From Maricaulis sp. (GTDB taxonomy: Bacteria > Pseudomonadota > Alphaproteobacteria > Caulobacterales > Maricaulaceae): a DNA stretch of 64,000 bases. The translations under genes were made by a program, and so were the position numbers. Within the stretch, counting starts at the first letter, position 1. Each line of letters starts with the position of its first letter. This document shows, in pieces, positions 1 to 64,000 of the stretch. Location of the stretch: positions 186,001 through 250,000 of the forward strand of contig NZ_JADFAJ010000003.1 in assembly GCF_015665295.1 (NCBI RefSeq), in the 5' to 3' direction. Below the pieces are notes generated by a model. It made no database searches. It was not told where the DNA came from and saw only the letters and a program-made list of their open reading frames with translations.

Positions 1-1284
1 CATGCCGGCGATGACCGCGACCACGGCCAGCGACGTGATCACAACCGCCATCGAGACGAATTTCGCGGTGATGAAGACCCAGCTTTCCGTCGGCGTGGAG
101 TCAGTGATCTCGTTGAACCCGAAGCGGCGCTCGCGCCACATCAGCTCGGCTGCATAATAGATCACGATTACGATCGGGATGATCGAATAGGCCCCGTTGA
201 TCGTGTTCATGATCACACGTGTGACCGGGAAATTGTCGGTCCCGTAAATGCCATTGGCGAAGAAGAAGCCCGGGATCGTATTGAACAGGCCCAGCGCCAG
301 GATGATCCAGAAGGCAATGTTGAGCACAACGCCCTTCACCTCGAAGCCGACGCGGGCCGCGAATTGCTGACGCGAAGCCGAACCGCCGAGATTGGGCGTG
401 GCCCGTGGCAGCTTGATGTCCATGATCGCATGGGTCGCGCCACCGGTCGCAACCGCCGACTTGCGCTTCGACGCGCCATTGGCATTGCCGCGGCGGAACC
501 GGAACGTGATCAGGTTCACAACCAGCAGCGCCAGGCCAATCCCGATCCAGAGCAGGCGATTGGCCATCATGGTCCCGTCAAAGGGAACGACCTGGCTGTT
601 CTGCTCGAACGCCGTCCAGTAACGGGTGGCCTCGCCGAAGGTGTTGAAACCGAACGGATCGATCAGGGCGAGGGTTTCGCGCAGGGCCGGTTCCTGGCCG
701 GCGATGGCAGAGCCCACGAAATACAGCACCAGGAGACCGACAAAGCCGGCCCAGACCAGCATGGTCGAACGGGTAAAGTTTGCGACGGTGAAAAGGATGG
801 TCCCGACCACCCACATATTCACCAGTCCAAACGCCAGATAGACATAGACATACCAGTCCAGCCGCGTCGGGCCGATCAATTCCTGGTCAAGCCAGGGCAT
901 GACCGAGCCGAGCAGGAAGGCCAGCGGAACGCTGGCAAAGCACAGGGCGGTGGCCAGGAAACCACCGATGAAGCGGCCGAGGACAAAGTCCATTTCCTTG
1001 ATCGGGCGCGAGAAGAAGAGCTCTTCGGTCTTGAAGCTCCGGTCCCGGATTACCCCGGAGGACAGGAAGGCCACCGGGATCAGTCCGCCAAACAATGAAA
1101 AGATCAGGACGTTGACCGTCAGCGCGTTGGGCGAGTTGATATTGGTCGCACCGCCGCCACCGACCTGGATCTGATCAATGGTGACCCCGCCGAAGACGAG
1201 GAGGAAGAAGATCGCGAAAACCGCGATGAAAACGGGGGAGAAAAGCTGGTAGCGAATCTCGAACCCGGCGATCTTGGAGAGCAT
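1..1284 (-). CDS. ABC-2 type transporter permease, partial (3' end beyond left edge)
   Basis: The frame is open from an ATG at 1284 (AAAGGAG seven bases upstream) to the window edge, giving 428 residues without a stop. It encodes an integral membrane protein. One hydrophobic segment lies near residues 14-32, followed by a Gly-rich loop, several more segments between about 60 and 270, and others near 320-430. The N-terminus (RYQLFSPVFIAVF, then FGGVTIDQIQVG) resembles the long bacterial permeases that carry a C-terminal M1 aminopeptidase domain; that domain would lie outside the window, so this is inference. It sits 28 bp downstream of an ABC ATPase on the same strand, so the two form an exporter operon. 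Membrane location is clear; the substrate is unknown. Confidence 0.8.
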   Translation of the reverse strand, partial: MLSKIAGFEIRYQLFSPVFIAVFAIFFLLVFGGVTIDQIQVGGGGATNINSPNALTVNVLIFSLFGGLIPVAFLSSGVIRDRSFKTEELFFSRPIKEMDFVLGRFIGGFLATALCFASVPLAFLLGSVMPWLDQELIGPTRLDWYVYVYLAFGLVNMWVVGTILFTVANFTRSTMLVWAGFVGLLVLYFVGSAIAGQEPALRETLALIDPFGFNTFGEATRYWTAFEQNSQVVPFDGTMMANRLLWIGIGLALLVVNLITFRFRRGNANGASKRKSAVATGGATHAIMDIKLPRATPNLGGSASRQQFAARVGFEVKGVVLNIAFWIILALGLFNTIPGFFFANGIYGTDNFPVTRVIMNTINGAYSIIPIVIVIYYAAELMWRERRFGFNEITDSTPTESWVFITAKFVSMAVVITSLAVVAVIAGM

Positions 1285-1312
1285 GATGTGCTCCTTTCAG
1301 CTGGGTTGAGAC

Positions 1313-2200
1313 TTACGCGGCCGCCGCGGCGGACTGGCCGCCACGGATGGTCGAGAAATACACATCTTCCAGATCCGGCGTCGCCGCGGCGAAATCATCG
1401 CCCGGCTGGCTGTCGGCCAGCACGCGGATCATGACCTGGCCCATGGTCAGGCGTTCGGAGATGACATTGTGGCGGGTGCGCAGTTCGGCGAGATCGGACT
1501 TGGCGGCGGTCTTCGACCAGACCTTGCCCTCCAGCGATTTCACCAGATCGGCCGGAACCCCCTGGGCGACAATCCTGCCCTGGTTCATGATCGCCATTTT
1601 CGGGCAGAGATCGGCGACATCCTCGACGATATGGGTCGACAGGATGACGACAACATTCTCGCCGATTTCCGAGAGCAGGTTGTGGAAGCGGTTGCGCTCT
1701 TCCGGGTCGAGACCGGCGGTCGGCTCGTCGACGATGATCAGTTGCGGATCACCCAGCAGCGCCTGGGCGATGCCGAAACGCTGACGCATGCCGCCGGAAT
1801 AGGAGGCGACGGACTTCTTGGCGTGCTGGGAGAGATTGGTCTGTTCCAGCAGGGCCTCGACCACCGCCTTGCGCTCCTTGGCGTTGGTCAGCCCCTTGAG
1901 CACGGCGAGATGGTCCAGCATGGCCCGCGCCGACATCCGCGGATAGACGCCGAAATCCTGCGGCAGATAGCCCAGCGTGGCGCGCAATGCCTTGGGGTTC
2001 TTGACGATATCAATCTCACCAAAGGTCGCCGTGCCCGAGTCCGGCGCCTGCAGCGTCGCCAGGGTGCGCATCAGCGTCGACTTGCCGGCGCCATTGGGGC
2101 CGAGCAGGCCGAACATGCCCTTGGGAATGTCCAGCGTGACCCCGTCCATGGCGCGCACGCCATTGCCATAGGTCTTGGTGAGATTGTTGATGGTCAGCAT
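1313..2200 (-). CDS. ABC transporter ATP-binding protein
   Basis: Cytoplasmic ATPase subunit of 295 residues powering the adjacent membrane permease. Visible motifs are Walker A GPNGAGKST (34-42), the signature YSGGMRQR (about 134-141), Walker B LIIVDEP (154-160) with its D-loop, and a switch His in LSTHIVED. The ATG at 2200 was chosen because a GAGGGA sequence lies seven bases upstream and the protein then begins directly with the ABC fold (MLTINNLTK). A longer frame reaches 2281 but adds a low-complexity leader. The C-terminal 80 residues resemble the regulatory extension of ABC-2 export ATPases. Order on the minus strand is ATPase then permease, separated by 28 bp, so they are probably co-transcribed. 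Confidence 0.92.
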   Translation of the reverse strand: MLTINNLTKTYGNGVRAMDGVTLDIPKGMFGLLGPNGAGKSTLMRTLATLQAPDSGTATFGEIDIVKNPKALRATLGYLPQDFGVYPRMSARAMLDHLAVLKGLTNAKERKAVVEALLEQTNLSQHAKKSVASYSGGMRQRFGIAQALLGDPQLIIVDEPTAGLDPEERNRFHNLLSEIGENVVVILSTHIVEDVADLCPKMAIMNQGRIVAQGVPADLVKSLEGKVWSKTAAKSDLAELRTRHNVISERLTMGQVMIRVLADSQPGDDFAAATPDLEDVYFSTIRGGQSAAAAA

Positions 2201-2396
2201 ATTTGTCCCTCGCCCGCTCGCGCCGGCGTCCCTCTGTAAACGCTTCGGGCCAAGCCTAGGCCTCGCCTCATCATGGCGCAAATGAGGCTTTGTTCAGGGT
2301 TTGCGCTAGAGGGACGCTTGCCTGCGATCGTCCCCCTTTGCGCATTCCTGCCGGAAACGGGTGACCGGCCGGCCGCGTAACTGTATGCGGTGGCGA

Positions 2397-4220
2397 ATGG
2401 CTCCACCGCTTCTCACACTCCAGAACATCCACCTGACCTTCGGGGTCACACCCTTGCTCGCCGGCGCCGACCTGCAGGTCGAGGAAGGCGAGCGCCTCTG
2501 CCTGGTCGGCCGCAACGGCTCGGGCAAGTCGACCCTGCTGAAGGTCGCCGCCGGGCTGGTCGAAGCCGATGAGGGCGACCGCTTCGTCCACCCTTCCGCC
2601 ACCGTCCGCTATCTCGAGCAGGACCCGGACCTGTCAGCCCACGCGACGATCCGCGACTATGTCATGTCGGGTCTCGCGCCGGGCGATGCCGACTACCGGG
2701 CCGACTATCTCCTGGAAAGGCTGGGCCTCACCGGCGAGGAAAAGCCGGGCGAGGTGTCCGGCGGCGAGGCAAGGCGAGCGGCCCTCGTGTGCGCCCTGGC
2801 GCCGGACCCGGACATTCTTCTGCTCGACGAGCCGACCAACCATCTCGACCTGCCGGCGATCGAATGGCTGGAAGAGGAGCTGCGCCATTGCCGCTCGGCC
2901 CTCGTCCTGATCAGCCATGACCGCCGCTTCCTGGAAAACCTGACCCGCAAGACCGTCTGGCTCGACCGCGGCCAGACCCGCCAGCTCGACAAGGGCTTCG
3001 GCGAGTTCGAGAGCTGGCGCGACACGGTGCTGGAACAGGAACAGGACGAGTTGCACAAGCTCGACCGCAAGATCGTGCGCGAGGAAGACTGGCTGCGCTA
3101 TGGCGTCACCGCCCGCCGCAAGCGCAATGTCCGGCGCCTGGGCGAGCTCAACGCGCTCAAGCAGCAGCGCCGTGACCACCGCGGCCCGCAGGGCACGGTT
3201 AAGCTGGAAACCTCGGAAGCGGGCGACAGCGGCAAGCTGGTGGTCGAGGCCAAATCGGTCTCGCTGAGCTATGGCGACCGCGCCATCGTGCGCGACTTCT
3301 CGACCAAGATCGCCCGCAATGCCCGCATCGGGCTCGTCGGTCCCAATGGCGCCGGCAAGACGACCCTCCTGAACATCCTGACCGGTCAGCTGGAACCGGA
3401 TACCGGCTCGGTCAAGCTTGGCACCCGGCTTGAAATTGCCTCGCTCGACCAGAAGCGCCTTGCCCTCAAGGATGACTGGACGCTGTCGGAGGCCCTCACC
3501 CAGGGCTCGGGCAACCAGATCGAGGTTGGCGGCAAGACCAAGCATGTCATGGCCTACATGAAGGACTTCCTCTTCCCGCCGGAGCAGGCCAACACGCCGG
3601 TCCATGTATTGTCGGGCGGCGAGCGGGCGCGGATCATGCTGGCTCGGGCGCTGGCCCTGCCTTCCAATCTCCTCGTGCTCGACGAGCCGACCAATGATCT
3701 CGACCTGGAAACCCTCGACCTGCTGCAGGGCCTGATCGCGGATTATGCCGGCACGGTCTTCCTGGTCTCGCACGATCGCGACTTCCTCGACCGCTGCTGC
3801 AGCGCCGTCTTTATCGCCGAAGGCGATGGCGTCTGGCAGGAATATGCCGGCGGCTATTCCGACATGGTCGCCCAGCGCGGCGCCGGCGTGTCGGCCCTCG
3901 ACAAGTCCGGCGGCAAGTCATCCGGCTCCGGCAAGACCGCCGCCCGGCCTGCCCCGGCGGCCGAGGCCAGGCCCGAACGCCGCCGCATGGCCAACAAGGA
4001 CCGCTACGCCCTCAAACTCCTGCCCGCCGAGATCGACAAGCTGGGCGAGGAAATCGCCCGACTGGAAGCCGAAATGGCCGACCCGAAGCTCTTCGCCGAC
4101 AGCGCCCGCTTCACCAAGGTCTCCGAACGCCTCGGCGCCGCCATGCAGGAGCGCGCCGACAAGGAAGACCGCTGGCTGGAACTGGAAGCCCTGCGCGAGG
4201 AAATCGAGGGCGAGGGGTAG
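2397..4220 (+). CDS. ABC-F family ATPase, Uup-like
   Basis: Soluble protein of about 607 residues with two ABC domains in tandem and no membrane segment, the ABC-F arrangement. ABC1 has Walker A GRNGSGKST (about 38-46), signature SGGEARRA and Walker B ILLLDEPTNHLD. A charged linker follows (about 230-280). ABC2 has Walker A GPNGAGKTT (about 315), signature SGGERARI and LLVLDEPTNDLD. The last 90 residues are rich in Lys, Glu and Leu and look like the C-terminal coiled coil of Uup. Uup-type proteins bind DNA or ribosomes and influence transposon excision or translation; the role here is inferred from family. Start is uncertain: ATG 2397, ATG 2385 and GTG 2361 are in frame and none has a strong ribosome binding site. 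Confidence 0.88.
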   Translation: MAPPLLTLQNIHLTFGVTPLLAGADLQVEEGERLCLVGRNGSGKSTLLKVAAGLVEADEGDRFVHPSATVRYLEQDPDLSAHATIRDYVMSGLAPGDADYRADYLLERLGLTGEEKPGEVSGGEARRAALVCALAPDPDILLLDEPTNHLDLPAIEWLEEELRHCRSALVLISHDRRFLENLTRKTVWLDRGQTRQLDKGFGEFESWRDTVLEQEQDELHKLDRKIVREEDWLRYGVTARRKRNVRRLGELNALKQQRRDHRGPQGTVKLETSEAGDSGKLVVEAKSVSLSYGDRAIVRDFSTKIARNARIGLVGPNGAGKTTLLNILTGQLEPDTGSVKLGTRLEIASLDQKRLALKDDWTLSEALTQGSGNQIEVGGKTKHVMAYMKDFLFPPEQANTPVHVLSGGERARIMLARALALPSNLLVLDEPTNDLDLETLDLLQGLIADYAGTVFLVSHDRDFLDRCCSAVFIAEGDGVWQEYAGGYSDMVAQRGAGVSALDKSGGKSSGSGKTAARPAPAAEARPERRRMANKDRYALKLLPAEIDKLGEEIARLEAEMADPKLFADSARFTKVSERLGAAMQERADKEDRWLELEALREEIEGEG

Positions 4221-4248
4221 GTCCGAGACATCCTGCGGCGACGGGGCA

Positions 4249-4272
4249 CATCGGCGTATCGGCGTATCGGCG
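4249..4272. repeat. three tandem 8-bp units
   Basis: The spacer between the convergent ABC-F and MBL genes contains (C/T)ATCGGCG three times in a row, followed by a degenerate fourth unit. No function is apparent; it may be a slippage product. Confidence 0.6.
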
Positions 4273-4325
4273 CATCGCGCGCCCCCCGCGCGACACCCCA
4301 TGGATAGCCTGCCGTCATTCAGACC

Positions 4326-5207
4326 CTACCCCGGTGGCGGATTGGCCAGCACGAAGCCGATCCAGCGCTCTTCCGAGACGAAGCGGGGGCGCTCGTTCAG
4401 TGCGGCGAAGCGCGGGCCGAGACCGGCTTCGACGATCTCGGCCTCGCTGAGGCCCTGCGCGGACATCTCGCGGATGACGGAGACGGAGTTGCGCAGTTCG
4501 CCGGCCCAGTCTGCGAGATCATCGAGGCTGGCAATGCGCGGTTCGTCCGGACCAAAGGTCGAATGGCCGGGCACGACGCGGGTATCGGCGGGGAAAGTCG
4601 CGACCAGCCAATCGATATTGGCGAAGTAACCGGCCGGATCGCCACCGCCATCAACGTCGATGATCGGGTAGCGGTCGAGGAAAAAATGATCGCCGACGGC
4701 CAGGACACCCGATTGCGGGAAATGGACCCAGAGATCGCCGCCGGTATGCGAGGAATGCAACGGGAAACTGCCGATGCGAACGGCACCCTCGCCCAGCACG
4801 ATCTCACCGTCCACGCTCAGTCGGGTCATGCCGGTTTCCGGCGCCAGACCATTGAACTGATAGGTGGTGGCGATCTGCGTGAGCGGCCGTGGCAGGGCCG
4901 GGCTGGCCTCCATGTGATCGCGATGGGCGTGGGTGGTGACGGTGTAAAGCTGGCCGCCGGCGAGCGCTTCGGCGACACGCTCCGCGAGGATGCCCGAGGT
5001 ATGCTCCAGCCCGGGATCCACAACCAGCACAAAACCCTCGCCGCGATAGAGCAGGGTCGAGGGATTGCCGACCGGCGTATTGGCCCGCAGGAAATCCAGA
5101 CGGTCCGACAATGCCATCACGGAAAATCCGACCGCGTCCTGCGCCGACGCAGCCGATGCGGCCGCGCCCAGGACCAGGCCGGCAAGGCCCGCCATCATTC
5201 GTTTCAT
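4326..5207 (-). CDS. exported MBL-fold metallo-hydrolase
   Basis: Protein of 293 residues with a signal peptide (MKRMMAGLAGLVLGAAASAASA, cleavage near 22), so periplasmic or secreted. The metallo-beta-lactamase fold is shown by THAHRDH (His93, His95, Asp97, His98), a second metal His in SSHTGGD, the Asp in VGDHFF and a distal His in VPGHSTF; a dinuclear zinc site is expected. The substrate is unknown; beta-lactamase, lactonase and thioesterase activities all occur in this superfamily. The ATG at 5207 has GGAG seven bases upstream; the longer frame to 5321 lacks one and hides the signal peptide. It follows the M14 peptidase gene by 70 bp on the same strand and is probably co-transcribed. Confidence 0.82.
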   Translation of the reverse strand: MKRMMAGLAGLVLGAAASAASAQDAVGFSVMALSDRLDFLRANTPVGNPSTLLYRGEGFVLVVDPGLEHTSGILAERVAEALAGGQLYTVTTHAHRDHMEASPALPRPLTQIATTYQFNGLAPETGMTRLSVDGEIVLGEGAVRIGSFPLHSSHTGGDLWVHFPQSGVLAVGDHFFLDRYPIIDVDGGGDPAGYFANIDWLVATFPADTRVVPGHSTFGPDEPRIASLDDLADWAGELRNSVSVIREMSAQGLSEAEIVEAGLGPRFAALNERPRFVSEERWIGFVLANPPPG

Positions 5208-5277
5208 GTCACACTCCGACGCGGGCCGCCCACGCCCTGGTGTGGCGGCCGGTTTCACCCATATCTGCCCGAAGGTC

Positions 5278-7941
5278 TCAGCGCAGCGCGCGAGAGTGTG
5301 CCGGTCCGAGCAGTACCGCATTCAGCAGGAGAAGGTCCAGCCCTTCCAGATAGGCGCGGGTGGTCGGCGACTGGGTGATGGCGACGACCTGGCCGGAGCC
5401 GTGACTGGTCGAGAGCACGAAGGGTTTGAGCGCCAGCTGGTCGGCATACTCGTCCCACAGATAGCCGCCGGCGATGAGGTCGTCGCGGGGGGCGAAACGC
5501 AGGGCCGTCGTGGCATCATCCAGCGAGACCGGGGCATAGATGTCCGACCCGGTCACCAGCGCGGCCGCGCCGCGGCCATAGCCAGATGCCATCCAGGCAT
5601 CCGGATTTGCCGTGACCTGGACCAGGGCGCCGGGCGAGGAATCCGGCAGGGCGCCGGCTTCCGCTTCGAGCACGCGCAATTCGCCCACATTGGCCAGGAC
5701 CGTGCCGTCGACGACCGGGCCTGTTCCGGCCGATCCGTCACGCGGCGTGTCAGCCGCGCGTTCGCGTTGTGCCGGGATCAGGCCGACATCGCTCGAGGCC
5801 AGCCAGCGCGTGGCATCGCCGAGGCCGACGACGACGCCGCCCTCGCTGACGAAGTCGCGGATTGCGGACTCACCGGAATTGCCCAGCGCGCCGGACAGGC
5901 CGCCATAGCCCTGCTCGGGCAAGATGAGGACGTCATACAGGTCCAGCCGGGCGCGGCCGACGGTGCCGGTCCGGATCACCGAAACGGGAATATTATAGCG
6001 CCGTTCCAGCACATAGCGGGTCGAACCGGCCGAGGTCGGGTCGGTGCCTTCATCCCACAGCATGGCGACGCGCGGCGCGCGCAGGGCGAGGAAATTGGCG
6101 CTGCCCGGATTGGGACCGTCATCCACCCAGCTCGACGCCATGCCCTCGAAACGGGCGCCGCTCTCGGCGGCGAGGCGATTGATCAGCGCGTCGAGATCGG
6201 CCGGAGCCCCATGGCGCGGCACAACGACCGACCCGCTCGGGAAACGACGCTCGCCGATCCGGAAGGGTTCACCGGACGTGCGCATGGCAATGCCGGCCTG
6301 GCCGAGAGCGGCGACAAGACGGGCCTGACCGGCATCGCTCCACGGAATGACATAGCCCCATGCCGCGCTGTCGGCGGTGGTGACACGCTCGATCGGCATT
6401 TCCGGTTCGACCGGTTCGGTCGTGATGGACGGCGAGCGGCGGCAGGTCGTGGCATCGACATTGTTCATCAAGGGCAGCGACCAGGCCGTCACGTCATAGA
6501 GCTCGTGACCCAGGCCTTCGGCACGGCGTCGCTCCTGCTCGGCCATGAAGTCGGCGGGCAGGTCCGTGGTCGGCTCCATCAAGGTACGCGCGAGACGGCC
6601 GGCCGGCTGGTCGAAACGGACCAGGAAACCGCCCTCGGCAAAACGGGCACCACAGGCGGATGCGCCGGGCGCGACCCGGCCGACCTCAATGCCCTGGGCG
6701 GCCAGATTGCGCGCCATACGCTCGGCGCCCCAGCGATTGCCGCTGATCGAGAAGATCATGGCTTGCGGATCATCTGCCGAGGCCGCGGCGCTGGCGCGGA
6801 ACTCAACAAAATCGGTGAGGAAGCGTTCGCGGTTCTCGGCCACGACCTGGGCGGTCGAGAGGGAGGCCACGAAGTGATGATTGACGCCGTCTGCATAGGT
6901 CAGCGTGGTCCCGTCCCGGCGGCGCCAGGCGAGGCCGCGGGCAGAGGCCTGCTCATAGGTCATGGCAACGGCACCCTGCAGGGTCGGCCACATATCGCCA
7001 TAGCCGGGATAGAAGGCGTCATAGACCTCGCGGGTGAAGAAGGCATAGCCCAGACGGTCGAACCATGTGCCGTGATTGCGGCCGATCAACGACTGGGCGT
7101 CGCGCTGCGACTGCACGATCTCGGGATTGAAAGGCTCGGCCGAGGGCGCAAAGAAATACGTGCTGTCGCCGCTCATCTCATGCGCATCGACGACCACGAC
7201 CGGGCGCCAGTCGAGGATGGCGTCGGTGCGGCCGCGGGTTTCCGGCTGGGTGCGGGCGAACCAGTCGCGGTTGAGGTCGAAGAGATAATGATTGTAACGC
7301 CCGCCCGGCCACGGCTCGTCATGCTCGGCGGTATAGCGGTCACCGCTGAATTCCAGACCTCGTGCGGCGCGGAAGGACTGGATGAACCGGTTGCGGCCAT
7401 CGGGATTCTGGGTCGGGTCGATGACCACGATCGTGTTGGCAAGGATGCTCTCGACCATCGGATCATCCTGCGCGGCCAGCAGGTGATAGGCGGTGCGCAG
7501 ACCGGCATCGGTCGAGGAAATCTCGTTGCCATGGACGCCATAGGACAGCCAGACCACCGCCGGGAGGTCGGCGATCAGGGCTGCCCGGCTGGCCGCATCG
7601 AGGCCGCGCGGATCGGCCAGGCTGGCCAGTCCGGCGCGGATCTCGTCGGCCCGTGCCAGCACATCCGGCGCCGCGATCACGGCATAGGCAAGCGGGCGAC
7701 CTTCCCAGCTGCGGGCATATTCGACCACCTCGACCCGATCCGGCGCGGCGGCCTCGAGCGTGTAGAGATAATCGATCGCGTCCTGCGGCGGGGTGATCTC
7801 CTCACCAAACTCATAGCCAAAGGCCGCCCGGGCATCCGGGATCGCCGGGTCGTAGCGCACCTCGAAGGGCGAGGCTTGTGCCAGAGCGCTCGCGGTTGCG
7901 GCGACGACAGCAAGGCTGGCGGCGAGAATGGCACGAAACAT
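5278..7941 (-). CDS. exported M14 family zinc carboxypeptidase-like metallopeptidase
   Basis: Protein of 887 residues with a signal peptide (first about 22 residues ending ASALAQA), so exported. The M14 catalytic domain occupies roughly residues 45-370. Zinc ligands are His137 and Glu140 in HGNE and His254 in VDAHEMSG; substrate-binding Asn/Arg lie in NPDGRNRF (about 179-186), and the probable general base is Glu330 in MTYEQAS. The remaining 500 residues form an accessory region without a motif I can name. Long M14 proteins of this type are common in Caulobacterales and Xanthomonadales. Neighbours on the same strand are an alkylsulfatase-like lipoprotein (73 bp upstream) and an MBL hydrolase (70 bp downstream), suggesting an operon of exported hydrolases. 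Confidence 0.9.
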   Translation of the reverse strand: MFRAILAASLAVVAATASALAQASPFEVRYDPAIPDARAAFGYEFGEEITPPQDAIDYLYTLEAAAPDRVEVVEYARSWEGRPLAYAVIAAPDVLARADEIRAGLASLADPRGLDAASRAALIADLPAVVWLSYGVHGNEISSTDAGLRTAYHLLAAQDDPMVESILANTIVVIDPTQNPDGRNRFIQSFRAARGLEFSGDRYTAEHDEPWPGGRYNHYLFDLNRDWFARTQPETRGRTDAILDWRPVVVVDAHEMSGDSTYFFAPSAEPFNPEIVQSQRDAQSLIGRNHGTWFDRLGYAFFTREVYDAFYPGYGDMWPTLQGAVAMTYEQASARGLAWRRRDGTTLTYADGVNHHFVASLSTAQVVAENRERFLTDFVEFRASAAASADDPQAMIFSISGNRWGAERMARNLAAQGIEVGRVAPGASACGARFAEGGFLVRFDQPAGRLARTLMEPTTDLPADFMAEQERRRAEGLGHELYDVTAWSLPLMNNVDATTCRRSPSITTEPVEPEMPIERVTTADSAAWGYVIPWSDAGQARLVAALGQAGIAMRTSGEPFRIGERRFPSGSVVVPRHGAPADLDALINRLAAESGARFEGMASSWVDDGPNPGSANFLALRAPRVAMLWDEGTDPTSAGSTRYVLERRYNIPVSVIRTGTVGRARLDLYDVLILPEQGYGGLSGALGNSGESAIRDFVSEGGVVVGLGDATRWLASSDVGLIPAQRERAADTPRDGSAGTGPVVDGTVLANVGELRVLEAEAGALPDSSPGALVQVTANPDAWMASGYGRGAAALVTGSDIYAPVSLDDATTALRFAPRDDLIAGGYLWDEYADQLALKPFVLSTSHGSGQVVAITQSPTTRAYLEGLDLLLLNAVLLGPAHSRALR

Positions 7942-8014
7942 GGAAACCCCCCGGGATCATTGGCGTTCCACTAAATCAGGTTTTCCCGCCCGTGGGAAAG
8001 CCCGCAGACCACAC

Positions 8015-9985
8015 TCAGGGCGTCACAATCGCGAAATCGGGCTGTGGCTGTTCCAGCATCGCGAAAAATCCGAGCAGTGCCAGCCGGTCACCGGCGACCA
8101 CAAACTCGTCCGACCCGATCATCTGCACAAGCCCGGCCTCCTGCTGCAGCAGGCGGAGCCAGAAGGCGCGGGTCAGGGTGACGGTGGCATCGGCATCGGC
8201 CACGGCTTCGGCCTGACGGTGATGCATCACCCCGTTGGACAGGCGGATGACATGGGTTTCCCCGACATCGGAAAAGACGAAATTGAAGACCCGGTTCCGC
8301 TGCGCCGCGCGCTCGCCATCAAGCCGTGTCGCCATGGCGGAAAAGAACATGTCCAGCGGAATGGATTGCAGGATGGCCGAGCCGGCCGCCGTCGCGTCCA
8401 GCGCATCGACCCCGTGGCGCAATTCGTATGCTCCGGTCAGATAGACATCACGCCAGGGTGCCGATTCCGCCGCATAGCCCAGCTGTTCATAGGCGCGGGC
8501 CAGCAACTCGCGGGCCGCGTCATCGCGCGGCGCGGCAAAGACGGCGTGCTGCGCCAGTTCGGCGGCCCAGCGATACTCGCCGGACTCAAACGCGATCCGG
8601 GCTTGCTCGACGACCGCCGCCACGCCGCCCAAGGCCTCGACATAGCGCTGCGCTGCCTCGACACGCGGCAAGGGGTCGAGATGGGCCGGCACGCCGTCAT
8701 ACCAGCCGAAATAGCGCTGATAGACGGCCCGGGCATTGTGCTTCAGCGTGCCGTAATAGCCCTGGACAGCGAATACGCCGGCCAGCCTGTCCGGCAGGGT
8801 GATCGTCTCCGCGATCTCGTCCGGGCCGAGCCCTCGTGCGGCCAGGCGCAGGGTCTGGTCATGGATATATTTGTAGACATCGCGCTGGGCGGTCAGGAAA
8901 TCCCGGCTTTCCTCGCCACCCCAGACCGGCCAGTGATGACTGTTGAAGATGACGGTGGTGCGAGAGCCGAAACGCGCCAGCGCGTCATCGATCGCGCCCG
9001 ACCAGGCCAGCGCATCGCGCACCTGGGCGCCACGCAGCGTGTAGAGATTGTGCATGGTCCGCGAGACCAGCTCGGCACCACACCAGGCATCCAGATCGGG
9101 AAAGAAGACCGTCAGTTCGGCCGGCGCCTCTGTCTCCGGCGCATACTGGAATTCCATGCGCACCCCGTCGATCTCGAGCGTCTGGCCGGTCGCATCGATG
9201 ACATGGGTCGGTGGGGCGATTGTATGCGTGCCCAATGCCGGGTGCTTGCCCAGGCCGGAGCCGACATGACCGCGCGACGTGCGTGGCAGGCGGGTGCCAT
9301 ACATGTAGCCGGCGCGTCGGCCCATCACGATGCCGGCCATGACATTCTCGCTGACCGCCGCCGCAAGGAATCCCGCCGGGGCGATGATGGGCGTGTCCGG
9401 CCCCGCAACCGCGCCGACACCACCGAAATGATCAATATGGGAATGGGTCAGGATGACCGCGCTGACCGGACGCTCACCAAGCTCCCGATTGACCAGGGCG
9501 AGCGCCGCCTCGGCCGTCTCGACAGATGTCAGCGGATCAATGATGATTCGGCCGGTCTCACCCTCGATGATCGACATGTTCGCCAGGTCATAGCCGCGCA
9601 CCTGGTAGATGCCGGGCGCGACCTCGAACAGGCCGTGGATCTGGTTGAGCCGGGCCTGCCGCCACAGGCCGGGATGCACGCTGGGCTGAGGCTCCGGGGC
9701 GAGGAAATCATAATCGGCCGGACGCCAGATAACCGCGCCGGTCGGGTCGGTGATTTCCAGATCTTCATCCCGGCCGACGAAACCGCGCATGGCCAGGACA
9801 TAGTCATCTGATGGCAGGGCATCGACCTGGCGGGCAAGACGGGCATTGGCCTGTTCGGTCGTAGCGGAAGCCGGATGAAATCCGGCTGCATCCGCACCGC
9901 CCGGCTCACTCACCACTGCCGGGCGCTCGCCACAGCCTGCCAGCACAAGGCCGAGCCCCATCACCACACCCGATATTTGCCGCAT
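8015..9985 (-). CDS. alkyl/aryl-sulfatase-like MBL lipoprotein
   Basis: Lipoprotein of 656 residues: a short signal with lipobox LAGC (Cys18), so probably envelope-anchored. The MBL domain carries THSHIDHFGG (His181, His183, Asp185, His186). A helical dimerisation region (about 440-530) and a C-terminal SCP2-like domain follow, the domain order of class III alkylsulfatases such as SdsA1 and BDS1. Those enzymes hydrolyse alkyl sulfate esters to alcohol and sulfate; activity here is inferred. The ATG at 9985 was chosen because GGGAGG lies six bases upstream and the lipobox then sits at the normal distance; the longer frame starts at 10012. First gene of a probable three-gene operon with the M14 peptidase and second MBL enzyme, divergent from a Crp/Fnr gene. 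Confidence 0.85.
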   Translation of the reverse strand: MRQISGVVMGLGLVLAGCGERPAVVSEPGGADAAGFHPASATTEQANARLARQVDALPSDDYVLAMRGFVGRDEDLEITDPTGAVIWRPADYDFLAPEPQPSVHPGLWRQARLNQIHGLFEVAPGIYQVRGYDLANMSIIEGETGRIIIDPLTSVETAEAALALVNRELGERPVSAVILTHSHIDHFGGVGAVAGPDTPIIAPAGFLAAAVSENVMAGIVMGRRAGYMYGTRLPRTSRGHVGSGLGKHPALGTHTIAPPTHVIDATGQTLEIDGVRMEFQYAPETEAPAELTVFFPDLDAWCGAELVSRTMHNLYTLRGAQVRDALAWSGAIDDALARFGSRTTVIFNSHHWPVWGGEESRDFLTAQRDVYKYIHDQTLRLAARGLGPDEIAETITLPDRLAGVFAVQGYYGTLKHNARAVYQRYFGWYDGVPAHLDPLPRVEAAQRYVEALGGVAAVVEQARIAFESGEYRWAAELAQHAVFAAPRDDAARELLARAYEQLGYAAESAPWRDVYLTGAYELRHGVDALDATAAGSAILQSIPLDMFFSAMATRLDGERAAQRNRVFNFVFSDVGETHVIRLSNGVMHHRQAEAVADADATVTLTRAFWLRLLQQEAGLVQMIGSDEFVVAGDRLALLGFFAMLEQPQPDFAIVTP

Positions 9986-10113
9986 TGATGCCTCCCGGAG
10001 AACAGTGTTCACCGCAGGCTAGCGGCCATTTCGGGAATTGGCGATGCCAGATGTAGGGATGGACAGGGCAAACAACCGAATTCGCTGGCTTTTTTTTGAG
10101 AGACAACTAGCTT

Positions 10114-10126
10114 TGCCTGTCAGGCA
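10114..10126. promoter_or_regulatory. palindrome upstream of the Crp/Fnr gene
   Basis: TGCCTG T CAGGCA is a perfect 6+1+6 inverted repeat ending 37 bp before the Crp/Fnr start codon, in the 178-bp divergent spacer. It does not match the canonical TTGAT-N4-ATCAA or TGTGA-N6-TCACA boxes, so autoregulation is only a possibility. Confidence 0.35.
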
Positions 10127-10163
10127 TCACGACGCGCTCCCGGCGTCGGCCCGCTGAGGACCC

Positions 10164-10850
10164 ATGAAGCTCGACACCGCCTGGACCCATGCTTTGACGG
10201 ATCTCGACATCCGTGATGAGGCGGCACGCCAGGCAATGGCCCGCGAGGCCGAGCGAATGGGCGCGCGCGCAGGCACGGTCATCATCGCCCAGGACGAGGC
10301 CGATGATCGCGTCTTCCTGCTGCTCGAAGGTCGCGCCCGGGTCGTGCTGCTGTCGGAGGACGGGCAGGAAATCTGGCTGGACGGATTTGAATCCGGCGCG
10401 GTGTTCGGCGAGCTCGCCTCGCTGACCGGCCAGCCCCGGATATCCGGCATCATCGCGGAAACCGAATGCGATCTCGCGGTCTACACCGGCGATGCCTTTT
10501 TTGACCTGATCCGTCACCACGGCGAAATCGGCCTCGCCCTGTCTCGCCTGCTCGCCCGCCGCGTCCAGCACACGACACAGCGCATGTTCGAGCTTTCCGC
10601 CCTGTCTGCGCCGGGCCGCATCTATGCCGAGCTGCTGCGCATGTCCAGACCGGTCGGATCCGACCGCAGCGCCCGCGTGATCGAACCGGCGCCATCGATG
10701 AAGGAATTGGCCTTGCGGGTGAACTCGACCCGCGAAACCGCGTCTCGCACAATCAATGACCTGCAGCGCAAGGGATTGCTCGAGAAGCTGCGCGACCGCA
10801 TCGAACTGGTCGATCCCGACCAGCTAGCCCGGCTGCGCGGCTCGAGCTGA
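10164..10850 (+). CDS. Crp/Fnr family transcriptional regulator
   Basis: Cytoplasmic DNA-binding regulator of 228 residues. Residues 20-120 form the cyclic-nucleotide-binding beta-roll, with FGELASL (Glu83) and a phosphate-contacting Arg92; the residue after Arg92 is Ile rather than the Ser/Thr usual in cAMP-binding Crp, so ligand binding is uncertain. There is no N-terminal Cys cluster, so it is not a classic Fe-S FNR. Residues 165-225 form the winged helix, with a recognition helix around STRETASRTINDL. The start has GAGGA five bases upstream. Its 3' end overlaps the last 27 bp of the convergent cyclase-like gene. It could respond to a nucleotide made by that neighbour, but that is inference. 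Confidence 0.92.
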   Translation: MKLDTAWTHALTDLDIRDEAARQAMAREAERMGARAGTVIIAQDEADDRVFLLLEGRARVVLLSEDGQEIWLDGFESGAVFGELASLTGQPRISGIIAETECDLAVYTGDAFFDLIRHHGEIGLALSRLLARRVQHTTQRMFELSALSAPGRIYAELLRMSRPVGSDRSARVIEPAPSMKELALRVNSTRETASRTINDLQRKGLLEKLRDRIELVDPDQLARLRGSS

Positions 10851-12659
10851 CCGGCTGCGGCGCAGATTGGCCGCGGCATTGGCTGGCAGGGCCCGCAGGG
10901 CATAGAGGCGCTGATCGGGCATCACCGGGTCAATCCGGATCTGCCCCACATACTCGCTGCGAAATGCGTAGGACGACATCGCCAGGACCGCGGCAAAAGC
11001 CTCGCTGACAAAGATTGATCCCGGCACGGTAACGGCCTCGATCCGGGCTGCCACGGCGACCTGTCCACCAAACAGGGAGGGACGCTTTTGCAGCGGATCT
11101 TCGCCTTCATGCACCGGCCCGAAATGCCCGGCAATGCGCAGTCCGAGCGAAGCAGGAAGATCGTGTTCGCGCATGTCGATTTCTGCGAAAGCCTGGCGCA
11201 GGGCATGGGCGGCCGCGGCGGCCTGTTCCACCCTGTCGAAAGCCAGGAACATGCCGTCACCCCAGCTGTCGGCGTGAATCGGTCGGTCGGGCAGCGCTTC
11301 GCAACAGGCGGCCAGGGGCTTGAGCACGGTCTGGACAAAATACGGCACCCGGTCATCGGGAACCGAGGATGATCCGGCAATGTCGAGGAACAGCATGGCC
11401 CGCATGGCCGGCGTGAAGCCGGGTTCGAGACGCTCGCCGGCCGTGGCCTCCGTACCTCCCGGCTGGCGCTGGCCGGGATAGGCGATACGCACCTGCTCAA
11501 GCCCGCAGGCTCTCCAGACGTCGCGGTCGTGCAGGGTTCCGAACGCAGCCCGCGCGTCGTCACAGCCCGGTTCACAGACCAGAATCTGCACAGGCTCGGT
11601 TGCCAGGACATGGGCCCGCATGCGCGCCATGCCCATCGAAACGAGACTGGCGAAATTGAGACTCTGCGCGGACACGATCCGGCGATCCGAGGTCAATTCG
11701 ACGACTTGCTCGGCCTGGTCAAGGCAGGTCTCGAAGCGGCGGATCCAGGCCTCTCCAAACGGCCGGACGGAGGCGTCGAGAAAGGCGGGCACCGGCGCCG
11801 GCAGGATCACATTGAGCTCGCATCCCCGAGCCAGTGCCGCCTCGGCGATGACGATGTCGGAGCCGGCGGCCAGCGCGCCATGAACCGGCCCCACACGATG
11901 CCGGGCCAGCATCAGTTCGACCGCATCGCGCAGCCGCCCCTCCTGCCGGCGGTCGAGCTGGGCCTCGCCGTCTCCCAGACCAAAGATATGACCGGCAAAA
12001 TGCGCCGGTCGTGGCGGCTCCAAGGGCGCCAGCCAGTCTGAATCGAGGCCAAGCACGGCAACCAGCAGGCGCAGCTGGCGCAGCGTCGTGGCATGCGCGA
12101 GATGATTGTCGGGATCCTGCCGGAACGCTTCGCGCAGCATCGACCGCGCCGTCGGCAGGTTCCCGAGCAGTAGATAGGCCTCGGCGCGGGAGGCATGGCG
12201 GTAGTAGGACTGCTCCGCGGAAACGCTACCGACCTCATAGCCGCCATAGAGCACCTGGCGGGCGTAGGTCTCCGCCGGTCCGGGCTCGCCGGCCAGCATG
12301 TACATGCTGGCCGCATTGATCGCCGGGTAATGGCCACCGGTCCGGGCATGCACCTCGGCATATTTAAGGGCACTTTCGCGCGCCAGGCGGGCGAATTCGC
12401 GGCCCGATGATTCAAGCGCCAGTGCCTTGAGCAAACGGGCCCCGACCGCGAGACAATCCTCGTCATGCCGGACTTCCGAAAGTCGGTAATCATGGTAGGC
12501 CGCGGATGCCCGCTCCAGCGCACCGGACCGGATCAGGCACAGCACGGCGCGATGCCTGAGCCAGAAATCATCAGGACGGTCGCGAAGACCGTCCTGACAA
12601 AGATCATAGGCCCGGGCGAGGTCGCCCTGGTTGAATCGATCAATGATCCGCTCACGCAC
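10824..12659 (-). CDS. TPR / SLOG-like / class III cyclase-like signalling protein
   Basis: Protein of 611 residues without signal peptide or clear membrane segment. Residues 1-200 are helical TPR-like repeats. Residues 215-330 look like a Rossmann-type nucleotide-binding domain: a GALAAGSDIVIAEAAL stretch followed by NVILPAP recalls SLOG/DprA-type folds. Residues 418-590 resemble a class III nucleotidyl cyclase, with metal Asp426 in FLDIAGSS and Asp468 in WGDGMF. The usual base-selecting Lys before GD is Asp, and the transition-state Asn before the conserved Arg539 is Ala (VAVAAR). Activity may therefore be altered or lost. The start is GTG with GGGAG seven bases upstream. It is the last gene of the TIR operon, 59 bp after the unknown protein. 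Confidence 0.75.
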   Translation of the reverse strand: MRERIIDRFNQGDLARAYDLCQDGLRDRPDDFWLRHRAVLCLIRSGALERASAAYHDYRLSEVRHDEDCLAVGARLLKALALESSGREFARLARESALKYAEVHARTGGHYPAINAASMYMLAGEPGPAETYARQVLYGGYEVGSVSAEQSYYRHASRAEAYLLLGNLPTARSMLREAFRQDPDNHLAHATTLRQLRLLVAVLGLDSDWLAPLEPPRPAHFAGHIFGLGDGEAQLDRRQEGRLRDAVELMLARHRVGPVHGALAAGSDIVIAEAALARGCELNVILPAPVPAFLDASVRPFGEAWIRRFETCLDQAEQVVELTSDRRIVSAQSLNFASLVSMGMARMRAHVLATEPVQILVCEPGCDDARAAFGTLHDRDVWRACGLEQVRIAYPGQRQPGGTEATAGERLEPGFTPAMRAMLFLDIAGSSSVPDDRVPYFVQTVLKPLAACCEALPDRPIHADSWGDGMFLAFDRVEQAAAAAHALRQAFAEIDMREHDLPASLGLRIAGHFGPVHEGEDPLQKRPSLFGGQVAVAARIEAVTVPGSIFVSEAFAAVLAMSSYAFRSEYVGQIRIDPVMPDQRLYALRALPANAAANLRRSRSARAAQPG

Positions 12660-12718
12660 GCGCCTGCTCCCGGCCGACTGCGCCCTGTCGCGGACCTGCC
12701 CGATAGCCGGGCAACCGG

Positions 12719-13327
12719 TCAGGGCGGCGTGAGACGAATGGCCGGGTCAATGATGACCCGGGTATTCTGCTCACCTGCGTCCTGCGACGAATTGATGAAG
12801 AGCGCGAATTCATAAACGGCGGGCGCCTCGACCGGCTTGGTCTGGATCTGGAAGCTGTATGGCTTGCAGTTTTCACCATTCAGGGTCAGCCAGTCCAGCC
12901 CGCAGAACTGGCCCGACGGATCGGAACCCTTGAACTTGATGCGGGCATTCTCGAATCCCCAGCCCGGGACATGGATGTTGAAAATCATCCGGGTCCGGCC
13001 ATGCACACTCTGGTCGAACGGGCACGGATTTTCCGCCGAACAGGGCGTCCACATGCCAGCCAGCGCCGCGGCGAGCGCGGTTCGCAGGGTGGAACTGTCG
13101 GCATTGGCGAAATCATTCACGGTTTCCGCAAAGATCACGAAGATCTGGGCAATCTCGGCATCGTCAAACATCTCACGTCCGACATCGCTACCATTCATGA
13201 CGGTAAACCCGTCACTGGCCTGCGCGATCAGGCTGATCTGCGTCTGCGTTGGTGTCAGGCCGCATTTGCCCAACAATTCTTCCTGAACAATGGACCCGTC
13301 AAACGCGTCCCTGTCGATCACAGCCAT
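12719..13327 (-). CDS. conserved-context hypothetical protein (TIR operon)
   Basis: Protein of 202 residues that I do not recognise. It has no signal peptide and no membrane segment. Cys occurs in two short motifs (CSAENPCPF and FCGLDW) and once more in NGENCK, which could bind metal or form disulfides. The N-terminal half looks helical; the C-terminal half is richer in aromatic and beta-type residues (NIHVPGWGFENARIKFKG, YSFQIQTKP). The ATG at 13327 was chosen because GAGGGGGA lies seven bases upstream; a longer frame to 13348 has no such site. It lies between the TIR-TPR gene (58 bp upstream) and the cyclase-like gene (59 bp downstream) on the same strand, implying a shared function. Confidence 0.7.
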   Translation of the reverse strand: MAVIDRDAFDGSIVQEELLGKCGLTPTQTQISLIAQASDGFTVMNGSDVGREMFDDAEIAQIFVIFAETVNDFANADSSTLRTALAAALAGMWTPCSAENPCPFDQSVHGRTRMIFNIHVPGWGFENARIKFKGSDPSGQFCGLDWLTLNGENCKPYSFQIQTKPVEAPAVYEFALFINSSQDAGEQNTRVIIDPAIRLTPP

Positions 13328-13385
13328 TCGGATGTCCCCCTCTGGCATTTCGCGAACGCCGACCCGCGCGCCAGGCCGGCAGTAC

Positions 13386-15434
13386 TTATTGCGCGGTCAT
13401 GAGCGCGCGTTCGAGCGATTCCCGAGCATATTCCAGCTCGGCGGCGGAATCGGTCCGAATTCGGTCGCGAATGGGATCAAGCCGGCGCACGACGCCCTCC
13501 CGGACACGACGCGCCTCGCCGACCTGCCCTTGCGCCTCGAGCACATCGGCCAGCGTATTGGCCCCGGCTGCATAGTAGTAGGGCGCCCGTTCCAGTGCAC
13601 CCGACCAGTCGTCAACCTGGCCAAGCGTGGTCAGCATGTGCTCGACCGATGTCTGGGCCGCGGCATATTCCCCACGGGCGGCAAAGATACGCGCCTCGAT
13701 CAGGCTGGCATGCAGGCGCGTCACGGCGAAGCGCGCGCCTTCGGCTGCGCCCCAGGCCTCGTGCGCCATGAAGCCGGTCGCGGTCACATAGGCATTGCGG
13801 GCCCCTTCGATCCGGCCGTTGAACAATTCCGCCTGGGCTAGCCAGAGCCGCTCGCGCACGCCGATCAGGCGCCATTCCAGATTGTCCGGCTCATGCGCGA
13901 TAAGCGCCGCCGCCTCGAAGGAGGCGGGCTCAAGGATTTGCAGCGCCCGCTCAAGGTCCGCAGCCGGCGTTCGCCAGCCCGGCGCGATCAACAGCCGGGC
14001 CAATGCGTACTCGGCCGCGATGACCGCGCGGCGCACGCGCCAGTCATCTGTCGGATCCACCCGGCCGCTCTCATACAAGGCCAGCTGTTCCTCGATCGCC
14101 GCGATCGCGGCCTCCCGGCCATCGGTGATTTCCGAAATCGAGGCCACCCAGGCCAGGGTTTCAGCGACTTCCATCCAGGCCGGGTCATTGTCGGGCCGAC
14201 CTTCGGCCAGCGCCCTGAACTGCTCGAGCGCGGCATTGGCCGCTACCAGCGCGTCACCCCAGCGCCGCTGAGCGACCTGCAGTGTCCCGATATTCGATTG
14301 CGCGTAGGCGACTTCCGCCTGCCATTCCGCATTGTCGGGATCGATCGCGATCAGGCGATGGGCCAGCTCGCGGTATTCGACGAAGCGCTGCTCAGCGACA
14401 TCCAGATCCCCGCGGCGCCAGGCGAAATACCCGACCCAGTAACTGCTCTGGGCATGTTCATAGATACGTTCCGCCATCGTCGGCTCGACGGCGAGAATCC
14501 GGCTGGTCGAGTCATAGGCAATGCGGAAATGGTGGTAGGCATTGTCAAGATCGCCCTGGGCGCTGTCGATCTCACCGAGGAGATGGAAGGCCCTTGCCCG
14601 CCGGCCGAGCTCGTCAGTGGTCATCTCACCGTCGCTCTGACCGTCATAATATTCGATCACCTTCGCCCCGACTGCGTCCAGCGCATCGAGTCGACCGACC
14701 GGTTCAAGATTGTCTCGCAGATCATTCAGCATGAACTCAATGAGGTCCTCGGCCTCGGCCTTGCGCCGGACCGCCTCGGACTGGGCCGAGACAGCCAGCA
14801 GCGTCAGTGTCGCCATGATAGCCGAAAGCAACACGGATGCGCCTGTGATCGCGGTCACGCGGCGCTGGCGTCGCTGAAGGTCGCGCTGGATCAGTTGATC
14901 GAGACTGATATCAAGCAGGCCCGCGACCAGTTTGAGCAGTGCCATGCGGCGTCCGTCAGCACTGCGGCGCATGTCGGCCGCCACCGGTTCGGCCACCGCC
15001 GATCCGTCCGCCGCCGGCTCCAGCAGGGCTGGCGGAAAACAGGTTTCGCCTGGTTCGGCATTGGGGTCTGCGTCAGGATTGCCGGCCAGCACTGCGGCCA
15101 GCACAACACCATCCGGATTGAGCTGGCGGTAGGCGCGGATCTCCTCATTGACCCATCGCGATTCAACCGCGTCGGGCGAGCAGACAACGATGAGGGCATC
15201 GGAGTTGGCCAGGGCGCTGCGGACCGATGCGGTCAGGTCGCCGGTCGCCGCAAGATCCTCGCGGTCCCGGAAGATCGGGGTCAGGCGCCGCGGCACCGTG
15301 CCTTGCGCGGTCTCACGTCCCACCAGGCGCGCCGGCACATTATAGGTCTCCAGCTGGCGGTGCAGCCAGCGGGCAAATTGTTGGTCGCGATGACTGTAGC
15401 TGATGAATGCCCTGTAGCGCGTGCCCACACTCAT
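13386..15434 (-). CDS. membrane-anchored TIR-TPR protein
   Basis: Protein of 682 residues. Residues 5-140 form a TIR domain: FISYSHRDQQFA at box 1, a basic loop with FRDRED (55-60), and SRWVNEEI, where Glu98 is four residues after Trp94. That spacing matches the catalytic Glu of NAD-cleaving TIR domains such as SARM1. A single hydrophobic segment (about 193-215, after a basic RRQRR stretch) should anchor it in the inner membrane with TIR in the cytoplasm. A coiled segment and TPR-like helical repeats (about 270-660) follow, presumably periplasmic. It is first in a three-gene operon with an unknown protein and a cyclase-like protein. Whether TIR acts as an NADase or only as a scaffold cannot be read from sequence. 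Confidence 0.85.
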   Translation of the reverse strand: MSVGTRYRAFISYSHRDQQFARWLHRQLETYNVPARLVGRETAQGTVPRRLTPIFRDREDLAATGDLTASVRSALANSDALIVVCSPDAVESRWVNEEIRAYRQLNPDGVVLAAVLAGNPDADPNAEPGETCFPPALLEPAADGSAVAEPVAADMRRSADGRRMALLKLVAGLLDISLDQLIQRDLQRRQRRVTAITGASVLLSAIMATLTLLAVSAQSEAVRRKAEAEDLIEFMLNDLRDNLEPVGRLDALDAVGAKVIEYYDGQSDGEMTTDELGRRARAFHLLGEIDSAQGDLDNAYHHFRIAYDSTSRILAVEPTMAERIYEHAQSSYWVGYFAWRRGDLDVAEQRFVEYRELAHRLIAIDPDNAEWQAEVAYAQSNIGTLQVAQRRWGDALVAANAALEQFRALAEGRPDNDPAWMEVAETLAWVASISEITDGREAAIAAIEEQLALYESGRVDPTDDWRVRRAVIAAEYALARLLIAPGWRTPAADLERALQILEPASFEAAALIAHEPDNLEWRLIGVRERLWLAQAELFNGRIEGARNAYVTATGFMAHEAWGAAEGARFAVTRLHASLIEARIFAARGEYAAAQTSVEHMLTTLGQVDDWSGALERAPYYYAAGANTLADVLEAQGQVGEARRVREGVVRRLDPIRDRIRTDSAAELEYARESLERALMTAQ

Positions 15435-15908
15435 GACCTGTCCCCGAACCGCCGCCAGCTATAATTGGCGCTTCGGGGGTCAGGTGCAACCGGTGGCCGT
15501 CGATGCGCGCGCCGGCAAACACAGCTTTCAACACGTTTTCCTTGTCAGCGGGCGTCGCCCGCCTGCTTGTTCCGTGTCAGCGGGCTTCGCCCGCCTGCTT
15601 GTTCCGTATCAGCAGGTCTCACTCGCCTGCCTGTTCCGCGTCAGCGGGCTTCGCGCGCCTGGCTGAGCCGGGCCTCGGGAGCGGCTGCGGGAGCCCCGGC
15701 GGCGGGGGTGCAATTGCGGCGGGGCGCAAGGCGAAGTTGGGGCTTCGCATGGGCAAGGACTTGCGCCCCGCCGATCCTGCGACAGCGAGCTGCACACAGG
15801 AGTCTGGGGCCGCTCATCGAGCGGTACCCCGAAGCTAGCGACACGCTGCCCTGCAACATGTGATGCCGGTCACGCTCGAACATGAATTTCAATCCATGAA
15901 GGCTGGCG
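15435..15908. other. 474-bp intergenic region with hairpin repeats
   Basis: Non-coding spacer between the start of the TIR gene and the stop of the DUF3108 gene. The left third contains the hairpin array at 15541-15661. The rest is GC-rich (gccccggcggcggg-type sequence) and shows no convincing ORF. The TIR operon promoter must lie in the part nearest 15435, but no clear -35/-10 pair was found. Confidence 0.7.
15541..15661. repeat. tandem array of 32-bp hairpin repeats
   Basis: Three full 32-bp units lie head to tail (15566-15597, 15598-15629, 15630-15661) after a 25-bp shortened copy (15541-15565). Each unit reads about TTCCGTGTCAGCGGGC then TTCGCCCGCCTGC. The core GCGGGC TTC GCCCGC forms a 6-bp stem with a 3-base loop, perfect in the second copy and degraded in the third and fourth. 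There are no unique spacers, so it is not a CRISPR. It resembles REP/BIME-type palindromic elements. Confidence 0.75.
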
Positions 15909-16742
15909 TCACTGAACCGACAGGTGCAGCAATTCGATAGTGACCCCGCCAAACCCGGCTCGGGTGTGCAGGCGAACCGGCAGATAGGCACCCTCGCCGG
16001 CGATCGGCGCCAGCCACAGAACCAGCGGATGCCGGAGCTCGCGCTCACTGGGATAGTCTTCCGGATCATAACCCGAAATCGGTTCGTACCAAGCATGGCA
16101 GACCAGGGCATCGCCGCGCCAGCCGCGGGTCCGGACCTCATCGCGGCCGACCGTCTCCAGCCGCAAATCATAACGTGCCTTGCCGTCAAAGACCGGCAAA
16201 CGGCCGTCGCACCCCTCACCGCCTTCCAGCCGGCGAGACAATTCGAAGAAGGCCGTCATCGGATCGATGACACTGGTCCGGTCGCTCTCGCTGGCCGGCG
16301 GCACGCCCCAGGATCCGAAAGGCGGTTCGACTTCGGACTGCGCGACCGGGCCGCCGAAATCGACTTCCACAGCGCGCACCTTGCTGCCGGTGCGTTCGAC
16401 ATGGGCATAGCGGGCCGGGTCTCGGGCGCCGGCCCGCCCCGCGCCGGCGACCTCGGCATGAATGTCGAAATCGGTGAACAGGGCAGCCAGTCCCGCAGCC
16501 TCGATCTGGCTGTCTGCCGAATAGGCCTGCGCACCGAAGCGCGCATTCAGGGTGATCTGGCCGACGCGGAAGAACAGGACTGACGAGGCATAGCGCGCCT
16601 CAATGCGCGTCTCGCCGGGCGGGGCATCGGCCGGAAAGGCCGCCTCGTCCGGCATCGCGAGGCCGCCCGCCACGCCGCCCGCCACGCCGACGGCAAGGCC
16701 GAGCCCGAGCGCCACCGTCACAAAAAATCCCTGCACCTGCAT
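15909..16742 (-). CDS. DUF3108 domain-containing exported protein
   Basis: Protein of 277 residues with a hydrophobic Gly/Ala-rich N-terminus (about 5-30) that is a signal peptide or anchor. The body reads as a beta-rich DUF3108 domain: an early segment YASSVLFFRVGQITLNARF, a central GCDGRLPVFDGKARYDLRLE element and a C-terminal PLVLWLAPIAG strand. DUF3108 proteins are envelope proteins of unknown function. It lies 66 bp beyond the edd stop codon on the same strand, so it may be read through from the Entner-Doudoroff operon, although its role need not be linked to sugar metabolism. Confidence 0.75.
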   Translation of the reverse strand: MQVQGFFVTVALGLGLAVGVAGGVAGGLAMPDEAAFPADAPPGETRIEARYASSVLFFRVGQITLNARFGAQAYSADSQIEAAGLAALFTDFDIHAEVAGAGRAGARDPARYAHVERTGSKVRAVEVDFGGPVAQSEVEPPFGSWGVPPASESDRTSVIDPMTAFFELSRRLEGGEGCDGRLPVFDGKARYDLRLETVGRDEVRTRGWRGDALVCHAWYEPISGYDPEDYPSERELRHPLVLWLAPIAGEGAYLPVRLHTRAGFGGVTIELLHLSVQ

Positions 16743-16808
16743 CCTGTCACCCGTTCAGGTCCGCACCGGACCCAGACTGATCCGCTGCTGCGGCAGAATG
16801 ATGGCGTG

Positions 16809-18674
16809 TCAGGCCGAGATCAATGCGTCTTCGGTTTGCGAGGCGGTAATCAGATCAGGGATGGCCAGCGCGCCCTCCTCGGCCGGACCGGCGAGCTGTC
16901 GGAAGCCGGAGAAGAGTTCGCGTCCCATGCCGGCCTGTACGACCGACGGCGCCTCGGCAAGCGGCCTGGCGTCGAAGCCGTCGGCGGTGATCAGCAGCTC
17001 TCCGGTCAGCGCATCGAGCCGGATCACATCGCCGTCCCGGACTTTGGCCAGCGGGCCACCGAGGGCGGCTTCCGGGCTGAGATGGATGGCGGCGGGCACC
17101 TTGCCGGACGCGCCGGACATGCGACCATCGGTGACCAGCGCCACCTTGAAACCGCGATCCTGCAAGGACCCGAGCGCCGGGGTCAGCTTGTGCAGCTCCG
17201 GCATGCCATTGGCCCGCGGGCCCTGAAAGCGCAGCACGGCGATGAAGTCGCGATCAAGCTCGCCGGCCTTGAACCGGTCGAGAAAACTGTCCTGGCTCTC
17301 GAATACAATCGCCGGCGCCTCGACCACGCGGTGCTCTTGCTTGACGGCGGACACCTTGATCACGGCACGGCCGAGCTGGCCGTCGAGCAGTTTCAGCCCG
17401 CCATCGGCGGAGAAGGGTTCGGCGACCGGCCGGACAATCTCCAGATCAGCCGAATCGGCCGGTGACGGCTTCCACATGAGGCCGTCACCATCCGGGAAGG
17501 CATCGGTGGCATAGGCGCGCAGGCCCTGGCCCATCACCGTCTTGACATCCTCGTGCAGAAGACCGGCATCGAGCAGCTCGCGGATCACATAGCCCAGCCC
17601 GCCGGCTGCGTGGAAATGGTTCACATCGGCCGGGCCGTTGGGATAGACGCGGCACAACAGCGGCGTAATGCCCGCCAGCGCGTCGAAATCGCTCCAGTCA
17701 ATCAGGATTCCGGCAGCACGGGCGATCGCGATCAGGTGAATGGTGTGATTGGTCGATCCGCCGGTCGCATGCAGGCCGACGATCGCGTTCACAATGGCCC
17801 GCTCGTCGACGATCTCGCCCATCGGCGCATAGTCGGCCTTGTCGGCGGTGATCGCGGCAGCGCGCTGGGCCGCGGCCCGGGTGAAGGCTTCGCGCATCGG
17901 GTCGGCCGGATTGACAAAGGCGGCGCCGGGAATGTGCAGCCCCATGATCTCCATCAGCATCTGGTTGGAGTTTGCGGTGCCGTAGAAAGTGCAGGTGCCC
18001 GGCGAGTGATAGCTCTTGCTCTCGGCCTCGAGCAGGGCGTCACGCCCGACCTTGCCCTCGGCATAGAGCTGGCGGATCTTGGCCTTTTCCGGATTGGGAA
18101 GGCCGGACCGCATCGGCCCCGCGGGCACGAAGATCACCGGCAGATGACCGAAGCGCAACGCGCCAATCAGGAGACCCGGCACGATCTTGTCGCAAACGCC
18201 GAGGCAAAGCGCCGCGTCGAACATGTTGTGGGACAGGGCGACCGCCGTCGACATGGCAATCACGTCACGCGAGAAGAGCGACAACTCCATGCCCGGCTGG
18301 CCCTGGGTGACGCCGTCACACATCGCCGGCACCCCGCCGGCGACCTGACCGACGGCACCAACCTGGTTGAGCGCCTTCTTGATCAGGCCGGGATAGGGTT
18401 CGAACGGCTGGTGTGCCGACAGCATGTCATTATACGCGGTGACGATGCCGACATTGACCCAGCCGCCATCTTTCAGCGCCCGCTTGTCATCGCCGCCGCA
18501 AGCCGCAAACCCGTGGGCCAGATTGCCACAGGACAGGGTCGAGCGATTGCGACCGCTCTCCCGGGCCCCGGCGACCTGGGCGAGATAGGCGGCGCGCGTC
18601 GCGGCGCTGCGCTGGCGGATCCGGTCGGTGACGTCGCGAAGGGTCGCATTGATCGTCTGGGTCATGCTCGTCAT
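16809..18674 (-). CDS. edd: phosphogluconate dehydratase
   Basis: Cytoplasmic enzyme of 621 residues converting 6-phosphogluconate to 2-keto-3-deoxy-6-phosphogluconate in the Entner-Doudoroff pathway. It belongs to the IlvD/Edd Fe-S dehydratase family: N-terminal [13 protein letters not shown], central [39 protein letters not shown], and C-terminal [17 protein letters not shown], with the Cys ligands of an iron-sulfur cluster visible. Length is typical of Edd (about 600) rather than IlvD (about 560-615), and the operon context settles the choice. The start could be ATG 18674 or ATG 18665. It begins 18 bp after pgl, third in zwf-pgl-edd. No aldolase (eda) or glucokinase follows here. Confidence 0.95.
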
Positions 18675-18692
18675 CTTTCGCTTCGGACGCGG

Positions 18693-19421
18693 TCAGCGCG
18701 TCCAGTGAATATCCGGCCGGTCCTGGTCCGAGCGCAGCAGGGCGCGCACCGGCATGTCGGCGACCGGGCCATCGGCCAGCGCGGCTTCGAGCGCCCTTTT
18801 CTTGCTTTCGCCGGCCAGCAGCAGCAGGCTCATCCCGGCGCCGGCCAGGGCCGCGCGGGTCAGGGTGATGCGGTCGGTCAGGGCGCCGGTGACGGCGGTC
18901 TGCTTGGCCCGAATGGCGGCCACCGGCGGACCGCTTTCGGCCAGCGCCGCATCAAGCCCGTCGGCGCGCGGGAACCAGGACGCCGTATGCCCGTCCTCTC
19001 CCATGCCGAGAATGACAACATCCGGCGGGAAGGCGATGTCGGCAAGACGGTCGGTGATATCGGCCAGGCCATCAATTGGCGTATCACCCGGCGCCTTGAG
19101 CCCGACCAGGCGTGCTGCCGCCGCTTTCCCGGTCATCAGCGTCGACGCCAGAAAGCTCTCGTTCGAGCCCGGCGTGCCGGGCTCGACCCAGCGTTCATCG
19201 ACCAGCACCACCGTTACCTTCGACCAGTCCAGATCGGTATCGGCGAGCGTCTTGTAAAGGGCTTCCGGGGTCGATCCGCCGGACACGGCGAAGACCGCCT
19301 TGCCACGCGCTGCGATCGCCGCGGACAGGGCTCGCGTGATCGGCCCGGCAAGCGCCTGCGCCATGGCGGCCTTGTCGGCATGCTCGGTGAGGTCGGGCAA
19401 GGTGCTAGTTGCCAAGGGCAT
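18693..19421 (-). CDS. pgl: 6-phosphogluconolactonase
   Basis: Soluble enzyme of 242 residues hydrolysing 6-phosphogluconolactone, of the NagB/glucosamine-6-phosphate-isomerase-like DevB type. Visible are an early FAVSGGSTPEALY phosphate-binding loop, VVLVDERWVEPG, and VILGMGEDGHTASWFPRA near the active site. The ATG at 19421 has GGGAG seven bases upstream and lies inside the end of zwf, giving a 17-bp overlap and suggesting translational coupling. The longer frame to 19604 would be wholly inside zwf and has the low-complexity composition of a shadow. It links the Zwf and Edd steps. Confidence 0.95.
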   Translation of the reverse strand: MPLATSTLPDLTEHADKAAMAQALAGPITRALSAAIAARGKAVFAVSGGSTPEALYKTLADTDLDWSKVTVVLVDERWVEPGTPGSNESFLASTLMTGKAAAARLVGLKAPGDTPIDGLADITDRLADIAFPPDVVILGMGEDGHTASWFPRADGLDAALAESGPPVAAIRAKQTAVTGALTDRITLTRAALAGAGMSLLLLAGESKKRALEAALADGPVADMPVRALLRSDQDRPDIHWTR

Positions 19422-20880
19422 CAAACCACTCCCTTTCCTCACGCGCGAGCAGCAGGGCCGACTGGGTCGGACCGTCCGTGCCGGCCTGGTAGCCATAGAG
19501 CTTGGCCTGGCTGTCTTCCCAGGACTGGATGATGCCGTCGACCCAGCGCCAGGCCGCCTCGACCTCGTCGCGCCGCATGAACAGGCTGAGATTGCCGCGG
19601 ACAACGGCCATCAGCAGACGCTCATAGGCATCGGGATAGTCGTGATCAAAATGTTCGGCATAAGCGAGATTGAGCGGCACATAGCGCAGGCGCAGACCAC
19701 CCGGCCCCGGATCCTTGGTCATCAGCATCAGCTTGACGCCCTCGTCGGGCTGAAGGCGGATCACCAGCCGGTTGGGATGCATCGCCCCTTCGGCGGCGCC
19801 GACCACATCATGCGGGATCGGCTTGAACTGGACGATGATTTCCGAGCGCCGCGACGCCATGCGCTTGCCGGTGCGCAGGTAAAATGGCACGCCGGCCCAG
19901 CGCCAGTTATCGACATGGGCCCGCACGCCGACAAAGGTCTCGGTCTGGGTGGCATGACCGACTTCCTCGGCATAGCCGGGCACGGTCTCGCCATCGACGG
20001 CACCGGCCTGGTATTGGCCACGCACCACATCCTGCATCACATTGGCTGCTGTGACCGGCCGCAGAGCCTTGAGGACCTTCAGCTTCTCGGTGCGAACCGC
20101 ATCCGGGTCGAGCGAGGCCGGCGGTTCCATGGCGACCAGGCAGGCCAGTTGCAGAAGGTGGTTCTGGACCATGTCGCGCAGCGCGCCGGAGCGGTCGTAA
20201 TAGCTCGCCCGCTTGCCCGCCCCCAGCGATTCCGCAACCGTGATCTGGACGTGGTCGATCCCGTTGGCATTCCAGATCGGTTCGAACAGATAATTGGCAA
20301 AGCGCAGGATGAGAAGGTTCTGGACCGTCTCCTTGCCGAGATAATGGTCGATCCGGAAGATATTATTCTCCAGGAAGACCTCGCCGACCTTGTCATTGAT
20401 CGCCCGGGCCGTGTGATAGTTCGAGCCGATCGGCTTCTCCAGCACGATGCGCGCATTCGGTGTGTTGAGGCGGTGCGCGGCGAGGCCGGCACAGATCGCG
20501 CCATAGATCGAGGGCGGCAGGGCGAGATAGTAGAGCCGGATCTTGTTCTCGTCGGGATCCAGCGCAGCGGCCAAATCGCTCCAGCCCGCCGTCTCGCTGG
20601 TCGCATCAACCGAGACATAGGTCAGCCGCCCGGCGAACTGCGCCCATTTGGCACGACGTTCGGCGGAGGTTTTGCCACTGATCACATGGGTCGCAGCCAT
20701 TTCCTGGAAGGCACGCGATTCCATCGAGTCGCGCGAGGCGCAGATGATCCGGCTGTCCTCCGTGATCTGGCCATCGCACCAGCGGTGAAACAGGGCCGGG
20801 ATGAGCTTGCGCAGAGCAAGATCTCCGGTGGCACCAAAGACTACGATATCAAAGGGTTCAACGGGTACGAGTTCGGCCAT
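19405..20880 (-). CDS. zwf: glucose-6-phosphate 1-dehydrogenase
   Basis: Cytoplasmic enzyme of 491 residues oxidising glucose-6-phosphate to 6-phosphogluconolactone with NAD(P)+. The N-terminal Rossmann motif is FGATGDLALRKL (about 15-26). The substrate/active-site motif RIDHYLGKE lies near residue 180, with a following FEPIWNANGIDHVQI. Length matches the family. The start is ATG 20880 with AGGAAG upstream. It is the first gene of zwf-pgl-edd and is divergent from hemN; a 15-bp inverted repeat lies 61-75 bp upstream of the start. Confidence 0.97.
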   Translation of the reverse strand: MAELVPVEPFDIVVFGATGDLALRKLIPALFHRWCDGQITEDSRIICASRDSMESRAFQEMAATHVISGKTSAERRAKWAQFAGRLTYVSVDATSETAGWSDLAAALDPDENKIRLYYLALPPSIYGAICAGLAAHRLNTPNARIVLEKPIGSNYHTARAINDKVGEVFLENNIFRIDHYLGKETVQNLLILRFANYLFEPIWNANGIDHVQITVAESLGAGKRASYYDRSGALRDMVQNHLLQLACLVAMEPPASLDPDAVRTEKLKVLKALRPVTAANVMQDVVRGQYQAGAVDGETVPGYAEEVGHATQTETFVGVRAHVDNWRWAGVPFYLRTGKRMASRRSEIIVQFKPIPHDVVGAAEGAMHPNRLVIRLQPDEGVKLMLMTKDPGPGGLRLRYVPLNLAYAEHFDHDYPDAYERLLMAVVRGNLSLFMRRDEVEAAWRWVDGIIQSWEDSQAKLYGYQAGTDGPTQSALLLAREEREWFDALGN

Positions 20881-20940
20881 GTCCGGCTTCCTGCTTGACG
20901 TTTTCAGGCGATGGAGCGCCTTAATCCTGCGATCATGTTA

Positions 20941-20955
20941 CCCCTAACATAGGGG
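20941..20955. promoter_or_regulatory. inverted repeat in the zwf-hemN spacer
   Basis: CCCCTA ACA TAGGGG is a perfect 6+3+6 inverted repeat, 60 bp before the zwf start codon and about 130 bp from hemN. Its position suits an operator for the Entner-Doudoroff operon; the cognate regulator is unknown. No FNR-type TTGAT-N4-ATCAA box was found before hemN. Confidence 0.45.
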
Positions 20956-21083
20956 CTTCACCCGGTCGACCTCCAACTCCATATTGTCACGATCAGATCA
21001 ATGGTCCAGCTGCGCGCTTTGGGCGCATGCCCCTGCGACGGGGCCGGGGATAATCTCACAAGAAAATTATGGAGACCCCGATC

Positions 21084-22421
21084 ATGCCCGCCGCCCGCAC
21101 TGCCGACGCGCCGCGTTTCATGGCAAAATATGCGCTTGAATCCGTGCCGCGCTACACCTCCTACCCGCCGGCAACCGGCTTTGTGGACACGGTGGGCTTG
21201 GCGGACTGGACCGCCTGGATGGACGCGCAGCCGGCGGCGCCGAACCTGTCGATCTATGTCCACATCCCGTTCTGCCGCTCGATGTGCTGGTATTGCGGCT
21301 GTCATACCACCATCCCCAACCGCCACGACCGGGTGGCGCGATATCTTGAAGCGCTTGACACCGACATCTTGCGCCGGGCGGCGCTGATGCCGGGAGACGC
21401 CCGGGTCCGCCATGTCCATTTCGGTGGCGGCTCCCCGGACATGCTCAAACCGGACGAGTTCCGCCGCATCATGACCCGGCTGCGCACGTGTTTCGACCTT
21501 GCGCCGGATGCTGAAATCGCCGTCGAGCTCGACCCGCGCGGGGTGAGCGAACCGCTCTGCCACGCGATGGCAGAGGCCGGTGTAAACCGCGCCAGCCTCG
21601 GGGTGCAGGACCTGTCGGAGGAGGTACAATTGCTGATCCACCGCATCCAGCCGCGCGGCACGATTGAAACCGCGGTCGGACGGCTGCACGCGGCCGGAAT
21701 CACGGCGATCAATATGGACATGATGTACGGTCTGCCCGGCCAGACAGGTGAGCGGATTGTGGCGACGGCGCAGGCCATCGCCGACATGCGAGCCGACCGG
21801 GTCTCGGTGTTCGGTTACGCCCATGTGCCCTGGTTCAAGAAACACCAGCGCGCCATACCCGAGACACGCCTGCCCGGGGCTGCGGAACGCTTCGAGCAGA
21901 TGATCATGGCGGCCCGAACGCTCGGCGAGCTCGGCTATGAGGCCATCGGCTTTGACCACTTCGCACGACCGGACGACCCGCTTGCGACAGCAGCCCGGCA
22001 AGGCTCCCTGCGCCGGAATTTCCAGGGCTATACCACCGACCCGTCCGATCTCATGCTCGGACTGGGGGCCTCGGCGATCAGCGAATGCGCCCAGGGCTAT
22101 GTCCAGACCGAAGCCGATCCGGTGCGCTATGCGGGTGCCGTCATGGAAGGCCGTGACATGCTGGTCCGGGGCGTGTCGCGGTCGCACGAGGCACGCGCCA
22201 CCGGGGCCCGGCTCGCAACCCTTCTTTGCCGGTTCTCGCTGCCGCTGAACGGGCAGGACCGCCTCGACCCGCTGGACGACATGATCGCTGACGGGCTGGT
22301 CCGGATCGAGGAGAACCGCCTGCTCGTCACCCCGGCGGGCAAGCCGTATGTCCGCAACGTCGCCGCCCGTCTGGATCCGGCTTTCAGACTGGCTGCGGAT
22401 CGCCACAGCCTCGCGGTCTGA
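21084..22421 (+). CDS. hemN: oxygen-independent coproporphyrinogen III oxidase
   Basis: Cytoplasmic radical SAM enzyme of 445 residues that decarboxylates coproporphyrinogen III to protoporphyrinogen IX without oxygen. The [4Fe-4S]/SAM motif is CRSMCWYC (Cys64, Cys68, Cys71) with the HemN-typical extra Cys two residues later. Further HemN features are VHFGGGSPDML, the ELDPRGV segment, SLGVQDL, NMDMMYGLPGQT and the C-terminal HemN domain. The start at 21084 has GGAGA upstream; an in-frame ATG at 21069 is an alternative without a good site. It implies heme synthesis under low oxygen. It is divergent from zwf and not in an operon with tamA, which follows after a 71-bp gap. Confidence 0.95.
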   Translation: MPAARTADAPRFMAKYALESVPRYTSYPPATGFVDTVGLADWTAWMDAQPAAPNLSIYVHIPFCRSMCWYCGCHTTIPNRHDRVARYLEALDTDILRRAALMPGDARVRHVHFGGGSPDMLKPDEFRRIMTRLRTCFDLAPDAEIAVELDPRGVSEPLCHAMAEAGVNRASLGVQDLSEEVQLLIHRIQPRGTIETAVGRLHAAGITAINMDMMYGLPGQTGERIVATAQAIADMRADRVSVFGYAHVPWFKKHQRAIPETRLPGAAERFEQMIMAARTLGELGYEAIGFDHFARPDDPLATAARQGSLRRNFQGYTTDPSDLMLGLGASAISECAQGYVQTEADPVRYAGAVMEGRDMLVRGVSRSHEARATGARLATLLCRFSLPLNGQDRLDPLDDMIADGLVRIEENRLLVTPAGKPYVRNVAARLDPAFRLAADRHSLAV

Positions 22422-22492
22422 CGCCATAAAAGGGGAGGACAGTCGGCGGCCCTCGCCCTATAAAACCGGATCGCGTTCCAAGGTGACCCGGT

Positions 22493-24211
22493 TTGAGAAC
22501 CGCCCTTCTGACAGCTCTCGTCCTGCTTTCCTGCGCAGCGGCCCACGCCGAACCCCTGGCGCGGGTGCAAGGCGTTCGCGATGCCGGATTGCTGGCCGCG
22601 CTCGAAATCGCGATCGGAGAGCGCGACACGTCGGCCGACGCTCCGGCGACCAGCGCCATGCGCGATGCCCGGACGGCCGCCGACCGGGCTCGTCGATTGC
22701 TGCGTTCACGCGGCTATTACGCCGCCCGGGTCGACACTTTTGTCGATGAGACCGGCGGGGCCCGTCTGCGCATCCTGCCGGGCCCCCAATTCACGCTCGG
22801 CCGGATTGATGTGAATGCCGCCGGCGATGCGCAGGCCCGCGACCACGCGCTCGCCGCCATTCCACTGGACCGGGGAGCGCCCTTGCTCGCCCAGCCGGTC
22901 ATTGATGCCGAGGCGCGAGCCTTGCGCACCCTGCAGAATGAGGGCTGGCCCGACGCCGAGCTGCTCGAACGCGAAGTCGTGATCGACCATGCCGGCCGGG
23001 ACGGGCTGATCACCTTCCGTTTCCAACCCGGCCCGTTCTCGCGCTACGGCGAGGTCAGCCGCGACACCGGCAACTGGGATCCGCAATTCATCGCCCGCAT
23101 CTCGCCCCTGCCCCGCGGCGGCGTGGCCAGCCGCGCGGAAATGCTGGCCTATCAGCGCCGGCTCGACAGCCTGGCCAGTGTCCGCTCGGCCCGTGTCACC
23201 CTTGGTCCTGTTGTCGAAGGCAGCGAGGAGCGCGGCATCGCGGTCACACTGACCGAAGCCGAGCGTCACACCGTGGAAACCGGGTTGAGCTATTCCACCA
23301 GCGAGGGTGCCGGCGGCGATGTCCGCTGGACCCGGCGCAACATGTTCGGCCGCGACGAGACGCTGACCCTGTCGGCCACGCTCGCGACACTGAACCAGTC
23401 CGCGACCGCACGCCTGGAACGACCGCACTGGCGGCGCCATGCCCAGACGCTTTTCCTGCATTCCGGCCTGGCCCGCGAAACCACCGACGCCTATGACCAG
23501 GACGAGGTCGAGGCAGGTGTCGAGATTATCCGCCGGTCCGGCCAGCGCCGGACCTATGGCGCCGGCATCACGCTCGACAGCTCGCAAGTCACGGACGTCA
23601 CCGGTGAGCGGGACATCGTGACGACCGCCCTCGACCTGTCCGGGGGCTATGACAGCCGCAATGACCCGCTCGACCCGACCGAAGGCCTGCGCGCCACCTT
23701 GCGGGTCACACCGGCCCTGACCTTTGGCGATGAAGATGGACGCTATGTCAGCGTTGAGGCCCGTGCGTCAGCCTATCACCGCCTCAGCGAGACGATTGTG
23801 GCGGCGACCCGGCTGCGGATCGGCTCGGTGCTCGGCACCTCGGCAACCAGCCTCGCTGCCGACCAGCGCTTCTTCGCCGGCGGCGGCGGATCGGCGCGCG
23901 GCTTCGAATACCAGTCGCTCAGCCCGGTCGGCAGCGACGGCCGGCCCTTTGGAGGGCTGTCCGTGTTGGAAGTCTCGACCGAGCTGCGCTGGCGGGTGAC
24001 ACCGCAATGGGGCGCGGTCGCCTTCATCGACAATGCCATAGCCTCGGACCAGCACGCGCCGGAATTCAGCGGGATGCGGACGGCGATCGGCGTCGGTGCC
24101 CGCTATTACTTCGATTTCGCGCCGGTCCGCATCGATATTGCCACCCCGGTTGATCGCCGCGCGGGCGAGCCGGCCGTGCAGATTTACCTCAGCCTCGGCC
24201 AGGCCTTCTGA
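22493..24211 (+). CDS. tamA: outer-membrane assembly protein TamA
   Basis: Outer-membrane protein of 572 residues in the BamA/Omp85 family. It has a signal peptide (about residues 1-19, ending AAAHA), N-terminal POTRA domains (about 20-250) and a 16-strand barrel (about 255-572). The barrel includes the hallmark FFAGGGGSARGFEYQSL near residue 460 and ends in an aromatic residue. TamA works with TamB in envelope assembly and lipid transport. The start codon is TTG at 22493 with AAGGTGA seven bases upstream; no nearer ATG keeps the signal peptide. tamB begins two bases after the tamA stop, a conserved pairing that supports both calls. Confidence 0.93.
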   Translation: MRTALLTALVLLSCAAAHAEPLARVQGVRDAGLLAALEIAIGERDTSADAPATSAMRDARTAADRARRLLRSRGYYAARVDTFVDETGGARLRILPGPQFTLGRIDVNAAGDAQARDHALAAIPLDRGAPLLAQPVIDAEARALRTLQNEGWPDAELLEREVVIDHAGRDGLITFRFQPGPFSRYGEVSRDTGNWDPQFIARISPLPRGGVASRAEMLAYQRRLDSLASVRSARVTLGPVVEGSEERGIAVTLTEAERHTVETGLSYSTSEGAGGDVRWTRRNMFGRDETLTLSATLATLNQSATARLERPHWRRHAQTLFLHSGLARETTDAYDQDEVEAGVEIIRRSGQRRTYGAGITLDSSQVTDVTGERDIVTTALDLSGGYDSRNDPLDPTEGLRATLRVTPALTFGDEDGRYVSVEARASAYHRLSETIVAATRLRIGSVLGTSATSLAADQRFFAGGGGSARGFEYQSLSPVGSDGRPFGGLSVLEVSTELRWRVTPQWGAVAFIDNAIASDQHAPEFSGMRTAIGVGARYYFDFAPVRIDIATPVDRRAGEPAVQIYLSLGQAF

Positions 24212-24213
24212 GC

Positions 24214-27200
24214 ATGGCGACCCTCCCCCTCATCCGCCGCCTTGCGATCTGGACAGGCATCCTCGCTGCCGTCCTGATCCTGCTCGCAGGCGGCCTGCGG
24301 CTGGCAGCCGGACAGGCGCCCGGGCGCTGGATTGTCGCGAGCCAGCTCGACGGTCGCACCATACCCGGCCTCGGCCGGATCGGGATCTCGGGCGTGCAGG
24401 GTGATCCGCTGTCCAGCCTGCGTATCGACCGGCTTACCCTGAGCGATGATCAGGGCGTGTGGCTGGCGGCCCATCAACTTCGCCTGGACTGGCACGGCCG
24501 CAGCCTGCTGGCGCGGCCGATCCGGATCGACGCGGCGCTGGTGGAGGAGATCAGCATTGCGCGCCGTCCGGTACTGGCAGCCGAGGCCGACAGGCCCGCG
24601 ACATCCGGACGGGCCAGCCCGCCAAACCTGCCGGCCATCGATATCGGTCGTCTCCTGATCACCCGCCTCGACCTCGCCGAGGGCCTGGCCGGACCGCAAG
24701 CCGCCTTGTCGCTGGATGCCGACGCGCGACTTCGGCGGGCCGCCAGCCGGCTCAGCCTGAATGCACAGCGACTCGACGCGCCGGGCGACCGGCTCATCGC
24801 CGAGCTGGTTCTCGACCCGGCCGGCGTCAGTGGCAGCCTCTCTGCCATCGGCGAGCCCGACAGTGTTCTGGCAAACCTCCTGCGCATGCCGGGCCGGGCT
24901 GTGCGACTGGACGGGCAGGTCAATGGCGACATGTCGGCCGGCACCGGCCAGCTCGACCTGACCGGTGACAGCGAGAGCTGGGCCGTGGCCGCGCTGAGCT
25001 GGGACCTGTCCAGCTGGCAGGCCGTGGCCGACATCGAGCTGGACCGGTGGCAATTGCTGCCTGATCCTCTGGCTGCGGAATTCACCAACGTGCACGCCCG
25101 CATCGACGGTATGCGCACCGACGGACCGGGTATCGGCACGGTGCGGCTCGAAACAGCTGGCAGCCACCTCGTCCTCACTGATATCACCGGCTCGACCCTG
25201 ACCGCTGATTTCGACATCAGCCCGCCAATGCTCAACCGGCTGTCCGGGCAAAATGCACGCGTCGACAGCCTGACAGGTCGTGCCCGGATTGACCGGTCGT
25301 CCGGCATGGCCGCGCAGATCGAGCCGGTCATCACCGGCCTCATCCTGCCCGGCGGGCGGGTGGAAGCGGTGAGCGGCACGCTCGACCTGACCTTTCTGCT
25401 GGCACGTCCCCGCCTCGCCATGGACCTGAACCTCGACGGTCTTCGCACCGGCACCGACATGGCCGACGCGCTTGCTGGCGAACGGGTGAGGATCATCGGC
25501 ACGCTGTCCGATGGCGGTGAGGTGGCCGGGTGGGTGATTGAGCCCGGTTTCACAGTCCGCTCGGACGCCGTGCGCGTGATGGCAGAGGCACACCTGCCGC
25601 CGGGCGCGGACTGGCCCGTTGGTTCAGCCTCGATAGAACTCGCCGAGCTCTCGCTCATCCACGCCGGGCTTGCCGGTCCGGCCTCCGCCAATATTGAACT
25701 CGCCGCCGACCGGGGCATTCGCCTTGACGCCGATGCAAGCGAGGCCCGCTGGCCCGCAGACGTCCAGGGCCTGCTCGACGGGCTGACCGCGACGGCCCGG
25801 CTGGCCCCGTCCGCGACAGGCTGGGATATCATCACGATGAATGCCCGCAGCCCGGCGGTCGATCTCAGCCTGAGCGGCTATTTCGACGGCACGCATGACT
25901 GGCAGGCGGGCGGAGACCTCGCCCTGTCAGGGGCGCTGCCGGTCGCGTCGCTGGAAGTCGACGGAGGTCTGGCCACGGCCTTCCGGCTGGTCCGGGATCA
26001 CGAAGCGCTGCGGCTCCGCGCCGTGACAACGACGCGGCAATTGCAGGCCGGGCCGATCCGGCTGGCGGCGCCCCGCCTCGGCGTGCGCGGGCAGTTGGCA
26101 GGCTCCGGCGAGCGCGAGGGCATTGCCCTGGAATGGGTATTCACGGCTGCGCGCGAAAACGGCGGGATAGCGCTGGACGGCGCCTTGCACAGCGCCGGCG
26201 GGGACACCGAACTGACCATTGCCCATGGCCAGGTCAGCGACATCACATTGTCGGGTTCGGCCCGACTGTTTGATGACCGGGTGACCATCGCGCTCGAAGC
26301 GGAACGCGACGAGCTGATGACCTTGACGGCCGGTTTTGTGGCCGGGATGGATGATGTACGCGGCGGAACCCTCGACGCCGAGCTGACGCTGGAACCGCAA
26401 CGCCTCGGTGGCGCCGACCTCAACATGGGCAGCCTGACTTTGGCAGGACCGCTGTCCGGCCTGGCCCTGACCACGCGTGTCGAAGGGCGTATGCGCAGCA
26501 ATTTCGACCTCGCCGCAACCGGGGCGTTCGCGCTGACGCAGAGTGGCGTCGAGATCAGCCTGTCGCCATCCGGCAAGTGGGCGGCGCACAACTGGGCGAC
26601 CCAGTCGCCGATCCGTTTCGCCACCGGGCCTGACGGTGTGACGGCCTCGGCCGAGTTCACACTCGGTGGCGGCCGTCTCGATCTCGACCTGAGAACCTCC
26701 GGCCTCAGCCCCGTCGCCAACCTCACAATCGACAGTCTGCCCGTCGGAGTGCTCGCCGACATCACGGCCATGCCGGCCACCCGGGGAACGGTGTCGGGGT
26801 CTGCCGAGCTGCGCGAAAGCGAAGGGGTCTGGCGCGGCGCCGCCCGGCTCGACGCGACCGGGCTGCTGGCCGGCGACCTGCCCGACATGCCCGAGCTTGA
26901 TCTTCATGCCACGGCGTCCCTGGACGACAATGCCAATGCCACCCTGCAGCTCACGGGCGGCGGGCTGGAGGCACGCGGTGAAGTCCACCGGACCGGGCCG
27001 ACGACCAACATCGCACGTCCCCACGGCGATACTGACGCGGCGTTGACCGGGCTGATCGAAGCACGCGGTGAACTGGCCGCCCTGGCCGCCCTGCTCCTGC
27101 CCTCTGACATTCTGCTGGAGGCCGGCCGTGTCGACAGCCGCGTCAATGTGTCGGGCACGGTCGGCACGCCGCGTCTCAACGGTACGGTCTCGCTGCGCGA

Positions 27201-28302
27201 AGGTCGGTTGAACGCGACCACCGCCGGCAGCCTCGTGACCGATATCGAGCTAGACCTTGCCCTGACCGAGACCAGCCTCGCCCTGACCCGCCTGTCTGCG
27301 AGCGATGGTCGGGAAGGCCGGATGTCGGGCAGTGGCCGGGTCGAGCTCGACGGGGGCGGGACGCCATCGGGCTCGGGACACATCGAGTTCCAGCGCTTCG
27401 TCGCCGTGCGCCGCCCGGCCCTGACGCTGCAGGCGAGCGGCGATGTCGACCTGATCCTCGATCCTGACGGGCTCCTGGTCGGCGGTGAATCGCGGATCGA
27501 CCAGTTGCGGACCGAGCCGACCCTCAATGGCGCCGCATCCATCCCGCAGCTGCAGGTAATCGAAATCAATCTTCCCAAGGATCGGCGCGCTGCCGGCGAA
27601 GCCCGCATACCCGTCCGGCTTGACTATCGGGTCCGGGCGCAGAACGGGATATATGTCTCGTCCCGCGCCTTCACCTCCGAATGGGGCGTCGACCTGCACG
27701 TCACGGGCCCGGAAGCCAAGCCGTCGCTCTATGGAACCGCGACTCTGGCAGGCGGCTCGGCTTTCGTGTTCAATCGCCGCTTCACCCTGGCCGATGGTAC
27801 CGTGACCTTCGACGGTGCGCCGGACGATGCCCGGGTTGATCTGACCGCCATCCACAGCCGAACCGGTTTCCGGGCTGCGGCCCGGGTCGAGGGCTCGATC
27901 CAGGAACCGAGGATCACGCTCAGCAGTGACCCGTCCCTGCCGGAGGACGAGATCATTGCGCGGCTCCTCTTCGACCAGTCGGTCAATGAGCTGGGTGCGT
28001 TCGAGGCCGCCCAGCTGGCCGCCCAGCTCTCGGGCCAGAGCCTGCTCGATGTGGTGGGGCAGTTGCGCAACCTGGCCGGGATCGACCGGCTCGACATCTC
28101 GACCGACGCGAATGGCGAGTTGTCCGTCGTGGGTGGCCGCCGCTTTGGCGACAATGTGTATGTCGAGATTGGCAGCACGGGCGCCGCAGCGATCAACGAA
28201 GCCCTGATCGAGTGGTCGCTGACACCCGATCTCAGCGTGCTGTCCCGGGTCTCAGCCGACACCGATGCCAGCGTCGCCATCCGCTGGCGACGCGATTATT
28301 GA
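24214..28302 (+). CDS. tamB: translocation and assembly module protein TamB
   Basis: Very large envelope protein of 1362 residues. It has one N-terminal membrane anchor (about 10-30) followed by a periplasmic beta-rich, AsmA-like groove of repeated strands rich in Leu, Asp and Gly. The C-terminal DUF490/TamB domain (about 1030-1362) is recognisable by GTATLAGGSAFVFNRRFTL, the PSLPEDEIIARLLF segment and the closing IRWRRDY. TamB spans the periplasm and moves phospholipids or supports outer-membrane protein insertion together with TamA. It overlaps nothing but starts two bases after tamA, so the two are translated together. Length is near that of other alphaproteobacterial TamB proteins. Confidence 0.93.
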   Translation: MATLPLIRRLAIWTGILAAVLILLAGGLRLAAGQAPGRWIVASQLDGRTIPGLGRIGISGVQGDPLSSLRIDRLTLSDDQGVWLAAHQLRLDWHGRSLLARPIRIDAALVEEISIARRPVLAAEADRPATSGRASPPNLPAIDIGRLLITRLDLAEGLAGPQAALSLDADARLRRAASRLSLNAQRLDAPGDRLIAELVLDPAGVSGSLSAIGEPDSVLANLLRMPGRAVRLDGQVNGDMSAGTGQLDLTGDSESWAVAALSWDLSSWQAVADIELDRWQLLPDPLAAEFTNVHARIDGMRTDGPGIGTVRLETAGSHLVLTDITGSTLTADFDISPPMLNRLSGQNARVDSLTGRARIDRSSGMAAQIEPVITGLILPGGRVEAVSGTLDLTFLLARPRLAMDLNLDGLRTGTDMADALAGERVRIIGTLSDGGEVAGWVIEPGFTVRSDAVRVMAEAHLPPGADWPVGSASIELAELSLIHAGLAGPASANIELAADRGIRLDADASEARWPADVQGLLDGLTATARLAPSATGWDIITMNARSPAVDLSLSGYFDGTHDWQAGGDLALSGALPVASLEVDGGLATAFRLVRDHEALRLRAVTTTRQLQAGPIRLAAPRLGVRGQLAGSGEREGIALEWVFTAARENGGIALDGALHSAGGDTELTIAHGQVSDITLSGSARLFDDRVTIALEAERDELMTLTAGFVAGMDDVRGGTLDAELTLEPQRLGGADLNMGSLTLAGPLSGLALTTRVEGRMRSNFDLAATGAFALTQSGVEISLSPSGKWAAHNWATQSPIRFATGPDGVTASAEFTLGGGRLDLDLRTSGLSPVANLTIDSLPVGVLADITAMPATRGTVSGSAELRESEGVWRGAARLDATGLLAGDLPDMPELDLHATASLDDNANATLQLTGGGLEARGEVHRTGPTTNIARPHGDTDAALTGLIEARGELAALAALLLPSDILLEAGRVDSRVNVSGTVGTPRLNGTVSLREGRLNATTAGSLVTDIELDLALTETSLALTRLSASDGREGRMSGSGRVELDGGGTPSGSGHIEFQRFVAVRRPALTLQASGDVDLILDPDGLLVGGESRIDQLRTEPTLNGAASIPQLQVIEINLPKDRRAAGEARIPVRLDYRVRAQNGIYVSSRAFTSEWGVDLHVTGPEAKPSLYGTATLAGGSAFVFNRRFTLADGTVTFDGAPDDARVDLTAIHSRTGFRAAARVEGSIQEPRITLSSDPSLPEDEIIARLLFDQSVNELGAFEAAQLAAQLSGQSLLDVVGQLRNLAGIDRLDISTDANGELSVVGGRRFGDNVYVEIGSTGAAAINEALIEWSLTPDLSVLSRVSADTDASVAIRWRRDY

Positions 28303-28392
28303 GCCTGGACAAGCGCTTGCCTCCTGGCGGGACGCGGAGTACGCCTGATCGCATGTGCGGCCACGCACGCTAGGAAACGGGGTCTCGCCAGA

Positions 28393-29361
28393 ATGAAGTC
28401 TTTCCTGTTGTCGCTGATCAAGCCAAACGGCGCCTGGGCCGGCATTTTGCTGTTCGCGACCCTGGTGGCTGTCGTCGTCGCCGGTACTAGCGGGCATCTC
28501 GACATGATCCGCGACTATCTCAGCACGCCCATGCTGACCTTTGCTGTCGGCAACCTTGCGATCACCGCCTACGACCTGGTTCGCGGCATTCTGGTCCTGG
28601 CCCTGGTATTCTGGTCCACGGCGATCATCTCGGCGCTGGTCGAGGGGCGACTCCGCAAGCTGACGGGCCTGCGTTCGACGACCCGCATCCTGATCACCAA
28701 AGTGTTCCAGATTGCGCTCTACGTCGCGGCCTTCCTGGTCACGATGGACCTGATGGGCCTCGACCTGACGACGCTGACCGTCTTCTCGGGGGCGCTCGGT
28801 ATCGGACTCGGTTTCGGCCTGCAGAAAATCTCGTCAAACTTCATCTCCGGCCTGATCCTTCTTCTCGAGCGGTCGGTCGAGCAGGACGACCTGATCGAGC
28901 TGCCGGACGGGGTGTCCGGTTTCGTGCGCCGCTCGAGCGCACGCTACACGCTGATCGAGACGCTCGACGGCAAGGAAATCCTGGTTCCCAATGAGGACCT
29001 GATCACCAACCGGGTCACCAACTGGACCCTGACCAATACGCGTGGCCGGATCGAGATCGGCATTGGCGTGTCCTACGGGGCCGACCTGGAACAGGCCCAG
29101 GCTCTGATCCTGGAAGCCGCGCGCGAACACCCGTCCACAATCGAGGACCCGGCGCCGCAATGCTTCCTGCGCAATTTTGGCGACAGCTCGGTCGATTTCA
29201 CCCTGCTGTTCTGGATCGCCGATGTGGTGAAGGGACGCTGGGCACCGCAAAGCGAGGTCATGTTCTCGATCTGGCGCAAATTCCGCGCGGCCGGGATCGA
29301 GATCCCCTTCCCGCAACGCGACCTGCACATCAAGTCATCGCCATCTCCCACGGAGGGCTAA
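28393..29361 (+). CDS. MscS-family mechanosensitive channel
   Basis: Inner-membrane protein of 322 residues. There are three or more hydrophobic segments: about 16-34, 50-83 and 100-157. The last contains the pore-lining TM3 with GALGIGLGFGLQKISSNFISG, typical of MscS. The soluble beta domain follows (about 160-230, DLIELPDGVSGFV, ILVPNEDLITNRVTNWT), then an alpha/beta C-terminal part. MscS channels open under membrane tension and release solutes on osmotic downshock. The next gene (zntB-like) begins immediately after its stop codon, so the two are co-transcribed. A 90-bp spacer separates it from tamB. Confidence 0.92.
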   Translation: MKSFLLSLIKPNGAWAGILLFATLVAVVVAGTSGHLDMIRDYLSTPMLTFAVGNLAITAYDLVRGILVLALVFWSTAIISALVEGRLRKLTGLRSTTRILITKVFQIALYVAAFLVTMDLMGLDLTTLTVFSGALGIGLGFGLQKISSNFISGLILLLERSVEQDDLIELPDGVSGFVRRSSARYTLIETLDGKEILVPNEDLITNRVTNWTLTNTRGRIEIGIGVSYGADLEQAQALILEAAREHPSTIEDPAPQCFLRNFGDSSVDFTLLFWIADVVKGRWAPQSEVMFSIWRKFRAAGIEIPFPQRDLHIKSSPSPTEG

Positions 29362-30339
29362 ATGGACGATACCGCCGGCATTCTCTACGCCGCCTCGATC
29401 ACAGGCGACGGCCGCGCCGTCACACTGAGCGGAGAGGCGGTCGCGCATGAGATCGAGGATGACGCCCTGGCCTGGGTCCATCTCGATGGCCGCCACGAGG
29501 CCAGCCGCGAATGGCTCGAGAACGAGCTCGATTACCTCGACCCGCTGATCATCGACGCCCTGCTCGCGGACGAGACCCGGCCGCGCCTGCTGGAATTCGA
29601 GAACGGCGCCATGATGATCCTGCGCGGGGTCAATCTGAATGCGGATGCGCAGCCCGAGGACATGGTCTCGGTGCGCGTCTGGGTCGATCCGTCCCGCATC
29701 ATCTCGGTCCAGCGCCGGCCCCTCAAAGCGGTGCGCGACATCCAGGACAAGCTGGCGGCCGGCAATGGTCCCAAGGATGCCGGCGAGTTCATCGGCCAGC
29801 TCTCCGCCCGCCTGTTCGAACGCATGGAACCGGTCATGACCGAACTGCATGAGCGGCTCGACGAGGTCGAGGAACGGGTCATGGAAGTTCCGTCAATCGC
29901 CGAGCGCCAGGAGATCACGGCCCTGCGTAAACAGGCCATCATCTTCCGGCGCTATTTCGCGCCCCAGCGTGACGTGATCGCCTATCTGCGCACAAGCGAG
30001 CTGGACTGGCTCAACACCGGTCATCGCCGTCGCCTGCAGGAAAATCTCGACCGCATCACGCGCTATCTGGAAGACCTCGACGCCATTCGCGAGCGGGCCC
30101 AGATCGTGAAGGACGAGCTGGCCAATGCGCTGGCCGACCGGATGAACAAGAATCTCTACGTATTGTCGCTGGTCGCCGCGATCTTCCTGCCGCTCGGCTT
30201 CCTGACCGGGCTGCTCGGGATCAATGTCGGCGGCATACCCGGCGCGGACCTGCCCAGCGCCTTCTGGATATTCCTCGTCCTTCTGGCCGGCATCAGCGCC
30301 CTCCAGATCTGGATTTTCCGGCTGATGAAATGGCTCTAG
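29362..30339 (+). CDS. zntB: CorA-family zinc transporter ZntB-like
   Basis: Protein of 325 residues with a long cytoplasmic N-terminal domain (1-260, with helical VEERVMEVPSIAERQEI) and two C-terminal membrane helices. The loop between these helices has GIN in GINVGGIPG instead of the CorA GMN. That substitution and the GGIPG tail are typical of ZntB, which transports Zn2+, usually proton-coupled. Zn versus Mg selectivity is inferred from this motif only. Its ATG follows the MscS stop codon directly, with GGAGGG at the end of the MscS gene serving as ribosome binding site. Confidence 0.85.
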   Translation: MDDTAGILYAASITGDGRAVTLSGEAVAHEIEDDALAWVHLDGRHEASREWLENELDYLDPLIIDALLADETRPRLLEFENGAMMILRGVNLNADAQPEDMVSVRVWVDPSRIISVQRRPLKAVRDIQDKLAAGNGPKDAGEFIGQLSARLFERMEPVMTELHERLDEVEERVMEVPSIAERQEITALRKQAIIFRRYFAPQRDVIAYLRTSELDWLNTGHRRRLQENLDRITRYLEDLDAIRERAQIVKDELANALADRMNKNLYVLSLVAAIFLPLGFLTGLLGINVGGIPGADLPSAFWIFLVLLAGISALQIWIFRLMKWL

Positions 30340-30341
30340 CC

Positions 30342-30365
30342 GACCCGGACAGGGCAAGCCGGGTC
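30342..30365. terminator. possible bidirectional hairpin
   Basis: GACCCGG and CCGGGTC form a 7-bp stem with a 10-base loop between the convergent zntB and BCCT genes, overlapping the last codon of the latter. There is no T-tract, so Rho-independent termination is doubtful. Confidence 0.3.
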
Positions 30366-31974
30366 AGTCGACCTTCGCGGCGCTGAGCGCGATAGCGCGG
30401 GCGGCCTCGATAGCGCGCAGGGCGCGCAGATCCGACCACAACCCCTTCCACAGGCTGTAGCAACACACCAGCAGGACCACGGTAAACGGCAATCCCACGG
30501 TGATGGCACCCGCCTGCAGGCCCTGCAGCGCCTGGGCACCGCCGCCGTAGAGCAGGACGGCGGCCACGAGACCCTCGATCGAGGCCCAGAATATCCGCTG
30601 CGGGACCGGCGCGTGCAGCTTGCCGCCGGCGGTGATCGAGTCGATGACCAGCGAGCCTGAATCCGAGGAGGTAACGAAGAACACGAAGACCAAGACAATC
30701 GCGATACCGGACGTGATCGCAGCGAAGGGCAGATGGTCGAGCATCTGGAACAGCACCAGCGACACCTCGCCGACCCCGTCCGCCAGCTCGCCAATGCCGG
30801 TCTCGTGCTGGAAAATCGCTGTCTCGCCGAAAGTCGAGAACCAGGCGATTGTGATCAGCATCGGGACGAAGATCACGGCCACGAGGAATTCGCGCACCGT
30901 GCGCCCCTTGGACACGCGTGCGATGAACATGCCGACAAACGGCGACCAGGATATCCACCAGGCCCAGTAGAAGACCGTCCAGCCGTGGAACCACGCGGTA
31001 TCATCGCGCCCGACCCAGTTGGACAGGGGCAGGAAGTTCCTGAAATAATTAACCGTATTGTCCCAGAAGCCGTTGGCAATGATCAAAGTCGGCCCAACGA
31101 TGAAGACAAACAGCAAGAAGACGCCGGCCATGATCATGTTGATGTTGGAGAGGACCTTCACCCCGCCATCCAGCCCGCGCACCACCGAGATGATGGCGAC
31201 CGAGGTGATGCAGGCAATGACAATGATCTGGGTGACGATGCCGGGATCGATACCGAACAGGAAGTCCAGGCCGCTGGCGACTTGCTGGGCGCCCAGCCCG
31301 AGTGATGTCGCCAGGCCGAAAAGGGTCGCCACGACCGCCAGCAGATCGATGAGATGCCCCGGCCACCCCCAGATGCGCTCGCCCAGCAGGGGATAGAAGG
31401 CCGACCGGACCGTGAGCGGCAGGCCCTTGGAGAAGGTGAAATAGGCCAGCGCCAATCCGAGTACGGCATAGATTGACCAGGCATTGAGACCCCAGTGGAA
31501 CATGGTTGCACTCATCGCCAGACGGGCCGATTCCGGTGTGCCCGGCTCGACGCCGAGTGGCGTGCCGAACCAGTCGGTGTGATAGGCCAGCGGCTCGGCT
31601 GCCCCCCAGAACATCAGCCCGATCCCGATCCCGGCGGAGAACAGCATGGCAAGCCAGGATTTGGTCGAGAAATCCGGCTTGGCGTCGCTGCCGCCGATGC
31701 GCAGGCGGCCCAGCGGCGAGACCATCACCACGAGGCAGAAAACGAAGACCAGATTGACGCCAAGCACAAAGAACCAGTCAAACGTGTCAAGGACCCAGTC
31801 CCGGGCCGCGAACATCGCGTTCGCGACCGTTTCCGGCGCAATCAGCGCGGTCGAGACGAATGCCACCATCGCTACCGCGGAAATAAAGAAAACCGGATTG
31901 TGAACATCCAGTCCGAGCAAGGAGATATTGTCCTGCCCGGTCTCATAGTCGGTCTTGTAAAAGCGTCTGGTCAT
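30364..31974 (-). CDS. BCCT family betaine/choline/carnitine transporter
   Basis: Inner-membrane transporter of 536 residues with about 12 hydrophobic segments. The BCCT signature is clear: MFHWGLNAWSIYAVLGLALAYF, the Trp-rich FYWAWWISWSPFVGMFIARVSKGRT, and SSDSGSLVIDSI. These proteins import quaternary ammonium or related compatible solutes with Na+ or H+; the Trp pattern suits betaine-type ligands, but the substrate is inferred. The ATG at 31974 was chosen because AAGGGA lies six bases upstream and its ATGA overlaps the stop of the TPR-sulfotransferase gene, which indicates translational coupling. The longer frame to 32172 lies wholly inside that gene. Confidence 0.93.
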   Translation of the reverse strand: MTRRFYKTDYETGQDNISLLGLDVHNPVFFISAVAMVAFVSTALIAPETVANAMFAARDWVLDTFDWFFVLGVNLVFVFCLVVMVSPLGRLRIGGSDAKPDFSTKSWLAMLFSAGIGIGLMFWGAAEPLAYHTDWFGTPLGVEPGTPESARLAMSATMFHWGLNAWSIYAVLGLALAYFTFSKGLPLTVRSAFYPLLGERIWGWPGHLIDLLAVVATLFGLATSLGLGAQQVASGLDFLFGIDPGIVTQIIVIACITSVAIISVVRGLDGGVKVLSNINMIMAGVFLLFVFIVGPTLIIANGFWDNTVNYFRNFLPLSNWVGRDDTAWFHGWTVFYWAWWISWSPFVGMFIARVSKGRTVREFLVAVIFVPMLITIAWFSTFGETAIFQHETGIGELADGVGEVSLVLFQMLDHLPFAAITSGIAIVLVFVFFVTSSDSGSLVIDSITAGGKLHAPVPQRIFWASIEGLVAAVLLYGGGAQALQGLQAGAITVGLPFTVVLLVCCYSLWKGLWSDLRALRAIEAARAIALSAAKVD

Positions 31975-33980
31975 GATGTCCCTTGTCTGGCTTCGGCCAG
32001 GAGTTCCTCGCCGAGCGCCTGCTTGAGCGGGGCGAGATGGGGTTCGAATTTCTTCCACTGGGCCACGCCGCTGTCGAAAATCGGCTGGCGGACCTGTTCC
32101 GAGCTTGCGGTGCGAACCGCACGCTCGGTGGCATGGAAGTCGAGGCAGGCCGGCTCGAAGGGCAGACCGCAAAAATCGAGAAGGCGGCGCACCTGACCGT
32201 CGAGATCAGCAACCACGTCCTCATAGTTCACGCGCAGGATCTGACCGGGCAGAACCTGGTCCCAATGCTTCATCAGCGCGACATAGTTTCGATAGTAGTG
32301 CCCGATCTCTTCAAGGCCATAAGTAAACTCCTGGCCTTCGGCGAAGAGTTGCTTGAAGCCCGAGAAGCAGCAGGCCAGCGGGTGCCGCCGCGCATCGATG
32401 ATGCGAGCATTCGGCAGGATCAGTTTGATCAGGCCGATATGCCTGAAATTGTTGGGCATCTTGTCAGTGAAGCGCGGCGCACCGGCGCGATGGATGCGGG
32501 TATTGTCGATATAGTCCTGGCCCAGCGCCTGCAGCTGGTCGGCGGTCAGCTCATGCAGGATGCGCGGATAGCGGGTCTTGTCGGACAGCCGCTGGCGGCC
32601 GCGAAGCCGGTGTGACAGGGCGAGGATATTGGGCAGTTCCAGCGTGCCGTCGACCTGGCTGTGCGAGGCGAGGATCTGTTCCAGCAGGGTCGATCCGGCG
32701 CGCGGCAGGCCGACAATGAAGATCGGATCGGCCGCATCGCAGCCTTTCCCGGCCTGCGCCCCGAACAGCTCGGCGGTGCAAATCTCCGCCTGGGCCTGCA
32801 ACTCTTCTTCCATCTGCGCGGTCGTGTAGCGCGTCTGGATCCGCTTGAGCGTATTGCCCTTTTCGTAAAAGCCGAAGGATTGCGCGATCGCGTCACGATC
32901 CTCGAAGGCCTTGGCCAGGGCGAAACTGATATGGACCCGGTCCTGGAAGGCGAGATCCGGCCCGGCGTCCAGCGCCTGCATGGCGGCGATCTCGTCATCG
33001 GTGAAGCGGTAGGTCTTCAGATTGGCCAGGCCATACCAGGCATCGCCATGATCCGGCTTGCTGGCGAAGGCGGCCCGATAGCTGGCTATCGCCTCATCCT
33101 GGCGGCCCAGCGTCTTGAGCGCGTGCCCCCGCGAAGTCAGGGTCGCCGGATCGTCGGGAAGCCGGTCGAGAATTTCATCGAACAGGCGCAGCGCTTCGTC
33201 ATAGCTGCCGGTCTGCATGCACTCGATCGCATAGTGCGATTTGAACACCGGATTGTCGGGATCACCTTCGTGCAGGAATCTTGCCTGTTCGAGCGCCGCC
33301 GTGAATTTCTGCCGCTTGCGCAGGACCTGGATATGATCGAGACGCAATTGCGTATTGTCGGGCTCGAACTCGATCGCGCTCTCAAGCAGGAATTCCGCGT
33401 CTTCGAGAACCCCGAAACGATTGCCCAGTTCGGCCAGAAGCCGCATCGCCTCGACATGGTGGGGCGCCTTCCGGAGGAAGGCCCGGCACAATTGCTCGGC
33501 CTTGAGGAGCTTGCCCTCGTGCAGGAGATGCGTGACCGAAACCAGGTCGCGCGGCAAGGCGCGGATCCGCTCCGCCTGGGCGGTCGCATTGCGCGCCTCT
33601 GCCGGCCGCCCGGCCGCCTGCAGCAATTCCGCCTGGGCCTGCCAGCTGGCAAGCAGGGCCGGATTGAACCGGCAGGCGCGCTGATAGGCGAGCAGCGCGC
33701 GGTCGTTGTCACCGCGTGCACGCAGGAGATGCCCCTCCTCCTGGAAGGCACGACCGAAATCCGGCGCGGTGCGCTTGATCCGCTCCAGCGCCTCGCGCGC
33801 TTGGTCATGGCGCTTGAGATAACGGGCGCAGACCGCCTGCACGTAGAGCGCATCGGTATGCTCCGGCGCCGCATCCAGAACGGGCTGTATCGTCGCCAGA
33901 GCCGCATCGAAACGGCTGTCATACATCTGCTTCTGCGCTGTGGTCAGCGCCTGGACATGGATGTCCGTCTCTTCCGCCAC
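31971..33980 (-). CDS. TPR-repeat sulfotransferase
   Basis: Protein of 669 residues. Residues 1-390 are TPR-like helical repeats (for example ALDAAPEHTDALYVQAVCAR and ASYRAAFASKPDHGDAWYGLA). Residues 410-655 form a PAPS-dependent sulfotransferase domain with the 5'-phosphosulfate loop VGLPRAGSTLLEQIL (about 418-432), a following S-H-S-Q-V segment and a 3'-phosphate region near TDKMPNNFRH and DARRHPLACCFS. Such proteins are common in Caulobacterales and probably sulfate a peptide or surface molecule. No signal peptide is seen. The start is GTG with GGAGG seven bases upstream. It overlaps the downstream BCCT gene by four bases. Confidence 0.88.
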   Translation of the reverse strand: MAEETDIHVQALTTAQKQMYDSRFDAALATIQPVLDAAPEHTDALYVQAVCARYLKRHDQAREALERIKRTAPDFGRAFQEEGHLLRARGDNDRALLAYQRACRFNPALLASWQAQAELLQAAGRPAEARNATAQAERIRALPRDLVSVTHLLHEGKLLKAEQLCRAFLRKAPHHVEAMRLLAELGNRFGVLEDAEFLLESAIEFEPDNTQLRLDHIQVLRKRQKFTAALEQARFLHEGDPDNPVFKSHYAIECMQTGSYDEALRLFDEILDRLPDDPATLTSRGHALKTLGRQDEAIASYRAAFASKPDHGDAWYGLANLKTYRFTDDEIAAMQALDAGPDLAFQDRVHISFALAKAFEDRDAIAQSFGFYEKGNTLKRIQTRYTTAQMEEELQAQAEICTAELFGAQAGKGCDAADPIFIVGLPRAGSTLLEQILASHSQVDGTLELPNILALSHRLRGRQRLSDKTRYPRILHELTADQLQALGQDYIDNTRIHRAGAPRFTDKMPNNFRHIGLIKLILPNARIIDARRHPLACCFSGFKQLFAEGQEFTYGLEEIGHYYRNYVALMKHWDQVLPGQILRVNYEDVVADLDGQVRRLLDFCGLPFEPACLDFHATERAVRTASSEQVRQPIFDSGVAQWKKFEPHLAPLKQALGEELLAEARQGTS

Positions 33981-34011
33981 GCAAGGGCCTCCAGCAGTCT
34001 TTCAGAACGCA

Positions 34012-34039
34012 GAAAGCGTCCCCCGCGGGGGACGCTTTC
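34012..34039 (-). terminator. perfect 28-bp palindrome, probable terminator
   Basis: Thirteen bases (GAAAGCGTCCCCC) are mirrored exactly, with GC at the centre. It lies 34-61 bp beyond the stop of the TonB-receptor gene and before the sulfotransferase start. A long GC-rich stem ending in TTTC fits a terminator for the receptor gene. Confidence 0.7.
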
Positions 34040-34072
34040 CATAGTGGTCTCGGACCAACGCCATGTCGGAGC

Positions 34073-36613
34073 CTAGTACTGCACCCCGACCCGAACGCCG
34101 ATCGTACGCGGACGGATCACCGTCACGCGCTCGCGGTCGAAGACGAAGTTGTTCGCAATCTCACCGCGTTCATCGGTGAGATTGTTGGCAAACAGTTCGA
34201 CCGACCAGCTCTCACCGGTCAGACCGGTCGTGAAGTTCAGCGAGGCATAACCCTCGACGTCCGCCTTGTTGATCTCGATGACGTCGGAAACGCTGTCATC
34301 GGTGATCGTGAGCTGCGGCATGACATGCGCCATCATGCCGTTATCCAAGGGCCACTCGTAGCGGGCACGGAGATTGGCCTGATAGCTGGGCGCGAAGGCC
34401 AGTTCGGAACCGACGAGGACATCATTGGTCGGAACCAGCACTTCCGTGATTTCGGTATCGAGCAGCGAGAAGGCGCCGACAACAGTCAGGCCCTGGATAT
34501 CAGCCGGCGCCCAGGTGACCTCGCCCTCGATGCCGCGGATTTCCGCGTTGGCGGCGTTGTCCGAGAAGAAGAGATTGGTGATGGACGGGTCGAAGATCGT
34601 CGTCTGGAGATTCTCGATCTCGACCATGAAGGCGTTGCCGTTGAAGCGGACCTGGTTGTCAAAAAGATCGGTTTTCCAGCCGAACTCGTAATTGACCACT
34701 TCATCGGTATCGAGGGCGAAGGGCACGGTGTAGCCACCAGGGCCGGCTGCGCCGCCCGGACGGTTCAGGAGACCCGGACGGAAACCTTCCGAAACGGTCG
34801 CATAGAAGAGCGCGCCGGCGGTCGGACGCCATTCCAGCGTCCCCTTGAAAATGAACCCGTCTGTTGCGGCGACATCCGGATTCCCGAACGGGTTATCCGG
34901 TGCATAGAGAGCCGAGATATTGGTACCGAAGACCTGGGCATCATCGGTCTGGCCGAAATTGAAGAAGGAGCCGTTCGCACTGCCCACCAGGTCGACTTCG
35001 ATATCGTAATAGCGAGCGCCCAGCGTGATCGAGAACTGCTCGGTCAGATCGAAGGTCGTCTCACCGAAAATACCATATTGCTCGTCGGTGCGCAGGACGT
35101 CATTGCGGAAGATGACGCCGGTCGGGAAAGGCCCCGGATCGGAAAAATAGCCCGGCGAGGCGGCACCGATCTCTCCCGTGACTGCCGTATTGGTCAGCGG
35201 GTAATTCGGGGCAAAGCCGGTGGTTACACCGTCAAAGGAGATCGCATTGACCGAGCCCGGATAGGTGAAGTCATTGCGCTCGGCGACTTCCATATCGGAA
35301 TAGAAGCCACCAAAGGTCGCGCGGATGCGGCGATCTTCGGGCGTGTTGAAGCGCAATTCCTGGGTGAAGACCTTGGTGCGTGTATTCGACTGCACGAACA
35401 GGTTGGGCGGCTGGCAGGTTCCGCTCGGGCCACCCGCACCCGGATAGGACACGGAACCGTCACAGATATAATTGGGCAGGTACTGGCCGACGAAGAGATA
35501 GTCGGAATAGTCGACGCGCTGATCGGTGTTCCGATCCGTGTAAGCGCCAGTATAGACCATTTCCAGGGCGCCGAGACGGCCTTCCAGCGTCCAGCTCGTA
35601 TTGTGGAAATAATCATCCAGCTCGTCTTCCTCGAAGCGCTGGATTTCCAGATCGTCGAGGCTCGGGTCCATGAAGAACACGCCTTCGGAGTCGAGCTGCT
35701 GCTGCATGTGCATGACGGTCAGCGACCAGTCCGCATTGAAATCATACAGGGCGCTCAGACGGAAACCGGAATAGGTCGTGTCGTTGAAGTCCTTTTCCAG
35801 CAGGTCCGAATTGTTGGCGTCGAGGAAATTGACGTTCGAGAGATCGTCCGTGGCCTGGAAACCCTCGCGCGTCGTGCTGACCGGAACGCCATTGTCACGC
35901 ATCGTGCCGGCGGGGCGGAAGCGCGCCGATTCCGACGCGTTGCGCGTGCCCGGCACATTGTCGATATAGCCGCCCTGCTGGTCGACATAGACCACGCCTC
36001 GGATGGCGAAATTGTCGGCCACGGGCACGTTGACGACGGCTTCGACCTTGTTGGACATCTCGCCGCCCTCGGTGAAGGAGACCGCGAAATTCGACGAGGC
36101 GGAGAAGCCGGACGGGTCCGGGCGGTTGGTGATCAGACGGACCGTACCGGCCTGAGAGGAAGCGCCGTACAGCGTACCCTGCGGCCCCGGCAGAACCTCG
36201 ACCCGCGCCAGGTCGGCTGCGTAAACGTCCAGGTTACGGCCCGGCTGCGACACCGGCTGCTCGTCGAGATAAAGGGCGACGTTGGGCGCCAGGCCGGCCA
36301 CACCCGCGGTGGTGAGGTTCGGAGTCGTCGAGGCGAGGCCGCGGATATAGATCGTCGCCTGCCCGGGCCCGGAACCACCGGCGGTGACCCCCGGCAGCTG
36401 TTGCAGATAGTCGGTGAAGACATCGACGCCGAGCTCGTCCAGCGTCTCTTCATTCATCGCATTCACGGCAAGCGGAATATCCTGGGTGCTTTGCTCGCGC
36501 TTGGTCGCGGTCACGGTGATGACGTCGACCTGGGCGGCGGCGAGGCCGGCGCCGGCGAGCGACAGGGTGGCGGCGGTCAGAATGGTCGTTGAAAGTGCCC
36601 GTTGCTTCAGCAT
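34073..36613 (-). CDS. TonB-dependent outer-membrane receptor
   Basis: Outer-membrane active transporter of 846 residues. It has a signal peptide (about 1-28, ending GLAAA), a TonB box-like VDVITVTATKR, a plug domain (about 40-160, with the LPGVTAGGSGPGQATIYIRG segment and RVEVLPGPQGTLYGASSQAGTV), and a 22-strand barrel ending in a C-terminal aromatic residue (VGVQY). The substrate cannot be read from sequence. The ATG at 36613 was preferred because the longer frame starts at a TTG with no ribosome binding site and would precede the signal peptide by 12 residues. No regulator is fused to it; a divergent MarR gene lies upstream. Confidence 0.92.
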   Translation of the reverse strand: MLKQRALSTTILTAATLSLAGAGLAAAQVDVITVTATKREQSTQDIPLAVNAMNEETLDELGVDVFTDYLQQLPGVTAGGSGPGQATIYIRGLASTTPNLTTAGVAGLAPNVALYLDEQPVSQPGRNLDVYAADLARVEVLPGPQGTLYGASSQAGTVRLITNRPDPSGFSASSNFAVSFTEGGEMSNKVEAVVNVPVADNFAIRGVVYVDQQGGYIDNVPGTRNASESARFRPAGTMRDNGVPVSTTREGFQATDDLSNVNFLDANNSDLLEKDFNDTTYSGFRLSALYDFNADWSLTVMHMQQQLDSEGVFFMDPSLDDLEIQRFEEDELDDYFHNTSWTLEGRLGALEMVYTGAYTDRNTDQRVDYSDYLFVGQYLPNYICDGSVSYPGAGGPSGTCQPPNLFVQSNTRTKVFTQELRFNTPEDRRIRATFGGFYSDMEVAERNDFTYPGSVNAISFDGVTTGFAPNYPLTNTAVTGEIGAASPGYFSDPGPFPTGVIFRNDVLRTDEQYGIFGETTFDLTEQFSITLGARYYDIEVDLVGSANGSFFNFGQTDDAQVFGTNISALYAPDNPFGNPDVAATDGFIFKGTLEWRPTAGALFYATVSEGFRPGLLNRPGGAAGPGGYTVPFALDTDEVVNYEFGWKTDLFDNQVRFNGNAFMVEIENLQTTIFDPSITNLFFSDNAANAEIRGIEGEVTWAPADIQGLTVVGAFSLLDTEITEVLVPTNDVLVGSELAFAPSYQANLRARYEWPLDNGMMAHVMPQLTITDDSVSDVIEINKADVEGYASLNFTTGLTGESWSVELFANNLTDERGEIANNFVFDRERVTVIRPRTIGVRVGVQY

Positions 36614-36957
36614 GACGTGGTGACAGTCCCTTGTGGCGTTACGGTTCAAAGGGCTGTGTAGAGTTTCCGGTACGCGCTGACCAGCATGCTTTGAGTTGAA
36701 ACTTTCAGCACGAAGCGAGTCGCGCGCTGCGCGATCGACTAAAATTCATGTTAGTAGCTGTAAAATAGAGTTAAAATCAGCACCGTTACATGAATGTGAC
36801 AGATGTTGATGAAGTTATCATTCGCACAACAGACAAGGTGGCAGCACAATATTCTTCGAAATCGAAAAAAAAGTGACGTCCGACCGTCCGCCGAATCCAT
36901 TTGGAATGCCCGAAGGCTGCGGGTACATGAGTCTGGCACCCTGAATCGGCGAGCCGA
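36614..36957. other. 344-bp divergent spacer, AT-rich
   Basis: Region between the TonB-receptor start and the MarR start. It is clearly more AT-rich than its surroundings (for example TAAAATAGAGTTAAAATCAG) and must hold promoters for both genes. It contains the palindrome at 36785-36800. No ORF was found. Confidence 0.7.
36785..36800. promoter_or_regulatory. imperfect palindrome, possible MarR operator
   Basis: GTTACAT GA ATGTGAC is a 7+2+7 inverted repeat with one mismatch in the arms, inside the AT-rich divergent spacer. Size and symmetry suit a MarR-type operator controlling the MarR gene and/or the TonB receptor. Binding is inferred only from position. Confidence 0.4.
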
Positions 36958-37428
36958 ATGAGCGATCACGACGAAATCCTTGTTGCCCTGCGGCGTATTA
37001 CCCGGGCCATCGACCTCCAATCCAAACGCCTGGTCAAAGCGACCGGCCTCACCGCCCCCCAGCTGGTCGTCATCGACACGCTGCGCAAGCAGGGCGACCT
37101 GTCGCCCAGCGCGATTGCCCGCGCCGTGTCGCTCAGCCAGGCGACGATCACCTCCATCCTCGACCGCCTCACCCAGGCCGGCCTGGTTGAACGGGTCAAG
37201 AGCGACACAGACAAGCGCGTGATCATGGCGCGCCTCACCGACACAGGCCGGGCGGCCGGCGAGAATGCGCCGGAACTCCTGCAGGCCGGTTTCCTGCGCG
37301 CCTTTCGCGAACTTCAGTCCTGGGAGCAGAACATGCTGATCGCCTCGCTGCAGCGTATCGCCGAGCTGATGGACGCCGAGAAGCTGGACGCCTCCCCCTT
37401 CCTCGATACCGGCGAAATCACCGAATGA
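36958..37428 (+). CDS. MarR family transcriptional regulator
   Basis: Small DNA-binding regulator of 156 residues with the MarR winged helix-turn-helix at about residues 30-100. The segment GLTAPQLVVIDTLRKQGDLSPSAIARAVSLSQATITSILDRL is followed by the wing with a DKRVIMARLT element. The C-terminal helices should form the dimer. MarR proteins usually bind small aromatic or acyl ligands and repress divergent or downstream genes. Its stop overlaps the start of the CoA-transferase gene by four bases (ATGA), so the two are coupled. This suggests that it controls a CoA-thioester pathway, perhaps together with the divergent TonB receptor. Confidence 0.9.
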   Translation: MSDHDEILVALRRITRAIDLQSKRLVKATGLTAPQLVVIDTLRKQGDLSPSAIARAVSLSQATITSILDRLTQAGLVERVKSDTDKRVIMARLTDTGRAAGENAPELLQAGFLRAFRELQSWEQNMLIASLQRIAELMDAEKLDASPFLDTGEITE

Positions 37429-38600
37429 CCGAACCGGCGACACGCGCCCTGACGGGGCTGAAAGTCGTCGAGCTGGCGCGCATCCTGGCCGGTCCCTGGG
37501 TCGGCCAGACACTCGCCGATCTTGGCGCCGATGTGATCAAGGTGGAAAGCCCGGCCGGCGACGACACCCGGAGCTGGGGCCCGCCCTGGGTCGAGCATGA
37601 AAGCGGTCGCGCGGCCGCCTATTACCATTCCTGCAATCGCGGCAAGCGTTCGGTGACCGCAGATTTCCGCAAGCCGGAGGATCTCGACTTCGTTCGCGCC
37701 CTGATCGCCGACGCCGATGTGGTGATCGAGAATTTCAAGGTTGGCGGCCTCGCCAAATACGGGCTCGATCATGCCAGCCTCGCCGCTGATCATCCGCGCC
37801 TTGTCTATTGCTCGATTACCGGTTTCGGGCAGACCGGTCCCTATGCCCACCGCGCCGGCTATGACCTGGCCATCCAGGGCATGAGCGGGGTTATGGATAT
37901 CACCGGCGAGGCCGATGGCCCGCCGCAGCGCCTCGGCGTCGCCTTCGCGGATGTCTTCACCGGGCTCTACGCGACCATCGCCATCCAGGCCGCCCTCGCC
38001 CAGCGCGAGCGGACCGGACGCGGCCAGCATATCGACATGGCCCTGCTCGACTCGATGATCGGCGTGCTGGGCAATCAGGCGATGAATTTCTTCGCCACCG
38101 GGACGCCGCCGCGCCGGATCGGCAATGCCCATCCCTCGATCGTGCCCTACCAGGAATTCGCCTGCATCGACGGCCACATCATCATTGCCTGCGGCAATGA
38201 CGGCCAGTTTGCGCGTCTCGCCCACGCGCTCGACCTCGGCGACGCCGTGCTGGACGCCAACCGTACCAATGCCCGGCGTGTCGGCAATCGTGGCGAGCTG
38301 GCCGGCCTGATGTCGGAGCGACTGGCCGCGATGACCCGCGCGGACGCGCTGGCCATGCTGGAAGCCAACGGCGTGCCGGGCAGTGCCATCAACACGATCG
38401 CGGAAGCCTTCGCCGACCCGCAGGTGATCGAGCGGGGTCTGGCGATTTCCTCGGACGGCATTGCGGGCCTGCGTTCACCGATCCGCATGTCGGACAGCGA
38501 GACCGGGGCTACCACACGGGCGCCGGGGCATGGCGAGCACACCGAAGCCGTGAAAGCGGAACTGCGTGCAAAGGGGTGGAACGGGCCCGGGGCGGCATAG
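37425..38600 (+). CDS. CaiB/BaiF (class III) CoA-transferase
   Basis: Cytoplasmic enzyme of 391 residues of the family III CoA-transferases. It begins with the hallmark ILAGPWVGQTLADLGADVIKVE (about 16-37), then RGKRSVTADFRKPE and GFGQTGPYAHRAGYDLAIQGMSG. The catalytic Asp, which forms the acyl-anhydride, is Asp176 in FADVFTG. These enzymes move CoA between carboxylic acids, or act as racemases when the family is of the Amacr type; Amacr-like activity on 2-methylacyl-CoA cannot be excluded. It overlaps the marR stop by four bases. Convergent with the FadJ-like gene downstream. Confidence 0.9.
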   Translation: MTEPATRALTGLKVVELARILAGPWVGQTLADLGADVIKVESPAGDDTRSWGPPWVEHESGRAAAYYHSCNRGKRSVTADFRKPEDLDFVRALIADADVVIENFKVGGLAKYGLDHASLAADHPRLVYCSITGFGQTGPYAHRAGYDLAIQGMSGVMDITGEADGPPQRLGVAFADVFTGLYATIAIQAALAQRERTGRGQHIDMALLDSMIGVLGNQAMNFFATGTPPRRIGNAHPSIVPYQEFACIDGHIIIACGNDGQFARLAHALDLGDAVLDANRTNARRVGNRGELAGLMSERLAAMTRADALAMLEANGVPGSAINTIAEAFADPQVIERGLAISSDGIAGLRSPIRMSDSETGATTRAPGHGEHTEAVKAELRAKGWNGPGAA

Positions 38601-38601
38601 G

Positions 38602-38625
38602 GCCCGCTCGCCCTGGTCAGCGGGC
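38602..38625. terminator. possible hairpin between convergent genes
   Basis: GCCCGCT and AGCGGGC form a 7-bp stem with a 10-base loop just beyond the CoA-transferase stop. It lacks a T-tract, so terminator activity is doubtful. Confidence 0.3.
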
Positions 38626-38639
38626 TGGCGGCGCCAATC

Positions 38640-40679
38640 CTATCCGTTGAAACGCTCGCCCTTGGCGGCCTTGTCGGCGAGATAGGGCGAAACCTCATGT
38701 CCGAAAGCCTTCAGCCCCTCGACCACGACATCCAGTCCGATCGTGTCCGCCCAGAACATGGGACCGCCGGTGTAGGCTGGCCAGCCATAGCCGTTGATCC
38801 AGACCGTATCGATGTCGGACGCCCGCTGCGCCATGCCCTCAGCGAGAATCTTCGCGCCCTCTTTCACCATCGGGAAAAGCAGGCGGTTGCGGATTTCCTC
38901 GGATGAGAAGGATTGCGCGGCCTGACCAGATTTGGCGACGAAGCCGGCGATGATCGCCTCGACCTCGGCGGACGGGGTCCGGCGCCGGTTCTCGTCGTAA
39001 TCATAGAAGCCCTTGCCGGTCTTCTGGCCACGACGATCGCGCTCGCAGAGCACGTCTCGAATGGTCTCGCCCTTCGAACTGTCCTTGTCCCAGCCGAGAT
39101 CCAGCCCGGCGAGGTCCGACATCTGGAACGGCCCCATCGGCATGCCGAAATCGGTGAGCGCGTCATCAATGGCCCACGGGGTAATCCCCTGCATCAACAT
39201 GGCATTGGCAGCCTGCTGGCGTGGCGACAGCATGCGGTTTCCGATAAAGCCGTGGCAGACCCCGGAGACCACCGCGACCTTGCCGATCTTCTTCGACAGG
39301 GCCATCGCGGTTTTCAGCACGGCCGGTGCAGTCCTGGCGGCGCGCACGATTTCCAGCAGGCGCATCACATTGGCCGGCGAGAAGAAATGCAGGCCGAGCA
39401 CGGCTTCCGGGCGCTTGGTCACGGCCGCCATCTCGTCGATATTGAGATAGGAAGTATTGGAGGCGAGAATGGCGCCCGGCTTCACGATCGCGTCGAGCTT
39501 GGTGAAGACCTCTTTCTTCACCTCCATATTCTCGAACACGGCCTCGATCACCAGATCACAATCGGCGAGATCGGTCATCTCCAGCGTCGGCGTCAGGCGC
39601 GCCATGCATTGCTCGACCTGTTCGGCGGTGAATTTGCCGCGCGCGGCGGAGCGCTCGTAATTCTTGCGGATGATCGCGACGCCGCGATCCAGCGCGGCCT
39701 GTTCGCGCTCGAGGATCGTGACCGGGATGCCGGCCGTCAGGAAATTCATTGCAATGCCGCCGCCCATCGTGCCGGCACCCAGAATGCCGACCTTGGCGAT
39801 CGGCAGAACCGGCGTGTCGGCGGGAATATCATCGATCTTGCTGGCCGCGCGCTCGGCAAAGAAGACATGACGCAGGGCACGCGACTGGGTGCCGCTGACC
39901 AGCTTGCCGAACAGTTCGCGCTCCTTCTTCACGCCTTCGGCAAAAGGCAGCTCGATGGCTGCGCGGACGGCCTGGATACAGGCCTCCGGCGCTTCAAAGC
40001 CTTTCAGGCGACGCAGTTCGGTCTTGCGGAATTCGTCAAAGAAGGCGTCACCCAGGCTGGTATCGAGCTTGTCGGTGCGGGCACTGGACACCGGGTGGCT
40101 GGCCGCACCGATAACGCTGCGGGCAAACTCCACGCCGCTCTCGGCGAGACCGTCATCGGCAACCAGCTTGTCGACCAGGCCGATCCGTTCGGCTGCGGCA
40201 GCCGGGATCGGATCGCCCTTCACGATCATAGGCAGGGCCGCCTCGACGCCGACCACGCGCGGCAGGCGCTGCGTGCCGCCCGCGCCTGGCAGGATGCCGA
40301 GTTTCACTTCCGGCAGACCCAGTTTCGCGGAAGCCGCCGCAATGCGGTAGTGGCAACCCAGCGCGACTTCCAGCCCACCGCCCAGCGCCGTACCATGAAT
40401 TGCAGCGACCACCGGTTTCGGGCTCGCCTCAATGGCGTCGATCACTTCAGGCAGGGAGGGCCCGACCGGCGGCTTGCCGAATTCGGTAATGTCGGCCCCG
40501 GCGAAGAAGGTGCGACCTTCGCAGGTGATGACAACGGCCTTGATGGCATCGTCCGCAGCCGCCTCTGCCATCGCGGCGGCGAGCCCGGCGCGCACCGCCT
40601 GGCCGAGTGCGTTGACCGGCGGATTGTTCGAGGTGACGACGAGTACGTCCCCGTCCTTGCGCGTGCTGATGACCGACAT
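38640..40679 (-). CDS. 3-hydroxyacyl-CoA dehydrogenase / enoyl-CoA hydratase, FadJ-like
   Basis: Multifunctional beta-oxidation enzyme of 679 residues. Residues 1-180 are an enoyl-CoA hydratase/isomerase domain with [11 protein letters not shown] oxyanion residues, [15 protein letters not shown] and the catalytic Glu in [14 protein letters not shown]. Residues 290-470 form the NAD-binding domain ([18 protein letters not shown]) and residues 475-665 the C-terminal hydroxyacyl-CoA dehydrogenase domains. It performs hydration and NAD-dependent oxidation of enoyl-CoA esters. The ATG at 40679 has AGGAG about nine bases upstream; the longer frame to 40796 adds a leader without a site. It is divergent from an acyl-CoA ligase, with the shared 19-bp motif between them. 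Confidence 0.92.
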
Positions 40680-40766
40680 CCCCGTCTCCTGTTTCCGGGC
40701 CCGCTGCGGGGCCATTGATCCCATCGTCTGATAACCGCTAGCGGTCGATAGACACCTTTGCAATGC

Positions 40767-40785
40767 TGCATACCCTGCATTCGAT
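40767..40785. promoter_or_regulatory. 19-bp shared motif TGCATACC-N3-CATTCGAT
   Basis: The sequence here is TGCATACC CTG CATTCGAT. The same two 8-bp blocks with the same 3-bp spacing recur at 51203-51221, upstream of a TonB receptor. It lies between the divergent FadJ-like and acyl-CoA ligase genes, 88 bp and 121 bp from their start codons. It is a candidate operator of a catabolic regulon. Confidence 0.6.
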
Positions 40786-40905
40786 ATATTAGGCAACCAG
40801 GCAGGGTGGCCGGGCCTTATAGTGAGGCCTTGTGATAAATATTGTTCGACCTTATCGTCGATCCAACAATTATATCAGCAAACCCGAAACAGGATTTCGT
40901 TGGGT

Positions 40906-42669
40906 ATGGAAAATCAGACTCAGGCAAGCGAAACGGTTGCCGGCCTCCCGCTGCCGGGCGACTGGCCCGCCTGCACGATCGAGCAGGCACAAGCCCTGTT
41001 ATGCGCACCGGACGCCGGGTTCGAAATGGAGACCCTGACCATTCGCGGGGTCCCGACCCGGGTCTGGAAACACGCGCTGGGCAGCCTGGCCGAGCTGGCG
41101 CGGCACGCCCGCAAGCATGGCGACCAGCTCTTCACCATCCATGAGGACGAGCGGGTCAGCTATGAGGCCTGGTTCCGCGCCACCCGCGCCCTCGCCGCCG
41201 AACTCGCGGCGATGGGCATCGGCAAGGGCGACCGCGTCGGTCTGGCCATGCGAAACCTGCCGGAATGGCCGGTCGCCTTTTTTGCGGTCACCAGCCTGGG
41301 CGCGATCATTGTTCCGCTGAATGCCTGGTGGACCGGGTCCGAACTCGCCTACGGGCTGAAGGATTCCGGTGCCAAGGCGCTTGTCTGCGATGCAGAGCGC
41401 TGGCAGCGGATCAGCCCGGAGGCCGATAGCCTGCCCGACCTGAAACACGTCCTCGTCAGCCGCGGCGACACCGCTCCGGACACGCCGGCGCGCCGGCTGG
41501 AAGACCTGATCGGCACGCCGGACCGCTATGCCGGCCTGCCCGAAGGCGACCTGCCGGATGCCGATATTGCGCCCGACGACCCGGCGACGATTTTCTACAC
41601 CAGTGGAACCACCGGCAACCCGAAGGGCGCGCTGGGCACCCACCGCAACATCCTGACCAATATCCTGTCCTCGGCCTTCTCGGGCGCGCGCGCCTGCCTG
41701 CGACGCGGCGAGATGCCGCCTGCGCCCTCCCCGAAAGTCATGCTGACGGTGATCCCGCTGTTTCACGTCACCGCCTGCAATGCCGGCCTGATGGGCGCGG
41801 TCTTTGCCGGGCACGCCATGGTCTTCATGCCGAAATGGGATGTCGTGAAGGCTTTCCGGATCATCGAGCGCGAGAAGGTCAACACGACCGGCGGAGTGCC
41901 GACCATCGCCTGGCAGCTCATCGAGCACCCGGATCGCACCAAGTATGATCTCTCCTCGCTCGAGGCGATCGCCTATGGCGGCGCACCGTCGGCTCCGGAA
42001 CTGGTCCGCAAGATCAAGGAGGTGTTCGGCGCCCTGCCCGGCAATGGCTGGGGCATGACCGAGACCTCGGCGACGGTGACCAGCCACTCCGCGGAAGACT
42101 ATCTCAACCGTCCCGACAGCTGTGGCCCGCCCGTCGCGGTGTCCGACATCAAGATCATGGCGCCCGATGGCAGCCGTGAATTGCCGGTCGGCGAAGTCGG
42201 CGAACTGTGGGCGCGCGGGCCCCAGATCGTCACCGGATACTGGAATAATCCCGCGGCGACTGCGGAGACCTTTGTCGATGGCTGGATTCGCACCGGCGAC
42301 CTGGCCCGGGTCGATGCCGAAGGCTTCTGCTACATCGTTGACCGCGCCAAGGACATGATCATCCGCGGCGGCGAGAACATTTACTCGACCGAGGTCGAGA
42401 ATGTCCTCTACGAGCATCCCGCCGTGACCGATGCCGCCCTAATCGGGATTCCGCACCGCACACTCGGCGAAGAGCCCGCCGCCGTGGTTCACCTGGCGCC
42501 CGGCCACAGCGCCAGCGAAGAGGAACTCAAGACCTGGGTGCGCGAGCGCCTCGCCATTTTCAAGACGCCGGTGCGCATCCTTTTCTCCGAAGAGACCCTG
42601 CCGCGCAACGCCAATGGAAAGATCGTCAAGACCGAACTGAAACCGCTGTTCGAGACCGAACAGGCCTGA
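40906..42669 (+). CDS. acyl-CoA synthetase (AMP-forming), class I adenylate-forming
   Basis: Cytoplasmic ligase of 587 residues that activates a carboxylic acid to its CoA thioester via an acyl-AMP. Core motifs: A3 FYTSGTTGNPKGALG (about 228), A5 GNGWGMTETSATV, A7 GWIRTGDL and A8 ADAEGFCYIVDRAKDMIIRGG split around the hinge; the A10 Lys lies in NANGKIVK. The acid-binding pocket differs from typical short-chain (acetyl) enzymes and looks like medium/long-chain or aromatic-acid members, so substrate is unknown. The ATG at 40906 was preferred over 40822, whose leader has no coding character. It is divergent from the FadJ-like gene, and a DUF3089 hydrolase follows after 52 bp. Confidence 0.9.
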   Translation: MENQTQASETVAGLPLPGDWPACTIEQAQALLCAPDAGFEMETLTIRGVPTRVWKHALGSLAELARHARKHGDQLFTIHEDERVSYEAWFRATRALAAELAAMGIGKGDRVGLAMRNLPEWPVAFFAVTSLGAIIVPLNAWWTGSELAYGLKDSGAKALVCDAERWQRISPEADSLPDLKHVLVSRGDTAPDTPARRLEDLIGTPDRYAGLPEGDLPDADIAPDDPATIFYTSGTTGNPKGALGTHRNILTNILSSAFSGARACLRRGEMPPAPSPKVMLTVIPLFHVTACNAGLMGAVFAGHAMVFMPKWDVVKAFRIIEREKVNTTGGVPTIAWQLIEHPDRTKYDLSSLEAIAYGGAPSAPELVRKIKEVFGALPGNGWGMTETSATVTSHSAEDYLNRPDSCGPPVAVSDIKIMAPDGSRELPVGEVGELWARGPQIVTGYWNNPAATAETFVDGWIRTGDLARVDAEGFCYIVDRAKDMIIRGGENIYSTEVENVLYEHPAVTDAALIGIPHRTLGEEPAAVVHLAPGHSASEEELKTWVRERLAIFKTPVRILFSEETLPRNANGKIVKTELKPLFETEQA

Positions 42670-42721
42670 GCCATGCCCACACCAGGCCGGAGCAAGACCG
42701 GACCCAAAGGGGAGAGACGCG

Positions 42722-43858
42722 ATGCTGATCACAACACTGATGATGGCGGGCACCACGCTGCTCGCCCAAACCCCGGACTACACCTCACCGGACTATGATG
42801 CCGCCGACAGCTGGCTATGCCGGCCTGGCCGGGAGGATGCCTGCACGATCGATCTCGACACCACGATCATCGAGGCCGATGGCAGCCTGCGCGTCGAGAC
42901 CTACCGGGCCGCCGAGGATCCGGGGGTGGATTGCTTCTACGTCTATCCGACCGTGTCGAACGATATGACGCCGAATTCCGACATGGTCGCGAATGACGAG
43001 GAGCACCGCGTGATCGCGGCCCAGTTCGCCCGCTTCGGCGAGGTCTGCCGAACCTATGCGCCCATGTACCGCCAGGTCACATTGACCGCCCTTCGATCAA
43101 TGATGGCCGGCCAGCCCGTCACCGCCGACGGTGTCACGGCCTATCGCGACGTCCAGAACGCCTTTGCCCACTACATGGAGCACGACAATGACGGCCGGCC
43201 CTATGTGCTGATCGGTCACTCCCAGGGCGCCCGCATGCTGGAACAGCTCGTCGCCCGCGTCGTCGACGGCCAGGCGGTCCAGACCAACATGCTCTCGGCC
43301 ATGCTGATCGGCTACAATGTCGCGGTGCCGCCGGGCGAGCCGGTGGGCAGCGCCTTCCAGGCGGTGCCGAGCTGCCAGTCTGCCGACCAGACAGGCTGCT
43401 TCATCAGCTATGTCTCCTTCCGCAGCGATGCGCCGCCGCCGGACGCCTCGCGCTTCGGCAAGCTCCCGGATCCCGCCGTCGAGGTCGCCTGCACCAATCC
43501 GGCCGATCTCGCGGGCAATTCCGATTCCCCTCTGGAGGCTTATCTCGCGACCGGCGGCGCCTTCACCTCATCGGTGGTTGCCGGCCCCTGGGTCGAGGGC
43601 GGAGCAGAGATCACGACGGACTTTGTACGCGTGCCGGGCCTGATCACCGGCCAGTGCCTGAACAATGAGCATGGCAGCTATTTCGCCATCTCGGTCCATG
43701 GCGACCCGTCCGATCCGCGCACTGACGACATTGTCGGCGATGTCGTGGCAAACGGCGTCATTCTCGCCGACTGGGGCTTGCACCTGCTCGATATCGGCAT
43801 CGCCCAGGGCGATCTGATCGACCTCGTGGCCAGCCAGGCTGTCGCTTTTGACCAATAG
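42722..43858 (+). CDS. DUF3089 alpha/beta-hydrolase-like protein
   Basis: Protein of 378 residues with a short hydrophobic N-terminus (about 1-16, ending LLAQ) that may be a signal peptide. The DUF3089 family is related to lipases: CFYVYPTVSNDMTPNSDM near residue 80 and the nucleophile elbow GHSQG with Ser167. Later Asp and His candidates lie in the C-terminal part, for example in the IADWGLH-like end. Esterase or lipase activity is inferred from the elbow. The start has GGGGAGA upstream. It follows the acyl-CoA ligase by 52 bp on the same strand, so an ester-cleaving enzyme delivering acids to that ligase is plausible. A terminator follows its stop. Confidence 0.82.
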   Translation: MLITTLMMAGTTLLAQTPDYTSPDYDAADSWLCRPGREDACTIDLDTTIIEADGSLRVETYRAAEDPGVDCFYVYPTVSNDMTPNSDMVANDEEHRVIAAQFARFGEVCRTYAPMYRQVTLTALRSMMAGQPVTADGVTAYRDVQNAFAHYMEHDNDGRPYVLIGHSQGARMLEQLVARVVDGQAVQTNMLSAMLIGYNVAVPPGEPVGSAFQAVPSCQSADQTGCFISYVSFRSDAPPPDASRFGKLPDPAVEVACTNPADLAGNSDSPLEAYLATGGAFTSSVVAGPWVEGGAEITTDFVRVPGLITGQCLNNEHGSYFAISVHGDPSDPRTDDIVGDVVANGVILADWGLHLLDIGIAQGDLIDLVASQAVAFDQ

Positions 43859-43898
43859 GGCCGCATCACCGCCCCGGGGCTGGGGTGGCTGACGAAGG

Positions 43899-43928
43899 CA
43901 GGGCGGGCCGCACGGCTCGCCCTGTTTT
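43899..43928 (+). terminator. Rho-independent terminator
   Basis: CAGGGCGGGCC pairs with GGCTCGCCCTG (11 bp with one G-U pair) around a GCAC loop, followed by TTTT. It lies 41 bp after the DUF3089 stop and 10 bp before the convergent thioesterase stop. Confidence 0.8.
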
Positions 43929-43938
43929 CAATTGGAGG

Positions 43939-44715
43939 TCAGACGAAGATCGCCACGCTCTGCATGCCGGTGATGACCGGTTCGCGGTCGGCATTCCAGA
44001 CCTGCATGAGCTGGCTGGACGAGCCGTGACGCGCCAGGTCTGCGGTCGAGCGGCTGAGCCACCAGCCGTCCGTGGTCACGGGCCCGGCGGTGAGTAGGTT
44101 GATCTGCCAGGTCATCGAGCTGATCGGACCCGGTCTGGCAAACAGCGCCATGGCGGCCGGCGGCAGGGCGTCGCCGATGGCCATCAGCTCGACCATCGGA
44201 TGCAGGCCCTCGCGCGCCCTCAGGCGGACCCAGCGCAGGAAATCGGGCGTGTGCCGTTCCTCGATTGAAAGGCCGTGCCGGTATTCCAGATTGCCGGTGA
44301 AGAATTTCGGATCCGGATTGGCCATGGCCGGTGCGGCGTCGACAAAGTCGGGCGCCTCGGGCCGCGCGCCTTCAGCATAGTCGATGCTCGATTCCAGCCC
44401 GATCATGAAGACAAACAGCGCCTTCAGACCCAGCCTGCCATCGCCGAAGACATTGGCCTCGATGAAGGCCGCAGTCCGGCCACGACGCAGGAGCTCCGTC
44501 TTCACCACAATCTCGCCGGCCAGCGGTCCGACAAAGGCGATCTGGGCCGAGCGCAGCGGCGGCAGGTCTGACTGTGAGCGCAGGGCCGCCTCGAGCGCGA
44601 TCGCGGCCGAAAGCCCGCCATAGGCCGTTCGGCCCTGCATCCAGGTGTCCGGTATATGCGCCGTGAGCGTGTCGTTCGAGACCCGGGCGGCATCGAGAAT
44701 TTGCGGCAGCGACAT
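43939..44715 (-). CDS. acyl-CoA thioesterase family protein (TesB-like)
   Basis: Cytoplasmic protein of 258 residues with two hotdog-fold halves. The first half contains GRTAYGGLSAAIALEAAL, SAQIAFVGPLAGEIVVKTELLRRGRTAAFIEANV; the second ends with TADLARHGSSSQLMQVWN, a pattern of TesB-like thioesterases. It probably hydrolyses acyl-CoA esters and may release CoA during catabolism. The start ATG overlaps the upstream SDR stop by one base (TGATG), so the two are translationally coupled. It is the last gene of an APH-like kinase/SDR/thioesterase operon. A longer frame starting at TTG 44718 is less likely. Confidence 0.85.
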   Translation of the reverse strand: MSLPQILDAARVSNDTLTAHIPDTWMQGRTAYGGLSAAIALEAALRSQSDLPPLRSAQIAFVGPLAGEIVVKTELLRRGRTAAFIEANVFGDGRLGLKALFVFMIGLESSIDYAEGARPEAPDFVDAAPAMANPDPKFFTGNLEYRHGLSIEERHTPDFLRWVRLRAREGLHPMVELMAIGDALPPAAMALFARPGPISSMTWQINLLTAGPVTTDGWWLSRSTADLARHGSSSQLMQVWNADREPVITGMQSVAIFV

Positions 44716-45545
44716 CAATCATCCTTGAATTTGTCGAGGGCGGCGCGGGCCGCCAGCTGGGTGGACGGTGCCACCGGATGCGAGGTCGACAATCCGCCAT
44801 CAACGGCAATCGCCTGTCCATTGACATAGCTGGATGCCGGCGATGCAAGGAAGAGCGCCGTCGCCGCGATCTCTTCCGGCAGGCCGCCCCGCTGGAGCGG
44901 GTTGAGCTGCCCGATCCTGGCTTCCTTGCCGGCCGCGCGGGCGTGATCATACAGCGGCCGGGTCATGCCGGTCTCGGTCAGGCCGGGACAGATCGCATTC
45001 ACCCGCACACCGGACCCCACCAGGCTCTGGCAGGCATGCTGGACGAGATTGATCACACCTGCCTTCGAGGCCGAATAGGCGACCGGCCCGGCGCCGTAGC
45101 GCAGACCGGCGACCGAGGCCGTGCAGATGATCGAGCCGCCGCCGGACTTGATGATGGCCGGCGCGCCATGCCTGATCGCCAGAAAGGGGCCGATCAGGTT
45201 GACCCGCAACACCTCGGCCCAGGTCTCCGCCGTCGTGTCGAAGAAGTCCGGCAGGCCACCCGTGATGCCGGCATTGGCGTAGATCACGTCAAGGCGACCG
45301 AATTCCGAAACGGTCGTTTCGACCGCCCGGATCACGTCCGCCTCCGACCCCGCATCCATGGTCACGGCCTTCGCCTCGCCACCGGTCGCCTTGATGGCTG
45401 CCACGGTCTCGTGCACGTCGTCCGACAGATCGCATGCAGCGATGCGCGCACCCGCCTCGGCGAACAACAAAGCGGCGGCGCGGCCTATCCCCGATGCTGC
45501 GCCGGTGATGAGGGCGGCCTTGCCGGCCAGGCTGAACATGGACAT
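44715..45545 (-). CDS. SDR family NAD(P)-dependent oxidoreductase
   Basis: Classical short-chain dehydrogenase of 276 residues. The cofactor motif is TGAASGIG (14-21), with NAG in YANAGITGG, the catalytic Ser in CTASVAGL and the active-site YSASK; an acidic residue at the end of beta-2 (ACDLSDD) suggests NAD+ preference. It probably oxidises a hydroxyacyl-CoA or an alcohol. It starts 42 bp after the APH-like kinase and overlaps the thioesterase by one base. The start at 45545 has GGGAGA upstream; an in-frame ATG at 45539 is an alternative. A kinase plus SDR beside acyl-CoA enzymes recalls the lva (levulinate) pathway. Confidence 0.92.
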   Translation of the reverse strand: MSMFSLAGKAALITGAASGIGRAAALLFAEAGARIAACDLSDDVHETVAAIKATGGEAKAVTMDAGSEADVIRAVETTVSEFGRLDVIYANAGITGGLPDFFDTTAETWAEVLRVNLIGPFLAIRHGAPAIIKSGGGSIICTASVAGLRYGAGPVAYSASKAGVINLVQHACQSLVGSGVRVNAICPGLTETGMTRPLYDHARAAGKEARIGQLNPLQRGGLPEEIAATALFLASPASSYVNGQAIAVDGGLSTSHPVAPSTQLAARAALDKFKDD

Positions 45546-45586
45546 GGGCTCTCCCGGTGAGCGAGATTCGGCGCAGTGATACCCGG

Positions 45587-46633
45587 TCAGGCGCCGGCGC
45601 GGCGGGCGAAATCCCAGGCCGCTCTTGCCAGCGGGACAAGGCGGGCGACGGTCGCTTCAGCCTTGTCGCTCGAGGCATTGCCGTCAATGATCCGCTTCTT
45701 GATGCCCTGGACGATGCCGACCAGGCGGAACAGGTTATAGGCGAAATACCAGTCCATCGCCGGCACGCTGTCACGGCCGGTGCGCTCGCAATAGAGCGCG
45801 ACGGTCTCGTCGAGGGCGGGAATGCCGGAAGCCGTGAAATCAATCCCCGCCAGCCCGGCCCCGCCACCCTCGGCCGGCATGGCCCATTGCATGGCGTAAT
45901 AGGTGAAGTCAGCGAGCGGGTCGCCCAGCGTCGAAAGCTCCCAGTCGAGCACCGCCCTGATACGCGTCCCGGCAGGCTCGAACAGCGCATTGTCGATACG
46001 ATAATCGCCATGGATGATCGAGGTGCGGGTCTGCTCGGGCACGGTGCGCGGCAGGTATTCGATCAGGCCCTCGACCTCGGGAATCTCGTCGGTCTGCGAG
46101 GCCCTGTACTGCTTGGTCCAGCGCCCGACCTGGCGTTCGAAATAATTGCCCGGCCGACCGTAGTCCCCGAGGCCGACCGCCGTCGGATCCACATTGTGGA
46201 GGTCCGCCAGAGCGATGGTCAGCGCGCGATACATCGCGCCACGCGCCTGCGGGCTTTCATCCGGCAGCGCCCCGTCGGCCAGGGACCGCCCGTCGACCAG
46301 CTCCATCACATAGAAGATCGAGCCGATGACACTGTCATCCCCACACAGGGCAAACGGCTTCGCGACCGGAAAGCCGGTGGGGTGCAGCGCCGCGATCAGG
46401 CGATGCTCGCGATCCACCGCGTGCGCCGATGGCAAGGTCGGACCGAAGGGCTTTCGACGCAGCACATAAGCGCCGCTCGCCGCGTCGAGACGATAGGTCG
46501 GATTGGACTGGCCACCGGGAAACTTGGTCAGCTCGATCGGCCCGGCAAAGCCGTCAATCCGCGCCGCCAGCCAGGCTTCGAGGCGCTTGAGGTTGATCGC
46601 GTCACGCGGCGGTGCGGCGGTCGCTGCAGTCAT
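45587..46633 (-). CDS. phosphotransferase (APH/ACAD11-kinase-like)
   Basis: Protein of 348 residues with the aminoglycoside-phosphotransferase/choline-kinase fold. Visible are a nucleotide loop near QSNPTYRLDAASGAYVLRRKP, the Brenner motif HGDYRIDN with the catalytic Asp, and DWELSTLGDP with the metal-binding Asp. Sequence style matches the kinase domain of ACAD10/ACAD11 and LvaA, which phosphorylate 4-hydroxyacyl-CoA esters during catabolism, rather than antibiotic-resistance enzymes. Substrate is inferred from context: it leads an operon with an SDR and a thioesterase inside an acyl-CoA island. It is divergent from the tandem TetR gene. Confidence 0.88.
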   Translation of the reverse strand: MTAATAAPPRDAINLKRLEAWLAARIDGFAGPIELTKFPGGQSNPTYRLDAASGAYVLRRKPFGPTLPSAHAVDREHRLIAALHPTGFPVAKPFALCGDDSVIGSIFYVMELVDGRSLADGALPDESPQARGAMYRALTIALADLHNVDPTAVGLGDYGRPGNYFERQVGRWTKQYRASQTDEIPEVEGLIEYLPRTVPEQTRTSIIHGDYRIDNALFEPAGTRIRAVLDWELSTLGDPLADFTYYAMQWAMPAEGGGAGLAGIDFTASGIPALDETVALYCERTGRDSVPAMDWYFAYNLFRLVGIVQGIKKRIIDGNASSDKAEATVARLVPLARAAWDFARRAGA

Positions 46634-46690
46634 GGCTCATCCCGGTTGTGAAGATCTTGGCACGGCAATCCCGCGCTGCAGCAAGATTAG

Positions 46691-46716
46691 ACCATACCGT
46701 TTCCTCGGTAAATGGT
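46691..46716. promoter_or_regulatory. inverted repeat in APH-tetR spacer, possible TetR operator
   Basis: ACCATACCG TTTCCT CGGT AA ATGGT forms nested inverted repeats: ACCG/CGGT inside and ACCAT/ATGGT outside, with a two-base bulge. It lies 58-83 bp upstream of the APH-like gene and about 180 bp before the tandem TetR gene, where an autoregulatory operator would be expected. Confidence 0.4.
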
Positions 46717-46897
46717 TAGGATACGGCTTGTCAGGCAGACAGTCGGGGCATGAAATCGTTTTACGACAAAGATTTCGCGCTCAAAGGCTGGACCGGAAAC
46801 TTACATACCGGTTTTGCTATCGTGACAGAGAGGAGCCCAGGGCCGGGTGCGCGCGCGATTGCGTGACGATATCAACAAACTCTGCTAAGCGAATGAT

Positions 46898-48154
46898 ATG
46901 AATGCGACTCCGAAAGCCATGGACTCGGCGAAGACCCGCCGCTTCCACCAGAAGCGCGAGCTGATCCTCGACGCCGCCGCCACGCTGATCAACCGGCACG
47001 GTGTTCGCGGCATGACATTTGTCGATGTCGCCCAGCTGGTCGAACTCAACACGACGAGCATCACCTACTATTTCAAGCGCAAGGAATTGCTGGCTGCAGC
47101 CGTGCTCGAGCGCGCGCTGGAACGGATTGAGGCGCTGGTCGCCGAAGCCGCCGCCGCGCCGACCCCGCAAGCGCGTGTGGAGCGCTACATCAGGCTCAAT
47201 TTCGACCTGCAGGCGCGCATCAATGCCGAGGTCGAACGACCGATCGCGGTGATCTCCGACATCCGCGCCCTCAACGAGCCCTTCGGCAGCGAGCTGACCA
47301 CGCGCTATGTCCAGGTCTTCCGCAAGCTGCGCACTTTCTTCGATGCCCCGAAATCGGCAGAAGAGAAGATCCTCGGCACGATCCGTGCCCACGTGCTGGT
47401 CCAGAACATGTTCTGGCTGCCGGCCTGGCTGTCGCAATATTCGACCGGCGATTATGACCGCGTGATCCATCGCATGATCGAGATTTTCGAACATGGCATC
47501 GCCCGTGAAGGCGCCGGCTGGACACCGAAACTCCTGCCGATCGACGAGTCAGAACTGAAGGTCGGGATCGAGGGCATGCCGGGCAATTTCGCCCGCGCCG
47601 CCACCTTCCTGATCAATGAGCGCGGCTATCGCGGTGCTTCGGTTGAACAGATCGCCTCGGAACTGAACGTCACCAAGGGCAGCTTCTACCATCACCTGGA
47701 AGCCAAGGATGAACTGGTGCTGGAATGCTTCCGCCGCTCCTATGGCCGCGTTTCGCTGGTCCAGCGCGCGGCGACCAAGGCCGGTGGCGATTACTGGCAG
47801 CAATTGTCGTCATCGATGGTGACCCTGCTGAACGTGCAGCTCTTCAGCGAGTTCCCGCTTTTGCGCACGACGGCCCTGCAGGCCCTGCCGACTGATTTGC
47901 GCAATGATGTGCTCGATCGCTCGAACCGCATGGCCCGCCGTTTCGCCGGCATGATGATTGACGGCATCACCGAGGGCTCCGTGCGCCCCGTCGATCCGCT
48001 GGTCGCCAGCCAGGCGATCATGGGTGCGCTGAATTCAGCCTATGACCTGCGGGACTGGATCCAGGGCGTCGACCCTGATGCCGCCTTTGCCTATTACGCC
48101 TCCACCCTGGCTTACGGCCTGTACTCGCCGCCGCCGAAACCCTTCAGGGGCTGA
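46898..48154 (+). CDS. tandem TetR family regulator (two HTH domains)
   Basis: Protein of 418 residues made of two TetR units in one chain, about twice the usual 190-220. First DNA-binding domain is near residues 20-63, with LNTTSITYYFKRKELL as recognition helix; the second near 229-272, with VTKGSFYHHLEAKDEL. Each is followed by a helical ligand/dimerisation segment. Such pseudo-dimeric fusions exist but are uncommon. It should repress genes for an acyl-CoA pathway and is divergent from the APH-kinase operon; the inverted repeat between them is a candidate site. A strong terminator follows its stop. It could also control the promoters sharing the 19-bp motif (inference). Confidence 0.88.
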   Translation: MNATPKAMDSAKTRRFHQKRELILDAAATLINRHGVRGMTFVDVAQLVELNTTSITYYFKRKELLAAAVLERALERIEALVAEAAAAPTPQARVERYIRLNFDLQARINAEVERPIAVISDIRALNEPFGSELTTRYVQVFRKLRTFFDAPKSAEEKILGTIRAHVLVQNMFWLPAWLSQYSTGDYDRVIHRMIEIFEHGIAREGAGWTPKLLPIDESELKVGIEGMPGNFARAATFLINERGYRGASVEQIASELNVTKGSFYHHLEAKDELVLECFRRSYGRVSLVQRAATKAGGDYWQQLSSSMVTLLNVQLFSEFPLLRTTALQALPTDLRNDVLDRSNRMARRFAGMMIDGITEGSVRPVDPLVASQAIMGALNSAYDLRDWIQGVDPDAAFAYYASTLAYGLYSPPPKPFRG

Positions 48155-48175
48155 GCTCGACATCACCGCCCGACA

Positions 48176-48210
48176 AAAAGGGCCCCGACCGGCTGGTCGG
48201 GGCCCTCTTC
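48176..48210. terminator. strong bidirectional Rho-independent terminator
   Basis: GGGCCCCGACC and GGTCGGGGCCC form a perfect 11-bp stem with a 4-base GGCT loop (48181-48206). On the minus strand it is followed by TTTTT and ends transcription of the TonB-receptor gene (stop at 48229). On the plus strand TCTT follows, downstream of the TetR gene. Confidence 0.9.
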
Positions 48211-48228
48211 GTGTCAGTATTGTCCGGA

Positions 48229-51165
48229 TCAGAATTCGGTGTTGAAACCGAGCCGGATGACCCGCCCCACCGGATTGCCGGTAAAGGGATCATAGTTGTA
48301 GTCCTGTCGGGCAAAGCTCGGATCTTCGTCGGTCAGGTTGATCGCCGTGAACGAGAAGGTCGTTGAATCACCGAAGTGGTAGAGCAGGTTGAAATCGGTC
48401 GTCATTTGGCTGTCGACCGTCGCCCCCTGCATCAGCACCGGATTACCCGCGATATAGGGGTTCGGGGCAAAGGGCCCGGTCCCGAGATCGGCACGCTGGT
48501 CGCGATAGCTGTCAACATAGGTGAAGGTCAGCCGGGTATCGACATTGCCGACCGTGTATTCGAGGAAGCCACGCGCCTTCAATTCCGGCACCGGATAGGC
48601 GGTGGTCTGGAAGTTCATGAAGCCGACGCCGTCAAAGCCCTCCTGGACCGTGACACCCTCCACCACCTCATCGCCGAGCTCATTGCCCAGCATGTAGGTC
48701 GCGGTGAGACCGACATTCATGTCACCACCGAACACTTCACCAAGATCATAGTTCATGATGAAGTCGAGACCGGAACTGGTGAGATCACCGCCATTGACCA
48801 CCTGGGTGCGAACCCGGGCAATATTGGCCGCCGCACAAGTACCGGCTCCCGCTACGCCACCACCATCATTGAACTGGAAACGTTCACGCAGGCCGTCAAA
48901 GGCCGGGTCGGTGCAATTCGCCGGATCGGCGAACAGCGTGGCGACCATCCCGGATAGCGGCTCGGTATTGATGGTGTCCTGTATGTCATAGCGGAAATAA
49001 TCGACGCTGGCCGTGAAGTTATCGGTCGAGATCAACGCTCCCACCGAGAGATTCGTGGCCGATTCCGGCGCCAGTGCCGGATTGCCGAACACGTCGACCG
49101 GACGGAAGCTGGACGCAATTACCTGCAGCGAGGTCACATTGCTGTTGACCGTTTGCTGCGGCGGTGGACCGCGGAAGGTCGTGCCGACAGAGCCGCGCAA
49201 GGCGAAACCGTCGGTGATCTGCCAGCGGGCCGTGACCTTCGGATCAAAGGTCGAGCCGGTCTGCCCGCCATAATCCTCGTAGCGAGCGGCGAGCTGGACA
49301 TTGAAGTCGTCCGTGACCGGCAGCTGAAGCTCGCCAAACACGGCGTAGACATCGCCATCCGCATCACTGTTGGCGTTTGAGCCGAGGAAGCCCCACGCTC
49401 CGGTTTGCGGATCACAGGTCGTATTGCCGTTGACCGGTGTATCCCGGCACGGATTCACGGCGATATTGTTGTTGTCGCCATAGACCGCCGAGTAGGTTTC
49501 ACGGCGATACTGGCCGCCGAAACCATAAAGAACCTGACCACCGGCCAGCTCCCAACCGGTCTCGCCGCTGATTGTGCCTTCCGCGACAAAGAGTTCGGTT
49601 TCCAGCGCCGTCGAACCCTCCACGAAGAACCAGTTGATCAGCTCGGCGCTGTTCTGGTTCGGCTCGGATCCCGGACGCTCGACACCGGTCACCGGATTGC
49701 CCGTGGCCTGGTTGCCGAACGGGTTGTACCATTGACACCCACCCACGCCGGGCGTGCCCGTCGCCGGATTGCAGCCCGGGCCACCCAGACCGTTCAGCGC
49801 CAGCTGAACGCGGTCACCAAAGCTGTCATAGCCGTCATAATAGCGTTCAAAGCGATGATAGGTGACGTTGAAGTCGAACGACGTCGTCTCATTGAGTTCG
49901 CCATTGAGGCCGGTCGAGACACGGAAGCTCTCATTCTGGCGGTAACCAACCGCAGAGCCCAGATCATCCGGATTGCCGGCAAAGGCCGGGTTGCCCCCGG
50001 CCAGCAGCGGCCGGAAGAGCAGGGTCGGGAACAGGACGGCGAGCGTGCCAGCCGGAACCACCCCGGGATTCTCGGCCACCATTTGCTGGAAACCCGGATT
50101 GGCTGCCGAGACAACAAAGCCACTCGGAGAGCCGCCCACGCCAGCGGTCGGCGCCTGCGTCAGCAGATAGGTCGGCGAAGTCCGGTAGTGCGGCACCTCG
50201 TCATTGCCGTAGAGCAGGCTGATTTCCCATTCGATATCGTCGGTCAGGTCAATGCCCATCTCGGCCCAGAGCTGGTAACGATCCTCTTCCTCGACCAGCG
50301 CGTCAAAGCCGGTGTATTGCGTCCGGCACCAGCCCGCTGACGTGACAAAGCCGCCAAGGACCGCACAGTCCGGATCGGCGCGAAGACCGCCGATCGGACC
50401 AAAGCCGGCCGGCGTGATGCCGAGTGGGAGGAAGGTTGCGGGGTTGCCGCCGCCGGTCCAGCCGCCTTCCGGGTTGGCTTCAAAGTCCTGGACCGCGAAA
50501 TCGCGATCGCGGGCCAGAAGCTCGGACCGGTGCTGATAACCGGCCGCGACCAGGAAGCGCATATTTTCGCCCTGGTGACCGAAACTGCCCTGCAGCGAGT
50601 AATCGCCATCCGTGTCGGAAATGAAGGAATAGTCGCCCCCGAAGCGGAAACCTTCCTGGCCCGAGCGGGTGATGAAGTTGACCACGCCGCCGATGGCATC
50701 GGATCCGTAGATCGCCGCAGCGCCGTCCTTGAGAATTTCAATTCGTCCGATCGCGGCTGCCGGAAGCAGGTTGAGGTCAACGAACGGCACGCCCGTCCCC
50801 GCTGAAACCAGCCGACGATTGTTCAACAGGACAAGTGTGCGCTGCGGGCTGAGGCCGCGCAGGTTGACCGAGGCCATGCCTTCCGTGGCCTGCGACCGGC
50901 TGTCGAACTGGTTGGTGTCCCCGATGACCCCGCTTGAGACCGGCAGGGCCTTGATGAGCTCGACCGGCGAAGGATTACCGAGGCGGGCCAGCTCTTCTGC
51001 AGACAGGACATCAACCGGCAGGGCCGCGTCCTCGGGGGTGCCGCGAATCACGGAACCCGTGACGATGATCACATCGTCTTGCGCGTGGGACGTCGCAGAC
51101 AGGCCTGCCACCATGGCGAGGGCTGTCAACGCGCTGCTCGCACGCATGAGACCTTTAACAGTCAT
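48229..51165 (-). CDS. TonB-dependent outer-membrane receptor (large)
   Basis: Outer-membrane active transporter of 978 residues. Signal peptide about 1-28 (ALTALAMVAGLSATSHA). A TonB box-like DDVIIVTGSVIRG follows; plug domain (about 40-165) with TLVLLNNRRLVSAGTGVPFVD and IEILKDGAAAIYGSDAIGGVVNFIT; then a large barrel ending GLNTEF-like with terminal Phe. Plug style (LNNRRL, KDGAAAIYGSDAIGGV) is that of the big TonB receptors of Caulobacterales and sphingomonads that import carbohydrates, peptides or hydrophobic compounds. The start at 51165 has GGAGGAGAAT directly upstream; a longer frame to 51306 has none. The shared 19-bp motif lies at 38-56 bp upstream. Confidence 0.93.
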   Translation of the reverse strand: MTVKGLMRASSALTALAMVAGLSATSHAQDDVIIVTGSVIRGTPEDAALPVDVLSAEELARLGNPSPVELIKALPVSSGVIGDTNQFDSRSQATEGMASVNLRGLSPQRTLVLLNNRRLVSAGTGVPFVDLNLLPAAAIGRIEILKDGAAAIYGSDAIGGVVNFITRSGQEGFRFGGDYSFISDTDGDYSLQGSFGHQGENMRFLVAAGYQHRSELLARDRDFAVQDFEANPEGGWTGGGNPATFLPLGITPAGFGPIGGLRADPDCAVLGGFVTSAGWCRTQYTGFDALVEEEDRYQLWAEMGIDLTDDIEWEISLLYGNDEVPHYRTSPTYLLTQAPTAGVGGSPSGFVVSAANPGFQQMVAENPGVVPAGTLAVLFPTLLFRPLLAGGNPAFAGNPDDLGSAVGYRQNESFRVSTGLNGELNETTSFDFNVTYHRFERYYDGYDSFGDRVQLALNGLGGPGCNPATGTPGVGGCQWYNPFGNQATGNPVTGVERPGSEPNQNSAELINWFFVEGSTALETELFVAEGTISGETGWELAGGQVLYGFGGQYRRETYSAVYGDNNNIAVNPCRDTPVNGNTTCDPQTGAWGFLGSNANSDADGDVYAVFGELQLPVTDDFNVQLAARYEDYGGQTGSTFDPKVTARWQITDGFALRGSVGTTFRGPPPQQTVNSNVTSLQVIASSFRPVDVFGNPALAPESATNLSVGALISTDNFTASVDYFRYDIQDTINTEPLSGMVATLFADPANCTDPAFDGLRERFQFNDGGGVAGAGTCAAANIARVRTQVVNGGDLTSSGLDFIMNYDLGEVFGGDMNVGLTATYMLGNELGDEVVEGVTVQEGFDGVGFMNFQTTAYPVPELKARGFLEYTVGNVDTRLTFTYVDSYRDQRADLGTGPFAPNPYIAGNPVLMQGATVDSQMTTDFNLLYHFGDSTTFSFTAINLTDEDPSFARQDYNYDPFTGNPVGRVIRLGFNTEF

Positions 51166-51202
51166 ATTCTCCTCCCAGACTGGTGCGGCTGCCTTGTTTT
51201 TT

Positions 51203-51221
51203 TGCATACCGCACATTCGAT
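51203..51221. promoter_or_regulatory. 19-bp shared motif TGCATACC-N3-CATTCGAT (second copy)
   Basis: TGCATACC GCA CATTCGAT. The two 8-base blocks are identical to those at 40767-40785; only the 3-base centre differs. Position is 38-56 bp upstream of the TonB-receptor start codon, overlapping where its promoter should lie, so repression by occlusion is plausible. Confidence 0.6.
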
Positions 51222-51286
51222 TAGAACAATGGGATTTTGACAAGTCAAGGAGATAGGCGTCGCATCGCAAGTTATTAAAGGCTAAT

Positions 51287-52642
51287 TCAACGCTGCACTG
51301 CGGCATCGCTTTCCACTTTAAGATGACGTGGTTCGCGTACTGCGGAAACTAGAACGATCAGAGCCGCCGCCAGGCTGACGAGCGAGATGACGAAAACCGG
51401 CACCAAGCCGAAGAAGCTGGCGATCAGCCCGCCTAGCACCGGGCCGAACGACGCCATCGTGGTTTCCACCGTGGTCGAAAGGGCGAGGCGCATGGGGATA
51501 TCGTCCCGCTCGCCGAATTCGAGAACCAGCGTCGTCGAGCTCATCATATATCCAGATGCGGCTGCGCCCAATCCGAAGAATGCGACCAGGAAGTGCCAGG
51601 GTTGCTCGGCAAAGATCATGACCACCAGGGAGAAGATCCAGGTCACCACGGTGAGGATGAAGGTCAGCCGGAAGCCATAGCGGTCCCCCAGCGTCCCCCA
51701 GATCAGGTTGGTCACGGTGTCAGCGCCGAGAAAGGCGAGCGAGAACAGGCCGATCGCGGCGCCGTCGACCTCCATCTTGCGACCCGCATAGATAATGCAG
51801 AACGGGATCACGATCCGGCCCGCCGTCGCCATCATCTGGGCGATCAGGAAATTCCGGTAATCACGGTCGACAAGCAGTTGCGGGAATTCCCGCACCCGCG
51901 CCATCACGCCCATCTGGATCTTGACGGTCGGACTTTCCGGCTCGCGCATGAACATCCACAGCGCGGTCAGGCCGAGGCTGGTGAGGACAAAGGCGACCAT
52001 GAAGGTCGTCGCATAGCCATTGCCCAGCGCATTGGTCTCGATGAGATGAACCCCGGCCCACCAGGACAGGCCGGCGGCGATTGCGCCACCGGCGATGTTG
52101 CGCCAGGCCTGCAATCGTCCCCGCATGCGGATCGGAATGACTTTCGACAAAAGGACCTGGAAGGCGACGCGCTGTGAGCCCAGGAAGAATCCGAACAACA
52201 ACAGGAAGAAGAAAGTCGCTGCGATCAGGACCGAGCCGGTGAGAAACCATCCGGCCAGCGCCAGGCCAAGCAGTTGCAGGCGCATCAGCATGCCAATCGT
52301 CATCGCCGCAGGCATGACGTGCCGGCGATGCTCGATATGGGCCGCCCCCATGACCGGCGAGGCAACAGCACCCAGCTGGATCAGCGCCTGACCGATCCCG
52401 ACAAAGATCGGCGAGCCGGTCAGCATATGCAGATAGGCCGGTACGAAGGTCGGCGCGAAAATCAGCCGGAAGCCGGTCATGCCGAGCATGCCGTGGGTGA
52501 AATGCGCAATGTAATTGCGCTTCAGATTGCCCTCGACAAAGTCGGAATAAGCCTGCTCGCGCCCTTCCGGGGTTTCGCCTTCCTCCGCCAGGCCGGCCAC
52601 GGGCGGACCGGCGGGCGAAGGCGGGATGGCGCGGCCGCTCAA
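51287..52642 (-). CDS. MFS transporter
   Basis: Inner-membrane protein of 451 residues with about 12 hydrophobic segments in two halves and a central charged loop. Typical MFS elements are the loop-2/3 region near GQALIQLGAVASPVMGAAHIEHRRH and the later LGDRYGFRLTFIL. Substrate is unknown. The start is TTG 52642, whose TTGA overlaps the stop of the upstream acyl-CoA dehydrogenase; the next in-frame Met is 50 residues downstream, inside the first membrane segment. It is last in a six-gene catabolic operon and could export an intermediate or import a substrate. Confidence 0.82.
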   Translation of the reverse strand: MSGRAIPPSPAGPPVAGLAEEGETPEGREQAYSDFVEGNLKRNYIAHFTHGMLGMTGFRLIFAPTFVPAYLHMLTGSPIFVGIGQALIQLGAVASPVMGAAHIEHRRHVMPAAMTIGMLMRLQLLGLALAGWFLTGSVLIAATFFFLLLFGFFLGSQRVAFQVLLSKVIPIRMRGRLQAWRNIAGGAIAAGLSWWAGVHLIETNALGNGYATTFMVAFVLTSLGLTALWMFMREPESPTVKIQMGVMARVREFPQLLVDRDYRNFLIAQMMATAGRIVIPFCIIYAGRKMEVDGAAIGLFSLAFLGADTVTNLIWGTLGDRYGFRLTFILTVVTWIFSLVVMIFAEQPWHFLVAFFGLGAAASGYMMSSTTLVLEFGERDDIPMRLALSTTVETTMASFGPVLGGLIASFFGLVPVFVISLVSLAAALIVLVSAVREPRHLKVESDAAVQR

Positions 52643-53751
52643 TAGCCGTTCAGTCGGGCAAAGCGTTCGCGATGAAAAGCCCCATTGCCATACTGGTTCT
52701 CCAGCACGCGGGCCCGTTTGAGATAGAAGCCGGCATCGTGTTCATCGGTCATGCCGATCCCGCCATGCAGCTGAATCAGCTCGCGCGAGACCAGGTGCAG
52801 GGTCTGGCAGGCCGTCGCCTTGGCCAGCGCCACCCGAACCGGGACATCGTCGCGACCGGCGTCGATCGCTTCCAGCGCGCCCTCGACGACCGAACGCATC
52901 AGCTCGATTTCGGTGAAGAGATTGGCCATGCGGTGCTGCAGCGCCTGGAAGCGCGACAGGATCTCGCCGAACTGCGAGCGCGTCTTGAGATAGGCCAGCG
53001 TGTCCTCGAAGGCCTGCACGGCCAGGCCAAGCATTTCCGCCGCGACACCGGCCCGGGCCCGGTCGAGCACCCGGTCGAGCAGGTCGGCCCCGCCCGCCTC
53101 GAGACGGGCATCAGCGGCCAGCAGGACGCCATCCAGCGTGATCGCCGCGTGTGAGCGGGCATCCACCATGCTGCGGGCCGACACCGACACGCCCTTGGCA
53201 TCGGCCGGCACCAGGAAAAGGCCGATCTCGTCACCGGCTTTCGCTGCCACGACGAGCAGGCTCGCTGCATCGCCCTCGGCGACGAATTGCTTGCTGCCCT
53301 TGAGCGTCCAGCCATCGCCGCGCCTTTCGGCGACTGCCTCGACCCGGTCCGGCGCGTGGCGCGGACCTTCGTCGACGGCCAGGGCGGCGATGGTCTCGCC
53401 GGCGGCAATCCCCGGCAACCAGGCCGCCTTCTGGGCCTCGGTACCGCCGAGCAACACCGCGCTGGTCGCGGCCAGCGAGGAGGCGTTGAGCGGGCTGGCC
53501 GTGAGTGTGCGCGCACATTCCTCGAGCACGAGGCCGAGGCTGAGATAGCCGAAATCCGAGCCGCCATGGGCCTCCGGGATGATCACCCCGGTCCAGCCCA
53601 TTTCCGCCATCTTGGCGAAGGCCTGCGGGTCGAATCCGATTGCCGCCCCGCCATCACGCATCTTGCGGTAGGCCTTGACGGGGGACTCCTTGCGGGCCCA
53701 GTCGCGCGCCATGTCACGCAGCATGGTCTGTTCTTCGTTCAGGACTGCCAT
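52639..53751 (-). CDS. acyl-CoA dehydrogenase (smaller subunit type)
   Basis: FAD enzyme of 370 residues. N-terminal helical domain, middle beta domain with IAALAVDEGPRHAPD and GWTLKGSKQFV, and C-terminal helical domain with QLHGGIGMTDEHDAGFYLKRA, a pattern of the FadE27-like half of heteromeric enzymes. The substrate-binding middle segment is shorter than in homotetrameric enzymes. It is adjacent to another acyl-CoA dehydrogenase gene (18 bp gap), as in ChsE1-ChsE2-type steroid side-chain dehydrogenases, where only one active site per heterodimer is complete. Hetero-oligomer formation is inferred. Its stop overlaps the downstream MFS start. Confidence 0.9.
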   Translation of the reverse strand: MAVLNEEQTMLRDMARDWARKESPVKAYRKMRDGGAAIGFDPQAFAKMAEMGWTGVIIPEAHGGSDFGYLSLGLVLEECARTLTASPLNASSLAATSAVLLGGTEAQKAAWLPGIAAGETIAALAVDEGPRHAPDRVEAVAERRGDGWTLKGSKQFVAEGDAASLLVVAAKAGDEIGLFLVPADAKGVSVSARSMVDARSHAAITLDGVLLAADARLEAGGADLLDRVLDRARAGVAAEMLGLAVQAFEDTLAYLKTRSQFGEILSRFQALQHRMANLFTEIELMRSVVEGALEAIDAGRDDVPVRVALAKATACQTLHLVSRELIQLHGGIGMTDEHDAGFYLKRARVLENQYGNGAFHRERFARLNGY

Positions 53752-53769
53752 TGTGGTCGCTCCCCCGTC

Positions 53770-54978
53770 CTATTGATGGTCCAGCATCCCGAGGATGCGT
53801 TTGGCGATGACATTGTTCTGGATCTCGGTCGTGCCGCCATAGATCGTCACGGCCTTGCCCCACAGCCAGCCGCGGGTGGTGCCGAGCTCGAGCGGGTGGA
53901 AACCCTCGCCCTCCCAGCCGAGACCGTTCATGCCCATGATCTCCAGCGTCAGCTCGGCCCGTTCCTGGGTAATCCGGGCGCCGACATTTTTCAGGATGGA
54001 GGAGGCCAGCGACAGTGATCCGCTCTTGGCCTCGGCCGTCACCCGGCGCGCCGTCGCCTGGAAGGCACGGGCTTCCATCTCGTGTTTGATGATACGGCCG
54101 CGCAGATCGGCATCGGCGATCCGGCCCTCATCATCCACGCCGACATACTTGCGGGCGATATCGGCCAGAGACGGGCCGGCCCCGCGCCCCATACGCCCGC
54201 CACCCGACAGGTTGGTGCGCTCGTGCTGGAGCAGGCGCTTGCCGATCGTCCAGCCATTGCCGATCTCGCCGACGATCTGGTCCTTGGGCACTTTCACATC
54301 GGTGAAGAAGGTCTCGCAAAAGGGCGAGGCGCCGGAGATCATCTTGATCGGCTTCACCTCGACGCCCGGCGATTTCATGTCCAGCAGGATGAAGGAGATG
54401 CCCTCATGCTTCTTCGACGTGTCGGTGCGCACCAGCGCGAAGCACCAGTCGGCCCACTGCCCGCCCGACGTCCAGGTCTTCTGGCCATTGATCAGCCAGT
54501 GATCCCCCTTGTCCTCGCACTTGGTCTGCAGGCTGGCGAGATCGGAGCCGGCACCGGGTTCGGAATAGCCCTGGCACCAGCGGATCTCACCGCGGCAGAT
54601 CGGCGGAATATAGCGCTGCTTCTGTTCCTCGGAGGCGAACTCCAGAAGCGTCGGCCCGAGCATCATCACACCCATGCCGCCGATCGGGTTCCAGGCGTTG
54701 ATCCTGGCCATCTCCTCCTGAAGGATACGCGCCTGCTTGGCGTCGAGACCACCACCGCCATAGGCCACCGGCCAGGTCGGCGTGCCCCAGCCCTTCTCGC
54801 CCATCGCCCTTTTCCAGGCGGCGACTTCCGGGTCGGGTTTCGATTCCCCCTCAATGGCGGCGAGCAGGTTCTCCTTGCCGACCAGGGATTGCGGGAAATT
54901 GTCCGCGAGCCAGGCCGCCGCCTCGGCGCGAAAATCCTCCGCCGTCGCGTCGGGGCGCGTCATTTCAGTTGTCGCCAT
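53770..54978 (-). CDS. acyl-CoA dehydrogenase (larger subunit type)
   Basis: FAD enzyme of 402 residues. Middle-domain FAD/substrate motifs are WCQGYSEPGAGSDLASLQT and WLINGQKTWTSGG; the C-terminal FAD-binding motif is YGGTTEIQNNVIAKRILG. It fits the FadE26/FadE17-like class seen in steroid and terpenoid catabolic clusters. The ATG at 54978 has GGAG seven bases upstream. It begins two bases after the DUF35 gene and is followed by a second acyl-CoA dehydrogenase 18 bp later, so the two probably form a heteromeric complex. It introduces a 2,3-double bond into an acyl-CoA. Confidence 0.92.
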   Translation of the reverse strand: MATTEMTRPDATAEDFRAEAAAWLADNFPQSLVGKENLLAAIEGESKPDPEVAAWKRAMGEKGWGTPTWPVAYGGGGLDAKQARILQEEMARINAWNPIGGMGVMMLGPTLLEFASEEQKQRYIPPICRGEIRWCQGYSEPGAGSDLASLQTKCEDKGDHWLINGQKTWTSGGQWADWCFALVRTDTSKKHEGISFILLDMKSPGVEVKPIKMISGASPFCETFFTDVKVPKDQIVGEIGNGWTIGKRLLQHERTNLSGGGRMGRGAGPSLADIARKYVGVDDEGRIADADLRGRIIKHEMEARAFQATARRVTAEAKSGSLSLASSILKNVGARITQERAELTLEIMGMNGLGWEGEGFHPLELGTTRGWLWGKAVTIYGGTTEIQNNVIAKRILGMLDHQ

Positions 54979-54980
54979 GA

Positions 54981-55391
54981 TCAATCTCCACTTGGGGTGA
55001 AAAAGGGCAGGGATGGACCATCCCCGGTGGCTTCCGCGTCGCTGGCCTGCGGGGCCAGACGGACGCGCTGGCCGATGGCCAGGGCATCCAGGTCATCCGC
55101 GACCAGATTGGTCAGCATGGCCGGACCTTCATCGAGCACGACATAGGCCACGGCGAAGGGCGCGCCCTCGCCGCGCCGCATGACCGACAGGCTGTAGATC
55201 TCGCCGCGCCCGGCGGTCTCCAGCCAGCGCGTCCGGTCCGAGCCGCAATGCGGGCAGACATGCCGCGGATAGTAGTGAGGCTTGCCACAGGCCTCACAGG
55301 TCTTGATGCGAAGGACGCCCTCGCCCAGCCCGTCCCAGAAGGTTTGCGTTTCCGGATTGGGTTGCGGGGCGGAAAGCTTGCGCGCGCTCAT
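54981..55391 (-). CDS. DUF35 Zn-ribbon/OB-fold protein (thiolase partner)
   Basis: Small protein of 136 residues. An N-terminal helix is followed by a rubredoxin-like zinc ribbon with Cys32, Cys35, Cys46 and Cys49 (CEAC and CPHC), then an OB-fold domain (about 55-125). DUF35 proteins pair with thiolase-like Ltp or HMG-CoA-synthase enzymes and are needed for their stability or activity, as in the Ltp2-ChsH2 aldolase of cholesterol degradation. The ATG at 55391 overlaps the thiolase-like gene stop by four bases (ATGA); the longer frame to 55475 lies inside that gene. Strict neighbour relation makes the partner assignment fairly secure. Confidence 0.9.
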   Translation of the reverse strand: MSARKLSAPQPNPETQTFWDGLGEGVLRIKTCEACGKPHYYPRHVCPHCGSDRTRWLETAGRGEIYSLSVMRRGEGAPFAVAYVVLDEGPAMLTNLVADDLDALAIGQRVRLAPQASDAEATGDGPSLPFFTPSGD

Positions 55392-56545
55392 GACTGACGC
55401 TCCAGGATGATGGTGGCGGCGCCGTGCCGGGCACCGAGCGAACCGCCAATGCCGGTGGCGACCGCGAGATCGCAATTGGGGACCTGGACCGCGGGGGCGG
55501 CCTCACCGCGCAATTGCCGCACCGCCTCGATCACCTTGGTGATGCCGCCGCGGAACATGGGGTGGTTATTGCACAGCCCGCCACCATCCGTGTTGAAGGG
55601 CAGCTTGCCGGTGCCGGAGATGAGATTGCCGTCGGCGACGAATTTGCCCCCCTCGCCCTTGGCGCAGAAACCCAGATCCTCCAGCTGCATCAACACGGTG
55701 ATGGTAAAGCTGTCATAGATGGAGGCGTATTTGATGTCGGCCGGCGTGACCCCGGCCTCTTCAAAGGCGCGCGGGCCGGACTGCGCGGCCGCCGAGACGG
55801 TGAGGTCGAGCCCGAGCCCGCCGGACGGGCCCTTGGTCGCCTCTCCCGCCCCAAGAAGCGAAATGACCGGACGGTTCAATGTCTTCGCGATCTCCGGCGA
55901 GACCACAACCAGCGCTCCGCCACCATCCGTCGTCACGCAGCAATCGAGCCGGTGCAGCGGATCGGCGATCATCGGACTGTTCACCACCTCCTCGACCGTC
56001 ACCACCTTGGGCAGCATGGCGTGGGGATTGTGCTGGGCATGGTGAGACGCAGCGACCTTGATCCAGGCGAGCTGTTCCGAGGTGGTGCCGAAGTCGTGCA
56101 TGTGACGCGCGGCGCACATGCCGTAGCTGGTATGATTGGTCAGACCGACCCATTGCTCGAAGGCAGCCTCCGGCGCGCCGGGCCGGAAACGTTGCACCGC
56201 CTCGGAACGCGGTCGTCCGGCCAGGGCAATCAGCGCCACGGAACACTTGCCCGCGGCGATCGCCTCGGCGGCATGCGCGACATGCTGGATATAGGTACAG
56301 CCGCCCATCTCGGTGGAGTCCGTATGGCGCACGGTCAGGCCGAGATAGTCGATCATCGAGATCGGCCCGAAACCCGGTGCGTCGGTGGCGCAGAAATAGC
56401 CATCGACATCCGTCAGCGAGAGACCGGCATCAGCCAGCGCCCCCGCCGCGCACTCGGCATGCAGCTGCGGCGTGGTCATGTCCGGCGCCAGCCGGGTCGG
56501 GTGCTCAAAGGCGCCGGCGATACAGGCGGCGTTACGCAGGCTCAT
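55388..56545 (-). CDS. Ltp/SCPx-type thiolase-like protein
   Basis: Thiolase-fold protein of 385 residues of the lipid-transfer-protein/SCPx-like group, which includes Ltp2-type aldolases as well as true thiolases. Visible segments are MGGCTYIQHVAHAAEAIAAGKC around the position of the nucleophile loop, a YDSFTITVLMQLEDLGFC region, and NTDGGGLCNNHPMFRGG with the conserved His region near the C-terminus. Whether it is a C-acyl thiolase or a retro-aldolase cannot be decided from sequence. It overlaps the DUF35 gene by four bases, the arrangement of Ltp-DUF35 pairs. It follows a GPH-type symporter gene by 30 bp. Confidence 0.88.
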   Translation of the reverse strand: MSLRNAACIAGAFEHPTRLAPDMTTPQLHAECAAGALADAGLSLTDVDGYFCATDAPGFGPISMIDYLGLTVRHTDSTEMGGCTYIQHVAHAAEAIAAGKCSVALIALAGRPRSEAVQRFRPGAPEAAFEQWVGLTNHTSYGMCAARHMHDFGTTSEQLAWIKVAASHHAQHNPHAMLPKVVTVEEVVNSPMIADPLHRLDCCVTTDGGGALVVVSPEIAKTLNRPVISLLGAGEATKGPSGGLGLDLTVSAAAQSGPRAFEEAGVTPADIKYASIYDSFTITVLMQLEDLGFCAKGEGGKFVADGNLISGTGKLPFNTDGGGLCNNHPMFRGGITKVIEAVRQLRGEAAPAVQVPNCDLAVATGIGGSLGARHGAATIILERQS

Positions 56546-56575
56546 GCGAGCTCCTGTTGGTTTTGACGGGATCGG

Positions 56576-58048
56576 TCATTGCGCACCCGGCTGGGTGTGG
56601 GGCGCACCGTCTTCGCGCCGCTTCAGAGTCGCCAGATTGGCTTCATGACTGGACCGGTCGAGGCGGTAGAAGTGCAGGAAGAGCGCCCCGGCAATGTAGA
56701 GAAAGGCGACGCTCGGCACATAGAGCAAGGCCAGCAAGTCAACCGAGGCCGGATCGACATCGGCTGGCTGGGCGCGCTCTGGCAGGTCGACGATGGTCAG
56801 GAGTATTCCCGCTGCCATGAGGCCGAAGCCGGTCACGCATTTCTGCATGAAGGAGTTGGCGGCATAGAACAGGCCTTCCGCGCGCCGTCCGGTCTTGACG
56901 TCGCTGTCGTCGATAACGTCGCCGATCATGGCGTGGACAAGGATGGCCGATGAGATGCCGCACGCCGAATAGGCCGCCTGGATGACAAACAGGGTCGGCA
57001 GGAGCGCCGGATCGCCATCGTCGAAGAACAGACCGTTCAATCGCAGGATATAGGGCAGGACGCCAAGGATGATCGCGACAATCGTCAGCCCGAAAGCCGC
57101 CGCCCGCTTGCCAAGCCGCTTGGAGATCAGCGGCGCGAAGATCAGCGCCAGAAAGGCACCAAGCAGCGGCTCTGCCGCCATGATCGCCAGCTCTCCGGAA
57201 TTGAAGCCCCAGAACAGGGTGCCGAAATAGAGCGACAGCGCCGAGGCCATGCCGATCGCGGTATATTTGAGAACGCCAAAGCTCAGGATCGCGAGGAAGG
57301 CCTTGTTGCCGAAGGTCCGCGCCATCAGCTTGAGCGTCTCAAGCGGGTTGCGCCGTTGCGGCGACGGTAGCTTGCGCAGGTATTTGATGCGGTGATGCGT
57401 GCCAGTGGTCGAGATGATCACGGTCGCGAACATCAGGAGCGAGCCGACCAGGCCAAAGGTGTAATAGCCCGACGGATTGAGCTGGCCGATCGGATATTCG
57501 GCCGTCGGCGCCAGCCATATCCACAAGGCCAGGACCGACATTCCGATCCCGCCGAGATAGCCGAAGAAATAGCGATAGCTGGCGATCGAGGTCCGGTCGT
57601 CATAATTGGTCGATAATTCCGGTGCGAGCGCGGAACTGGGGATCTCATACAAGGTGATGAAGGTCCGCACAGCCGAAGCGAGAACCGCGAGATAGACAAA
57701 GAGGTTCCACCCCTCCAGCCCCGCTGGCGGGTGCCACAGGAAGAAGAATGAAGCGGCCGCGGGAATGGCTGACAAATACATCAGCGGGTGACGCCGGCCC
57801 CACTTCGTTCGCAGGCTGTCAGAAATCTGGCCGACGATGGGATCGGAGATGGCGTCAAAGATCAGCGCCACCAGAATGGCCAGCGAGACGAGAGCGGCTT
57901 CAGCGCCGATCACATAGTTGTAGTACCACAGCAGATAGGCCCGGAAGGCAACGTCCTTGACGCCATAGGCCATCGATCCGACGCCGTAGAGAAGCTTGGT
58001 GATGTATTTCAACGGCGGCGCCGAAACCGGCGTAGCGATGTCCGTCAT
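56576..58048 (-). CDS. GPH-family (MelB-like) cation symporter
   Basis: Inner-membrane transporter of 490 residues with about 12 hydrophobic segments. The glycoside-pentoside-hexuronide signature is DPIVGQISDSLRTKWGRRHPLM (within about 68-90), plus a central loop after LRKLPSPQRRNP. These symporters take up sugars or related molecules with Na+ or H+; members in Caulobacterales and sphingomonads often sit in catabolic clusters for other compounds, so the substrate is not assigned. It is the first gene of a six-gene minus-strand operon with thiolase, DUF35, two acyl-CoA dehydrogenases and an MFS transporter. Confidence 0.88.
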   Translation of the reverse strand: MTDIATPVSAPPLKYITKLLYGVGSMAYGVKDVAFRAYLLWYYNYVIGAEAALVSLAILVALIFDAISDPIVGQISDSLRTKWGRRHPLMYLSAIPAAASFFFLWHPPAGLEGWNLFVYLAVLASAVRTFITLYEIPSSALAPELSTNYDDRTSIASYRYFFGYLGGIGMSVLALWIWLAPTAEYPIGQLNPSGYYTFGLVGSLLMFATVIISTTGTHHRIKYLRKLPSPQRRNPLETLKLMARTFGNKAFLAILSFGVLKYTAIGMASALSLYFGTLFWGFNSGELAIMAAEPLLGAFLALIFAPLISKRLGKRAAAFGLTIVAIILGVLPYILRLNGLFFDDGDPALLPTLFVIQAAYSACGISSAILVHAMIGDVIDDSDVKTGRRAEGLFYAANSFMQKCVTGFGLMAAGILLTIVDLPERAQPADVDPASVDLLALLYVPSVAFLYIAGALFLHFYRLDRSSHEANLATLKRREDGAPHTQPGAQ

Positions 58049-58262
58049 TTTTCCTCCCGGAGGGCGCGCCTTTTGGCATCTACCCGGTCAATTCACCCGA
58101 CAAGGTCGGGCGTTACGCGTCCGCAATCAGCTCCCACGCTCTCGCCGCCTTCTCGCTGACACGCCCGTGCATCCGCCCCGGCCTGGCCCGGCCTGACCTG
58201 AAACGCCGGATCGGCCGCAAAATCCCACATCATTATTCCGCGTCTCGCTTCATTTTTTCATA

Positions 58263-58301
58263 TTGTCGGTATGAGCATACCTGTTTTTTGAAAACCGACA
58301 A
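58263..58301. promoter_or_regulatory. nested palindromes, probable operator region
   Basis: GGTATG AG CATACC (58268-58281) is a perfect 6+2+6 inverted repeat. In addition TTGTCGGT (58263-58270) and ACCGACAA (58294-58301) are exact inverse copies 23 bp apart. The arm CATACC is shared with the 19-bp motif copies at 40767 and 51203. Confidence 0.5.
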
Positions 58302-58324
58302 GAGCGAGAAATAAAAGACAGTTT

Positions 58325-58338
58325 CGCATACCCGCCAT
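58325..58338. promoter_or_regulatory. partial copy of the shared motif
   Basis: CGCATACC CGC CAT keeps the GCATACC block, the 3-base spacing and the CAT of the second block, but not TCGAT. It lies in the divergent spacer of the catabolic operon. Weaker than the two full copies. Confidence 0.35.
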
Positions 58339-58590
58339 CCACAATTTGAATATCACTGCCCAAATTTGAGGAAGCGGTCCGGTTTTCTCTTGCCCCGCAC
58401 CGGTGCAGGCGACTAAAACTTCCCCAGAACTGGCCGGCGCGAAGGGGAGAGAGGGCGCACACGATCATGAGAGCGGCGCAACGCAGCCCGGCAAGCCGGG
58501 TCTTCGAAGCGACGCCGACAAGCGCCAACATCCTGACCGCCCAACCCTTCCCGAAGACCCAACCCGTTTCGCAATCAAAGAGATAAAATC

Positions 58591-59763
58591 ATGCGTGATG
58601 CCGTCATCGTCTCCACTGCCCGCACCCCGATCGGAAAAGCCTATCGCGGCGCCTTCAACGCCACCCCCTCTCCGACCCTGTGCGGCCACGCCATCGCGTC
58701 GGCCGTCGAGCGCTCCGGGATCGATCCGACTGAAATCCAGGACGTGATCATCGGCGCTGCCCTGCAGCAGGGCGTCCAGCACACGATCGGCCGTACCGCA
58801 GCGCTGCGCGCCGGCCTGCCGGTCACCGTGGCGGGCCAGTCGATGGATCGCCAGTGTTCCTCCGGTCTGATGACCATCGCGACTGCGGCCAAACAGGTCA
58901 TTGTCGACCGCATGGATGTGGTCGTCGCCGGCGGCGTCGAGTCGATCTCCATGGTCCAGACCAAGGAAATGCGCGTGCAGCCGGACCCGGAACTCCTGGC
59001 CATGCACAAGGACATCTACATGCCCATGCTGCAGACCGCCGAGATCGTGGCCAAGCGCTATGGCATCTCCCGCGAGCGCATGGACGCGTACGGCCTGCAG
59101 TCCCAGCAGCGTACCGCCGCCGCCCAGGCCGCCGGCAAGTTCGACGACGAGATCGTGCCGATGAAATCGACCAAGATCGTTGTCGACAAGGCCACCGGCG
59201 AAACCTCCCGGCAGGAGGTTTTCCTGGAAAAGGATGAGGGCAATCGCCCGAGCACGGATCTCGCCGGCCTGCAGGGCCTCAACCCGGTCATCGAGGGCGG
59301 CACCATCACCGCCGGCAATGCCTCGCAACTTTCCGACGGCGCCTCGGCCTGTGTGGTCATGGAAGCCGAACTCGCCGCCAAGCGCGGCCTCGCCCCGCTC
59401 GGCCGCTATATGGGCATGGCGGTCGCCGGTACCGAGCCGGACGAAATGGGTATCGGCCCGGTCTTCGCCGTGCCGAAACTGCTCGAGCGTTTCGGCCTGA
59501 AGGCGGACGATATCGGCCTGTGGGAGCTCAATGAAGCCTTCGCCGTGCAGGTGCTCTACTGCGCCGACCGCCTCGGCATCCCGGCCGACAAGCTGAACGT
59601 CAATGGCGGCGCCATCTCGATCGGCCACCCCTATGGCATGTCCGGCGCCCGCATGGTCGGCCACGCCCTGATTGAGGGCAAGCGTCGCGGCGCCAAATAC
59701 GTCGTCATCACCATGTGTGTCGGCGGCGGCATGGGCGCAGCCGGCCTGTTTGAAGTGCTGTAG
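58591..59763 (+). CDS. acetyl-CoA C-acyltransferase (thiolase, FadA-like)
   Basis: Cytoplasmic thiolase of 390 residues that cleaves 3-ketoacyl-CoA with CoA. The catalytic triad is complete: nucleophile Cys89 in QCSSG, His346 in [11 protein letters not shown], and Cys376 in [11 protein letters not shown]. The N-terminus [20 protein letters not shown] is typical. It would complete the last step of beta-oxidation after the FadJ-like enzyme at 38640-40679. It has its own promoter region, divergent from the six-gene operon, and is followed by a strong terminator. Confidence 0.95.
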
Positions 59764-59790
59764 TCCGCTTCATCGCGCCGCAAACCGAAA

Positions 59791-59820
59791 GGCCGCGCCG
59801 GATGTCCGGCGCGGCCTTTT
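59791..59820. terminator. Rho-independent terminator after thiolase
   Basis: GGCCGCGCCGG and CCGGCGCGGCC form an 11-bp perfect stem with a 4-base ATGT loop, followed by TTTT. It lies 27 bp after the thiolase stop and 30 bp before the convergent tesB-like stop; on the minus strand CTTTC follows, so it may work in both directions. Confidence 0.88.
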
Positions 59821-59850
59821 CCTGTGGCGACCCGCTGGCGCGGCCAGACC

Positions 59851-60768
59851 TTATTCGTCGCGCAGCCGGATCAGGCCTTCCTGCGCCGTGGACGCGACCA
59901 GCTTGCCATCGCGGGTGAAGAGCTGACCGCGGTTGAAACCGCGCGCGCCGCCGGACCACGGGCTGTCCGTGTCGTAGAGCAGCCAGTCACCCATATCGAC
60001 ATCATCATGGAACCAGACCGCGTGATCGAGGCTGGCTGACTGCATCTTGCGGGTCATCCAGCTGACGCCGTGCGGCTGCATGCAGGTGCTCAACAGCGCC
60101 ATGTCGGAGGCAAAGGCGAGGATGGCGCGGTGCATGACCTGGTCATCGGTGGCGAGGTCGGTGGCGCGGATCCAGATCTGCCGTTTCGGCTCGCGCTGGC
60201 GCGGATCGATCGGCGACCAGGGGTCGACCGGGCGCATCTCGATCGGTCGCGGACGGGTCATGAAGCGATAAAAGGGCTGGGGGATCTGGTCCTTCATCTT
60301 GCGCAGCAGCTCGACCTCGGTCGGCAGGTCGTCGGGCATGGCAACATCGCCCATGTCGAACTGGTGGGCGAGCCCCTTTTCCGGCCGGTGGAAGGAGGCC
60401 GTCATGTTCAGGATCGGCTTGCCACGCTGCATGGCAATGACCCGGCGGTTGGAGAAGCTGCCGCCGTCATAATCGCGCTCGACGCGATAGATGATCGGAT
60501 AATCCTCATCCCCCGGCCGCATGAAATACGCGTGCAGCGAGTGGATGTGACGGTCGTCATCGACCGAGGCCACGGCAGACTTCAGGGCCTGCGCGATCAC
60601 CTGGCCGCCGAAGACACGCCCCCGGCCACCCGGATTGCGGCGCCCGCGATAGAGATCGACATCAATCTCCTCGACATCAAGAAGATGGACCAGGCCAGCG
60701 GCCAGTTCGGCCGGCGTATAATCCCGGCGCTTTTTCTTCTCGCCCTGCGTCGCGTCAGCCCCGTCCAT
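59851..60768 (-). CDS. tesB: acyl-CoA thioesterase II
   Basis: Cytoplasmic thioesterase of 305 residues with two hotdog halves. First half: HSLHAYFMRPGDEDYPIIY and VERDYDGGSFSNRRVIAMQ; second half: DLATDDQVMHRAILAFASDM and SLDHAVWFHDDVDMGDWLLYD, the family's active-site Asp/Gln/Thr region. It releases free fatty acids from acyl-CoA. The ATG at 60768 has AGGGGTG upstream; a longer frame from GTG 60804 has no site. It is convergent with the thiolase and lies 96 bp from the end of proB, on the same strand. Confidence 0.93.
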   Translation of the reverse strand: MDGADATQGEKKKRRDYTPAELAAGLVHLLDVEEIDVDLYRGRRNPGGRGRVFGGQVIAQALKSAVASVDDDRHIHSLHAYFMRPGDEDYPIIYRVERDYDGGSFSNRRVIAMQRGKPILNMTASFHRPEKGLAHQFDMGDVAMPDDLPTEVELLRKMKDQIPQPFYRFMTRPRPIEMRPVDPWSPIDPRQREPKRQIWIRATDLATDDQVMHRAILAFASDMALLSTCMQPHGVSWMTRKMQSASLDHAVWFHDDVDMGDWLLYDTDSPWSGGARGFNRGQLFTRDGKLVASTAQEGLIRLRDE

Positions 60769-60863
60769 TGCGGCACCCCTTGCTGGAATCCTGTGCGTGG
60801 CCACAACACTGGACCGCGGCCGCGCAAATTTCCAGCTTCCGGTACGGCGGAATGCAGGTCAGG

Positions 60864-62021
60864 TCAGGAGGCGACCAGGCGCAGCGACTTGGTCGGCGCA
60901 TCCCAGGGCAGGTGCCGGGCATTGAGAATGACCATATTGTCCCGGTTCACGATCTCGGGCCGGGCGTGATAGCCGAGCAATTCCTTGACGTCCTGATCGG
61001 TATGGCGGGCCAGCATCATGGTCTCGTCGGAGGAGAAATTGGTCAGGCCGCGCGCGACCTCCTCGCCGCTCTCCGAATAGACGTGCAGCACATCACCCTT
61101 GGTGAAGGCACCATGGATCTTGACGATGTCCTCGTGGCTGACCCCGCTCGGGCTGGTCGCCAGCGCTTCGGCGGCGGCGTCATTGAGCACCAGGCTGCCG
61201 GCGCGCTGCAGGCGGTTGGTCAGCCAGACGGCCCAGGACGAGGCCGGCGTGCCCTTGGCGACACATTTGGTGTGACGGCGCTCGCCGGACAGGACGGCCG
61301 AGACCGGACGGTCGATCGTGCCTTCCGCAATCAGCGTCGTGCAGCCGGCATTCTGGGCGAGATTGGCAGCCTGTATCTTGGTCAGCATGCCGCCGGACCC
61401 CAGCGAGCTCGTGCCCGAGGTGACTTCCAGATATTCGGTGACATCGTCGATCGTATCGACGAACTGCGCCTCGGGGTCGGACGGGTCACGATCATACAGA
61501 CCATCAATACTGGTCAGGATGACGAGATGGTCGGCCTGGATCATCTGCGCCACCTTGGCGGCCAGACGGTCATTGTCGCCGACCCGGATTTCCTCGGTCG
61601 TCACCGTGTCGTTCTCGTTGACGATTGGCATGACATCGCGCTCGAACAGGCGCTGGATCGTATTCTTGGTGTTGAGGAAACGGCGGCGCTCCTCGAGATC
61701 CTCGAGCGTGACCAGGATCTGGGCGATATCGAAGCCATGCTCGTGCGCCACCTGCTTGTAGGCATTGAGCAGGAGTGGCTGACCACAGGCCGCCGCGGCC
61801 TGCTTGTCGAGCACGCCGGCTTCCTCGGGCGAGGTCTTGATGGCGTTGAGGCCCAGGGCGACAGCGCCGGACGAGGCCAGGACAACGTCATGGCCCTCAT
61901 CCCGCAAACGCGCGATATCGGCCAGAAGCTCGTTCATGAAGGCATAGCGGAGGGTCAGCCGGCGGTCATTGGCCAGAAGGCTGGACCCGATCTTTACGAC
62001 AATGCGTTTACGCTGGCTCAC
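60864..62021 (-). CDS. proB: glutamate 5-kinase
   Basis: Cytoplasmic enzyme of 385 residues, first step of proline synthesis: glutamate + ATP to glutamyl-5-phosphate. The N-terminal amino-acid-kinase domain (1-260) shows KIGSSLL (10-16), VLASSGAVALG, NENDTVTTEEIRVGDND and LTSIDGLYDRDP. A C-terminal PUA domain (about 280-360) follows, as in E. coli ProB. The GTG at 62021 was chosen because AGGAG lies six bases upstream and the protein then starts at the kinase fold; the frame extends to 62063 without a site. Divergent from proC, which is unusual compared with the common proB-proA pairing. Confidence 0.95.
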   Translation of the reverse strand: MSQRKRIVVKIGSSLLANDRRLTLRYAFMNELLADIARLRDEGHDVVLASSGAVALGLNAIKTSPEEAGVLDKQAAAACGQPLLLNAYKQVAHEHGFDIAQILVTLEDLEERRRFLNTKNTIQRLFERDVMPIVNENDTVTTEEIRVGDNDRLAAKVAQMIQADHLVILTSIDGLYDRDPSDPEAQFVDTIDDVTEYLEVTSGTSSLGSGGMLTKIQAANLAQNAGCTTLIAEGTIDRPVSAVLSGERRHTKCVAKGTPASSWAVWLTNRLQRAGSLVLNDAAAEALATSPSGVSHEDIVKIHGAFTKGDVLHVYSESGEEVARGLTNFSSDETMMLARHTDQDVKELLGYHARPEIVNRDNMVILNARHLPWDAPTKSLRLVAS

Positions 62022-62388
62022 ACGGTTCTCCTGTTTGACGCGCCGGCAATTGCTGCGACGCAAAATCAGCGCTCAAACTATTTAGCATTCGAATTTTTGC
62101 AACCCCGCAGATCGTCTGAAGTTTCGACGAGGCGCCTTAATGACAGCACAATATACGTAATTTATTATGCCACGCGCCCGGGCTTGGCAGCTGAACCGGT
62201 CGCCGCATATATAATTTGAATTCGAAATTGTTTTTGCTATATACCGCTCTCAGACAGGCTCGACCCGCCCGCGCGGATCGGGCATTTTCATGTGAGCGCG
62301 GCGCTGCCGTTCCGGCGCGCGACGACACGACAGACCCGACCACGATGGACCCGACAGGACGCTGGAAGGCATGGAGAGCAGACAAGAC
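62022..62388. other. 367-bp divergent spacer proB-proC
   Basis: AT-rich centre (about 62060-62250) between proB and proC. It contains a possible promoter at 62216-62243 and must also hold the proB promoter. No small ORF is convincing. The part near proC is GC-rich and may be a 5' leader. Confidence 0.65.
62216..62243 (+). promoter_or_regulatory. candidate sigma-70-type promoter for proC
   Basis: TTGAAT and TATATA are separated by 16 bp in the AT-rich part of the spacer. It would give a leader of about 140 bases before the proC start. Only the match to the hexamers supports it. Confidence 0.3.
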
Positions 62389-63168
62389 ATGGACATACTC
62401 CTGATCGGATGCGGCAAGATGGGCGGCGCCATGCTGCGCCGCTGGATTGATGCCATGCCGGCCCGTTTCACGACGGTGAACCGGTCGGGCCGCGCCCTGC
62501 CGGCCGGCACGGAGCATGTCGACGGTGTCGACACCCTGGCCGGTCGCCGCTTCGACGTGATCATCCTTGCGGTCAAACCGCAGCAGATCCCAGACGTGCT
62601 GCCCGCCTATGCCAGCCTGCTGGCGGAAGACGGCTGCCATGTCTCGATCGCAGCCGGCTTCTCGTCTGCCTCGATCGCAGCCATCGTCGGCGACAGGCCG
62701 GTCCTGCGCCTGATGCCAAACCTGCCGGCGCTGATCGGTCGCAGCGTGAACGGGATTTACGCCAATTCTGCCTGCAGTGACCGGCATCGCGATATCGGCG
62801 ACCAGCTGGCCCGCGCGACCGGCACGCCGGTCTGGCTCGACAGCGAGGACGAACTCGACCGCCTCACCGCCGTCGCCGGCAGTGGCCCGGGCTATGTCTT
62901 CGAGATCGCGCGCAGCTATATCGCCGCCGCCGAGGGCCTCGGCTTTTCCAACGAGACCGCCCGCGCACTGGTGCTGGAAACCATGGGCGGCGCCATCGAG
63001 ATGGCGGCCAGGTCCGACGAGGATGTCGCCGAGCTGCGCAATTCGGTGATGAGCAAGAAGGGCACGACCGAGGCCGGCATCAATGCCCTGCGGCGCGACG
63101 GCCAGCTCGATGCCCTGCTGACCGAAACCGTCCAGGCCGCCTATGAGCGGGCCGTCGAACTTCGCTAG
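62389..63168 (+). CDS. proC: pyrroline-5-carboxylate reductase
   Basis: Cytoplasmic enzyme of 259 residues, last step of proline synthesis: reduces pyrroline-5-carboxylate with NAD(P)H. The Rossmann motif is [13 protein letters not shown] (4-16); [14 protein letters not shown] and [18 protein letters not shown] follow; the C-terminal dimer domain has the ProC signature region around [16 protein letters not shown]. The start at 62389 is preferred; ATG 62371 is in frame but its GGAAGG is too close. A small GC hairpin without T-tract lies between proC and proA (46 bp apart), so the two are probably in one operon. Confidence 0.94.
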
Positions 63169-63214
63169 TTGCCGGAAGCCGGCTTCTCATCAACACTCCT
63201 ACCCCAAGGAAACC

Positions 63215-64000
63215 ATGTCAGATCGTATGCAAGCCTATATCGAACAACTCGGCCGCCAGGCCCGTGACGCGTCGCGCGTGCTCGCGACCGCCTCCACGGA
63301 ACGCAAGAATGCGGCGCTCATCGCGGCCGCCGCAGCCCTGCGCTTGCGGGCGAACGACCTGCTCGAGGCCAACCGCATCGATGTCGAGACTGTCAAAGAG
63401 GCCGGCAAGCCGGACGCCTTCATCGACCGGCTGATGCTGGACGGCGAGCGGATCGAGGGCATTGCCGGGGCGATCGAGATGATTGCCACCCTGCCGGACC
63501 CGGTGGGCCGGCTCCTCGCCCGGATCGACCGCCCCAATGGCCTGCGCATCGAGCGCGTCGCCGTTCCGCTCGGCGTCATCGGCATGATCTATGAATCGCG
63601 CCCGAATGTGGGCGCCGACGCCGGCGCGCTGTGCCTGAAATCCGGCAATGCCGTGATCCTGCGTGGCGGTTCGGAAAGCCTCAACTCCACCCGCATCATC
63701 GTGGATTGCATGAAGGAAGGCCTCCGTGAGGCCGACCTGCCGGAAGACGCGATCCAGATGATCGACACCTCGAACCGGGATGCGGTCAAATACCTGCTTC
63801 AGTGCACGCAATACGTGGATCTTGCCATCCCGCGCGGCGGCAAGGGCCTCGTCTCGCTGGTTCGCGACCAGGCGCGCGTCCCGACGCTTTTGCACCTGGA
63901 CGGCAATTGCCACACCTATGTCCACGCCGACGCCGATCTCGACAAGGCAGTGGCCATTGTCGAGAACGCCAAGCTGCGCCGGACCGGCATTTGCGGCGCC
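63215..64000 (+). CDS. proA: gamma-glutamyl phosphate reductase, partial (3' end beyond right edge)
   Basis: First 262 residues of an enzyme normally about 420 long, reducing glutamyl-5-phosphate to glutamate semialdehyde in proline synthesis; aldehyde-dehydrogenase fold. Visible are [24 protein letters not shown] (split pattern typical of ProA), [17 protein letters not shown], and [12 protein letters not shown]. The window ends at RRTGICGA, whose Cys (about 260) is the expected nucleophile. The ATG at 63215 has AAGGA four bases upstream. It follows proC by 46 bp on the same strand. Confidence 0.96.

Follow-up and report, generated by a model that had tools for sequence, protein, structure and literature searches.

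Predicted systems that combine TPR-S, pNTSase1 and TIR proteins (PF20308, PF20301) are the closest described relatives of the locus reported here. The names TPR-S and pNTSase1 reportedly go back to Burroughs and Aravind in 2020, the likely source of these predicted systems. Other points of comparison are Pycsar (PycC with PycTIR or PycTM), Thoeris (a ThsB TIR protein with ThsA) and the classical cAMP-CRP system. Our locus comes from the marine bacterium Maricaulis sp. (GCF_015665295.1, contig NZ_JADFAJ010000003.1), where positions 186,001-250,000 of the forward strand, a stretch of 64,000 nucleotides that we call the window, were analysed. Three genes on the minus strand encode a membrane TIR-TPR protein of 682 aa (13386..15434), a small protein, M (202 aa; 12719..13327), and a multidomain protein, C (611 aa, GTG start; 10824..12659), and a CRP-type regulator of 228 aa is encoded next to them on the plus strand (10164..10850). 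We consider it probable that the four proteins form one self-regulated signalling unit, in which a cyclic nucleotide made by C is sensed by CRP, the regulator of the operon, and the TIR protein is the effector.

The TPR-S and pNTSase1 parts are already named, and the four-gene unit is a variant on them. It shares with those systems TPR-S in C, a TIR partner and, in relatives of family f15, pNTSase1 in the slot that M occupies here, but it differs from them in its linked CRP gene, in the box before the operon, in a cyclase state that matches the state of the CRP pocket, in an M protein diverged past single-sequence detection and in its apparent vertical inheritance in the genus. Like Pycsar, it holds a class III cyclase, a cyclic-nucleotide-binding protein and a TIR domain in one locus; however, the binding domain is carried by the DNA-binding CRP and not by the TIR protein, which has no cNMP_binding match in Pfam at E<=1, and the base-reading residue is Thr and not Asn, following PMC11224242. 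Membership of Pycsar was rejected on both counts. Thoeris was rejected as well: the TIR domain matches ThsB_TIR over the cut-off, but M and C, the proteins scanned for ThsA, have no PADLOC match at E<=1, to ThsA or to any other model. The cyclase, the CRP with its cassette and C-helix Thr, and a TGTGAN6TCACA-type box recall the classical cAMP-CRP system, from which the locus differs in that its cyclase shares one protein with TPR-S and Rossmann-like domains and is linked with TIR and M. No description of TIR, TPR-S, cyclase and CRP together was found in the literature covered, whose scope leaves out most subscription journals, nor in the available parts of PMC7159879, PMC8195603, PMC9503650, PMC10907252 and PMC11224242.

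The preliminary description of this DNA had noted three same-strand genes with even gaps of 58-59 bp and a Crp/Fnr gene next door. The common strand and the neighbour, recognized by Pfam, stand, the latter on the opposite strand and overlapping C tail to tail by 27 bp (10824..10850). The gaps depend on the start codon of M: the first ATG, at 13348, gives 209 aa (12719-13348) and a TIR-M gap of 37 bp, and the second gives 202 aa and 58 bp, followed by 59 bp between M and C. We favour the 202-aa start, because the longest M reading frame is just 200-204 aa in six genus loci (L027, L031, L033, L035, L036, L042). The evenness is not conserved, as the two gaps span 3-98 bp and 26-61 bp, respectively, across 18 loci. 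The TIR-M-C order itself is kept in all 19 genomes that have M, 18 of them from the genus and one, G136, from another genus, where the proteins are only 26-43% identical; since it survives such divergence, the arrangement is more than chance, and the three-gene arrangement noted earlier is borne out. The CRP gene is convergent with C and overlaps its tail by 12-72 bp in 18/18 loci that span both, in the genus and in G136, and thus belongs to the conserved block.

Protein C consists of TPR-S repeats (residues 1-213; Pfam TPR-S 2.5e-6), a Rossmann-like alpha/beta domain (residues 217-393, from the predicted model) and a class III nucleotide cyclase (residues 412-592; Guanylate_cyc 3.3e-7, 30.5 bits against a cut-off of 21.9). 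Its TPR-S score of 28.4 bits lies just over the cut-off of 27.6, and five relatives reach 38-51 bits. The model of C has a pLDDT of 87, and its cyclase part finds CyaB as best match (Z 21.8, rmsd 2.1, 176 aligned). By the search for PF00211, C is the sole class III cyclase found in its own genome. Both metal-binding Asp residues (D426, D468) and the transition-state Arg (R539) are present in G136 and in 17/17 rows of the genus whose C is complete. The canonical residues of such enzymes also include a Lys/Asp substrate pair and a catalytic Asn, which C lacks: by alignment to Ma1120 and from neighbouring conserved residues, it has D464 for Lys, S528 for Asp and A535 for Asn. In Ma1120, a cyclase of solved structure, the residue ahead of LFG at the place of S528 is Asp, and Ala occupies the position of the catalytic Asn, as in C. 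Because of these non-canonical residues, cyclase activity and product are predicted only. The domain at 217-393 had been called SLOG-like, an identity that we dropped: no SLOG family appears among the matches of 23 relatives of this domain at E<=5 (most matches above 0.1 are removed by HMMER filters), and nothing relevant appears among solved structures. Strands and helices alternate in its model; the cyclase domain fills the fold lists of C, and other folds may fit this domain as well. Its likeness to SLOG is confined to a glycine-rich motif, the stretch GALAAGSD, which we take to resemble that of DprA.

The TIR domain of the first protein covers residues 10-116 (Pfam TIR_2 8.5e-15, ThsB_TIR 3.7e-10, both above the cut-off), with W94 and E98 invariant in 29/29 aligned rows. 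It is followed by a membrane helix at about 196-215, placed by eye, and by a degenerate TPR part whose TPR_12 match stays under the cut-off. The earlier TIR and cyclase assignments are therefore confirmed by profile, the latter also by structure, and that of TPR is counted as holding, with TPR-S in C over its cut-off.

The CRP-type regulator matches cNMP_binding (9e-19) and HTH_Crp_2 (8.1e-14) in Pfam, and the closest solved proteins are CRP-type regulators, presumably mycobacterial and corynebacterial. It is one of three PF00027 proteins in its genome and, judged by eye, the only one of them that combines a DNA-binding part of Crp type with a complete G-E..R cassette. The phosphate-binding cassette (G82-E83...R92) and the C-helix pair T137-T138 are kept in 18/18 rows (the same 17 of the genus, plus G136). 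In PMC11224242, which gives the roles of the cassette Glu and Arg and of the C-helix Ser or Thr, the base of cAMP is read by Ser or Thr in CRPs, and the corresponding residue is Asn in a cUMP receptor and Glu in a cGMP receptor. Since the base-reading residue here is Thr by alignment, the prediction points to cAMP as ligand. Against the circuit, the residue that follows the cassette Arg is Ile in the CRP of the window and Thr or Ser in most cassette-bearing relatives.

A palindrome of CRP type, CGTGACCGGCATCACA in operon orientation, lies at 15859..15874, 440 bp before the TIR start. The 500 bp upstream of TIR hold the pattern YGTGAN6TCACR in 19/19 loci, at 28 times its density elsewhere in these loci, and four exact copies are present in the window where 0.12 are expected; TGTGAN6TCACA with up to two mismatches shows no excess over chance (18 against 14.8). 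The box lies 236-440 bp from the TIR start in 17 genus loci, more than 450 bp in L038 and 60 bp in G136, and in the genus this is a long distance for a site of direct activation. With up to two mismatches allowed, a box before the CRP gene is absent in 17 of the 18 genus and G136 loci and present in one; exact boxes precede the CRP gene in three type-B loci with an intact cyclase (L054, L066, L089). The f45 pairs and L137 have no box by the rule used; this counts against the circuit, as do the distance in the genus and the usual lack of a box before the CRP gene. Of 16 exact boxes in the 3.16 Mb of the genome, 15 were examined; ten sit inside predicted genes and five, including the operon box, outside, so that no broad CRP regulon is visible and the idea of a wide one was rejected. 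Nearer to the TIR gene, a possible core promoter was picked by eye from the alignment (15461..15489, minus strand): TTGCAC (15489-15484), a 17 bp spacer and AATTAT (15466-15461). TTGCAC is identical in all six aligned sequences, the window and its five nearest relatives, and the second element is variable.

The states of cyclase and receptor pocket agree throughout the 70 adjacent C-CRP pairs (gap <400 bp): 27 are intact in both, 43 broken in both and none mixed, where an intact cyclase has the three residues and more than 60 bits, thresholds that we set ourselves. One of the 70, L137, has a CRP-like reading frame of 779 aa and is perhaps not a true CRP; leaving it out gives 26 and 43. Two further loci whose CRP lies 2.7 and 4.7 kb away (L140, L158) show the same agreement but are not counted in the 70. 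The 100 C rows scored include 28 without a CRP match, of which L041 and L084 stop at a contig edge; duplicates (L056, L090, L091) were removed, L062, L065 and L068 have CRP without C, L088 a C fragment and L168 a cyclase only. Intact C frequently has no CRP match nearby (23/51 intact rows), which also counts against the circuit. In trees that leave out L085, 13 rows and L137, respectively, the matched state needs one change each, giving one independent pair; the matched loss may thus be a single joint event, and repeated independent co-loss was rejected as a statistical claim. Consistent with the circuit, the cassette in genome G102 is absent from the CRP that adjoins a broken C (L069) and present in another CRP that has no C nearby (L068).

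Protein M, the 202-residue protein that could not be identified before, has no match in Pfam, NCBIfam, PADLOC or PHROGs. Profile comparison now places it as a diverged relative of Pfam pNTSase1, past single-sequence detection: M matches the type-B slot proteins with a probability of 95 (E 1.9e-8) and the f15 slot set, which includes pNTSase1 proper, with 92 (E 7.2e-7). The pNTSase1 profile itself is found in the same slot of f15 relatives (L133 4.2e-43, L146 1.2e-6), and of ten slot proteins of relatives two exceed its cut-off and one falls just under. The AlphaFold2 model of M (pLDDT 87) finds as best fold match the DP-EP protein SO1698 (DUF1888; Z 9.1, rmsd 3.0, 114 aligned; Foldseek E 1.2e-4), a Z barely above the 7 to 8 that the tool usually gives as best for models without a clear match. 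The C-terminal IIDP motif of M holds D201-P202 (209-aa numbering), the sole invariant columns among 32 slot proteins, and judged from the alignment ends these residues fall within one residue of D116-P117 of SO1698. M may thus share a fold with SO1698 and has an Asp-Pro at the matching end, but it shows no significant profile similarity, and two positions ahead of the Asp it carries Ile and not Ser; in SO1698 this residue is Ser114, whose mutant retains its tail. PF08985 (DP-EP) has no match in the 32 slot proteins at E<=0.1, nor in ten of them at E<=10, and profile comparison with DP-EP gave E 0.08 for M, 0.31 for type-B and 0.095 for f15 slot proteins, near the 0.12-0.89 of fifteen comparisons with column-shuffled DP-EP. 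The likeness would therefore be one of fold only, and M was ruled out as a member of the DP-EP family; its predicted fold may be nearest to that of SO1698, and other folds may fit as well.

From these observations we infer how the signalling unit would work. The TPR-S and Rossmann-like parts of C, a sensor-enzyme, would sense a stimulus and turn on the cyclase, which would make a cyclic mononucleotide, with cAMP as the likeliest product. The CRP encoded next door would bind it and act at the box upstream of TIR, setting the level of TIR, M and C. The TIR protein, anchored in the membrane, would be an effector or a source of messenger and would probably consume NAD, and M, rich in beta structure, may serve TIR or C as an adaptor or switch. 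No mechanistic link of TIR or M to cyclic nucleotides was found, which counts against the circuit. The linkage, the sole cyclase, the 70/70 state match and the box support well the sensing circuit with the Crp gene that the preliminary description had suggested from sequence.

The same description had suggested a possible defence role, and we think it rather unlikely that the locus is an anti-phage abortive infection system of the TPR-S/TIR conflict type, in which C would sense invasion, TIR would deplete NAD and CRP would be merely a local regulator. The ThsB-like TIR domain is consistent with such a role, as are the weak PADLOC matches of the TIR protein (best SAVED_TIR 2.7e-5), pNTSase1 in the f15 slot and a trypsin-like protease gene added in the slot at 13 distinct family loci, parts that Pfam names after predicted systems. 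However, M and C draw no PADLOC match, no match to M was found in the plasmid collection and none to C in the phage collection. Within the genus, moreover, the distances of TIR, M, C and CRP track those of the neighbouring edd (r 0.94-0.97, 55 pairs) and of the alkyl sulfatase gene (r 0.82-0.91, 78 pairs), and M is retained by 18 of 19 genus genomes. Because of the edd tracking and this retention the block is unlike a mobile defence island; it appears to be core in the genus and vertically inherited, and the defence role is not borne out. Outside the family, searches with the sequence of M matched its own genome alone among 385 genomes of the class sample.

It is also possible to see C and CRP as the general cAMP system of the genus with TIR-M as a passenger that has its own role, which we find quite unlikely. 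That the genome search turned up no class III cyclase besides C would fit, and in family f45 C is paired with a cassette-bearing CRP with no nearby TIR match (L127, L129, L130, L169, L170). Yet TIR stands beside C in all 19 genomes with M, and it adjoins C in 21/27 intact and 34/43 broken pairs, one more having a weak TIR match; the mostly intragenic boxes likewise speak against a general regulator. In our judgement it is very unlikely that this locus, too, has a pseudo-enzyme as its cyclase domain and a CRP that answers another ligand or contact with C. The non-canonical substrate residues argue for it, as does the gene pair that 43 relatives have kept after losing the two nucleotide sites, but both metal-binding Asp residues, the Arg and the cassette are kept throughout the genus rows with a complete C.

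An extension of the signalling unit, which we put forward tentatively, is a circuit with two states. In the genus, C would make the cyclic nucleotide and CRP would read it; a large sister clade would have lost cyclase and pocket together and kept the pair, the order and partly the box, so that direct contact of a CRP free of ligand with the TPR-S protein has probably taken the place of the messenger. As part of this proposal, pNTSase1 would be a DP-EP-like structural switch and not a nucleotide synthetase, and the finding questions that label. The locus connects a TIR protein of immune type and a TPR-S sensor with a cyclic-nucleotide circuit that acts on transcription, and the family provides a natural range of cyclases, from working ones to dead ones, next to receptors in the corresponding state. 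It would thus provide a testable case in which the messenger is dropped while enzyme and receptor remain partners.

The Maricaulis locus comprises three genes on the minus strand, which encode a TIR-TPR protein (TIR, 13386-15434) that matches the TIR domain over cut-off, the 202-residue protein M (12719-13327), and a protein we call C (10824-12659), in which TPR-S repeats are followed by a Rossmann-like region and a class III cyclase. The convergent gene on the plus strand (CRP, 10164-10850) encodes a regulator with cNMP-binding and Crp HTH domains, and divergent from it lies the gene of an alkyl sulfatase-type metallo-hydrolase (8015-10012), also matched beside CRP in many of the Maricaulis loci retrieved. 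The three-gene arrangement noted in the preliminary description stands, and a count of neighbours in other genomes agrees with it: M is present in 19 of the 137 family genomes (18 of the 19 Maricaulis genomes and one, G136, of another genus), and the order TIR-M-C is kept in all 19. Similarly, CRP lies tail to tail with C, overlapping by 12-72 bp, in 18/18 loci whose contig extends far enough. The 15 kb retrieved from G136 contain all four genes (TIR, M, C, CRP) yet gave no match to edd, DUF3108 or the alkyl sulfatase gene; M, CRP and C are absent, at the thresholds used, from the Maricaulis genome G073 (94% complete). Within the genus, TIR, M, C and CRP distances correlate with those of edd (0.94-0.97, 55 pairs) and of the alkyl sulfatase gene (0.82-0.91, 78 pairs), as expected of vertical inheritance.

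C keeps the two metal-binding aspartates and the arginine of the cyclase, with unusual substrate residues, and is the only PF00211 match in its genome. CRP carries the phosphate-binding glutamate and arginine of the cNMP pocket (hereafter the cassette), plus two C-helix threonines. By alignment to a solved mycobacterial CRP and comparison with the E. coli sequence, T138 presumably occupies the base-reading position. At this position, Ser/Thr corresponds to cAMP, Asn to cUMP and Glu to cGMP (PMC11224242). The genome encodes three PF00027 proteins, one of them by eye a patatin-like enzyme and another a Crp/Fnr-type protein without the cassette.

The states of the cyclase and the pocket match. 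We scored the 70 cases in which a CRP lies less than 400 bp from C, calling a cyclase intact when D426, D468 and R539 were present with over 60 bits to a cyclase model, and a cassette intact when G-E, then R, was found. Both were intact in 27 pairs, both broken in 43, and none was mixed. In L142, the cyclase domain still scores 142 bits yet lacks D468, and its CRP has no cassette, while L148 and L150 keep the cassette glutamate and have lost the arginine. On one contig of genome G102, the CRP of L068, with no C nearby, has the cassette, and that of L069, beside a dead cyclase, does not.

This agreement is weakened by the trees. The broken loci fall on one side of one branch in the tree of C (residues 8-395; SH-aLRT 88, or 82 with more rows) and likewise in a CRP tree built without the cassette (SH-aLRT 89), none of the three values reaching 95, and by parsimony one change suffices. 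Thus, the 70 pairs may go back to one coincident loss inherited by 43 loci, together with five intact-pair placements that all keep the cassette: 17 Maricaulis loci, G136, three loci of genus g7, five loci of another family (f45), and L137. Loss of the nucleotide sites is likelier than gain, because with CRP-free, cyclase-intact relatives (not one clade themselves) as outgroup, the broken group arises from within the intact ones. Against a fixed C-CRP partnership count 23 intact C rows without a nearby CRP match.

A CRP-type palindrome, YGTGAN6TCACR (15859-15874 in the window), is found in the 500 bp before TIR in 19/19 Maricaulis and G136 loci, which, being related, provide a footprint rather than 19 trials. 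These loci hold 19 sites in the 9.5 kb upstream of TIR and 19 in 267 kb elsewhere. The exact box precedes TIR, C or CRP in 21/27 intact and 14/43 broken pairs (21/27 and 26/43 with one mismatch allowed), at 0.56 and 0.26 per kb, respectively, versus 0.06 and 0.08 elsewhere. Eleven family loci whose cyclase is broken or unscored carry CATGAN6TCACG as the box before C, and the YGTGAN6TCACR rule finds no box in the f45 loci, L137 or L140. The distance from box to TIR varies among relatives. In the window, a 32-bp unit repeated 3.9 times in tandem (15538-15661) sits in the TIR leader between the box and a possible core promoter, and a second exact box (14844-14859) lies within the TIR gene.

M has no match in the family databases. 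Its predicted model is beta-rich (pLDDT 87), and the closest solved structure is the DP-EP protein SO1698 (Foldseek 1.2e-4; Z 9.1, rmsd 3.0, 114 aligned), followed by MakC/MakD (8.7) and PixA (7.6); nothing in the list suggests a nucleotide synthetase, which such a list cannot exclude. SO1698 is reported to undergo self-cleavage. PDB records list a chain of 119 residues for the wild type, K98A, P115A, Q118A and Y26F, and of 128 for D37A, S114A, D116A and P117A, from which we infer cleavage after Asp116. M ends in IIDP, and this Asp-Pro forms the sole invariant columns among 32 proteins from the slot between TIR and C. Sequence similarity to DP-EP falls short of significance, and M does not share Ser114, so self-cleavage of M is just a hypothesis.

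C itself is more widespread, being found in 49/137 family genomes and 29/119 genomes of another family of the class, f15 (both E<=1e-20), and in 26/385 genomes of a class sample, own genome counted (E<=1e-15). TIR and C occur together in 63 distinct loci. In 41 of these, an automatic rule finds an ORF between the two that is on the same strand and carries a DP tail; of the other 22, nine have no call and 13, all family loci, are of type B, with an opposite-strand protein of about 200-250 aa, also DP-tailed, and a trypsin-like protease. This protease (L054:9149-11302 and equivalents), likewise on the opposite strand, has a coiled-coil-like stretch. The three g7 loci placed among the intact pairs are of type B. 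M is linked by profile comparison to the small proteins of type B (E 1.9e-8) and to the set from the f15 slot (E 7.2e-7), a slot that pNTSase1 proper can occupy (L133, E 4.2e-43; L146, 1.2e-6). One slot protein (L081:8172-8987) has by eye a lipoprotein-like start signal, LIGGC, hinting at an extracytoplasmic form. CRP is same-strand downstream of C, rather than facing it, in the family loci L074, L076-L079, L081 and L082. In the f45 loci L127, L129, L130, L169 and L170, TIR was unmatched; there the gene immediately upstream of an intact C, in the same orientation, encodes a CRP with the cassette.

The sensing circuit first proposed for these genes is strengthened, the steps from C through CRP to the operon being backed by residues, linkage and box; a SLOG domain in C and a defence role are not shown. 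In TIR, one tryptophan and one glutamate of the segment SRWVNEEI, the region of the catalytic glutamate in TIR NADases, are kept in 29/29 aligned rows. The parts are of a kind already named in Pfam; what is new, as far as the literature was searchable, is that a CRP is coupled to them and that cyclase and pocket are intact or broken together. Most likely, C would answer a sensed state by making a cyclic nucleotide, which CRP would read to tune the operon, and TIR and M would execute or relay the response; here the stimulus, the product of C and the parts played by TIR and M are what we infer.
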